A stretch of DNA of 48,247 nucleotides from Zoogloeaceae bacterium (GTDB lineage: Bacteria > Pseudomonadota > Gammaproteobacteria > Burkholderiales > Rhodocyclaceae): NCBI GenBank assembly GCA_031288305.1, contig JAITRP010000058.1, positions 1 to 48,247 of the forward strand, in the 5' to 3' direction. The notes below the pieces were generated by a model. The model made no database searches and was not told the DNA's origin. It saw only the letters and a program-made list of their open reading frames with translations. Every line of letters starts with the position of its first letter. Position 1 is the stretch's first letter. The position numbers and the translations under genes are program-made. This document shows, piece by piece, positions 1 to 48,247 of this stretch.

Positions 1-132
1 TGCAAAAACCAGGATATAACCAGAAAATGAAACGTGTGAACAGCCCCCTCTGTAATGCATTGAATGTAAACGAAATTTCTGCAAACGCGATTCAATTGGC
101 ATCACGAAGGGGGAAGTGATTGTCAACAGGCC

Positions 133-1590
133 CTAGTCCAGCCCGCCGATGCACATCTGCTTGATGACCAGGTATTCCTCGATGCCGTATTTCGAGCCTT
201 CGCGCCCGAAACCGGATTGCTTGACGCCGCCGAAGGGGGAGACCTCATTCGAGATCAGGCCGGTGTTGATGCCGACCATGCCGTATTCGAGCGCTTCCGC
301 GACACGGATGACGCGGTTCAGGTCGCGGCTGAAAAAATAGCTGGCGAGCCCGAATTCGGTGGCGTTGGCAAGCGCGATGGCTTCTTCGTCGGTCGTAAAG
401 CGAAAGAGCGGCGCGATGGGGCCGAAGGTTTCCTCGCGCGCGCACAGCATGTCGGCGCTTGCCTGTGCGATCACTGTCGGCTCGAAGAACGTGCCGCCCA
501 GCGCGTGCGGCTTGCCGCCGACGAGGACGCGTCCGCCCTTGGCAAGGGCGTCGGCGACTTGCGTTTGCACTTTCTTGAGCGCGTCGGCGTCGATGAGCGG
601 GCCTTGCGTGACGCCCGGCTCGATGCCGTTGCCGACCTTGAGCGTCTTCACCTGCGCGGCGAGTTTTTCGGCGAAGGCGTCGTAGATGCCGCTGTGCACG
701 AGCAGGCGATTGGCGCAGACGCAGGTCTGGCCGCTGTTGCGGTATTTGGAGGCCATCGCCCCTTCGACGGCAAGATCGAGATCGGCGTCGTCGAAGACGA
801 TGAACGGGGCATTGCCGCCCAATTCGAAGGAGAGCTTCTTCAGGGTCGGGGCGCTCTGCGCCATCAGCAGGCGCCCAACCTCGGTCGAGCCGGTAAAAGA
901 AAGCTTCTTCACCACCGGGCTGCCGGTCAGTTCCTTGCCGATCACGGCGGCGGAGAGGCCGGTGACGACATTGAAGACGCCTGCGGGAATGCCCGCGCGT
1001 CTGGCGAGTTCGGCGAGCGCCAGGGCGGTAAGCGGCGTGTATTCCGCCGGTTTGACGATCACCGCGCAACCGGCGGCGAGCGCCGGGGCGGCCTTGCGCG
1101 TGATCATCGCGGCGGGGAAGTTCCACGGCGTGATCGCCGCGCAGACGCCGATGGGCTGCTTGAGCACGACGATGCGCTTATCACTGGTGGGCGCGGGCAT
1201 CACGTCGCCATAGACGCGGCGCGCCTCTTCCGCGAACCACTCGACGAAGCTCGCGGCGTAAGCGACTTCCCCGCGCGCCTCGGCAAGCGGCTTGCCCTGT
1301 TCGGAAGTCATGATGAGGGCGAGGTCGTCGGCGGCGTCAATGATCAGTTCGTACCACTTCTTCAGGATCAGCGCGCGCTCCTTGCCGGAACGCTTGCGCC
1401 ACGCGGCGAACGCCTTTTCGGCGGCGGCGATGGCGGCGCGGGTTTCTTCCGCGCCCAGATCGGCGACCGAGGCGAGGGTTTCGTTGGTGGCAGGGTTGGT
1501 CACGGGAAAGACGGCGTTGTTCCTGGCGGCGGTCCATTGCCCGTCGATGTAGCCTTTGTCTTTCAGCAATTCTTGGTCGTGGAGACGCAT
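133..1590 (-). CDS. gabD: NAD(P)-dependent succinate-semialdehyde dehydrogenase
   Basis: ALDH family protein with FTGSTEVGRLL, FELGGNAPFIVFDDADLD and NSGQTCVCANR active-site motifs. Follows gabT. Start refined from ORF-caller 1662 to ATG at 1590 (MRLHDQELLKDKGYIDGQW), preceded by AGGAA. Confidence 0.92.
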   Translation of the reverse strand: MRLHDQELLKDKGYIDGQWTAARNNAVFPVTNPATNETLASVADLGAEETRAAIAAAEKAFAAWRKRSGKERALILKKWYELIIDAADDLALIMTSEQGKPLAEARGEVAYAASFVEWFAEEARRVYGDVMPAPTSDKRIVVLKQPIGVCAAITPWNFPAAMITRKAAPALAAGCAVIVKPAEYTPLTALALAELARRAGIPAGVFNVVTGLSAAVIGKELTGSPVVKKLSFTGSTEVGRLLMAQSAPTLKKLSFELGGNAPFIVFDDADLDLAVEGAMASKYRNSGQTCVCANRLLVHSGIYDAFAEKLAAQVKTLKVGNGIEPGVTQGPLIDADALKKVQTQVADALAKGGRVLVGGKPHALGGTFFEPTVIAQASADMLCAREETFGPIAPLFRFTTDEEAIALANATEFGLASYFFSRDLNRVIRVAEALEYGMVGINTGLISNEVSPFGGVKQSGFGREGSKYGIEEYLVIKQMCIGGLD

Positions 1591-1674
1591 GGGGTTCCTT
1601 TCCTGTTGGGATTCGATGGGGGTTGGCGCGTCGAAATCAGCCCGCCCATGATGATAATTCATGTGCCGCGCCGA

Positions 1675-2982
1675 TCAAAGCCTGCCTTCCCTGGCAAGCC
1701 CGGAAAGCGCCGCGCCAATGATGTCCAGCCCCTCGTCGAGCACCGGATCGGAGATGGTCAGCGGCGTCATGAGGCGCAGCACATTGCCATTTACGCCACA
1801 GTTGAGGAGCAACAGACCGCGCTTTGCGGCCTCGCTCTTCAGCGCGTCGGCAATGGCGGGGGCGGGACGATTCCTGTCGCCGCCAGTGAAGAATTCGACG
1901 GCGGTCATCGCGCCCAGGCCGCGCACGTCGCCAATGCAGGCGAAGGTCTTCGCCTGGGCGGAGAAGAAGCCGCGGATGCGCTCGCCGATGGAAACGCTGC
2001 GCGCGCAGAGCTTTTCTTCCTCGACAATGTCGAGCACCGCGAGCGCGGCGGCGCAGGAAACCGGATTGCCGCCATAGGTGCCGCCCAATCCGCCGGGCGC
2101 GGCGGCGTCCATGATGTCGGCGCGGCCAACGATGGCGGAAATGGGCGTGCCGCCGCCCAGTCCCTTGGCCATGGTGAGGATGTCCGGGATCACGCCGGAA
2201 TGTTCGATGGCGAACATCTTGCCGGTGCGCGCCACGCCTGTCTGGATCTCATCGGCCACGAACACGATGCCGTGCTGGTCGGCCAGCGCGCGCAGGCGTT
2301 CGAGAAACTCGGCGGGCGCGGGAATGTAGCCGCCTTCGCCCTGCACGGGTTCGACAAGAATCGCCGCGACGCGCGCGGGGTCGATATCGTTCTTGAAGAT
2401 TTTTTCGATCCCGGCGATGGCGGCGTCGATGGAAACGCCGTGGATTTCAGAAGGATAAGGGGCGTGGAAGATGTCGCCGGGGAAAGGCCCGAAACCCGTC
2501 TTGTAGGGACTCACCTTGCCGGTGAGCGCCAGGGTGAGCAGGGTGCGGCCATGAAACGCGCCGTTGAAGGCGATTACGCCGGGGCGTCCGGTAAAGGCGC
2601 GCGCCGCCTTGATGGCGTTCTCGACGGCTTCGGCTCCCGTGTTCATGAAAAAGGTCTTTTTCGGCGCGCTGCCCGGCGCGAGCTGGTTCAGGCGTTCGGC
2701 GAGCGCCACATAGCCCTCGTAGGCGACAACCTGGAAACAGGTATGGGTGAATGCCTGCGCCTGCCGATTGATGGCGGCGATGACTTTCGGGTGGCAATGC
2801 CCGGTGTTCACCACGGCGATGCCGGCGCAGAAGTCGATGTAGCGTTTGCCTTCCACATCCCATATTTCGGCGTTGAGCGCCTTTTGCGCGAACACCGGAT
2901 GGGATTGTCCCACCCCGCGCGGCAGGGCGTCGGCGCGACGCGTCATGAGTTCGGAATTTCTTTGGAGAGTGGCCGGGGCCAT
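1675..2982 (-). CDS. gabT: 4-aminobutyrate aminotransferase (class III PLP aminotransferase)
   Basis: NTGAEAVENAIKAAR, GTYGGNPVSCAAALAVLDIVEEE and VADEIQTGVARTGKMFAIEH motifs; adjacent to gabD. Confidence 0.93.
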   Translation of the reverse strand: MAPATLQRNSELMTRRADALPRGVGQSHPVFAQKALNAEIWDVEGKRYIDFCAGIAVVNTGHCHPKVIAAINRQAQAFTHTCFQVVAYEGYVALAERLNQLAPGSAPKKTFFMNTGAEAVENAIKAARAFTGRPGVIAFNGAFHGRTLLTLALTGKVSPYKTGFGPFPGDIFHAPYPSEIHGVSIDAAIAGIEKIFKNDIDPARVAAILVEPVQGEGGYIPAPAEFLERLRALADQHGIVFVADEIQTGVARTGKMFAIEHSGVIPDILTMAKGLGGGTPISAIVGRADIMDAAAPGGLGGTYGGNPVSCAAALAVLDIVEEEKLCARSVSIGERIRGFFSAQAKTFACIGDVRGLGAMTAVEFFTGGDRNRPAPAIADALKSEAAKRGLLLLNCGVNGNVLRLMTPLTISDPVLDEGLDIIGAALSGLAREGRL

Positions 2983-3068
2983 GAAATGCTCCTTTTGTAA
3001 GGTTGCGGGTCAAGAGAAAAGAAACGGAGGAAAGCGCGCGCCTTCCTCCGGATTTTGCCGCGCGGGGA

Positions 3069-4637
3069 TCAGGCCGCCGGCACGGGCACGGGTTCGCCGC
3101 CGGTCATGTCGTCGTCCTGGCCGGAATCCTCCGCGGCGGCTTTTCCGTCGCCGAAGAGGATATGCGCGTCGCCGTGCGGCGAGACGCCACGGTCATAGGG
3201 CTTGAAGAGCAGCATGTAGACGAGACCCAGTCCCAGCACGATGCCGCAGGAGACGATCATGTTCCAGTCGCCGCCGCGCGGCCACGCCATGTTGATGATG
3301 GCGAGCACCCCGTAGACCAGCGCCGCGACATTCACCGGCCAGGCCCACGCGCCCAGGCGGAACGCGCCGGAGGGCTTCCAGCCGCGCGCGCGGGCGATGA
3401 GGGCGGCGATGACGATCATCTGGAACGACAGGTAGATGCCGATGACGCCAAAACTCACGATGGTGACGATGGCGTCCTCCATCCAGTAACTGGTGACGCA
3501 CAGGGCGCTGGTCAGCACGCCAACGAGGAGGATCGCGTTCGAGGGCACGCGATGTTTTTCCGAAACGCGGCGGAAGAGCTTGCTGCCGATGAACATGTCG
3601 TCATGCGAGTAGGCGTAGATCATGCGGCTGGCGGCGGCTTGCAGGGACAGGATGCAGGAGAGGAAGGAGATCGCCACCACCGCGACGACGAGCTTGGCGC
3701 CCACCGGCCCGAAGGCTTGATTGAGGATGGTGATGATGACGGGGACTCCGTTCTCGTCCGGGTGCAGCGCCGCCTGCATGTTCGGCACCGCGAGGATGAG
3801 CGAGACGCAGATGAACATCGCCGCCACGCCGCCGACGTAGATGGTCATGCGCATGGCCTTGGGAATGGCGCGGGAGGGATTCGGGGTTTCCTCGGCCACA
3901 TCGCCACAGGCTTCAAAACCGTAATACTGGAACAGACCGCCCAGCGAGGCCGCGAGGAAGGCCGGCCAGTAGGAGCCGTCGATATGGATGTCGAAGGTGT
4001 TGAAAAACACCCCGAAATCGTAATTGCGATGAAAGAGGAGCAAATAAGCGCCCACCGCGAGCGCGCCGATCAGCTCGCAGAGAAAGCCGAACATGGCGAC
4101 CCGTCCCAGCCAGCGCGTGCCTTCCAGATTGAAGCCGGTCACGATGGCGATGAGCGTCAGCGCGATGATCACCGTCAGCATCGACGAGGATTCCATGCCC
4201 ATCATGGAAGCGAGGAAGGGAGACGCGCCCACCGCGATGCCGGCAATGCTCGTACACAACGCCCAGGCGTAGATCCAGCCCGCCATCCACGCCCAACGCT
4301 TGCCGACGAGCCGCCGCGCCCAGGGGTAGATGCCGCCGGAAATCGGAAACTGCGAGACGACCTCGCAGAACACGAGACAGACCAGGAACTGGCACACCGC
4401 GATGATGAGATAGGTCCAGATCATCGGCGGCCCGCCCGTGGCCAAGCAGGAGCCGAAGAGGCTATAGACGCCCACCACTGGCGAAAGATAGGTGAAGCCC
4501 AGCGCGAAGTTCTGCCACAGGCTCATGCGCCGGTTGAAGTGCGGATTGACGCCCAGCGCCTTCAGTTGCGCGACATCTTCGGCATCGCCCGCTTCCACGG
4601 AAGTCGGGTTGAGCGGATCATGGATCGTTGCGGTCAT
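3069..4637 (-). CDS. APC superfamily amino acid / GABA-type permease
   Basis: About 12 hydrophobic segments, ALGFTYLSPVVGVYSLFGSCLATGGP and YYGFEACGDVAEETPNPSRAIPKAMRMTIYVGG motifs typical of the AAT/APC family; lies within the gab operon. Confidence 0.88.
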   Translation of the reverse strand: MTATIHDPLNPTSVEAGDAEDVAQLKALGVNPHFNRRMSLWQNFALGFTYLSPVVGVYSLFGSCLATGGPPMIWTYLIIAVCQFLVCLVFCEVVSQFPISGGIYPWARRLVGKRWAWMAGWIYAWALCTSIAGIAVGASPFLASMMGMESSSMLTVIIALTLIAIVTGFNLEGTRWLGRVAMFGFLCELIGALAVGAYLLLFHRNYDFGVFFNTFDIHIDGSYWPAFLAASLGGLFQYYGFEACGDVAEETPNPSRAIPKAMRMTIYVGGVAAMFICVSLILAVPNMQAALHPDENGVPVIITILNQAFGPVGAKLVVAVVAISFLSCILSLQAAASRMIYAYSHDDMFIGSKLFRRVSEKHRVPSNAILLVGVLTSALCVTSYWMEDAIVTIVSFGVIGIYLSFQMIVIAALIARARGWKPSGAFRLGAWAWPVNVAALVYGVLAIINMAWPRGGDWNMIVSCGIVLGLGLVYMLLFKPYDRGVSPHGDAHILFGDGKAAAEDSGQDDDMTGGEPVPVPAA

Positions 4638-4706
4638 GATGTTTTCTCCTCAGGATGGAATTGCAAAAAAACGGGGGAATCGGTGTGGGGTTGCTTTTTG
4701 ACGCCT

Positions 4707-6194
4707 CTAGCCAAGATGTATCCAGACTGATTTCGTCTGCATGTGGGCGAGAATGGTTTCAAAACACTTGTCGCGCCCCTGCCCGGACTGCTTGAAGCCG
4801 CCCCAGGGCTGCGTCATGTCGCCGTGTTCGTAGCAATTGACCCAGACGATGCCGGCCTCAATGTCGCGCGCCGCCCTGTGCGCGGTGGCGAGATCCTTCG
4901 TCCACACCGCCGAGGCAAGCCCGTAGATGCTGTCGTTGGCAATGGCAATGGCTTCTTCGTGATCCTTGAACTTCATCACCGCGCCCACCGGCCCGAAGAT
5001 TTCCTCGCGGGCGATGGTCATGTCGGGCGTGATCTTCCCGAAAAGCGTCGGCTGCACGTAACAGCCGTTTTCCAGACCCGCGGGCACGCCGCCGCCGAAC
5101 ACCAGTTCGCCGCCTTCGGCCTTGCCTTTTTCGATGTAGGACAAGACCCGCTGCTGCTGCTCGCGGGTGACGAGCGGCCCCATCGTGGTCGCGGGATCGA
5201 GCGGATCGCCGGGCTGAAAGCGTTTGGCGTCCTCGATGAACTTCGCCACGAATTCGTCATGAATCGATTCGTGCACAAGCAGGCGCGAGCTGGCGCTGCA
5301 CACCTCGCCCTGATTGGTGTAGATGTTGTTCACGCAATAGGTGACGGCGGTATCGAGATCGGCATCCGGCAGCACGATTTGCGGACTCTTGCCGCCGCAC
5401 TCGGTCGTCACCTTCTTCATGTTGGATTGACCGGCATAGATCAGCATCAGCTTGCCGACCTCGGTGGAACCCGTAAAACCGATCTTGTCCACGCCCATGG
5501 AGAGCGCCAGCGCGCGTCCCGCGTCCTCGCCGAAGCCATTGACCACGTTGAAGACGCCATCCGGCACGCCCGCATCCGCAATGATCTTCGCCAGCAAGAG
5601 CGCGGAGAGCGGGCTTTGCTCGGCGGGTTTCAAAATGACGGAATTGCCCGCCGCCAGCGCCGGAGCGACCTTCCAGGCCGCCATCATCAAGGGGTAATTC
5701 CAGGGCGTGACGCAGGCGACCACACCCAGCGGCTGACGCGTGATCATGTGCAGCGCGGCGGGGTCGGTGCTGGTGACGACGCCTTCCACCTTGTCGATCG
5801 CCTCGCCGAAATACTGGAAAGTGAGCGCCGAAAACGGCACGTCGCCGTTTATCAGTTCGGAGATGGACTTGCCCATGTCCAGGCAATCGAGCAGCGCGAA
5901 ATCGTCGGCGTGCGCTTCGATGCCCTGCGCGATCCGGTACATGACCGCCATGCGGTCGCGCGGCGCCATGCGCGACCAGACGCCGCTCTTGTAGGCCCGG
6001 CGCGCGACCGCGACCGCAAGATCGACATCTTTCTCATTGCCGCGCGCCACTTCGGCGATTGGCTTGCCGGTGGCCGGGTTCAACGTGGCGAAGCGTTGCC
6101 CGTCGACCGCCTCGACGAACTCGCCGCCGATGAACAGCCGGGTTTCAGGTTTGATGGCGTCGGCCAGATCGTGCCAGCGCTTCGCGTCATTCAT
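4707..6194 (-). CDS. puuC: Aldehyde dehydrogenase, PuuC-like (gamma-glutamyl-gamma-aminobutyraldehyde dehydrogenase family)
   Basis: TPWNYPLMMAAWKVAPALAAGN, GFTGSTEVGKLM and NQGEVCSASSRLLV motifs and overall PuuC/AldH-like architecture. Start refined to ATG at 6194 with AAGGAG SD. Confidence 0.8.
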   Translation of the reverse strand: MNDAKRWHDLADAIKPETRLFIGGEFVEAVDGQRFATLNPATGKPIAEVARGNEKDVDLAVAVARRAYKSGVWSRMAPRDRMAVMYRIAQGIEAHADDFALLDCLDMGKSISELINGDVPFSALTFQYFGEAIDKVEGVVTSTDPAALHMITRQPLGVVACVTPWNYPLMMAAWKVAPALAAGNSVILKPAEQSPLSALLLAKIIADAGVPDGVFNVVNGFGEDAGRALALSMGVDKIGFTGSTEVGKLMLIYAGQSNMKKVTTECGGKSPQIVLPDADLDTAVTYCVNNIYTNQGEVCSASSRLLVHESIHDEFVAKFIEDAKRFQPGDPLDPATTMGPLVTREQQQRVLSYIEKGKAEGGELVFGGGVPAGLENGCYVQPTLFGKITPDMTIAREEIFGPVGAVMKFKDHEEAIAIANDSIYGLASAVWTKDLATAHRAARDIEAGIVWVNCYEHGDMTQPWGGFKQSGQGRDKCFETILAHMQTKSVWIHLG

Positions 6195-6237
6195 GCTTCG
6201 CTCCTTCAAAGATTCGGATGAGTCGAGAGTCCCTGAC

Positions 6238-6253
6238 TGCAAGCGGTGTGCCA
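6238..6253 (-). promoter_or_regulatory. Putative sigma-54 (RpoN) -24/-12 promoter of the puuC-permease-gabT-gabD operon
   Basis: Minus strand reads TGGCAC-ACCGC-TTGCA, with GG-N10-GC spacing matching the consensus TGGCACRNNNNTTGCW. About 45 nt upstream of the puuC ATG. Confidence 0.75.
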
Positions 6254-6349
6254 AGCCGATGGAAGCGAGCGAAAATGTACCTAAGTCACTGAATGGAAAA
6301 GATTTATTTCAAGACGGCGGAGAACATCCCGCCTTGTGTGTGTGCTGCG

Positions 6350-6380
6350 TTGCAGCATGAAAAAAGCATCCATGCTGCAA
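6350..6380. promoter_or_regulatory. Candidate upstream activator site: perfect 10-bp inverted repeat TTGCAGCATG-N11-CATGCTGCAA
   Basis: Perfect dyad about 110-140 bp upstream of the predicted sigma-54 transcription start, as expected for an enhancer-binding protein site. Confidence 0.45.
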
Positions 6381-6510
6381 AAGTTCATCATTTCCGTCGT
6401 TTTCGCGTGACGTTCGGTTGCTTGTTTTTGTCTACGTTATTCTGGCGTTTTTCGCGTCGCCCGTGCGGGCGGGCCAATACCCAGTCTTGTGCACCTCCCT
6501 GCCGCGCGGA

Positions 6511-7383
6511 CTATTTGCGAAAGCTCACGCACAGAACAGCGCCGAGGATGAAGGCGGCGCCCAGGAATTCGGGGAATCCCGGCTTTTCTCCCAGAATCAG
6601 CATGCCGCCGGTGACGCCGATCAGCGGGGTGAGGAGCGAAGAGAGCGAGGAGACCGCGACCGGCAGTTTCAGGACGAGGTAATTCCACGCCCAGGAGCAG
6701 AGCATGCCGGAGATGAAGGTCATGTAGAGAAAGCCCAGCATGGGGCCGGTGCCGGGACAGGGCCAGGAGACGCCCTCGAAGAGCAGGGCGGCAAGCAGCA
6801 GGGGCAGGCTTCCCAGGGTCATCATCCAGCCGACGAACACATAGGGCGGCATCCTTACGGGAAAACGCTTGATGGAGACCACCCCGACCGCCCAGGACAC
6901 CGCCGCGGCCAGCATCAGCGCCGAGCCGACGCCATTGACGGAAAACTTGCCCGCCATCAGGGCGAAAACCCCCAGGCTACCCAGAATCAGCCCCATGAGA
7001 CGACGGCTGTTGAGTCGCTCGCGCAGCCAGCAGACGGAAAGCAGCACGCTCCACACCGGCATGGTGAACGCCAGGAGCGCGGCCCGTCCGGAAGGCAGGA
7101 GCAAGACGCCATAGGCGGAAAAAGCGCCCCAAAGGGTGATGTTCCACAGGGAAAGCCAGCAGAGGATGCGCGTTTCCCCTTGCGCCGGACGAATGGAACG
7201 CCCCTTGATTCGCGCCATCAAGAGCAGCCCCAGCCCGCCCAGGAAGGTGGACGCGCCGCGCAGCCAGAAAGGCGGAATCGCGGGCATGGAAGCCTTCACC
7301 ACCTGCCAGTTCAGGCCCCAGAAGAGCGCCACCGCCAGAAAAAGGCCAAGCTGCGCGGGGGTTGGAGCGGAATGTTCGTTCAT
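6511..7383 (-). CDS. EamA/DMT-family transporter
   Basis: About 10 TM segments; FWGLNWQVVKASMPAIPPFWLRGASTFLGGLGLL and LLTPLIGVTGGMLILGE motifs. Start refined from ORF-caller 7716 to ATG at 7383. Confidence 0.88.
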   Translation of the reverse strand: MNEHSAPTPAQLGLFLAVALFWGLNWQVVKASMPAIPPFWLRGASTFLGGLGLLLMARIKGRSIRPAQGETRILCWLSLWNITLWGAFSAYGVLLLPSGRAALLAFTMPVWSVLLSVCWLRERLNSRRLMGLILGSLGVFALMAGKFSVNGVGSALMLAAAVSWAVGVVSIKRFPVRMPPYVFVGWMMTLGSLPLLLAALLFEGVSWPCPGTGPMLGFLYMTFISGMLCSWAWNYLVLKLPVAVSSLSSLLTPLIGVTGGMLILGEKPGFPEFLGAAFILGAVLCVSFRK

Positions 7384-7390
7384 TGGTTTG

Positions 7391-7422
7391 TACGTCAAAA
7401 AGTAAAACCCTACTTTTTGCCG
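7391..7422 (-). repeat. Dispersed hairpin repeat, copy 1
   Basis: Reverse complement CGGCAAAAAGTAGGGTTTTACTTTTTGACGTA matches 27 of 32 positions of 9678-9709 on the plus strand. Confidence 0.65.
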
Positions 7423-7432
7423 GGTTGATTTG

Positions 7433-7465
7433 GGTTTGGAGGCAGGCAAAGCCTGCCTCCAAACC
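7433..7465. repeat. Perfect 15-bp-arm hairpin GGTTTGGAGGCAGGC-AAA-GCCTGCCTCCAAACC
   Basis: Read directly from the sequence; intergenic. Confidence 0.9.
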
Positions 7466-7516
7466 GTATAAAGACAACGCAAAACCGGCCCGGCCCGATT
7501 TTGGGGTTGTGTTGCC

Positions 7517-8377
7517 TTACGAATTACGCAACCTTTGCCGCATGATTTCCAGTTCTTCGCGGTGCGTGCGTCCAGCATGGAATCCGTGCGCCATTTCCAG
7601 AATGGGATCTTGCCGCGCCAGGGCGTTTTCGCATCCCTGGCGAAAATGCGCGCAAACCTTCGCCGTTTGCAACCAGCCGGAAAGCGTGGCGCAAAGCGCC
7701 TCATCGTTTTCGGCAAAAGCGTTTTCCATGGCCGTCATTTCTTCGTTGAACCCCCAGAGCAGCAAATCCTTGGCGTGGAGCAGGGCTGTCAGGCGATGAT
7801 CTTCCGCCCACAGGTCAAGCAGGGGCGAAAGATCGAAGCCGCCATGCGCGAGCATGATGAGCATTTCGTCGATGCTTTCGATACGTGGCACGTCGGGAAA
7901 GAGATCGTAATCGTAATATTGCGACAGGCAACGCGAAAAGAACGCCTTGGCCCAGGCATTGAGCAGGGTGAATTCCTCCGCTTTCCAGTCGTCTGGATTC
8001 AAACGGCTGTAGAGGGTCGTGAATTTTTCCTTGTGTCTGTACGTCTCGGGAGGAAGGTGCGTCAGCGCGCCCTCGAAACCCACGCTGCCTTCCTCGAAGC
8101 GGCTGATGAGATCGAGATAACGAGGCAAGAAATACTTGACTTCGCCAAGCGGCATCCTTTTGTCATCGAGAGCGGCAAAGTGATAGCGCCAGAACAGGTC
8201 GGCGGGAATGTCCCGCACCGCCGTCGTGCGCACGCGCTCTTGCGCCTCCATGCCCATGCAATGCTCGCAAGCCGCGAGTTTCTCCGGCGCGGGGTAGGCG
8301 GCAAACAGACGGTAGGCAAGCTCGACGAGGTCTTCCAGCGAAGCGTCCCCGGTTTTCTTTGCTTTCTTGCGCGTCAT
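7517..8377 (-). CDS. Hypothetical protein, no family recognised (N-terminal CEHCMG motif)
   Basis: 286-aa ORF in the same orientation as its neighbours with typical composition. Confidence 0.7.
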   Translation of the reverse strand: MTRKKAKKTGDASLEDLVELAYRLFAAYPAPEKLAACEHCMGMEAQERVRTTAVRDIPADLFWRYHFAALDDKRMPLGEVKYFLPRYLDLISRFEEGSVGFEGALTHLPPETYRHKEKFTTLYSRLNPDDWKAEEFTLLNAWAKAFFSRCLSQYYDYDLFPDVPRIESIDEMLIMLAHGGFDLSPLLDLWAEDHRLTALLHAKDLLLWGFNEEMTAMENAFAENDEALCATLSGWLQTAKVCAHFRQGCENALARQDPILEMAHGFHAGRTHREELEIMRQRLRNS

Positions 8378-8529
8378 CTTGAATCCCTCCGGCGGTTTTG
8401 AAGTCCGTGATTATCCGCCTTGTCCTTGCGCGTTCCATATTTTCATTTCGTCAGTTGCCAACCGACGATTTTCGGAATTCGCAAACAATTGCCGCCTGTT
8501 GGGTTCCGGCGCGTCTGCGAAATCTTATG

Positions 8530-9477
8530 TCATCCGACATTCTTGTTCTGTTCGCGCCAGCAAGCCAGCCCTTGCGCGTCGAGTTCCATATCCACCTCCA
8601 GCACAGGCTCAAGCCATTCGCGGCGCTCTGGGGGCGCTTCGTCGAGCAGGTACTGCTTGATGCTGGCGTGGATGGCGTCCTTTCTCGCCTTGCCTTCTCC
8701 CGGCGCGGCTTGGGCCAGGGCGGTGAAGGCGTCGATCCGGCGCAGCAGATCCGCGCCCAGGCGCGCCACATCGTCCACCCGGCTGAAATGCGTGAGATAC
8801 ATCGCTTCAGGCTCAAGCGCGAGCAGACGATGGATCGACGCCTTCATCGCCTCGGGGTCGAACTGGGTCGGCGTGGTGGCGGGGATGAGAAAGGGGTCGC
8901 CGCTCACGCCCATCTCGCGGTAGGCGATGCCGAAGGCGTCGCCGGTAAAACAAGCGCGGGCGCGTTCGTCCCACAGGCAGAGATGGTGCTTGGCGTGCCC
9001 AGGCGTATAGAGGCATCGCAGGGGACGGCCCGCGAGCGCGAAGACTTGTTCGTCGGCGGCTTCGATCACTTTTTCCGGCGGCACGGGGACTGGATCGCCG
9101 TAAAGGCGGCGGGCGTTTTCAAGGCCATAGACTTCCGCCGTGCCCGCGAAAAGCCTGGCCGGGTCGATCATGTGACGCGCGCCGCGCGGATGCGCCACCA
9201 GTTTCGCGTTCGGCAGCCGCGCCATGTACGCGCCCGCGCCGCCCGCGTGATCGAGGTGAACATGGGTGAGAAACACGTAATCCACCGCTTCCGGCGCAAG
9301 CCCAAGCTGGGCGAGCGCGGCAAGAAAGCGCGGCAACGCGGCATTGTGGGCGGTCTCGACGACCGCGACGCGGCCTTCTTCGACAATCAGGTGTATGGCG
9401 GCCAGTCCCGGACGGATGTAACCGGCGTCGATGGCATGGATATTGGCGGGCCAGGTGAGGAGCGGAAGGGTTTGCAT
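8530..9477 (-). CDS. MBL-fold metallo-hydrolase
   Basis: FLTHVHLDHAGGAG (THxHxDH), YTPGHAKHHLCLW and FTGDAFG motifs. Start uncertain (ATG 9477 or 9507). Confidence 0.88.
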   Translation of the reverse strand: MQTLPLLTWPANIHAIDAGYIRPGLAAIHLIVEEGRVAVVETAHNAALPRFLAALAQLGLAPEAVDYVFLTHVHLDHAGGAGAYMARLPNAKLVAHPRGARHMIDPARLFAGTAEVYGLENARRLYGDPVPVPPEKVIEAADEQVFALAGRPLRCLYTPGHAKHHLCLWDERARACFTGDAFGIAYREMGVSGDPFLIPATTPTQFDPEAMKASIHRLLALEPEAMYLTHFSRVDDVARLGADLLRRIDAFTALAQAAPGEGKARKDAIHASIKQYLLDEAPPERREWLEPVLEVDMELDAQGLACWREQNKNVG

Positions 9478-9635
9478 GGGAATCGGGGGAAAACGGAAAG
9501 GCGTCAAGTGTAGAGCGCCCGGCGCGGACAGGCAAACGGTAGCGCCTGTTGTCCCTTGCCCTCTCGAAGAATGGGCGCACGCAGCGCACTACAGTACCGT
9601 ACAGACGGGTAGCGGGTTTTCGTTGTTTTTTCACC

Positions 9636-9666
9636 AAAAAAGGGCAAGCTCCGCTTGCCCTTTTTT
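9636..9666. terminator. Strong bidirectional intrinsic terminator downstream of ftsZ
   Basis: AAAAAAGGGCAAGC-TCC-GCTTGCCCTTTTTT: perfect 14-bp arms with flanking A and T tracts. Confidence 0.88.
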
Positions 9667-9677
9667 ACTATATGTCC

Positions 9678-9709
9678 TGGCAAAAAGCGGGTTTTTACTT
9701 TTTGCCGTA
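9678..9709 (+). repeat. Dispersed hairpin repeat, copy 2
   Basis: TGGCAAAAAGCGGGTTTTTACTTTTTGCCGTA; internal arms GGCAAAAAG/CTTTTTGCC; similar to 7391-7422 in inverted orientation. Confidence 0.65.
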
Positions 9710-9717
9710 CATCGGAA

Positions 9718-10875
9718 TCAATCCGCCTGTTTGCGCAGGAAAGACGGAATGTCGTGCGTGGCGATGCCGCTGTTTTCCAGCGCGGCGATGGTGGCGCGCC
9801 GCCCTCCCCGGCGGACGGCGGCGGGGATTTCCGGATCGTAGAGCGGCTCGCCGAACGGATCATGCGTGCCGGTGCGGATGACTGTAAACGAACGCTCGGG
9901 TTCCTGGGCTTGCGTCGGCCCCAGGCCGGTCGCCACCACGGTAACGCGCAACTGGTCATCCATGTTCTCGTCGTAGACCGCGCCAAAGATGATGTGCGCG
10001 TCCTCGGCGGCGAAGTTTTCGATGGTCGCCATGACCTCGGTAACTTCACGCATCCGCAGGGAAGCGCGCGTAGCGGTGATATTGACCAGTACACCGCGCG
10101 CGCCCGCGAGATTGACGCTTTCCAGAAGCGGAGAGGCCACCGCCTGTTCCGCGGCGATACGCGCGCGATCCTGGCCGCTGGCGGTGGCGGAACCCATCAT
10201 CGCCCGCCCGGTTTCGCCCATCACGGTGCACACGTCCTCGAAGTCGACATTGACCATGCCGTGATTGGTGACGATCTCGGAAATGCCGCCGACAGCGTTT
10301 TTCAGCACGTCATCCGCCGCCTTGAAGCATTCGTCCACGCCCGCGTCCTCGCCCATGACTTCCTGGAGTTTGTCGTTCAGGATGACAATCAGCGAGTCAA
10401 CATGCCGCGAAAACTCGACGATGCCCGCCTCGGCGTTTTTCATGCGCTTGCCGCCCTCGAAACGGAAGGGCTTGGAAACAACGCCAACGGTGAGCACACT
10501 CATTTCCCGCGCCACTTCGGCCACGATGGGCGCGGCGCCCGTGCCTGTGCCGCCGCCCATGCCAGCGGTGATGAAGACCATGCGCGCGCCTTCGAGGCGC
10601 GCGCGAATGTCTTCGCGGTGGCTCTCCGCCGCCGCCCGCCCCGCTTCCGGCTTGCCGCCCGCGCCCAGGGTGCCGAGCGCCAGCTTGCTGGCGGCCCGGC
10701 AGTTTCGCAACGCCTGCGCGTCCGTATTGGCAGCAATGAATTCCACCCCCTGCACGCCTTCGCGGATCATGTGATCGACGGCGTTGCCGCCCGCGCCGCC
10801 TACGCCAATCACCTTGATGATGGTATCCACCTGGGCGTTGGTTTCCGCTTCCTGTTTATCAATGATTTCAAACAT
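9718..10875 (-). CDS. ftsZ: Cell division protein FtsZ
   Basis: GMGGGTGTGAAP tubulin signature; C-terminal peptide DIPSFLRKQAD. Confidence 0.99.
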   Translation of the reverse strand: MFEIIDKQEAETNAQVDTIIKVIGVGGAGGNAVDHMIREGVQGVEFIAANTDAQALRNCRAASKLALGTLGAGGKPEAGRAAAESHREDIRARLEGARMVFITAGMGGGTGTGAAPIVAEVAREMSVLTVGVVSKPFRFEGGKRMKNAEAGIVEFSRHVDSLIVILNDKLQEVMGEDAGVDECFKAADDVLKNAVGGISEIVTNHGMVNVDFEDVCTVMGETGRAMMGSATASGQDRARIAAEQAVASPLLESVNLAGARGVLVNITATRASLRMREVTEVMATIENFAAEDAHIIFGAVYDENMDDQLRVTVVATGLGPTQAQEPERSFTVIRTGTHDPFGEPLYDPEIPAAVRRGGRRATIAALENSGIATHDIPSFLRKQAD

Positions 10876-10914
10876 CGCTGCCTCCGTTGTGCAAAAAATT
10901 AAAAAATGAAAGGG

Positions 10915-12144
10915 TCAAAAATTCTTTCCGAACCAGGCGGTCAAATCGTTCCAGCTATCCCGCAAGGTGCGTTTCTTCTCGATTTTCAGGCCGCGGCGGC
11001 ATTCTTCCTGCGCCACCATCAACAAGCCGTAGGCGGTGGAAAAACGCGCGTTGCGCACCACGTCCGAAAGCCCGCCCGAATACTTGGGCGCGGCCTGGCG
11101 CACCGACATATGGAAAATTTCCTCGCCCAATTCGACCATGCCCGGCATGAGCGAGGCGCCGCCCGTGATGACGATGCCGGAGGAGAGCACCTCTCCATAA
11201 CCGGCGCGGACGATTTCCTTCAAGACCTTTTCGTAGATTTCCTCTACCCTGGCCTGGATCACGTTCGCCAGCGTATGCCGTGAGACCTTGCGCGGCGGAC
11301 GTTCATCCACGCCGGGCACATCCAGGAAATCCTCCGGATCGGTAAGCTGCGCCAGGGCGCAACCGTAACGGCATTTGAGGTCTTCGGCGTCGCGCCGCGG
11401 CGTGTGCAGCATCATGGCAATATCGGTCGTCACCAGATCGCCCGCGTCTGGAATGACCGCCGTATGACGGATCGCGCCGCGCGTCCAGATGGCGATGTCC
11501 GTGGTGCCGCCGCCAATATCCACCATGCACACCCCCAGATCCTTTTCGTCCTGCGAGAGCACCGCGTAACTGGAAGCCAGCGGTTGCAGCACGATGTTGC
11601 TCACTTCCAGCCCGCAACGGCGCACACACTTGATGATGTTCTGGGCGGCGGAAATCGCGCCGGTGACGATATGCACCTTGACCTCCAGACGCATCCCGCT
11701 CATGCCGATGGGTTCGCGGATGCCGCCCTGTCCGTCGATGACGAATTCCTGGGGCAGGACATGCAGGACTTCCTGATCGGTAGGCATGGGACGCGCGCGC
11801 GCGGTTTCCAGCGCCCGCGCCACATCGGGCGGACTGACTTCCTTGTCGGTAATCGCCACCATGCCGTCCGAATTGAAACTCCGTATATGGCTGCCCGCGA
11901 TGCCGGTATAGACCATTTCCACCTTGCAATCCGCCATCAACTCCGCTTCGGCGATGGCCCCGGAAATGGCGTCCACGGTCTCCTCGATATTCACCACCAC
12001 GCCATTCTTCAGGCCGCGCGAATCGTGCATTCCCCTGCCGATGACGTTCAGTTCGCCTTCCACCGTCAATTCCGCCACCAGGGCCACGATCATGGAAGTG
12101 CCGATGTCCAGCGCAACGATCAGGTCCTTGTTTTCCTTACTCAT
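10915..12144 (-). CDS. ftsA: Cell division protein FtsA
   Basis: LIVALDIGTSMIVALVAE and MVDIGGGTTDIAIW actin-fold motifs; between ftsQ and ftsZ. Start refined to ATG at 12144. Confidence 0.98.
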   Translation of the reverse strand: MSKENKDLIVALDIGTSMIVALVAELTVEGELNVIGRGMHDSRGLKNGVVVNIEETVDAISGAIAEAELMADCKVEMVYTGIAGSHIRSFNSDGMVAITDKEVSPPDVARALETARARPMPTDQEVLHVLPQEFVIDGQGGIREPIGMSGMRLEVKVHIVTGAISAAQNIIKCVRRCGLEVSNIVLQPLASSYAVLSQDEKDLGVCMVDIGGGTTDIAIWTRGAIRHTAVIPDAGDLVTTDIAMMLHTPRRDAEDLKCRYGCALAQLTDPEDFLDVPGVDERPPRKVSRHTLANVIQARVEEIYEKVLKEIVRAGYGEVLSSGIVITGGASLMPGMVELGEEIFHMSVRQAAPKYSGGLSDVVRNARFSTAYGLLMVAQEECRRGLKIEKKRTLRDSWNDLTAWFGKNF

Positions 12145-12904
12145 CTTCCCAGACTCCGTTTGCCGCCCGCGCGCCTGCCGGATAGATGGAGAACCCATTG
12201 GGATAACGCAGATCCACGATGCGCGCGGGCGGCGTCCGCCCCGCCACCACGGATGGATACAGGTCGATGAAGCGTTGCAGCCGCCAGATGAGTGGAGAAC
12301 GCTCCCGTTCCCGTCCCAGCTTCAGTTGCATCTTGTTGGCAAGCTCCATTTCCAGCGCCTGCCGCGCCGAGAGCGTCAATGCCGCCGGCGCGAGGGAAAC
12401 GCGCGCCAAGAGCCGCGCGCTCTCGCCATAACGCCGCAGCAAAAAGGCGGCGCTGCCCGGCGGCCCGGAGAGACGCGGCAGGGAGAATTTGCCGCCTTCC
12501 GGCAAATCGGGCGGATTGGCGGCAAAAACTTCCCCATGAACATTGACCCACTCGTTGCCCGAATTGCCCCAATGGGCGCTGGCTTCCTGTTCTTCCAGCA
12601 TGACTTCCAGCCGATCCGGCCAGACCCGGCGCACGCGGGCGCGCCGCACCCAGGGCAGACGCTCCAGCGCCTCGCGCACGTTTTCCGCCGAAAAGCCGAA
12701 AAAGTTGCCGCGCAAACGCCCGGCGAGCGCATCCTCCAGTTCCCGCGCCGTCACGAAGCGCAAGGGCGCGGCAAGCTCCACCACGCGCACCGGCGCAAAC
12801 GGCATGCGCAGGAGCACAATCACCGGCAAGGCCAGCAACATTGCCCATCCAGCGGCAAACAGCATATCCGCCAGCAAGTTGAGTAACCTGGGTTGGTGCC
12901 ACAT
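12137..12904 (-). CDS. ftsQ: Cell division protein FtsQ
   Basis: Single N-terminal TM, POTRA-like region (LERLPWVRRARVRRVWPDRLEVMLEEQEASAHWG); dcw position. Confidence 0.96.
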   Translation of the reverse strand: MWHQPRLLNLLADMLFAAGWAMLLALPVIVLLRMPFAPVRVVELAAPLRFVTARELEDALAGRLRGNFFGFSAENVREALERLPWVRRARVRRVWPDRLEVMLEEQEASAHWGNSGNEWVNVHGEVFAANPPDLPEGGKFSLPRLSGPPGSAAFLLRRYGESARLLARVSLAPAALTLSARQALEMELANKMQLKLGRERERSPLIWRLQRFIDLYPSVVAGRTPPARIVDLRYPNGFSIYPAGARAANGVWEDE

Positions 12905-12940
12905 TCATTCTTTCTCGAAAATCCTTAAAATTCCGTTTAA

Positions 12941-13852
12941 TCAAACAGTTCCACTGCTTTCCTGATAAAGCACTTTTAATACCAGCTCTTCATAGCTGAT
13001 TCCAGCGGCTTTTGCCGCCATGGGCGCCAGCGAATGCGAGGTCATGCCGGGCGAGGTGTTGATCTCCAGAAAATAGTGCGCGCCCGCCGCGTCCAGAAGC
13101 ACGTCGATACGGCTCCAGCCCTTGCCGCCCAGAACGCGAAAAGCCTTTTTCGCCTCTTCCTGAATCTCCTTCTCCTTTTCCGGCGCAAGGCCGCAGGGAC
13201 AGAGATAGCGGGTATCGTCGCGCAGGTACTTGGCGTCGTAATCGTAAAACGCCGCATTCGGCTCGATTTTCACCATCGGCAAGGCGGCATCCCCCAGGAG
13301 CGCCACCGTGTATTCGCCGCCCATGACGCCCGCCTCGGCCATCACCAGCGCGTCGTGTTGTTTGGCCGCGGCATAGGCCGCCGGCAATTCGCCCGTTTTT
13401 TTCACCAATGAGACGCCCACCGACGAACCCTCGCGCACCGGCTTGACGAACAGCGGCAGGCCCAGGCGCGCTTCCGCGGCGGCAAAATCCGTGGCGTCGT
13501 CCAGCAAGACGTAGTCGGGCACGGGCAGACCCGCCGCCCGCCAGATGAGTTTGCTGCGCAACTTGTCCATGCCCACGGCGCAGGCCATGACGCCAGGGCC
13601 GGTATAGGGAATTCCCATGAGTTCGAGCATCCCCTGTATCGTGCCGTCTTCGCCGTGCCGTCCGTGCAGGGCGATGAACACGCGGTCGTACTGCCGCAGG
13701 TTTTCCAGCGGTTCCTCCGCCGGATCGAAGGGATGCGCGTCCACCCCCTGACGCCGCAAGGCCGCCAATACGCCCGCGCCGCTTTGCAGGGAAATTTCGC
13801 GCTCGGCGGAAGTTCCGCCCAGCAATACCGCCACCTTGCCAAAATTTTTCAT
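12941..13852 (-). CDS. ddl: D-alanine--D-alanine ligase
   Basis: [44 protein letters not shown] and [14 protein letters not shown] motifs. Start refined to ATG at 13852. Confidence 0.98.
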
Positions 13853-15276
13853 TGCTTTTCCGCCGCCTTGGAGAATGGGTTCATAAGACAGATTTTCTCC
13901 GCCACGATGTCGATGGATCCCGCGCCCAAGGTCAGCACCACATCGCCATCCCGCGCCGCCTCGGTTATCCGTTCCGGCAAATCGACCAGATGTTCGACAA
14001 ACATCGGCTCCACCTTGCCCGCCACGCGCACGGCGCGGGCAAGACTGCGGCCATCGGCGGCGACGATCGGCGTTTCGCCCGCCGCGTAGACCTCGGTGAG
14101 AAACAGCGCGTCGACGCTGGAGAGCACCGTGACGAAATCCTCGAAGCAATCGCGGGTGCGGGTATAGCGGTGCGGCTGAAAGACCACCATCAGGCGCCGA
14201 CCGGGAAACGCGGCGCGCGCGGCGGCCAATGTCGCCGCCATTTCCGCCGGGTGATGCCCATAGTCATCGACCAGGGTAAAACTGCCGCCGCCCTTTTCCG
14301 CGGTTATGGCGAAATCGCCATAGCGTTGAAAGCGCCGTCCCACGCCCTTGAATTCCGTCAGCGCGCGGACGATGGCCTCATCGCCCACCTGCACTTCAGT
14401 GGCGACGCCAATCGCCGCCAGCGCGTTCAATACATTGTGTACCCCCGGCAGATTGAGGGTGATCGGCAATCTCGAGGTCCTGCCATTTACGCGCACGGCG
14501 TCAAAACGCATCCGGCCGCCTTCGGCGCGGATGTTTTCGGCATAGAGACCGGCGTCTGGCGACAAACCGTAGCGCACCGCCTGACGGGAAACCCGCGGCA
14601 GAATCGCGCGCACGTTTGGATCGTCCTGGCAGAGCACCGCCACGCCGTAAAAAGGCAGGCGATTCAAAAATTCCACGAACGCCTGTTGCAGACGGGAAAA
14701 GTCGTGCCCATAGGTATCCATGTGATCGGCGTCGATATTGGTGACGACGGAAATCACCGGCGACAGATGCAGGAAGGAAGCGTCCGACTCGTCGGCCTCG
14801 GCCACGAGAAAATCGCCCTTGCCCATGCGCGCGTTCGCGCCCGCCGCGTTCAGCCTGCCGCCGATGACAAAGGTCGGATCGAGTCCGCCTTCCGCCAGTA
14901 TGCTGGCGACCAGGCTGGTGGTGGTGGTCTTGCCATGCGTCCCGGCAATGGCGATGCCCTGTTTCAAGCGCATCAGCTCCGCCAGCATCAGGGCGCGAGG
15001 GACGACGGGAATATCCGCGCGGTGCGCGGCTTCCACTTCCGGGTTGTCCGCCTTGACGGCGGTAGAGGTGACCACGGCATGCGCGCCCGTGATGTTTTCC
15101 GCCGCGTGCCCTATGCGGATGCGCATCCCCTTTCCTTCCAGCCGCGCGGTCACGCCGGAAGCCTTGAGATCGGAGCCGGAAACCGTATAGCCCAGATTGA
15201 ACAGCACCTCGGCAATGCCGCTCATGCCGGAACCGCCAATACCGACAAAGTGGATATGTTTGACCTTGTGTTTCAT
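13849..15276 (-). CDS. murC: UDP-N-acetylmuramate--L-alanine ligase
   Basis: [16 protein letters not shown] and [13 protein letters not shown] motifs; dcw position. Confidence 0.98.
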
Positions 15277-16340
15277 GCCGCGCATTCCTCGACATGGCGC
15301 GCGACCGCCATCGTCGCGTCGGGACGAGCCAGCGCGCGGGATTCTTTCGCCATTTCCAGCAATTGACCGCGGCTGTAATTGCCCATCAACGCCACGGATT
15401 CCGGCGTCAGGCGATCCTGCGGCAAAAGGATGCCGCCGCCCGCCAGGGTAAGGAAGCGGGCGTTATGCGTCTGATGGTCATCCACCGCCTGCGGGAAAGG
15501 CACCAGAATCGCGGGCACGCCGACAATCGCCAGTTCCGCGATGGTGAGCGCCCCGGCGCGGCAGATCACCAGATCCGCCCAGGCGTAAGCGCCCGCCATA
15601 TCCTCGATGAAGCTGACGCAGTGCGCCTCGACGCCTGCGGCGGCATAGTTGGCGCGCAAGGTTTCCAGATGCTGTTCGCCCGCCTGGTGCACCACTTCCG
15701 GACGCAGGCCCGCGGGCATCAGCGCCAGACCTTGCGGGACGATCGCGTTCAACGCCTGCGCGCCCAGGCTGCCGCCCAGCACCAGCAGTTTGAACGGACC
15801 TTCGCGTCCGGCAAGGCGCAGATCCGGCGGCGGCGTTCGCAAAATATCGGCGCGCACCGGATTCCCTACCCAGACGCCCCGGCGCAAGACATCCGGAAAG
15901 CCGGTCAGCACCCGGTTCGCCAGGAAGGACAGGACGCGGTTCGCCAGTCCGGCGATGGCGTTCTGTTCATGAATGACGCAGGGAATGCCGGATACCCAGG
16001 CCATGAGCGCGCCGGGAAAGCTGATATAGCCGCCCATGCCCAGCACCACATCGGGGCGGACGCGGCGGATTCCCCTTGCCGCCCGCCAGCAGGCGCGCGC
16101 CAGGCTGACGGGCAGCGTCAGCTTGCGCGCCAGTCCCTTGCCGCGCAGGGCGGCAAAGCGCACATGAACCATTTCAAAGCCCTGTGCCGGCGCCAGCCGC
16201 GCTTCCATGCCCTCTGGATTGCCCAGCCAGAACACCCGCCAGCCGGCGTCGCGCAAGGCAACCGCCACCGCCAGCGCCGGGAAGATATGCCCGCCCGTGC
16301 CGCCCGCCATGATCAGGACGGTTTTTTGCGTCGCGCTCAT
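15273..16340 (-). CDS. murG: UDP-N-acetylglucosamine--N-acetylmuramyl-(pentapeptide) pyrophosphoryl-undecaprenol GlcNAc transferase
   Basis: [16 protein letters not shown] and [13 protein letters not shown] motifs. Start refined to ATG at 16340. Confidence 0.98.
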
Positions 16341-17515
16341 GATGTTCCTCCCCGCATGAGTTGGCGATTGCCCCAATCCACGCGCAACAAAATACCAAAG
16401 GCAATGCAGTTGGCGACGATGCCGGAACCGCCAAAACTCATCAGCGGCAAGGTCAATCCCTTGGTGGGCAAGAGGCCGACATTGACGCCCATGTTGATGA
16501 AACTTTGCACGCCAAACCAGATGCCAATGCCCATCGTCACCAGCGCCGGATAGATGCGGTTCAGTTGCACGCACTGGCGTCCCACGGCAAAGACGCGATG
16601 CACCAGGAGCGCAAACAGGCAAACCACCACCAACACGCCGACAAAACCCAGTTCCTCGGCAATGATGGCGAGCAAAAAATCCGTATGCGCCTCCGGCAGA
16701 TAAAAAAGCTTCTGCACGCTCGCGCCCAGCCCCACGCCGAACCATTCTCCCCGCCCGAAGGCAATCTCGGATTGCGTCAGTTGATAGCCTTTGCCAAACG
16801 GGTCGCGCCAAGGGTCGAAGAAGCTGAACATGCGCTCCAGGCGGTAGGGTTCAATGATGATCAGCACGGCGAACGTCACCAAGAGACAAACGAACAACAC
16901 GGCAAAGAGCCGCATCTTCATGCCCGCGAGAAAGAGGACGCTCATGGCGATGGTGACGATGATCACCAGCGCGCCGAAATCCGGTTCCTTCAACAACAGC
17001 CAGCCGACCAGTATCATGACGCTCGCCATCGGCAAGAAGGCGCGTTTGACGTCGTGCATGAGATTCATCTTGCGCACGGCGTAGTCGGCGGCATAGAGCA
17101 CGACGAAGAGCTTCATCAATTCGGACGCCTGCAGGTTCAGCATTCCCAGCGATATCCAGCGCCGCGCGCCATTGACTTCCCGTCCCACGCCGGGGATCAG
17201 CACAATGCTCAGCAACGCCACGCCCAGCAAGAACAGCCAGGGCGCGGCCTTCTGCCAAGTCTTCATCGGCGCCAGGAACGCCGCCGCGCCGCAGATGAGA
17301 CCGATGACCAGAAAACTGCCATGCCGCAAAAGAAAATAACTGGCGTAGCCAAAGGCGCGATGACCCTCGGCATAGGCAATGGAGGCGGAATAGACCATCA
17401 CCAGGCCAAAGCACAGCAACATCAGTCCGCTCCAGAACAACGCCGGATCGATTTCATACGCCGGACGGCGGCTGGCGACCTCGCCCGACGCCAGATGCAG
17501 GGAAACCGGAATCAT
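16337..17515 (-). CDS. ftsW: Peptidoglycan glycosyltransferase / division protein FtsW
   Basis: SEDS family, FFLPEAHTDFL-type motif (FYLPEAHTDFLLAIIAEELGFVG). Start refined to ATG at 17515. Confidence 0.98.
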   Translation of the reverse strand: MIPVSLHLASGEVASRRPAYEIDPALFWSGLMLLCFGLVMVYSASIAYAEGHRAFGYASYFLLRHGSFLVIGLICGAAAFLAPMKTWQKAAPWLFLLGVALLSIVLIPGVGREVNGARRWISLGMLNLQASELMKLFVVLYAADYAVRKMNLMHDVKRAFLPMASVMILVGWLLLKEPDFGALVIIVTIAMSVLFLAGMKMRLFAVLFVCLLVTFAVLIIIEPYRLERMFSFFDPWRDPFGKGYQLTQSEIAFGRGEWFGVGLGASVQKLFYLPEAHTDFLLAIIAEELGFVGVLVVVCLFALLVHRVFAVGRQCVQLNRIYPALVTMGIGIWFGVQSFINMGVNVGLLPTKGLTLPLMSFGGSGIVANCIAFGILLRVDWGNRQLMRGGTS

Positions 17516-18945
17516 GCGCCCGCCCTCCGTACACGCTTGCCCGCCTTCGCCGTCCTGTTCGCTTTCGCAGGCTTTGCTGCCGATCCCGCTTCCGCGGCCA
17601 TCTCTTCTACTGCGCGCGCAAAGGCGGCGGCGCGGTCGGCGTAGTTCTTGTACATGTCGAAACTGGCGCAGGCGGGCGAGAGCAGGACGCAATCGCCAGA
17701 GCGCGTCGCGCCGGCCAGCCAGCGCACCGCTTCCGGCATATCGGCGCAGGATTTCACCGGCAGGCCGCAAGCGGCAATCGCCTTGCCGATCAGCGCCCCG
17801 TCACGCCCGATCAGCGCCACGGCGCGGCCATGCTGTTGCAAGGCGGGCAGGAGCGGCGCGAAATTCTGTCCCTTGCCCTCGCCGCCGAGAATCAGCGCGA
17901 CTTTGCGTCCCATGCCGCGAATCGCCGCCAGCGTCGCGCCGACATTGGTGCCCTTGGAATCATCCACATAGAGCACGCCCGCGATCTCCGTCACGGGCAT
18001 GAGCCGATGCGGCAAGCCCTGAAAATCCCGCAAGGCGGGCAAGAGCCGCTTGCCGTTGATGCCGATGGCCGCGCACAGCGCCAGCGCCGCCATGACATTG
18101 GCGGCATTGTGCAAGCCCTTGAGCGGCAATTCGTCCAGCCGGATGAGCGCGTCCTCGCCGCGGCACAGGGCATCGTCCAGGATGCCGTAATGTCCGGAGC
18201 GTGGCGGCTCATCCAGTCCGAAAGTCAACATTCGCCCCAGATCCTGCCAGTTGCCCATGCCGAGCGACCAGTCATCCTCGCGATTCAGCACCTGGATCGC
18301 CCCGCCCCGGAAAATGCGCGCCTTGGCGGTAGCGTAACCTGTCATGTCGCCATGCCGATCCAGATGGTCTTCCGCCACGTTCAGCACCGCCGCCGCCGAA
18401 AAGGGCAGGTAGCGGCTGGTTTCCAACTGGAAACTGGAAAGTTCCAGCACCCAGACTTTCGGCAGCGCGCCCGCATCCAGCGCCGCCATCAGCGCGTCCA
18501 GGAGCGAAGGCGAGATATTGCCGCAGGCAACCGCGGAGATGCCCGATCCATTCAGAAGATGCGCGGTCAGGGCGGTGGTCGTGGTCTTGCCGTTGCTGCC
18601 GGTAATCGCCAATACCTGCGCGTCCGGCTGGCAGTCGTCCAGCGCCGCCATGAACAGATCGACTTCCGAAATCACCTGGACTCCCGAAGCGGCAATTTCC
18701 GGCGTAGACAGCGGTATGCCCGGGGAAAGGGCAATGGCGTCGACGGCGCGAAACGTCTCGCTTGCGAACGCGCCGGTGACGACTTCAATCTCCGGCGCGA
18801 ACGCTTGCAAGGCAGCCAGTCCCGGCGGCGTCTCGCGGCTGTCCGCCACGCGCACGAACGCGCCCTGGCGATGCAGCCATTTCGCCATCGCCAGCCCGGA
18901 TTCGCCAAGACCTGCCGCCAGGAAACGTTTGCCGGAAAGTTCCAT
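17512..18945 (-). CDS. murD: UDP-N-acetylmuramoylalanine--D-glutamate ligase
   Basis: [18 protein letters not shown] and VLNVAEDHLDRHG motifs. Confidence 0.98.
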   Translation of the reverse strand: MELSGKRFLAAGLGESGLAMAKWLHRQGAFVRVADSRETPPGLAALQAFAPEIEVVTGAFASETFRAVDAIALSPGIPLSTPEIAASGVQVISEVDLFMAALDDCQPDAQVLAITGSNGKTTTTALTAHLLNGSGISAVACGNISPSLLDALMAALDAGALPKVWVLELSSFQLETSRYLPFSAAAVLNVAEDHLDRHGDMTGYATAKARIFRGGAIQVLNREDDWSLGMGNWQDLGRMLTFGLDEPPRSGHYGILDDALCRGEDALIRLDELPLKGLHNAANVMAALALCAAIGINGKRLLPALRDFQGLPHRLMPVTEIAGVLYVDDSKGTNVGATLAAIRGMGRKVALILGGEGKGQNFAPLLPALQQHGRAVALIGRDGALIGKAIAACGLPVKSCADMPEAVRWLAGATRSGDCVLLSPACASFDMYKNYADRAAAFARAVEEMAAEAGSAAKPAKANRTAKAGKRVRRAGA

Positions 18946-18952
18946 GTCGTTC

Positions 18953-20056
18953 CTAGCGCAGTTTCAGGGTGGAAAGGCCAAACAGCACCAGCAGGATGGT
19001 GATGATCCAGAAACGCACCACCACCTGCGTTTCCTTCCAGCCGCTTTGCTCGAAATGATGATGCAGCGGCGCCATGAGAAAGATGCGCCGCCCCGCGCCG
19101 TAGCGGCGCAAGGTGTATCGAAACCAGCCGACCTGGATCATGACCGACAGGGTTTCCACCACGAACACCCCGCCCATGATGAACAGCACGATTTCCTGCC
19201 GCACGATGACCGCCACGCACCCCAGCGCCGCGCCCAATGAGAGCGCCCCGACATCGCCCATGAAGACTTCCGCCGGATAGGCGTTGAACCACAGGAAACC
19301 CAGCCCCGCGCCGGCAATCGCGCCCAGCAGGATGCACAACTCGCCCGCGCCGGGCACGTAGGGAAACAGCAGATATTCCGCATATCTGGCGTGACCGGCC
19401 ACATAGGAGAAAATGACAAAGGCGGCGGCGATCATCACCGTCGGCATGATCGCCAGACCATCCAGGCCGTCCGTCAGGTTGATGGCGTTGGAAGTGCCGA
19501 CGATGACGCAGTAGGTCAGCGTCACGAATCCCCAGACGCCCAACGGATAGGCGACAATCTTGAAGAAGGGCACAATCAGTTCGGTTTGCGCCGGATTATT
19601 GCTGGAAAAGGCGAGAAACAGCGCCGCGCCCAGACCCAGCACCGATTGCCAGAAAAATTTCCAGCGGCTCGCCAGCCCTTCTGGATCACGGTACACCACT
19701 TTCTTCCAGTCGTCGTACCAGCCAATGACGCCAAAACCCAGGGTGACGATCAGCACCGTCCATACATAGCGATTGGCGAGATCGCACCACAACAGGGTGG
19801 TCAGCGTGATGGCCAGCAGGATCAACACTCCGCCCATCGTGGGCGTTCCGGATTTGGCCAGATGCGTTTCCGGTCCGCACTGGCGTATCGCCTGGCCGAT
19901 TTTTTTCGCCGCCAGCCAGCGGATGACCTTTGGCCCCAGCGCCAGCGAAAAGAACATCGCCGTCATCGCCGCCAACACGGTGCGCAAGGTAAGGTAATTG
20001 AAGACGGAAAACGCCCGTACCTCCTGGGATAGCCACTGGAAAAACAAAAGCAGCAT
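18953..20056 (-). CDS. mraY: Phospho-N-acetylmuramoyl-pentapeptide transferase
   Basis: [18 protein letters not shown]-like KSGTPTMGG and PLHHHFE motifs. Start refined to ATG at 20056. Confidence 0.98.
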
Positions 20057-21468
20057 CAGTTTGCCCCTTCTTCCGCTTGCGCCGCGTTCAAGAGCAGTCC
20101 CACGACCCGCTCCATGCGCATGAAGCGCGATCCCTTGACCAGCAGCGTGAGCGCGCCGGAACCTCCTCCATTCTTGGCGCAATCCTTCAATTCCTCCAGC
20201 AGCGCCTTGACCAGCGCTTCCGGCGTCCTGAAAACGCGCGCCCCCTCGCCAAAACCGCGCGCCGCCTGCGCGCTGGCCTCGCCCAGCGCATAGAGGCGAT
20301 CCACGCCCATGCTGCGGGCGTAACCGCCGATTTCATCGTGATGCTGGGCGCTGCTTTCGCCGACCTCGCCCATGTCGCCCAGCACCAGGAACTGCCGCCC
20401 TATCATGCCCGCCAGCACGTCAATGCCCGCGCGCACCGAATCCGGATTGGCGTTATAGGTGTCATCGAGAATGAGCGCGCCATATGGCCCGGTTTTTTGT
20501 TGCAGACGCCCATTCACGCCTGAAAACCGGCGCAAGCCCTCGACCAGCGCATCCAGTTCCAGGCCAACCGCCAGACCCGCCGCCGCCGCGGCACAGGCGT
20601 TCATGGCGTTGTGACGGCCGGGAATCCGCAACTCAAAATCACGCGAACCCTGGGCGGTGGCGAGGACCAGGCGGGCGCCCAGGCCGCGCAGGCTGACCTC
20701 GCCGCGCACATCGGCGGGATGTTCGAGCGCGAAGGTCAGCGTCGGGCGGCTGGCGTTTTTCCGCTGCCAGAGCGCGGCCTGCGGGTCATCGTTATTGATG
20801 AGCGCCACGCCGCCCTGTTCCAGGCCGTCATAGATGCTGGCCTTTTCCATCGCCACCGAGGTCAGGTTGCCCATTCCTTCCAGATGCGCGCGTTGGGCGT
20901 TGGTGATGAGCGCCGCCGTGGGACGGACAATCCGGGTGAGATAGCCAATCTCTCCGGGATGATTCATGCCCATTTCCAGCACCGCCGCCTTGTGTTCCGC
21001 GCCCAGGCGCAACAAGGTAAGCGGGACGCCAATGTCATTGTTGAAATTGCCCTGCGGCGTCAGGACGCTGTTTTCCCCCCAAGCCGTTTTCAGGATGCCG
21101 GCGATCATTTCGCGCGTGGTGGTCTTGCCGTTGGATCCGGTTACGGCGATCACCGGCTGCGGGTATTTGCGCCGCCACGCCGCCGCCAGTCGTCCCAACG
21201 CCAGCCGGGTGTCTTCCGCCAGAATGACCGGAACGCCCCTCGGCAGTTTATCCGCGGAATGCACCAGCAAGGCCGCCGCGCCCTGATCGACGGCTTCTTC
21301 CAGATAATCATGGGCATCGAAACGCTCGCCCTGCAAGGCGATGAACAGGCGACGCGCACAGGCTTGACGGGTATCCGTCGCCACTCCCTCGAGCATGATG
21401 TTGCCGCCCCCCGCCACCAGACGCCCCGACACCGCCCTGGCAATATGCGCCAATGACCAGTGCATCAT
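20056..21468 (-). CDS. murF: UDP-N-acetylmuramoyl-tripeptide--D-alanyl-D-alanine ligase
   Basis: [18 protein letters not shown] and [14 protein letters not shown] motifs. Confidence 0.98.
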
Positions 21469-23048
21469 ACCCTGCCCTCCCCATATTGTTGTTTCTGCCG
21501 CCAGATCGCCAGCGATGATCGGGCGATTTCACCATCGTGAAATGGGTATTGCACTCCGGCGATTTCCTGATAGGCCTCATGCCCCTTGCCCGCCAGCAGA
21601 ACCACATCCGGCTGCGCCGCCGACAGGATGGCGCGGCGGATGGCTTCCCCCCGATCCACCTCTATTTCCGCCGGCGCATTTGCCGGAACGCCCTGGCGAA
21701 TGTCGTCGATGATGACATAAGGATTCTCGTGGCGCGGGTTGTCGCTGGTGATCCACAGTTTGTCCGCGCCAGCGGCCGCGACTTCTCCCATCAGCGGACG
21801 TTTGCCGCGATCGCGGTCGCCGCCGCATCCAAATACGCAAATCAGCCGCCCGCCGCGCGTCCTTGCCAACTGGCGCAAGGTCGCCAACGCGTTCTCCAGC
21901 GCGTCGGGCGTATGCGCGTAATCGATCAGCACCAACGGCAGCGCGGCATAGGCGTCGCCGCTTGCGCTGTCGCAGCGTTGCATTCGTCCCGGCGGCGGCG
22001 TGAGCCGTTCCAGCCGCGCCGCGGTTTCGCGCATGGAAAGTCCCGCTTCCAGCAGCGTCGCCGCCACTGCCAGCAAATTGGCGATGTTGTAGGCGCCCAG
22101 CACCCTCGTTTCGATCTGGGCGTCACCCCAGGGCGTGGAGAGAGTGAAGACCTGGCTGTTCGCCGTGGCGCGCAAATGCCGCGCCAGGACGCGCTCCGGC
22201 ACACGTCCCGATCCGCCCGTATCCGCATCGATGCGTTCCGGGCAAAGGCTGTAGCCGATGACGCGTCTGGCCGTCGTCGTTCGCGCCAGATGCCGTCCCT
22301 GCTCGTTATCCAAATTGATGACCGCCAACCGTAACATCGGCCAGTGAAAGAGTTTTTCCTTGGCGCGCGCATAGTTGGCCATCGAGCCATGATAATCGAG
22401 ATGGTCGCGAGTGAAATTGGTGAAAATGGCCGTATCCACCGCTGCGCCATTCAGCCGTCCCTCCTCGATGCCGATGGAACTGACTTCCAGCGCACAGGCA
22501 TTGCCGCCTTGCGCCGAAATGTCGTGAAGCAAACGCGCCAGCGTCGCCGCTTCTGGCGTGGTAAAGCCAATAAGGCGCAAATCTTCCGGAAAACCCGCGC
22601 CCAGCGAACCAACGACGCCGCAGCGTTCCGGCCAGGCCGACGCCAGCCATTGCGTGATGGTAGTTTTCCCATTGGTGCCGGTAACGGCGATGAGTTTCAG
22701 GCGTTCCGAAGGCCGCCCGTGAATCTCGTGCGCCAAAAACCCGGCAAGCGCGCGCAGATTCGGCGCCGCCAGGTTGGGGAGCTTGCGCGCCGCGTCCCAG
22801 ACAAAATCGCCGCCCGGTTCCCAGCATACCGCCGCCGCGCCTCTCGCCAGCGCGTCGGCGATATGCCGTCGGCCACCACCCGCATGCCCCGGAAAAGCCA
22901 GGAACAGATTGCCGGGAAGCGTCTGCCGACTGTCATCCGTCACGCCCGTCAGCGGCGCTCCGGATTCCGCGGCCAGCACACGCAGCATTTCCCGCGCCTG
23001 TTGCAGGGCTTCCTGCCAGCGCGCCGCCAGTTCCGCCGCCAGGGTCAT
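21465..23048 (-). CDS. murE: UDP-MurNAc-L-alanyl-D-glutamate--2,6-diaminopimelate ligase
   Basis: VTGTNGKTTITQWLASA; DNPRHENPYVII contains the DNPR motif associated with meso-DAP specificity. Confidence 0.97.
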   Translation of the reverse strand: MTLAAELAARWQEALQQAREMLRVLAAESGAPLTGVTDDSRQTLPGNLFLAFPGHAGGGRRHIADALARGAAAVCWEPGGDFVWDAARKLPNLAAPNLRALAGFLAHEIHGRPSERLKLIAVTGTNGKTTITQWLASAWPERCGVVGSLGAGFPEDLRLIGFTTPEAATLARLLHDISAQGGNACALEVSSIGIEEGRLNGAAVDTAIFTNFTRDHLDYHGSMANYARAKEKLFHWPMLRLAVINLDNEQGRHLARTTTARRVIGYSLCPERIDADTGGSGRVPERVLARHLRATANSQVFTLSTPWGDAQIETRVLGAYNIANLLAVAATLLEAGLSMRETAARLERLTPPPGRMQRCDSASGDAYAALPLVLIDYAHTPDALENALATLRQLARTRGGRLICVFGCGGDRDRGKRPLMGEVAAAGADKLWITSDNPRHENPYVIIDDIRQGVPANAPAEIEVDRGEAIRRAILSAAQPDVVLLAGKGHEAYQEIAGVQYPFHDGEIARSSLAIWRQKQQYGEGRV

Positions 23049-24799
23049 AGCGGCGGCTCCGCAGGCAAGGCGGCAACCTGCACCGGCATGTCCGGCGCGA
23101 CGCCCAGAGTCCGCAACGCGCCCGCCGCAATCCTGGCGAATGCCGGAGCGGCCACCGTGCCGCCATAGTGTTGTCCCGCCGAGGGTTCGTCGATCATCAC
23201 CGCAACCACCAGACGCGGATCGGACATGGGCGCGATGCCGACAAAGGAAGCCACGTATTTGTCACGCGCGTAGCCCATGCCTTCAATCTTGTAGGCCGTT
23301 CCGGTCTTGCCGCCAACGCGGTAGCCAGGCACCTGCGCGCGCGGCGCGGTGCCGCCGGGACGCACCGCCATTTCCAGCATGGCGCGTATTTCGCGCGCCG
23401 TCTGCGAAGAAAACACGGATACGCCGCGCGGCGGCGGGCCTTCGCGCAAGCGCAGGGAAAGCGGAATCAAATCGCCATCGCGGGCAAAAACCAGATAGGA
23501 CGACGCCAATTGCAGCAGGCTGGTGGAAATGCCATGACCATAAGACATGGTGGCCTGCTCAACCGGCTGCCAGCTTTTCCAGGGACGCAGGCGTCCACTG
23601 ACCACGCCGGGAAAATCCAGGCGCAGCGGCGCGCCAAAGCCCAGACTGTCGAACATCTCCCACATTTCTTTCGGCTGAAAGGCGGCGGCGATTTTGGCGG
23701 TGCCGACGTTGGAGGATTTTTGAATTACCTGCGCCAGGGTAAGCTGGCCGTAAGCGCGAGGATCCGAAATAGTGGCGTTGCCGATGGTCAGCCGCCCCGG
23801 CGAACAGTCGATGACGCTGTCGAAACGGTAACGCCCTTTTTCCAACGCCAGCGCCACGGTAAAGGGTTTCAGGGAGGAACCCGGTTCAAAACTGTCGGTA
23901 ACGGCAAGATTGCGTAATTTCGGGCCAAAACGCTGGGCAAAATTGTTCGGGTTGTAGGAAGGCCAGTTGACGAGCGCCAGCACCTCGCCATTCTGCGCGT
24001 CCAGCACCACGGCGCTCGCTGCTTTCGCCCGATGCTCATAAACCGCCTGCTTGACGGCGGAAAAAGCCAGATACTGAATCTTGGAATCCAGCGTCAGCAA
24101 GATATCCCGCCCATCCTGCGGCGGCCGCATTCCCTTGACATCCTCGACAATCCGTCCGCGCCGATCGCGAATGACGCTGCGATGTCCGGGCACGCCCGTG
24201 AGTTCATCCTGAAAGGCCAGTTCCACGCCTTCCTGCCCCCTGTCGTCGATGCCGGCAAAACCAACCACATGCGCCGCCATTTCCGCCGCCGGATAAAAAC
24301 GGCGGAACTCATCGCCCTGAAAAATCCCCGGCAGCCGCAGGGCGGCAATGCGCGCCGCCGTTTCCGGCGCGACCTGCCGCCGGAGGTAAACAAAATTCCT
24401 CTCCGAGGCCAGACGCCGATTCAGTTCCTTGATTTCCATCTCCAAGAGCTTTGCCAACGCCTTTTGCTGCTGCGGTTCCAGGCGCGCATCGACAGGAATG
24501 GCCCAGATGGATTTCATCGGCGCGCTGATGGCCAGCAGATCGCCATTGCGATCAGTGATTCTACCGCGCGAAGCCGGTATTTCCAGATCGCGCAAATAGC
24601 GCGAATTACCCTCTTTTTGCAGGGTATCGTTATGAATTACTTGCAAGTAAAACGCCTGTCCCAACAAAACCAGGAACAAAAAGAGCAGGGTCAACATGGC
24701 AAAGCGCGAACGCCAGTCCGGCAACGCCAGTTGCAGCAGGGGATTTTCCGCAAACTGATGCGCCTTGGCCACGATGCGGCGGCGGCGAATAATGGACAT
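23045..24799 (-). CDS. ftsI: Peptidoglycan D,D-transpeptidase FtsI (PBP3)
   Basis: Transpeptidase motifs SSLK (FEPGSSLKPF), SSN (QKSSNVGT) and KTGT (GGKTGTAYK). Start refined to ATG at 24799. Confidence 0.98.
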   Translation of the reverse strand: MSIIRRRRIVAKAHQFAENPLLQLALPDWRSRFAMLTLLFLFLVLLGQAFYLQVIHNDTLQKEGNSRYLRDLEIPASRGRITDRNGDLLAISAPMKSIWAIPVDARLEPQQQKALAKLLEMEIKELNRRLASERNFVYLRRQVAPETAARIAALRLPGIFQGDEFRRFYPAAEMAAHVVGFAGIDDRGQEGVELAFQDELTGVPGHRSVIRDRRGRIVEDVKGMRPPQDGRDILLTLDSKIQYLAFSAVKQAVYEHRAKAASAVVLDAQNGEVLALVNWPSYNPNNFAQRFGPKLRNLAVTDSFEPGSSLKPFTVALALEKGRYRFDSVIDCSPGRLTIGNATISDPRAYGQLTLAQVIQKSSNVGTAKIAAAFQPKEMWEMFDSLGFGAPLRLDFPGVVSGRLRPWKSWQPVEQATMSYGHGISTSLLQLASSYLVFARDGDLIPLSLRLREGPPPRGVSVFSSQTAREIRAMLEMAVRPGGTAPRAQVPGYRVGGKTGTAYKIEGMGYARDKYVASFVGIAPMSDPRLVVAVMIDEPSAGQHYGGTVAAPAFARIAAGALRTLGVAPDMPVQVAALPAEPPL

Positions 24800-25074
24800 C
24801 AGTGCCCTCCTCCGAGCATGGCGTCCGGCAGATTCAGCACCGGCGCCACCATTTTGAGCTGCGGTCCGCGCGCAATCTGTTCGATGCGCGCATGACTGGC
24901 CCAAGTCGCCAGTTCCAGTTGCAGCTGGCTGTATTCCACTTCCAATTGCCGTGCGCGCTCCTGCTCCGCTTCCAGCGCCTGATAGAGCTTGCGCGCCTTG
25001 TTCTGGGCGGTTACGGTTCCCAGGGCGGAAGCCAGTATCAACAAGAGCAGGACAAAGCAGTTAATGCGCGGCAT
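24799..25074 (-). CDS. ftsL: Cell division protein FtsL
   Basis: 91 aa, single TM plus coiled-coil, between rsmH and ftsI. Confidence 0.93.
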
Positions 25075-26020
25075 GAATTTCTCCTTGCCGCGTCCCCAGT
25101 TTTTCCCCCACCCGCATCACGGCGCTGCGCGCGCGCGGATTGGCCGCCACCTCCGCCGCCGAGGCTCTTCTTGCCCGTCCGATCAGACGCATGAACGGCT
25201 GCGGCGTCTCGTGCGCGCGCAAGGGCAGACTCCTGGGCAGATCATCCGGCGCGGCGGCAGAACGCAAGAAGCGCTTGACGATGCGATCCTCCAGTGAATG
25301 AAAGGCGATCACCACCAGCCGCCCCCCTGCCTTCAACAGCGCCAGCGCCTGCGGCAAGGCTAGCGCGAGCTGATCGAGTTCCTGATTGACATGAATCCGT
25401 AGAGCCTGAAAGCTGCGTGTCGCCGGATCTTGCCCCGGCTCGCGGGAGCGCACGGCCTCGCGTACAAGCGCGGCGAATTCCCCGGTGCTTGCAACAGGCC
25501 GTTTGGCCCTAAAAGCCACAATCTTCTTTGCAATCTGGAAAGCAAACCGTTCTTCGCCATAGTTTCTGATGACCTCCGTAATTTCCCTGATTTCAGCCCG
25601 CGCCAGCCATTCGGCCGCCGTTTCGCCGCGTGTGGCATCCATGCGCATGTCGAGTGGCGCGTCGTGCCGAAAACTGAACCCTCTGCGCCCGTCATCCAAC
25701 TGCGGGCCAGACACCCCCAAGTCGAACAAAATCCCGTCGAACACGGACAAACCCGCCTCCGACGCGCCTTGTTGCAATTCGGCAAAAGAACGATGCAACA
25801 ACGTAAATCGCACATCGTGAATGTCTTGCCCGGCGCGAATCGCTTCCGGATCGCGATCAAACGCCAGCAGCCGCCCGTCCTGCCCCAGGCGCGCCAGGAT
25901 TGCCCGGCTATGCCCGCCGCGTCCAAAGGTAGCGTCGAGATAAACCCCATCCGGCTGCATGTTCAGCGCCATGACCGCTTCTTCCCGCAAAACGGTGACG
26001 TGCGTCAGGACGCTGTTCAT
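25061..26020 (-). CDS. rsmH: 16S rRNA (cytosine(1402)-N(4))-methyltransferase
   Basis: [41 protein letters not shown] and [15 protein letters not shown] motifs. Confidence 0.98.
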
Positions 26021-26454
26021 TGCAACAAATCCTCAAGACCCGGCGGCATCAGGGATTTCACATCCACGCTCAAATCGTTTTGCCGCTCCCAGGCCGCTTC
26101 GTCCCAGAGTTCAAAACGCTTGCCCATGCCCGCCATGACGATCTTCTTTTCCAGACGCGCCAGCTTGCGCAGTTCCGGCGCAATCAGCAAGCGCCCCGCC
26201 GAATCCATCCGGTCATCGCGCGCATTGCCGTTCAGTATCCGCTTGAGCCGCTGCGCGTCCTGAATTGTCGAGCGCATCAGTTTTTCCTGCACCTGTTGCC
26301 AGACAGAGCGCGGATAAAGCAACAGGCAACCATCCGGATGCGCCGTGATGGTCAATTCTTCCTCACCCGTCCGCACAAGCGCTTCCCGGTGCAATGCCGG
26401 AATGGCAAAGCGTCCCTTGGCGTCCAGCGTGAGCGTAGCGGTTCCCTGAAACAT
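26017..26454 (-). CDS. mraZ: Transcriptional regulator MraZ
   Basis: [23 protein letters not shown] and [12 protein letters not shown] (AbrB-like repeats). Start refined to ATG at 26454 because the longer ORF (26511) would translate through the operator repeats. Confidence 0.96.
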
Positions 26455-26473
26455 GTCGATCGCAAAATCATGA

Positions 26474-26534
26474 AGTCCACTTTTGTGAACTTGTACTCCA
26501 CTTTTTAACACATTTCTCCACTTTAAGACACTTT
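26474..26534 (-). promoter_or_regulatory. MraZ-box operator array (10-bp period, AAAGTG(G/T)NNN)
   Basis: Minus strand: AAAGTGTCTT AAAGTGGAGA AATGTGTTAA AAAGTGGAGT ACAAGTTCAC AAAAGTGGAC, immediately upstream of mraZ. Confidence 0.7.
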
Positions 26535-26636
26535 AAAACCCAATGCAAGCACTTTTTACAAATTTTTGAATCAAGACAAGGACTTAGCAACACTCTTGCA
26601 TGTAGAATGAATTGTTATTTCTATTTAAAATCAATG

Positions 26637-26669
26637 CTTGATAATTTGAAGTTAAAGTTGATTATCAAG
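26637..26669. repeat. Perfect 9-bp inverted repeat CTTGATAAT-N15-ATTATCAAG
   Basis: Read directly; located in the divergent mraZ/rpsU intergenic region. Confidence 0.85.
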
Positions 26670-26786
26670 ATCAGGATCGAGGATGAAATGGGGGGTGCAG
26701 TTGCGCCGTTGCGCATACGGTGATTTTGCGGATACCCCTGTCGTCATCGTCTGCGCGAAAAAACCGCGCGGTATTGAAAAAGACGC

Positions 26787-26792
26787 TATAAT
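26787..26792 (+). promoter_or_regulatory. Putative -10 box (TATAAT) of rpsU
   Basis: Perfect TATAAT 74 nt upstream of the rpsU ATG; no clear -35. Confidence 0.5.
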
Positions 26793-26866
26793 CATGGTTT
26801 CCGTCTTGTCGGACGGAATGATTCATGGGGCAGAGATGCTGCCTGACTGGAAGGGGGTGATTTTAG

Positions 26867-27079
26867 ATGCCGAGTATTCGCGTCAAGGAAAACGAGCCGT
26901 TTGAGGTAGCCATTCGCCGCTTCAAGCGTGCGGTTGAAAAGACCGGCTTGCTGACGGAACTGCGTGCTCGCGAGTTTTATGAAAAGCCGACCGCCGAGCG
27001 CAAACGCAAGGCCGCAGCTGCCGTCAAGCGCCATTACAAGCGTCTGCGCAGCATGACCCTGCCACCCAAACTGTACTGA
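26867..27079 (+). CDS. rpsU: 30S ribosomal protein S21
   Basis: [29 protein letters not shown]...[23 protein letters not shown] upstream. Confidence 0.98.
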
Positions 27080-27105
27080 TTTCGTACTGATTTCGTACTG
27101 ATTTT
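27073..27105 (+). repeat. Three tandem 11-bp repeats (GTACTGATTTC) spanning the rpsU stop codon
   Basis: GTACTGATTTC GTACTGATTTC GTACTGATTTT, read directly. Confidence 0.9.
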
Positions 27106-27117
27106 TTAGCGTTTCGC

Positions 27118-27148
27118 AAAGCCGCTCGTCGTTCGACAGCGGCTTTTT
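27118..27148 (+). terminator. Intrinsic terminator/attenuator between rpsU and yqeY
   Basis: AAAGCCGCT-C-GTCG-TT-CGAC-AGCGGCTTTTT stem-loop with T tract. Confidence 0.8.
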
Positions 27149-27184
27149 GCGTTATCGTCCAATTTCGCATCGGGAGAAGGAAAC

Positions 27185-27628
27185 ATGAGTCTGCGTCCGC
27201 GCATTCACGAGGACATGAAAGCCGCCTTGAAGGCAGGCGAGACTGTGCGCCTGGGCGCGATCCGTCTGTTGATGGCCGCCATTCGGCAAAAGGAGGTCGA
27301 TGAACGCATCGAACTCGACGACAATGGCATTACATCCATCATTGGAAAAATGGTCAAACGCGGCAAGGAAAGCCTGAGCCAGTTCGAGGCGGCGGGACGC
27401 TTGGATCTGGCCGACAGGGAACGCCAGGAAATCAGCGTGCTTTGCGCCTATCTGCCCGAAAAAATGAGCCTTCCGGAAGTCGATGCCGCCATTGACGCCG
27501 CCTTGCGCGAAACCGGCGCGGCAATGGCTGCCGACATGGGCAAGGTCATGAACATCCTCAAGCCGCGGCTTTCCGGCAAGGCGGATATGGGCGTGGTGTC
27601 GGGACGGGTCAGGTCTCGCCTCGTCTGA
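27185..27628 (+). CDS. yqeY: GatB/YqeY domain-containing protein
   Basis: KAALKAGETVRLGAIRLLMAAIRQKEVD and MGKVMNILKPRLSGKADMGVVSGRVR motifs; between rpsU and dnaG. Confidence 0.93.
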   Translation: MSLRPRIHEDMKAALKAGETVRLGAIRLLMAAIRQKEVDERIELDDNGITSIIGKMVKRGKESLSQFEAAGRLDLADRERQEISVLCAYLPEKMSLPEVDAAIDAALRETGAAMAADMGKVMNILKPRLSGKADMGVVSGRVRSRLV

Positions 27629-27643
27629 TCTGATGCGGCGCGC

Positions 27644-29389
27644 ATGATCCCGGAATCCTTCATTCAGGACGTACTGGCGCGGGCAGACATCGTCGACCTG
27701 ATCGACAAATACGTGACGCTGAAAAAGGCAGGCGCCAATTACATGGCCTGCTGCCCTTTTCACAATGAAAAAACGCCTTCTTTCACCGTCAGTCCGAGCA
27801 AGCAGTTTTATCACTGTTTCGGCTGCGGCGCGCATGGCACGGCCATCGGTTTCCTCATGGAATATCGGGGCATGGGTTTCGTCGATGCGGTGCGGGAACT
27901 GGCGGCCTCGATGGGCATGCAGGTTCCGGAAAGCCATGCGCAGCAAGGCGGCGCGGAACATGGCAGCCGCTTGCGGCGTTTGAGCGAGCGCATGAGCGAA
28001 GCGCAAGCGTTCTACAAGGCCGCCTTGAAAAAAAGCGAGCGCGCCGCTTCTTACCTGAAAAACCGGGGACTGAGCGGCGAGACGGCGGCAAGATTCGGCA
28101 TGGGCTACGCGCCGGAGGGCTGGCAGGCGCTACAGGCGGTATTTGCCGATTATGCCTCTCCGGAAATGCTGGCGACCGGACTGGTCATCGACAGCGAAAA
28201 CGGACGACGATATGACCGTTTCCGGGATCGCGTCATGTTTCCCATCATCAACGCCAAGGGCGAGGTCATCGGCTTTGGCGGGCGCGTTCTGGATCGGGGC
28301 GAACCCAAGTACCTAAATTCTCCGGAAACGCCGCTTTTTGAAAAAGGGCGCGAACTGTTCGGCTTGCCGCAGGCGCGCCAGGCGTTACGCGATGAAAATT
28401 GCGCCATCGTGGTGGAAGGGTATATGGACGTAGTGACGCTGGCGCAGCATGGCGTCGGCAACGCGGTGGCCACGCTGGGCACGGCAACCACACCGACGCA
28501 TGTGCAAAAACTCTTGCGTCAGGTGGATCGCGTAGTCTTCTGTTTCGATGGCGACGCCGCCGGACGCAAGGCCGCTTCCAGGGCACTGGATAACGCGCTG
28601 GAAACGCTCGCGGACAACAAGACCATCGCTTTTGCCTTTTTGCCGGAACCAGAAGATCCTGACAGCTTTATTCGCAAAACGGGCAAGGACGCATTCTCTC
28701 GCCTGATCGCCCAAGCGACGCCGCTTTCCGATTTCTTGCTGCGCGAATTGAGTACGCATTGTGATTTGACCACTTCGGAGGGCAAGGCGCGACTGGTTGC
28801 CGAAGCCAAGCCGCTGCTCCTGCGGATTCCCGTGCCATTGTTGCGCCTGCAACTGGTCAAGCGGCTGGCAGAGGCCAGCGGCTTTTCGCAAACCGAAGTG
28901 GAGCGACTATGCGGCATTCGCGGCTATACGCCACCCGCTCCGCCGAAAGCGGCGCGGCATGCGCCATCGCTTGCGCGCGCCCTGCTGCGTCTGGTATTGC
29001 AGAAACCGGAACTGGCGACACAGATTCCGCTGGCGCAATTGCCCGCCAGCCCGGAGCGGCAAATGCTGGAAACCATTGCCCGCGCCGTAACGCATTTGCC
29101 GCCCGCGCCCAGTTACGCGCAATTGCGCGAACAATTGCGCGGCGATGCTCAGGAGCGCGCGCTGGATAATCTGGCGAGCGAATGGATGGATATGAAACTG
29201 GAAGATGTGGATGTGGAAAATGAATTCCATGCTGCCGTAACGCGCCTGAAAACCGCAGCCCAGGATGCGGAATTCAAGCGTCTACAAGCGCAGGCGCAAC
29301 AATTCGGCGGCATGTCGGGCTTGAACGAGGAAGAAAAGGAGCGCTTCCGGCATCTGGCGCACAGAAACAGCAAGAAAGCCGCCACATGA
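27644..29389 (+). CDS. dnaG: DNA primase
   Basis: CCPFHNEKTPSFTVSPSKQFYHCFGC zinc finger; TOPRIM VVEGYMDVVTLAQHGVGNAVATLGTA and CFDGDAAGRKAA. Confidence 0.98.
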   Translation: MIPESFIQDVLARADIVDLIDKYVTLKKAGANYMACCPFHNEKTPSFTVSPSKQFYHCFGCGAHGTAIGFLMEYRGMGFVDAVRELAASMGMQVPESHAQQGGAEHGSRLRRLSERMSEAQAFYKAALKKSERAASYLKNRGLSGETAARFGMGYAPEGWQALQAVFADYASPEMLATGLVIDSENGRRYDRFRDRVMFPIINAKGEVIGFGGRVLDRGEPKYLNSPETPLFEKGRELFGLPQARQALRDENCAIVVEGYMDVVTLAQHGVGNAVATLGTATTPTHVQKLLRQVDRVVFCFDGDAAGRKAASRALDNALETLADNKTIAFAFLPEPEDPDSFIRKTGKDAFSRLIAQATPLSDFLLRELSTHCDLTTSEGKARLVAEAKPLLLRIPVPLLRLQLVKRLAEASGFSQTEVERLCGIRGYTPPAPPKAARHAPSLARALLRLVLQKPELATQIPLAQLPASPERQMLETIARAVTHLPPAPSYAQLREQLRGDAQERALDNLASEWMDMKLEDVDVENEFHAAVTRLKTAAQDAEFKRLQAQAQQFGGMSGLNEEEKERFRHLAHRNSKKAAT

Positions 29390-29467
29390 TTGCGTCGGAT
29401 TGCCGATCCAATCCCACCGTTTTCAGCGCGTGTGCGTCAAAAAATACGGGGAAATTTTTTGATTTTG

Positions 29468-29476
29468 TGCTATAAT
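29468..29476 (+). promoter_or_regulatory. Extended -10 promoter (TGCTATAAT) upstream of rpoD
   Basis: Perfect TGn-TATAAT in the AT-rich dnaG-rpoD gap, 43 nt before the ATG. Confidence 0.65.
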
Positions 29477-29518
29477 TTTTGGTTTCTCTGACTTCTTCTT
29501 TACCAGAGCAGGGCGTCC

Positions 29519-32368
29519 ATGGTTACAGACAAGAGCAGCAAAAACAAAGACGTAGAAACTGCGAAGAACGCATCGCGCAGAAAATCTGTAAAAACGGTGG
29601 CGCAAACCGCGCCCCACAAGACAATGGTGAAAACGCCAGCGGACGCGAAAAAAGCGCCAACGGCAAACAGAACGCCCCGCAAGTCCGCTCCGGAGCGCGT
29701 AAGACCTGCGTCCCACGCTACTGCCAGGAAAACGCCGGAAACACCCGTGCGCGCGGCAGACAAAGCGGTGGCAAAGACCATGCCGCCCGTGAAAACCGCC
29801 AGAACAAAAGCCGCTACGCCGGAGAAGGAAAAAACCGCGCTGGAAAAGAAAGTTGCGGCAAAGCCGGAAACGCCCAAAACCGCCAAAGCTGCGTCCAAAC
29901 GGGCTTCCGCCACGATTGCGGACAAAGCGACAGCAAAGGACACGCCACCTGTGAAAACCGCCAGAACAAAAGTCGCCACGCCAAAGCAGGAAAAGGCCGC
30001 GCCGGAAAAGAAAGTTGCGGCAAAGCAAGAAATACCCCAAAAAACCGCCAAGGCCGTATCCAAACGACCCGCCAAAGCCGCAGGCAAGGTAGCGCCCGGC
30101 AGCACGTCCAGAGCGTCGTCGGCAACACCACCCTCTGAGCCTGTCCAGAACGCCGCGAAAGACAAGGCGGGAAAAGCGCCGACAAAGACCAGTGCCGCCG
30201 CCAGGAAGTCGCGTGGCGAAAAAAGCGCGAAGGAAATTGCCAAGGCGGCGGCCAAGACCGCGAAAGAAGCCGCTAGGGCAGCGGCAAAGGCCGCGAAGGA
30301 AGCCGCCAGGGCAGCGGCCAAGACCGCGAAAGAAGCCGCCAGGGCAGCGGCCAAGACCGCGAAAGAAGCGGCAAAAGAAGCTGCGTCTGCCGCCAGGGCG
30401 CTCAAGACGCGACTCGGCAAAAAAGACAAGGCGGCGGCGGAAAGTCTCCTGAATGCGGTCAATGGCATCGCGCAAACGGTAGTTGACATCGAAACGCGCA
30501 AGCTGCGTCTGAAAGAACTGATCAAGCTGGGCAAGGAGCGCGGCTACCTGACCCACGCCGAAATCAACGACCATCTGCCGGATGACGTGGTGGATGCCGA
30601 GCAGATCGAAGCCATCATCAACACGTTCAGCGGCATGAACATCAAGGTATATGACGAAGCGCCCGCAGATGAAGACCTGTTGTTGTCCGATACGCCCGCC
30701 ACCACGCCTGGCGACGACGATGACGAAGATGATGAACCCATGCGGGTGCTGCTTTCCACCGTTGATTCCGAATATGGCCGCACGACCGACCCGGTACGCC
30801 TGTACATGCGTGAAATGGGCACGGTGGAACTGCTCACCCGCGAAGGCGAAATCGAGATCGCCAAACGCATCGAGGAAGGCTTGAAGCACATGGTGCAGGC
30901 CATTTCCGCCTGCCCTTCCACCATCGCCGAAATCCTGGAAATGGTCGACAAGGTGAAAAGGGACGAAATCCGCATCGATGAACTGGTCGACGGTCTGGTC
31001 GATCCAGACGCGCCGGAAAAGGAACAGGCAGAAGACGAGGCGGAAGAAGCCGTAGAAGAAGGCGGCGTCAAGGAAGACAAGGGCGAAGACGACGACGAGG
31101 AATCGGACGAAGACGCCGAAAGCCGCGCCGCGTCCGCTTCTCTGGCGCAACTGAAAGCGGATGCGCTGGTGCATTTCGAACGCATCCGCGCCGACTACGG
31201 CAAAATGCTCAAGGTATTGAGCAGCAAGGGGTCGCAGCACAAAAGCTATCTTGTCCTGCAACAACAGATCAGTGACGAACTGTTGAATATCCGCTTCACT
31301 TCCCGCATCATCGAACGCTTTTGCGACAGTGTGCGCGACATGGTCGAGCGTGTGCGCGAGTCCGAGCGCAAAATCCAGCGTATCTGTGTAGACAAGGTGC
31401 ATATGCCGCGTTCCAGCTTCCTGGAGAGTTTTCCCGGCAACGAAACCCATCTGGAATGGGTGGATGCGAAAATCGCCAACGCGCCCAAGAATTATGCCGC
31501 CATATTGGAACGCAACGCGCCCAATATTCGCGAGGAACAACAAAAACTCATCGCCCTGCAAACCCGTCTGGGGTTGTCGCTGAAGGAACTGAAAGCCATC
31601 TACAAACAGATGAGCAGCGGCGAGGCCAAGGCCAAGCGCGCTAAGGGAGAAATGACCGAAGCCAACCTGCGGCTGGTCATTTCCATCGCCAAGAAATACA
31701 CCAACCGCGGCCTGCAATTCCTCGATCTCATCCAGGAGGGCAACATCGGCCTGATGAAAGCGGTCGATAAATTCGAGTACCGGCGCGGCTACAAGTTTTC
31801 CACTTACGCGACGTGGTGGATCCGGCAGGCCATCACCCGTTCGATCGCCGATCAGGCGCGCACCATCCGCATTCCGGTGCATATGATCGAGACCATCAAC
31901 AAGATGAACCGCATCAGCCGCCAGGTTCTCCAGGAAACCGGCTTCGAACCCGATCCGGCGACACTGGCGGAAAAAATGGAAATGCCGGAAGACAAGGTGC
32001 GCAAGATCATGAAAATCTCCAAGGAGCCGATCTCCATGGAAACGCCCATTGGCGACGATGACGATTCACACCTGGGCGATTTCATTGAAGACACGGCAAC
32101 GCTGGCGCCTGCCGATGCCGCCATGTATTCCAGTTTGCGGGAGGTTACGGCGGAAATACTGGACACTCTGACGCAGCGGGAAGCCAAGGTGCTGCGCATG
32201 CGCTTCGGCATTGAAATGAACAACGATCACACGCTGGAAGAAGTCGGCAAGCAGTTCGACGTCACGCGCGAGCGCATCCGGCAGATCGAAGCCAAGGCGC
32301 TGCGGAAGCTGCGCCACCCCACCCGCTCCGACCGGCTCCGCAGTTTTGTCGACTCGAACGGCAGTTGA
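29519..32368 (+). CDS. rpoD: RNA polymerase sigma factor RpoD (sigma-70) with long repetitive N-terminal extension
   Basis: Regions 2-4: [75 protein letters not shown] and [44 protein letters not shown]. Confidence 0.98.
29756..30073 (+). repeat. Imperfect tandem duplication, ~162-bp (54-aa) unit in rpoD
   Basis: [49 protein letters not shown] versus [50 protein letters not shown]. Confidence 0.85.
30251..30382 (+). repeat. Four tandem 33-bp repeats (11-aa [11 protein letters not shown] unit) in rpoD
   Basis: gccaagaccgcgaaagaagccgccagggcagcg repeated four times with few substitutions. Confidence 0.93.
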
Positions 32369-32420
32369 GGCAGGTGTGCCATTCCCAGAACCAGCATGCG
32401 CAGCAAGATACGGCAAAACG

Positions 32421-32453
32421 GGCTGCTGGCAGGCAGCCGTGAGCGCGTTTTTG
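32421..32453 (+). terminator. Weak hairpin (GGCTGC-TGGCAG-GCAGCC, then GTGAGCGCGTTTTT) between rpoD and murI
   Basis: 6-bp stem followed at a distance by T5; may only attenuate. Confidence 0.3.
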
Positions 32454-32466
32454 TGATCCAAAGCTC

Positions 32467-33261
32467 GTGACCATCGAGCCAAGCCAGCCCATTGGCGTAT
32501 TCGATTCAGGACTGGGCGGCTTGACCGTGTTGCAGTCCCTGCGCGCGCGTCTGCCCAGCGAGGGCTTCCTCTACTTTGCCGATACCCGCCACCTGCCCTA
32601 TGGCGACAAACCGGAATCCTTCATCCAGGCGCGCGCCCAGCACATCAGCGCCACGCTGGCGGAACGCGGCTGCAAGGCGATCGTCATCGCCTGCAACACC
32701 GCCACTGCCGCCGCCGCCGAAAGCATACGCGCGCGGCTCGCCATCCCTGTCATCGCGCTGGAACCCGCCATCAAACCCGCGGCGGCCCTGACGCGAAACG
32801 GCATACTCGGCGTGCTTGCCACCACCCGTACCCTGACAAGCCGCCGCTTCGCCCAACTGGTCAAGAGTCATGCGCCCAACGCCACTATTATCGCGCAGGC
32901 CTGCCCCGGCCTTGCCGAAACCATCGAAGCCGAAGGGCCGGGGAGCGCAAAAGTCGAAACCCTGCTGGACGCCTACGTGCGTCCGCTCGCCAGCGCCAAG
33001 GCCGATGTCGTCGTTCTTGGCTGCACCCATTATCCGTGGGTCAAGGCGGGCATTGCCCGGCGTCTTCTGCCGGAAACGGCCATGGTTGATACCGGCGAAG
33101 CCGTTGCTCGTCAGCTTGGACGCCGGTTGAAAGAAGAGAATATCCTGGGCGGCGGTCACGGCCAGTTGCGCTTTGCCGCCAGCGGCGACGCCATCCAGGT
33201 GGGCGCAACCCTCGCCCGCCTCTGCGGCATTCGCGCGTCAGTGGAAAGCTGGGCGATATGA
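32467..33261 (+). CDS. murI: Glutamate racemase
   Basis: GVFDSGLGGLTVLQSLRARLP, IACNTATAAA and LGCTHYPWV motifs; GTG start. Confidence 0.96.
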   Translation: MTIEPSQPIGVFDSGLGGLTVLQSLRARLPSEGFLYFADTRHLPYGDKPESFIQARAQHISATLAERGCKAIVIACNTATAAAAESIRARLAIPVIALEPAIKPAAALTRNGILGVLATTRTLTSRRFAQLVKSHAPNATIIAQACPGLAETIEAEGPGSAKVETLLDAYVRPLASAKADVVVLGCTHYPWVKAGIARRLLPETAMVDTGEAVARQLGRRLKEENILGGGHGQLRFAASGDAIQVGATLARLCGIRASVESWAI

Positions 33262-33275
33262 TGAAATTTCAGCAT

Positions 33276-33306
33276 AAAAAAAGCCGGGAGAGTTCCCGGC
33301 TTTTTT
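33276..33306. terminator. Bidirectional intrinsic terminator between convergent murI and pilQ
   Basis: AAAAAAA-GCCGGGA-GAGT-TCCCGGC-TTTTTT. Confidence 0.92.
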
Positions 33307-33325
33307 GTCCCTGAAGGAAGACAGG

Positions 33326-35518
33326 TCAGTTGCTGCCTATCGTCAGGTTCTCATTGAGTATCCTCGGCGTAATGAACACTAAAAGCTCGGATTTCTCGGT
33401 GACGCGCGCCTGACTGCGAAAGAATGTGCCAAGGACGGGCACGTCGCCCAGAAGCGGCACCTTGTCGATGTCGTTGCGGCTCGACAGTTCATAGATGCCG
33501 CCAATCACCACCGTGCCGCCATTTTCCACCAGCACGTCGGTCTGCACCTTCTTGGTGTTGATGGCAACGCCGCCCGGCACGTTTTCGCCGCGCGAATCCT
33601 TGTTGACCTCGATCTTCATGGCCACTTTGCCGTCCGGCGTGATCTGCGGTCGCACCTTCAGGGAAAGCACGGCCTTCTTGAAGGAAACGCTGGTCGATCC
33701 GGAACTGGAAGCTTCCTGATAGGGAATTTCCATCCCCTGTTCGATCAGGGCTTCCCCCTTGTCCGTGGTCAACACCCGCGGGCTGGAGACAATGCGGCCT
33801 TTCAGATCCGCTTCCAGCGCCGATATTTCAAGGTTCAGCATGCGCGTGCCCTGACGGTTGGCCAAGAGGAAGGAGAACAACTGCGCGCCCGCGTTGCCAT
33901 AGCCCTGCGCGGGCAGATTGACCTGGTTTACGGCGGGAAATTCCGCAGTGCCATCCATCCCCCATGCCGGATTCGTGGTATCGCGTGTTCCTGGAGAATA
34001 TGTTGTTGTTGTTCCGGCCTGATTCGCAGTCGCCCCCGTCGCTGTTCTCCCCGTCGTCATGGCGCGCATTGTCTGTGCGGCATCGCCCCCCGTCCCGAAC
34101 CAAGTGCCGCCGTTGGTGTAATTCTTGCCGTGCAACAAACCCAAACGTACGCCCAGATTCTTGGCAAAGGTATCCGTCGCTTCCACGATGCGCGCTTCAA
34201 TCAGCACCTGGCGCAGGGGCACGTCAATCTGCGCCAGCAGACGCCGCACTTCCTCCAGGCGATTCGGCGTGTCGCGCACGAACAGGATGTTGGTACGCGG
34301 GTCGGTGCTGACAGTGCCGCGCTTGGAAAGAATCTGCTGCTCCTTGCTCGACAGGATACCCTGGATGGCGTTGGCATTGTGATAATTCAACTGGAAGCTT
34401 TCCATGACCAGCGGTTCCAGTTCTTCACGCGTACGCTCGGTTTCGTATTCCAGCTTTTCCCGCGTCGCCAGTTCGTCACGCGGCGCGATCAGGATCACCT
34501 TGCCGTTCTTGCGCATATCCAGCCCTTTTTGCTGGAAAATGATGTCGATGACCTGATCCGCCGGCACGTCCTTCAACACCAGAGTGGTCGTGCCGCGCAC
34601 GGTTTCGCTGATCACCGCGTTGAAGCCCAGTTCCTCCGCCATCAGGCGCAGCAGCGCGCGCACGTCGCCATTCTGGTAATTGATGCTGATGAGCGGCCCC
34701 TGATACCCCAGCTTGCTGCTCTGCACCAGTTTGTTCGGATCTTCGACAATGGCCTTGACTTCCACCACGAACTGGCTTTCCGTCTGATAGGCGTTGTGCT
34801 CCCAATTCCCTTTCGAGGTAATCGTCATGCGCGCGTGCTCGCCTTTGCCGTCCGTCACCACAGAGGTCACGGGCGTCGCGAAATCGAGCACGTCCATGCG
34901 CCGGTGCAGGTTCTCCGGCAGATCGGTTTTCAGGAAATCCACCACCAGGTCATTGGCCTGCTGGCGGATGTTGATGCCCGCGCCCGCATCCGAAAGATCG
35001 ACGATGACACGCCCCTCGTCATCCTTGCCCCGGCGGAAGGAAACATCACGGATTTCGTGCCGCTGCCGGATGGTTTCTTGGGCGTAAGCGCTTTTTTGCG
35101 TCATGTCCGCATTTTCCAGCGGCGTCAGCGTGACCAGCAGGGAAGCGTCTTCCAGGCGCGCGGCATAATGCATGCTGCGCACCAGATTGAACACCAGACG
35201 GGTCTTGTCGCCCGACTGGATGACGTCCAGACTGGTCAAGTCACCTTCTTTCACCACACGGTGATTGCTTCCCAGCGCGTTGTCAACATTCTTGAAATCC
35301 AGCGCGACGCGCGGCGGATTGGCAATGCTGAATTCCGCGGGCAATTCCGCCAGCGCCTGCTTCAAGTCAATCTTGAGCATGATGGCATTGCCCTGGGTCG
35401 CAACGGTGATCGCGGTGATCGCGTTCTTTTCCGTTTCCTGCGCGCCAGCGACCGCGGAAAACATCACGCCCAGGCAAAGCGCCGTCACCCAAGCGATGTA
35501 TTTTTTGACGTGTTTCAT
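33326..35518 (-). CDS. pilQ: Type IV pilus secretin PilQ
   Basis: AMIN/STN/secretin architecture; LLAQIDVPLRQVLIEARIVEA and VPLLGDVPVLGTFFRS motifs. Confidence 0.97.
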   Translation of the reverse strand: MKHVKKYIAWVTALCLGVMFSAVAGAQETEKNAITAITVATQGNAIMLKIDLKQALAELPAEFSIANPPRVALDFKNVDNALGSNHRVVKEGDLTSLDVIQSGDKTRLVFNLVRSMHYAARLEDASLLVTLTPLENADMTQKSAYAQETIRQRHEIRDVSFRRGKDDEGRVIVDLSDAGAGINIRQQANDLVVDFLKTDLPENLHRRMDVLDFATPVTSVVTDGKGEHARMTITSKGNWEHNAYQTESQFVVEVKAIVEDPNKLVQSSKLGYQGPLISINYQNGDVRALLRLMAEELGFNAVISETVRGTTTLVLKDVPADQVIDIIFQQKGLDMRKNGKVILIAPRDELATREKLEYETERTREELEPLVMESFQLNYHNANAIQGILSSKEQQILSKRGTVSTDPRTNILFVRDTPNRLEEVRRLLAQIDVPLRQVLIEARIVEATDTFAKNLGVRLGLLHGKNYTNGGTWFGTGGDAAQTMRAMTTGRTATGATANQAGTTTTYSPGTRDTTNPAWGMDGTAEFPAVNQVNLPAQGYGNAGAQLFSFLLANRQGTRMLNLEISALEADLKGRIVSSPRVLTTDKGEALIEQGMEIPYQEASSSGSTSVSFKKAVLSLKVRPQITPDGKVAMKIEVNKDSRGENVPGGVAINTKKVQTDVLVENGGTVVIGGIYELSSRNDIDKVPLLGDVPVLGTFFRSQARVTEKSELLVFITPRILNENLTIGSN

Positions 35519-36037
35519 TTACGCACCCTCCTTAACCTGCAATTTCAACGTGTTGATACGCTCAACCCATTCGCCGTTTCGATCCTCGACGACTTCCTTG
35601 ATGGTGACTTCATTGTCGGTAATTTGCGTTACCACGCCAAAATCAACTCCAATGTAATCTCCCAGCTTGACCTGCCTGACCAGATTGTCGACCAGAATGG
35701 CCGCCATGGTCTGATTGTTGAGATTCAGGACGCCAATCATGTTCATGGATTCCAGCGAATACCGCTCCATGATGTTGTTGCGCAATTCGCGCGCCTCAAA
35801 GTCCGGACCGCCAGCACTCTTGTGTCCCCTGCCCATCGGCACGATCTTGGCGCTGTTGAAAGGATCCAGTAGACTGGCCACGTCATACGCCGCAGGCATA
35901 TAGGGCGTCATCTGGGGAATGGGATCGATGCTGACCTTGATGTCCCTGGTGCTTTCTTCCATCCAGGCTTCCAGATTGTCCTGATTGCTGCAGGCCATCA
36001 GACCCAAAGCCATCACACCAACGAGAATCTTGCTCAT
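35519..36037 (-). CDS. pilP: Type IV pilus lipoprotein PilP
   Basis: Lipobox LMAC-SNQDN; pilMNOPQ position. Confidence 0.94.
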   Translation of the reverse strand: MSKILVGVMALGLMACSNQDNLEAWMEESTRDIKVSIDPIPQMTPYMPAAYDVASLLDPFNSAKIVPMGRGHKSAGGPDFEARELRNNIMERYSLESMNMIGVLNLNNQTMAAILVDNLVRQVKLGDYIGVDFGVVTQITDNEVTIKEVVEDRNGEWVERINTLKLQVKEGA

Positions 36038-36672
36038 CTTCTGCCTCCCTGAGCAGCCTGTGCCTGCTCTTCTTCATCAATGTAGCGGTAGGTCTTCAAC
36101 TGCATTTCCATCCCCAGACTATCCGCCGACGGCGTAATCCTGATGTTGGAAAGCGTGACGATGCGCGGCAGTTTGGCAACGTCCGCCGCGAAGGCGCCCA
36201 GGTCGTGATAACCGCCGGCAATCCGCACCGTGATGGGCAATTCCACATAGAACTCGCGGATAATCTCGTTGGATGGACGGAACAATTCAAACTGCAACCC
36301 TTGCCCCACCCCCGCCTGGTTTACTTCCTGCAACAGCGCGTCAACCTGAGTGCGGTTGGGCAGTTGCTGCAACAGGGCGCCAAACGATTTGTCGATTTCT
36401 TCCAGTTGCTGACGATAAAGCTCCAGACTGGCCGACGCCCGTTTGCCGTTGAGGTATTCCTCCCGTAACTGCGCTTCCCTGGCCTTAGCGCTGTCGAGCA
36501 TATCCACCTGATCCAAGACGAACAGGTAGCCGCCCAGACCGGCAATCAGAATGAGAATGAACAACAACACCGTAAAGCGCGGAATGGGAAGCCATGTCGC
36601 AGGATCGCTGTTGTTCAGGCAACGAAAATCTTCGATAATTTTCTGAAAACTCGGCTTTTCCATGTTCTTCAC
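36034..36672 (-). CDS. pilO: Type IV pilus inner-membrane protein PilO
   Basis: N-terminal TM, coiled coil, QLPNRTQVDALLQEVNQAGVGQGLQFELFRP. Confidence 0.95.
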   Translation of the reverse strand: MKNMEKPSFQKIIEDFRCLNNSDPATWLPIPRFTVLLFILILIAGLGGYLFVLDQVDMLDSAKAREAQLREEYLNGKRASASLELYRQQLEEIDKSFGALLQQLPNRTQVDALLQEVNQAGVGQGLQFELFRPSNEIIREFYVELPITVRIAGGYHDLGAFAADVAKLPRIVTLSNIRITPSADSLGMEMQLKTYRYIDEEEQAQAAQGGRR

Positions 36673-37424
36673 CCCTCCTTGGCCGTTTCGACGGGCGCGC
36701 TACCACCCGTCGTCGTTGCGGGCGCTGTTGCCGCCTCGCCCTCTGATGTTGGCGCTGGCGGCGGCAGCGAGGCCGATTCCGGCGCGCCTCCAGCAGCGGC
36801 GTTCGCATCCGTGGCAACATCATCAAGCGCAGCGCCTTCGTCTTCCGCCGCCGCCGGAGACCGCCCTTCTTCCGTTGCCTCACCCTTGTCTACCGCTTGA
36901 AATGTCATGATAAACTCCGGAACACGCCGTCCGCGCACCACCACAGCCTTGACTTCCTTCAGCATGGGCGCATTCATCCAGCGGGAAGCTTCAATATTGC
37001 GCATCAAAATCGATACGCGCGAACTGGACTGGGCAAAACCCTTGATTTCGACATTGGCGCCTGTTTGCTGCAAGGAGGTGAGATAAATGCCTTCCGGCGT
37101 TTGCTGCACCATTTCGCTCAACAGGCGCACCGTGTTGTTGCGATCCTTCTGCAGGGATTCGATGGCATTCTTGCGCCCCAGCAGCGCCGCGCTCTTGGCC
37201 TTGATTTCCTCAATCTCCTGAAGCTGACGCTTCGTGGAATCGATGCCCGCCTGCAACCTCTGGTTGCGGCTGTCCTGGCTGTCAATGGCCACACCATACA
37301 GCGCATAGGCGACAAAGACCGCAAACGCCGCCGCCGCCGCAAACGCAACGGCCAGTATGCCAAACTGTTGCCGCTTGGCTTTGCGCAGTTCTTCCTTGTA
37401 GGGAAGGAGATTAATGCGAATCAT
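36669..37424 (-). CDS. pilN: Type IV pilus assembly protein PilN with low-complexity C-terminal tail
   Basis: MIRINLLPYKEELRKAKRQQF signature. Confidence 0.95.
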   Translation of the reverse strand: MIRINLLPYKEELRKAKRQQFGILAVAFAAAAAFAVFVAYALYGVAIDSQDSRNQRLQAGIDSTKRQLQEIEEIKAKSAALLGRKNAIESLQKDRNNTVRLLSEMVQQTPEGIYLTSLQQTGANVEIKGFAQSSSRVSILMRNIEASRWMNAPMLKEVKAVVVRGRRVPEFIMTFQAVDKGEATEEGRSPAAAEDEGAALDDVATDANAAAGGAPESASLPPPAPTSEGEAATAPATTTGGSAPVETAKEG

Positions 37425-38497
37425 GATGGATCAAACCTCCTCAAAGCCAGGCCGCACACGGTCAACAGGGAAGCCGCGTCACTTTGCAGACTGTTGCCGC
37501 GGACATTGCTGGAAATCGTCATGCCGGCAAAGGGATTGGCAATGACGGTATTGACCTGCGTCCGGCTCGCCACCTGATTGGCAATCCCTTGAATCGCGGC
37601 GCAGCCGCCTGCCAGCATGATGAGATCGACTCTGTCGAATTGCGTGGCGGTAAAGAAGAATTGCAGGGCACGCGCGACTTCCAGCGACAGGTTCTCGGAA
37701 AACTGCGGCAGCAGGTCCGTCTCGTAGTCGCCCGGCAGATCCCCTGTGCGCTTGGCGGTTTCGGCTTCGGAATAACTCATGCCATAGCGCCGCACGATAT
37801 CCTGGGTGAGCATCCCGCCGCCAAACACCGATTCCTTGGTATAGACGGCGGCATCGCCACGCAACACGGAAAGCCGCATGGTATTCATGCCGATATCCAC
37901 CAGCGCCACCAGGGACGAAGAATGGAGATCGGGCAATTGCTGGACGATCAAATCAAACGCCAGTTGCGAGGCGTAGGATTCGACATCCATCACCACTGGC
38001 TTCAGGCCAGCGCCCTCCGCCACCGTCAGACGGTCTTCCACGCGGTCCTTCTTGGACGCGACGATCAATACCTCCTGATCGCCTGATGACGCGGGCGCGG
38101 GACCCAACACCTGATAGTCCAGATTGATTTCGTCGATGGAAAACGGAATGTACTGGCTGGCCTCCGACTCTACCAGCGCGTCCAGTTCCTCATCGCGCAA
38201 GCCATCCGGCACGATGATCTTCTTGGAAATGACGGCTGACGCGGGCAGCGCCATCGCCACGTTGCGCACGGAAGTCGACATGCGCCTCCAGGCATTGCGT
38301 ACGCCTGATATGACAGCGTCTACGTTGGCAATGTTGCCATCCGTGACAGCGTCCTTGGGCAGGACTTCGATCGCGTACCGCTCAACACGAAAGTCGTTGC
38401 GCCCCACAGCAGACAGTTCCAGCATCTTCACTGCGGACGAACAAACGTCCAACCCAAGCAGGGAACGCGCCTTGGGATTGAAAAAGGACAGAGCCAA
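37421..38497 (-). CDS. pilM: Type IV pilus assembly ATPase-like protein PilM
   Basis: SLLGLDVCSSAVKMLELS and LVDIGMNTMRLSVLRG motifs. TTG start proposed at 38497 behind SD GGAGGTGATC. Confidence 0.95.
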   Translation of the reverse strand: MALSFFNPKARSLLGLDVCSSAVKMLELSAVGRNDFRVERYAIEVLPKDAVTDGNIANVDAVISGVRNAWRRMSTSVRNVAMALPASAVISKKIIVPDGLRDEELDALVESEASQYIPFSIDEINLDYQVLGPAPASSGDQEVLIVASKKDRVEDRLTVAEGAGLKPVVMDVESYASQLAFDLIVQQLPDLHSSSLVALVDIGMNTMRLSVLRGDAAVYTKESVFGGGMLTQDIVRRYGMSYSEAETAKRTGDLPGDYETDLLPQFSENLSLEVARALQFFFTATQFDRVDLIMLAGGCAAIQGIANQVASRTQVNTVIANPFAGMTISSNVRGNSLQSDAASLLTVCGLALRRFDPS

Positions 38498-38567
38498 GAT
38501 CACCTCCACTCTTCAAAAAAACTCGATAAAACCACGAGTTACGCCACAAACCGATAATTCACATTAA

Positions 38568-38596
38568 ATCCTAGCAATAAGTCTTGATAATGTAAA
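38568..38596 (-). promoter_or_regulatory. Putative sigma-70 promoter of pilMNOPQ
   Basis: Minus strand TTTACA-N17-TAGGAT upstream of pilM. Confidence 0.45.
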
Positions 38597-38659
38597 GCAA
38601 TTTATTACAAAAAAATTATGTTGTGTTAGAACGCGATGCGGAGACGGGTAGACGGCGGG

Positions 38660-38665
38660 TATAAT
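38660..38665 (+). promoter_or_regulatory. Putative -10 box (TATAAT) of the PBP1A gene
   Basis: Perfect TATAAT 32 nt upstream of ATG 38697; no clear -35. Confidence 0.5.
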
Positions 38666-38696
38666 GCGCCACATTTCAACTTTCGACAATCCTGCG

Positions 38697-41060
38697 ATGT
38701 CTCTTGCGATTCCCTCCTTTTCCACGCTGCCTCTTGTCGTCCGCATCATACTCTATTCCATTGGCTTTGTGCTGGGCCTGATGCTCATTGGCGTCGCCAT
38801 CGCCGCCATCGTGGTGACGATCTGCTATCCCAGCCTGCCCGATCTGGACGCGCTCACCAATTATCAACCCAGAATCCCGCTGCGCATCTACAGCCGCGAC
38901 GGTCACCTGATCGGCGAATTCGGCGAGGAACGCCGCGCCCCGGTACATTTCCAGGAAGTGCCCGATACCCTGAAACAGGCGCTGCTGGCAGCGGAAGACG
39001 ACGAGTTCTATCAACACTACGGCATAGACCCGAAAGGCGTCTTGCGCGCGGTATATGTTAATATCATGGAAAGGGGACGGCGGCAGGGGGCTTCGACCAT
39101 CACCCAGCAGGTGGCGCGCAATTTTTTTCTCACTCCGGAAAAGACCCTGAAACGCAAGTTCTACGAGATCCTGCTGACACTGAAGATTGAACAGAATCTC
39201 AGCAAGGATCAGATATTTGAGTTGTACATCAACCAGATCTTCCTGGGGCAACACGCCTATGGTTTTGCGGCGGCTTCCCAGATCTATTTTGGCAAGCCCC
39301 TGGCGCGCATCAGCCTTGCCGAAGCCGCCATGCTGGCGGGGTTGCCCAAGACGCCCTCCAAAAACCCGGTCAGAGACCCAAAATATGCCCGCCAGCGCCA
39401 GGAATACGTGTTGCGGCGCATGTTCGAGCTGGGCTTCATCAGCGCGGAAGAGCGCCAGGAAGCGCTGTCGGAAGCCCTGGTCGTCAAACGCGACATCGGA
39501 CAACATGCCCTGCACGCCGAATATGTGGCGGAAATGGCGCGCCTGATCGCGGAAGAACAGTTTCCGGACACCGTCTACAGCGGCGGTCTGCAAGTCATCA
39601 CCACCATCAACATGACGGAACAGGAAGCCGCCTGGCGCGCCTTGCGTCAAGGCGTACTGGACTACGACCAGCGCCAGGGCTATCGCGGCGCGGAAGGATT
39701 CATCGATCTTGCGCGCTTTGCGCGAGGCGGCGCCGACGAATCCTCCGGCGACAATCCCGACAATACGCTGGATGCCGCCCTGCATGAATTCCCCTCTGTG
39801 GAAGACTTGCCGCCCGCCGTTGTGCTCAGCGCCTCGGCGCAGTCCGTCACGGCGCACATCCGGGATGGCGAGACGGTCACCTTATCCGGCGACGCCGTCA
39901 AATTCGCCGCCCGTCTGTTGAGCGACAAGGCAAGCCCCGATAAAAAACTGCGTCCCGGTTCCGTCATCCGCGTCAGCAAAAAGGACGACGGCCAATGGCA
40001 GATCGCGCAACTCCCCGATGTGGAAGCCGCCTTTGTCGCCGCCCATCCCGCGGACGGGAGCGCGCGCGCGCTGGTGGGCGGCTTCGATTTCAATCTGGGA
40101 TCGTACAACCGGGTCACCCAGGCATGGCGGCAACCGGGTTCCAGTTTCAAGCCCTTCATCTATTCGGCGGCGCTGGAAAAAGGCTTTTCGCCCGCCAGCG
40201 TCGTGCCGGACGAACCCATGACGCTCAGCGCGGAAGTCACGGGCGAAAGGCCATGGGAACCCAAGAACTACGACGGCAAATACGATGGCCCGATCACCTT
40301 GCGCAAGGGGTTGGCGCGTTCCAAGAACATGGTTTCCATCCGTGTGCTCCAGGACATCAGCGCGCGCTATGCCCAGGATTACATCACCCGTTTCGGTTTT
40401 GACGCCGCGCGCCATCCGCCCTATCTGACCATGGCGCTGGGCGCGGGTTCCGTCACGCCCTGGCAGATGGCGGCAGGCTATGCCGTGTTCGCCAACGGCG
40501 GTTATCGCATCCGCCCCTACATCGTGCAGGAAATCCGTAACGCGCAGGGGCAGGTATTGGCGCAGGCCGCGCCCGTCAAGGCGGGCGACGAAAAACAACG
40601 CGCCATTGATCCCAGGAACGCCTATCTGATGTATTCCATGCTGCACGATGTCGCGGTCTACGGCACCGCCGGACGCGCCTCGGCCACCTTGAAGCGGCGC
40701 GATCTGGCAGGCAAGACCGGCACCACCAACGATTACCATGACGCCTGGTTCTGTGGTTTCCAGCAAACCATCGTCGGCTGCGCCTGGGTTGGCTTTGACC
40801 AGCCGCGCAAGCTGGGATCCCGGGAAACCGGCGGCTTTACGGCGCTTCCCATCTGGATCGATTTCATGCGCCAGGTATTGAAGGATGTGCCGGAAGCGCC
40901 GCAGGCGCGTCCCAAAGGCATCGTCAATGCCTATGACGATCTGTATTACAGCGAAAACGTGCCGCCGCCGCCGGAACTTGAGGACCCCAGCATGCCGGAA
41001 GAAGGCTTTTCCCTCTCGACGTCCGTTTCGCCGCCGCCCGGCAGCATCGCGCCCTTTTGA
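38697..41060 (+). CDS. mrcA: Penicillin-binding protein 1A (bifunctional GT51/transpeptidase)
   Basis: EDDEFYQHYGIDPKGVLRA and GASTITQQVARNFFL (GT51); SSFK, SKN and KTGTTND (transpeptidase). Confidence 0.97.
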   Translation: MSLAIPSFSTLPLVVRIILYSIGFVLGLMLIGVAIAAIVVTICYPSLPDLDALTNYQPRIPLRIYSRDGHLIGEFGEERRAPVHFQEVPDTLKQALLAAEDDEFYQHYGIDPKGVLRAVYVNIMERGRRQGASTITQQVARNFFLTPEKTLKRKFYEILLTLKIEQNLSKDQIFELYINQIFLGQHAYGFAAASQIYFGKPLARISLAEAAMLAGLPKTPSKNPVRDPKYARQRQEYVLRRMFELGFISAEERQEALSEALVVKRDIGQHALHAEYVAEMARLIAEEQFPDTVYSGGLQVITTINMTEQEAAWRALRQGVLDYDQRQGYRGAEGFIDLARFARGGADESSGDNPDNTLDAALHEFPSVEDLPPAVVLSASAQSVTAHIRDGETVTLSGDAVKFAARLLSDKASPDKKLRPGSVIRVSKKDDGQWQIAQLPDVEAAFVAAHPADGSARALVGGFDFNLGSYNRVTQAWRQPGSSFKPFIYSAALEKGFSPASVVPDEPMTLSAEVTGERPWEPKNYDGKYDGPITLRKGLARSKNMVSIRVLQDISARYAQDYITRFGFDAARHPPYLTMALGAGSVTPWQMAAGYAVFANGGYRIRPYIVQEIRNAQGQVLAQAAPVKAGDEKQRAIDPRNAYLMYSMLHDVAVYGTAGRASATLKRRDLAGKTGTTNDYHDAWFCGFQQTIVGCAWVGFDQPRKLGSRETGGFTALPIWIDFMRQVLKDVPEAPQARPKGIVNAYDDLYYSENVPPPPELEDPSMPEEGFSLSTSVSPPPGSIAPF

Positions 41061-41075
41061 CAGAGGCGCGCCTGC

Positions 41076-42680
41076 TCACGGCAAGCCGATGATCTGGCGA
41101 TCCTTCGGCCAGCGGATGCGGTAGTCGGCGGTAAAGCTCGCATCCTGCCCCGCGTCCAGGGTGTGCTTCCAGGCGACGACGCCCTTTTGTCCGCGCCAGT
41201 CTTCCTCACTCACGGCGGGGGTGAAGCGGCGCTCGATTTCCACCGCGTCATTGCGCCCGACCGGGCTGGATTCCAGCACCACGATGTCGACGGCGCGCCG
41301 GTGCCAGTTGGTAACATCATAGGTGTCGGTGATCCGCCGCTCGGCATATTGGCCGACGAAGCCGCTCTTGCCCTGTTGGTCTTCTCCGGGCTGATGGGCA
41401 ACCTGGATCAGGTCGTCGCGGCCAAAGGGAAGGAGGAGAACTTTTCGGCCATTCTGGTTGGCGTTCCAGTTCGTCGCGCCGATGAAAGCGCCGTTCCGGT
41501 AAAGCCGCATCTCGCCCGCCGGCCAGACGCCGTCCGGCAATTCGCCGCGCGCGACGAGATAGGCGGCTTTTTCCAGGCGCGGCACGATTTCCAGCTCCAG
41601 CTTCACGGGAATGTCCAATCCGCCCAGGGAAACCGCGACCTTCCTGCCGTCGGCGGGCAGCGACACCGTGCCGGGAATCGCGTATTCGGTGGCGTATTCG
41701 CTCTGTTCGACTTCGACCTCGAACAGAGGGCCTTGCGTGGCGCGCATCTGAGACCTGGACATTCCTGCCGGCATGGCGGCTGCCGCATCCGCCGCGAACG
41801 CCTTGTTCCTCCGGGCGTCATCCAGCAAATTCACGTTCCACGGATAAGGCTGCGGGCCGCTGGCGCTGCGCCGGGGGCTGCTGGTGGAAAGCGAAAGGCG
41901 GACGCGGCTCCAGTCTTCTCCGCTGCGCTGGGCGATTTGCGCGGCGAGTTCCAGGCGGAGCGTGCCGCGTCCCGAATCGAGCAGGGCGCGATAGGCCGGA
42001 CGCCAACCCGCGTCGGCGAAAAGATAGGAAAGACGCACCTCGCCGTCGTTTTTCGCCCGCAGGCGCACGGACAGGGTGCGCACGCTATCGACATTCGGGC
42101 GAATACGCGCCAGATCTTCGTTTGCGGCTTTCAACTCCTTTTCGAGATCGCGTTTTTGCGTCTCGGCTTCCAGGATGCGCCGTTCCGCCTGAAGGCTCCC
42201 CTGGCGGATGACTTCCAGGGCGCGCGCCGGATTGCCGGAGGCTTCCACGGCGGAAGCCTGGCCGGGGGACGCGAGCGCCTCCAGGTATTTCAATTCGCGT
42301 TCCGCCGCCTTGCGTTCCACGTCCATCGCCTTCAAACGGTCGGAGAGTTTTCGCACGGTTGCTTCCAGCCGCGCTTCCTCGGCGTTGAGCGGCCCGCTGC
42401 GGGCGCTGTCCCGCCAGACGAGTTCGCCGATTTCGATGCCGCCGTCCGCCTCGACGCGCACGCTCGTCGCGTCGAAATTGGCCGGCAGACCGGTGATCTC
42501 CAGGCTCTCCGCCCCCGCCTTCACCCGCGCCGCGCGCTCGACCAGGGCGCTGCCGGGATAGAGCACAATACGAGTAACCGGCGCAGAAGGCGCGGAAAAA
42601 ACCGCAGCGGGCGGTGCGGCAAACAAGGGAAGGGAAAGCAGGACAAGGACAAGAAGCGATGCGTGCGCAAAGGTCTTCAT
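41076..42680 (-). CDS. DUF4139 domain-containing (mucoidy inhibitor MuiA-like) secreted protein
   Basis: Signal peptide, ITRIVLYPGSALVERAARVKAGAESLEITGLPANFDATSVRVE N-terminal domain, coiled coil, and C-terminal DUF4139-like region. Confidence 0.82.
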   Translation of the reverse strand: MKTFAHASLLVLVLLSLPLFAAPPAAVFSAPSAPVTRIVLYPGSALVERAARVKAGAESLEITGLPANFDATSVRVEADGGIEIGELVWRDSARSGPLNAEEARLEATVRKLSDRLKAMDVERKAAERELKYLEALASPGQASAVEASGNPARALEVIRQGSLQAERRILEAETQKRDLEKELKAANEDLARIRPNVDSVRTLSVRLRAKNDGEVRLSYLFADAGWRPAYRALLDSGRGTLRLELAAQIAQRSGEDWSRVRLSLSTSSPRRSASGPQPYPWNVNLLDDARRNKAFAADAAAAMPAGMSRSQMRATQGPLFEVEVEQSEYATEYAIPGTVSLPADGRKVAVSLGGLDIPVKLELEIVPRLEKAAYLVARGELPDGVWPAGEMRLYRNGAFIGATNWNANQNGRKVLLLPFGRDDLIQVAHQPGEDQQGKSGFVGQYAERRITDTYDVTNWHRRAVDIVVLESSPVGRNDAVEIERRFTPAVSEEDWRGQKGVVAWKHTLDAGQDASFTADYRIRWPKDRQIIGLP

Positions 42681-42825
42681 GAGCGAGGACTCCATCCGGG
42701 AATAAGGTTAGCGACATATGGTACCGCAAACCCGCGCAAATACGGGCCAATTCGAAGTGGAGGAAAAAACCTTGCCAAGGGAAGCGGACAAACAGGCGCT
42801 TTCACCCACACCATACGGCAGCTTT

Positions 42826-42868
42826 ATGCAATTACCCTACCAATGGCATTCATGCGATTGCCCTGCCA
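42826..42868. repeat. Imperfect 17-bp direct repeat, 26-bp period
   Basis: ATGCAATTACCCTACCA and ATGCGATTGCCCTGCCA (14/17), upstream of the alpha-2-macroglobulin gene. Confidence 0.6.
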
Positions 42869-42949
42869 GAAGAAGACTTTTCATGGTGATTGCCGTTGAA
42901 CCCTGATAGAATCTCCTGACATTTTGGGAAAACGTTCAGGAGAAAAATC

Positions 42950-45900
42950 ATGGGTTTGGCAAAACGTGGATTGGGCGGGTTCATGACGCTGACGCTGGCG
43001 GTGGTGCTGGCGGTGGTTCTGGGCGTTGCCTTGGGGTATGGCCTGAAAAATGGCGTACTGACGGAAGATGCCGCCGAAGAAGCGGTCTCGCCGGAACTCG
43101 AAGCCTTCGAGGAGGCCAACACCGGCCCCATCGAGCTGGTCGAGCTCAATAATCGCGATCTCGATGGTTCGCCCGCACTGGCGCTCACCTTCACCCAGCC
43201 TCTGGACGCGCGCCAGAGTTATGATGAATTCATCCAGGTGTTCGAGATGCCCCTGCGCGATCAGGATAAATCGAACAGGAGATACTACGACGAGGATGAG
43301 GACAATCCCCGCCCCGGCGTCAAGGCGTCGGTGACGGCCAGCACAGCGCCCGCCGATGTGGATAGCGAGGGCGGCGCGCTCGTCAAGGGTTCCTGGGTGG
43401 TGGGCGAAAATCCTCGTCTTTTGTTCTTTCCCCACATCAAGCCGGAAACCCGTTACGTGGTGCGCGTTTCCCCTGGCGTTCCGGCGAGGAGCGGGCAGAA
43501 GACCGTGGCGGAATCGCGTTACGGCATCCTGACCGCGGCGGTTTCCCCGGCCTATTACTTCGCCAGCAAGGGCGTGGTGCTGCCCGCCCGGCAAAACGGC
43601 GGCCTGCCGGTCGTCACCGTCAATGTGCCGGAAGTCGATATCCAGTTCCTGAAAGTCAAGCCCGAACAACTTTCCAGCTTTTTGAGCCGGGTCATCGGCG
43701 GAAGAAATGGCCCGGTGGACGAAGAGGATGCGGAGTATTACGGCGGCAACCCCAGACTGAAGGGCGCGGTCGACAACTGGGAACTCGATCGCTTCCACCA
43801 CCTGACGGAGAGCGTCTACGCTGGCCGTTTCCTGACCGAGCAGAAGGAAAACCGGCGCGGCGTGACCTTCATTCCCGTGGAGGACATCAAGGAACTCTCG
43901 GAGCCGGGCATCTATGTCGTGGTCATGAGCCAGCCCAACCGCTTTCGTTACGACCATCAGGTCACGTACTTTTATACCAGCAACCTGGGGCTGCACACCC
44001 GCCTGTTCGAGAAGGGGGCGGACGCCTACGTGAGCGCCCTGGACAAGGGCACGGCCATTGCCGGCGTGGAAGTCTCCTGGCTCGACCAACAAGGCAAGAT
44101 TCTCCTGCAAGGGAAGACGGACAAGGAAGGCCGCGCGCATTTCGCGGAACGTCCGGCGGAAGCCAGGGTCATCCTGGCGCGTCAGGAAAAGCAGGTGTCC
44201 CTGATCGCGCTGCGCGAACCGGCGCTGGATTTGTCCGAATATGACATCGGCGGCGTTCCTGGCCGCGCGGTGAGCCTCTTTGCCTATTCCGGGCGCAATC
44301 TCTACCGTCCCGGCGAAACCTTCGACGTTTCCGTGCTGGCGCGCGACGCCGACGGCCATCCCGTCCCCGCGCAGCCCATCCAGGCCATTCTGAAAGCGCC
44401 CGACGGCAAGGCGCAATTCACCGCCGCCTGGCAGCCCAGCGACGTCTTTTCCGGCTATTACCAGCAGGCGCTGGAAATCCCGGCGGACGCGGCCACCGGC
44501 TTCTGGAACCTGGAACTGCGCGCCGACCCCGCCGACAAGCGTCCCAGCGTCACCTACCGCTTCGGCGTGGAGGAATTCCTGCCGGAACGCATGAAGCTGG
44601 ATCTGTCGGTGAAAAACGCTCAACTGGACAAGGATCATCCCTTTGACCTGGAAGTCGAGGGCAATTACCTCTATGGCGCGCCCGCCGCGGGCAACCGGCT
44701 TCTGGGCGTGGCGCAGTTCTCGCGCAACAAGAATCCCCTGTCCGAAAAACTCCCCGGCTTCGAGTTCGGCGACGCCAACGAGGATTCCGCCCGGCATCGG
44801 GAAGAATTGCCCGAAACGGCGCTCGATGATGACGGCAAGGCGCAACTCGGCATCAATCTGGAAAAGGTCGCCAGCCGCCATTCGCCCTTCACGGCGCGCG
44901 CGACCATGAGCCTGCTGGAATCCGGCGGGCGTCCGGTCATCCGTTCCCTGGAGCGCACCTATTGGCCCGCGCCCTGGCTTTTTGCCGTGCGCCCGCTCTT
45001 TGCCGGCGAATACGCGCGGGAGGGAAGCCTTGCCAATTTCGAGGTGGCACGGGTCGACGCGCAGGGGAATTTTTCCGCCGGGGTCTTTCCGGCGCGCCTT
45101 TTCCGGGAAGACCGGACACACTACTGGCGCTTCGAAGACCAGCGCGGCTGGCATTCCGGTTATACGGAAACCGACGAACTGGTCGCCTCGACCACGGTCA
45201 CGCTGCCGCAGACCGGACGCGGCAAGATTGCCGTGCCGGTGCGCTATGGTCGTTACCGGCTGGAAATCAACGACCCGGAAACGGGCAAGCGCCTCGCCTA
45301 TCGCTTCTATGCGGGCTGGAGCGCCCAGGCGGATGAAAGCCAGGGCATCCGTCCCGACCGGGTGAACCTGAAGCTGGAAAAACCCGCCTACCGCGAAGGA
45401 GAAACCGCGCGGCTGACGATCACCCCGCCGCACGCGGGCGAAGCCCTGGTTACCGTGGAAGGCGACCGCACCCTGTGGGTGAAGCGCCTTTCCCTGCCCG
45501 CCGAGGGCGCGACCGTCGACATTCCAGTGGATAAATCCTGGCTGCGCCATGACCTCTATGTTTCCGTGCTGGTCATGCGTCCCGGCGAAAGCGGCGCGAA
45601 GGTGACGCCCGCGCGCGCCCTGGGGCTGGTCTATCTGCCGCTGGAGCGGGGCGAGCGCAAGCTGGAAGTGAAGCTCGACGCGCCGCAACGGATGCTGCCC
45701 GACACGCCGCTCAAGGTGAAGGTCAAGGCGCCCGGCGCGAAGGGACAAAAGGCGCAGGTGACGCTTTCCGCCGTTGATGTGGGCATCCTGAACATCACCA
45801 ATTTCAAGACGCCCGACCCGTTCAGCCATTTCTTTGGCAAATTGCGTTATGGCGCGGATCAATACGACGTCTATGGCCGCCTGATCGAGAAAATGGCCGG

Positions 45901-48088
45901 GCAGAAGGGCAAGCTCAAGTTCGGCGGCGACGCCACGCCGGAGCGCCCCGACAACCTGCCCAGCAAGGTGCGCCTGATCGACCTCTTCTCCGGCCCGGTG
46001 GCGCTGAACGCCGAGGGCGAGGCGGAAATCACCCTGGATGTGCCCGATTTCAACGGCCAGTTGCGCCTGATGGCCGTGGTCGCCGCGCCCAGCAGTTTCG
46101 GCAACGCCGAATCCAACCTCATCGTCGCCGCGCCGCTGGTGGCGGAAATTTCCACGCCGCGCTTTTTGACCATCGGCGACAGCGCCGTCGTGGCGCTGGA
46201 TCTGCACAATCTTTCCGGCGCGGCGCAGCGCCTGGAAGTGGAACTCGCCAACGCGGGCGGCTTGGTGATCGGCGAAGCCAAACGCAGCGTCGCCCTGAAA
46301 GACCAGCAAAAGACCACCCTGCGCTTTCCCCTGGCTTCGGGAAGCGCGTTCGGCCTCGTGCCCATTTCGCTCAACGTGAGCGGCAGCCTCAAGCTGAAGC
46401 GGGAATTCGCGCTTCAGGTGCAGGCCGCCACGCCCCGGCAGCAAAACCTGCGCCGCTACGCCATCGCGCCGGGAGAAAGCCTGGAGATTCGGGACGCGGA
46501 CTTGAGCGGCTTCTTGCCTTCCACGGCGGCGGGGCACCTGACGATTTCCGATACGCCGCCCTTGGACGTAAAAAGCGCGGTGCGCGGCCTCCTGGTCTAC
46601 CCCTATGGTTGTACCGAGCAGACGACCAGTACTGCCTATCCGCACGTCTTCATCGGCGAGGAAGAGGCGAAAGCTTTCGACCTGAAACCCTTCAGCCGGG
46701 ATGAGCGCGCCCAGATGCTGGAAAAGGCCATTGCCCGCCTGGGCGCGATGCAAGCGCCCAATGGCGGCTTCAGCTTGTGGGGCAATGCCGGGAATTATGA
46801 ATACTGGCTATCGGCCTATGTGAGCAACTTCCTTCTGGATGCCCGCGAGCAGAATTTCGTCGTGCCGGAGCAGATGCAGCAGCGGGCGATGGATTTTCTC
46901 CTGAAAAACCTGCAGGAAGGCGTGGCCGGACTGCCGAAGAACAGCGCGCTGGCCTACAACGAAAGCAGCATCTGGAACGATTACCGCTATAGCGGCAATG
47001 GCCGCTTCGGGGTATTGGCCTATGGCGCGTATGTGCTGGCGCGCGAAGCGAAAGCGCCGCTTTCCACCCTGCGCGAACTGTTCGATTCCCGGAGTCTTGC
47101 GCATTCGGGTCTGGCGCGGGTGCATCTGGGTTTGGCGCTGCACCTGATGGGCGATGAAAAGCGGGCGCAGACCGCGCTGGCCGAAGGCGTTGGTCAGGCG
47201 CGGCGCTTCAACCAATACTGGTGGGGCGATTACGGTTCCGACCTGCGCGACGCGGCGCTCGCCTACATGCTGCTGGAACGTCACAAGCTCAATGTGCCCG
47301 GAAAGGAAAACCTGGTGGCGCTGATCGCCTCCGAACTGGACGCGCGCGGGCGCTACGACTACACGAGCACGCAGGAAAAACTGGCCGTCTTCCTGGCGGG
47401 ACGGCAGATGCTCGCCAGCAGCGCGGACGGCGCGCCCTGGAAGCTCGATCTGACAAGGAAGGCGGGCGAAAAGGCGCTGATCCACAATGCGCCGCTGGTG
47501 CAGGCGCTGAGCGTGGCGGATGTGCGCGGCGGCTTCCGGGCGAAAAACTCCGGCGACAAGAAGCTCTATCTGGAACTGGCGCTCGAAGGCAGCCCGGCGC
47601 GGATGCCCGCCGCCCGGAGCGACGCCATGGAACTGAAGCGCAGGCTCTTCGACGCGCAGGGCAAACCCCTGGACAATCGCAGCCTCAGGACAGGCGAGAC
47701 GGTGATCGTCATGCTGGAAGTGACGCCCAGGGTGAACATCAGGAACGCCCTGGTGGTCGATCACATCCCCGCCGGTCTGGAAATCGAGAATTTCAATATC
47801 GTGCAGGGCGAGGCGATGAACGCCGTGCAGATAGAAGGCGTCGATCCCGCCGCCGCCATGCAGGGTTCGGACATCCAGCACGTCGAATTCCGCGACGACC
47901 GCTTCGCCGCCGCCCTGAGCCTCAACAGCCGCTACTACAACCGTGGCGCAAGGAGGCTCTTCTACCGCGCCAAGGCGGTCACCCCGGGCCGCTTCGTCTT
48001 CCCGCCAACCTACGCCGAAGACATGTACCGTCCCCAGGTCTATGGCCTGGCGGAAGGGCAGGGGGCGCTGACGGTGACGGACAGGTGA
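42950..48088 (+). CDS. Bacterial alpha-2-macroglobulin family protein (YfhM-like) with thioester
   Basis: 1712 aa; MG-domain repeats, YPYGCTEQTTS thioester motif (CTEQ at 46610-46621), LFSGPVALNAEGEAEITLDVPDFNGQLRLMAVV, C-terminal RVDHIPAGLE-like region. AGGAG SD upstream. Confidence 0.95.
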   Translation: MGLAKRGLGGFMTLTLAVVLAVVLGVALGYGLKNGVLTEDAAEEAVSPELEAFEEANTGPIELVELNNRDLDGSPALALTFTQPLDARQSYDEFIQVFEMPLRDQDKSNRRYYDEDEDNPRPGVKASVTASTAPADVDSEGGALVKGSWVVGENPRLLFFPHIKPETRYVVRVSPGVPARSGQKTVAESRYGILTAAVSPAYYFASKGVVLPARQNGGLPVVTVNVPEVDIQFLKVKPEQLSSFLSRVIGGRNGPVDEEDAEYYGGNPRLKGAVDNWELDRFHHLTESVYAGRFLTEQKENRRGVTFIPVEDIKELSEPGIYVVVMSQPNRFRYDHQVTYFYTSNLGLHTRLFEKGADAYVSALDKGTAIAGVEVSWLDQQGKILLQGKTDKEGRAHFAERPAEARVILARQEKQVSLIALREPALDLSEYDIGGVPGRAVSLFAYSGRNLYRPGETFDVSVLARDADGHPVPAQPIQAILKAPDGKAQFTAAWQPSDVFSGYYQQALEIPADAATGFWNLELRADPADKRPSVTYRFGVEEFLPERMKLDLSVKNAQLDKDHPFDLEVEGNYLYGAPAAGNRLLGVAQFSRNKNPLSEKLPGFEFGDANEDSARHREELPETALDDDGKAQLGINLEKVASRHSPFTARATMSLLESGGRPVIRSLERTYWPAPWLFAVRPLFAGEYAREGSLANFEVARVDAQGNFSAGVFPARLFREDRTHYWRFEDQRGWHSGYTETDELVASTTVTLPQTGRGKIAVPVRYGRYRLEINDPETGKRLAYRFYAGWSAQADESQGIRPDRVNLKLEKPAYREGETARLTITPPHAGEALVTVEGDRTLWVKRLSLPAEGATVDIPVDKSWLRHDLYVSVLVMRPGESGAKVTPARALGLVYLPLERGERKLEVKLDAPQRMLPDTPLKVKVKAPGAKGQKAQVTLSAVDVGILNITNFKTPDPFSHFFGKLRYGADQYDVYGRLIEKMAGQKGKLKFGGDATPERPDNLPSKVRLIDLFSGPVALNAEGEAEITLDVPDFNGQLRLMAVVAAPSSFGNAESNLIVAAPLVAEISTPRFLTIGDSAVVALDLHNLSGAAQRLEVELANAGGLVIGEAKRSVALKDQQKTTLRFPLASGSAFGLVPISLNVSGSLKLKREFALQVQAATPRQQNLRRYAIAPGESLEIRDADLSGFLPSTAAGHLTISDTPPLDVKSAVRGLLVYPYGCTEQTTSTAYPHVFIGEEEAKAFDLKPFSRDERAQMLEKAIARLGAMQAPNGGFSLWGNAGNYEYWLSAYVSNFLLDAREQNFVVPEQMQQRAMDFLLKNLQEGVAGLPKNSALAYNESSIWNDYRYSGNGRFGVLAYGAYVLAREAKAPLSTLRELFDSRSLAHSGLARVHLGLALHLMGDEKRAQTALAEGVGQARRFNQYWWGDYGSDLRDAALAYMLLERHKLNVPGKENLVALIASELDARGRYDYTSTQEKLAVFLAGRQMLASSADGAPWKLDLTRKAGEKALIHNAPLVQALSVADVRGGFRAKNSGDKKLYLELALEGSPARMPAARSDAMELKRRLFDAQGKPLDNRSLRTGETVIVMLEVTPRVNIRNALVVDHIPAGLEIENFNIVQGEAMNAVQIEGVDPAAAMQGSDIQHVEFRDDRFAAALSLNSRYYNRGARRLFYRAKAVTPGRFVFPPTYAEDMYRPQVYGLAEGQGALTVTDR

Positions 48089-48148
48089 TGGAACCTTGGC
48101 CGCGAACGCCCGACCGCTACGCGAGCGCAATTTTGTGCGGCCATGTCT

Positions 48149-48180
48149 TCCCCCCTGACAAGGGGGGATTGAGGGGGGTT
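48149..48180. repeat. C/G-tract intergenic repeat-like element (TCCCCCCTGACAAGGGGGGATTGAGGGGGGTT)
   Basis: Read directly; resembles a type of short intergenic repeat I recall from several bacterial genomes. Confidence 0.5.
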
Positions 48181-48206
48181 TGCGGCGTTTCAACTTGCTT
48201 CCTTGT

Positions 48207-48245
<39 letters not shown>

Positions 48246-48247
48246 GG

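Follow-up and report, generated by a model that had tools for sequence, protein, structure and literature searches.

In Burkholderia cenocepacia, MraZ binds in EMSA a fragment in which four repeats of 7 nt, separated by 3-nt spacers, overlap the dcw start (PMC7761207). The 289- and 161-bp promoter fragments of this species gave similar activities in LB, at 87.7 and 101.8 Miller units (PMC7761207). Escherichia coli MraZ represses from a repeat array, and in mycoplasmas MraZ is described as an activator (PMC7761207). The facts on the E. coli operator used below were taken from PMC7761207 and the K-12 sequence. Mollicute MraZ recognizes AAAGTG[T/G] repeats, according to Fisunov 2016 as cited in PMC8475190.

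Here, we describe a box array upstream of mraZ in the window, the whole stretch of 48,247 nucleotides that was analyzed. The array is considered to be the MraZ autoregulatory operator of the dcw operon, with a probability of roughly 0.92. It is ordinary in kind, belonging to a known autoregulatory type, with a few lineage-specific twists. This reading would extend the model of MraZ autoregulation to an uncultured lineage.

The mraZ Locus

The genes around the array are as follows.
26017..26454, minus strand: mraZ, 145 aa, with ATG at 26454 and stop codon at 26017-26019
25061..26020, minus strand: rsmH (mraW), second gene of the dcw operon, TIGR00006 at 345 bits
24799..25074, minus strand: ftsL, third gene of the dcw operon, ftsL_broad TIGR02209 at 62.4 bits
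26867-27079: rpsU, the divergent neighbor beyond the mraZ upstream region

In the profile search, the mraZ product matched TIGR00242 at 112.6 bits (cut-off 98.35), and its PF02381 match is likewise above the cut-off. Its solved MraZ homologues are 1n0e and 9qlr, and both MraZ half-motifs align with solved structures. The gene order mraZ, rsmH, and ftsL is the start of the dcw cluster, and the box array lies directly upstream of mraZ. The stretch ahead of the mraZ ATG (26455-26475) lacks a clear Shine-Dalgarno sequence; a G-rich one is often present in other members of the order.

Four Boxes in an Exact 10-bp Register

The minus strand from 26534 to 26474 reads AAAGTGTCTT AAAGTGGAGA AATGTGTTAA AAAGTGGAGT ACAAGTTCAC A AAAGTGGAC, exactly as quoted in the first-pass annotation. 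It contains four consecutive boxes.
26528..26534, minus strand: MraZ box, register -1, AAAGTGT, within the -35/-10 spacer
26518..26524, minus strand: MraZ box, register 0, AAAGTGG, the first five bases of which, with the T before them, make up the -10 hexamer TAAAGT
26508..26514, minus strand: MraZ box, register +1, AATGTGT, which holds the predicted transcription start
26498..26504, minus strand: MraZ box, register +2, AAAGTGG

The four boxes share an exact 10-bp register, and the best four-register score is 27/28. Membership in this type calls for three or more direct boxes of the AAAGTG(G/T) form at a 10-bp period, and the array has four. The first-pass annotation counted six registers with an exact 10-bp period. 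The period holds for the four consecutive registers and fails for the others. The claim is an overstatement because the fifth register, ACAAGTT, is not a box and the last one, AAAGTGG, starts 21 bp past the fourth. GTG is absent from register 5 both in the window, where it reads ACAAGTT, and in each of the five closest relatives. With this register empty throughout the close clade and box 6 at a distance of 21 bp, the six-box count was rejected. A further candidate box, AAAGTGC immediately upstream of the -35 (26549-26555), was also dropped, as only three of the six closest relatives retain it.

The region of the array is A+T rich (GC 0.41), as would be expected if the array were a functionless product of chance or a low-complexity A-rich repeat. 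Its score is, however, far beyond that of shuffled sequences: when the 412-bp intergenic region between mraZ and rpsU was shuffled 5000 times with its dinucleotides preserved, the maximum was 21, against 27 for the array. Elsewhere in the window, shifted readings of the same array apart, the four-register score is 18 or less. The genome assembly (2.72 Mb, 90.4% complete) was searched for a second array with the three-register AAAGTGK pattern at up to three mismatches, and the sole match was the array upstream of mraZ; the reversed control of the pattern gave zero matches in this genome. Chance is excluded by the array score and the uniqueness in the genome. It is already contradicted by conservation, as the period and the phase relative to the promoter are kept across the order (see below). 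The probability left for a meaningless repeat is negligible.

Overlap with a Conserved Promoter

The array overlaps the mraZ promoter and its predicted start site, with a conserved -35, 17 bp, and a -10 inside a box.
26543..26548, minus strand: predicted -35 hexamer TTGCAT; in relatives, mostly TTGACC and 17 bp from the -10
26520..26525, minus strand: predicted -10 hexamer TAAAGT, overlapping box register 0

A promoter scan by consensus missed the mraZ promoter of the window, because TTGCAT and TAAAGT are weak hexamers. The layout was examined in a first sample of 92 mraZ upstream regions, taken from the sampling of genus, family, and order plus three further loci. Close relatives of the genome are MAGs that bear the name Zoogloeaceae, and the order, with its more than 50 families, was on this basis read as Burkholderiales. 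A TTG-type -35, a spacer of 16-18 bp, and T followed by the first box were observed in 83/92 regions, and the spacer was 17 bp in 73. Among those 83 regions, the -10 hexamers made of box bases were TAAAGT (33), TATAGT (32), and TAGAGT (10).

In a larger sample, where the counts are descriptive as the genomes are not independent and the first box was demanded by the search, the promoter and box-0 layout was observed in 13/17 genus members, 43/43 from other genera of the family, 67/72 from other families of the order, and 19/29 from other orders of the class. The argument rests on the fixed distance of the -35 and the 10-bp comb of later boxes, neither of which was demanded by the search. Counted from the first box, GTG is present in the family at +10 in 42/43, at +20 in 39/43, and at +30 in 11/41. 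For the other families of the order, the corresponding counts are 51/67, 64/67, and 41/66; the -35 is TTGACC in 52/67, the spacer is 17 bp in 60/67, and the first box incorporates the -10, which is TATAGT or TAAAGT. The recurrent layout of the order is TTGACC, 17 bp, a -10 that is also the first box, and boxes at +10, +20, and often +30. The comparison of dcw leaders proposed in the first-pass annotation supports its view, as the 10-bp period is kept upstream of mraZ in genus, family, order, and class.

Some genomes deviate. A genus member (L031, genome G005) has a strongly diverged MraZ (37% identity) and lacks an AAAGTG array upstream of it; its MraZ protein and operator may have changed together. 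Two other genus members, both at least 91% complete (G009 and G012), gave no MraZ match; mraZ may have been lost or may be located on a missing contig. One genome of another order (G350) has two MraZ homologues.

Probable Repression by Occlusion

The assignment of the array to MraZ, made in the first-pass annotation, is supported by the identity of the downstream gene, by the conservation of the array, and by analogy with B. cenocepacia MraZ, which binds such repeats (PMC7761207). With one AAAGTG(G/T) box per helical turn, all four lie on the same face of the DNA and extend from the -35/-10 spacer across the -10 hexamer and the predicted start site into the early transcribed region. In the systems that have been tested, MraZ binds direct repeats of this type at its own promoter; by analogy it would do the same here, and a ring of MraZ bound over the -10 and the start would exclude RNA polymerase. 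For this organism, we infer the binding of MraZ, the stoichiometry of the ring, and the repression.

Repression by occlusion is the most likely mode of action, because the spacer, the -10, and the predicted start are all covered by boxes. The regulatory sign is deduced from the position over the -10, since MraZ of mycoplasmas is described as an activator (PMC7761207). A mycoplasma-like array, at which MraZ activates the operon, is improbable here: a ring bound over the -10 and the predicted start should keep RNA polymerase out, and in E. coli, where the boxes follow directly after the -10, MraZ acts as a repressor (PMC7761207; L132). In over 120 mraZ promoters of the order, bases of the first MraZ box also serve as the -10 hexamer. 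Such sharing would account for repression through direct occlusion and opens it to a base-by-base test.

A One-Register Shift in the Genus

In the genus, the array is slid one register upstream (L003-L020): a box is gained in the -35/-10 spacer and the +30 box is lost. GTG at register -1 is present in 13/13 genus members fitting the layout versus 5/110 elsewhere in the family and order, and in 16/16 genus members that could be aligned by hand. GTG at register +3 shows the opposite distribution, with 0/13 in the genus versus 52/107 elsewhere in the family and order; the Fisher values calculated for these contrasts take no account of relatedness. Over the 16 genus members, the register -1 GTG provides the sole invariant columns between the -35 and the -10. 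The MraZ of the window is only about 50-55% identical to those of other genus subclades, yet this GTG is invariant. It was also considered as an extended -10 (TGn), a reading that was rejected because it is located at about -18 to -16, not at -15/-14.

A Possible Box at +41 and a Putative Leader Hairpin

Two overlapping features are found further downstream.
26477..26483, minus strand: AAAGTGG at +41, a possible additional MraZ box that starts 21 bp past the fourth one
26473..26492, minus strand: 8-bp stem with AAAA loop (AAGTTCAC AAAA GTGGACTT) in the mraZ leader

The AAAGTGG at +41 is kept in 6/6 closest relatives and is absent in the rest of the genus. It may participate in the operator. 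Its bases also form the loop and 3' arm of the 8-bp hairpin, which was picked up as a stem in a separate scan of the region as well. The last box could belong to an RNA hairpin in the leader, with an effect on mraZ translation or on RNA stability, and not to the operator; we give this alternative slightly less than an even chance. It would fit the position of the last AAAGTGG off the 10-bp register. All eight pairs are kept in the six relatives (48/48 cells); five of them vary, each in a G-U-compatible way, and all stay paired, whereas slid controls pair 19 to 52 percent of cells. On the other hand, zero pairs are changed on both sides, and shuffles have no discriminating power, as every cell is paired. 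The whole leader folds no better than shuffles (z 0.40). The +41 offset with boxes is also seen in another family (L022 and L056), with no such hairpin by eye, and a box and a hairpin can both be real. An Rfam search of the mraZ leader gave no match. The hairpin in the mraZ leader RNA is suggestive from its pairing and is not proven, because no pair changes on both sides and the whole-leader fold does not exceed the shuffles.

A Conserved Element Upstream of the -35

Another conserved sequence is located further upstream.
26575..26586, minus strand: conserved upstream element TAAGTCCTTGTC, about 38-39 bp upstream of the -35

The element TAAGTNNTTGT, with an A-tract behind it, is observed in 16/17 upstream regions of the genus, 37/43 of the family, and 48/72 of other families. 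Across Burkholderiales, the usual distance from the element TAAGTCNTTGTC to the -35 downstream of it is 37-41 bp. A minority of the order, along with the few matches from other orders, has a distance of 49-52 bp, which adds about one turn of the helix. Such constant spacing, with a jump the size of a turn, suggests that TAAGTCNTTGTC is a putative activator site.

This genome contains the element once (up to three mismatches over 20 bases). Exact CTAAGTCNTTGTC has 10 matches in 60 genomes, six of which are at mraZ by coordinates. In its exact form, the element hardly occurs outside mraZ promoters. A regulon was considered and rejected, as the four non-mraZ matches to CTAAGTCNTTGTC are fewer than those of the reversed control. 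A second promoter on the TTGTCT of the element was rejected too, as no conserved -10 at 17 bp was seen by eye in relatives. A literature search with motif strings for the element returned only unrelated sequences.

It is conceivable, although the odds are somewhat against it, that the Burkholderiales dcw promoter is a composite switch. It would combine an MraZ operator fused to the -10, an array that can slide by whole registers as promoters evolve (the genus described here being an example), and a second, undescribed factor. This factor would bind TAAGTCNTTGTC, placed as for an activator at 39 bp upstream of the -35 or, with one more helical turn, at 50 bp, and would act almost exclusively on this promoter. 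If TAAGTCNTTGTC is functional, a second regulator of the division cluster is still to be found in betaproteobacteria.

Comparison with Known MraZ Operators

The E. coli Pmra (L132) has direct repeats with a GTGG core at a 10-bp period at the mraZ promoter, similar to the array described here. The first-pass annotation considered the array longer than the E. coli operator, which holds because there are four contiguous boxes here versus three in K-12 (TCAGTGG, ATTGTGG, and AAAGTGG). The E. coli boxes are all downstream of the -10 TAAACT, with none on the -10, and the -35 is TTGACA (K-12, L132).

The likeness to the mollicute motif, also proposed in the first-pass annotation, is seen in the same AAAGTG[T/G] box and in direct repeats upstream of mraZ (PMC8475190). 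M. genitalium is similar in having a single MraZ site in the genome. The mollicute site differs in its unrelated promoter context and in that it is described as activating in mycoplasmas.

Burkholderia cenocepacia PmraBc belongs to the same order and likewise carries its four repeats of 7 nt, with spacers of 3 nt, across the dcw start upstream of mraZ. In the published layout these repeats come after the predicted -10, whereas in the alignment made here the first box falls on the -10. The array in the window further differs from PmraBc by one box between the -35 and the -10 and by a possible extra box at +41.
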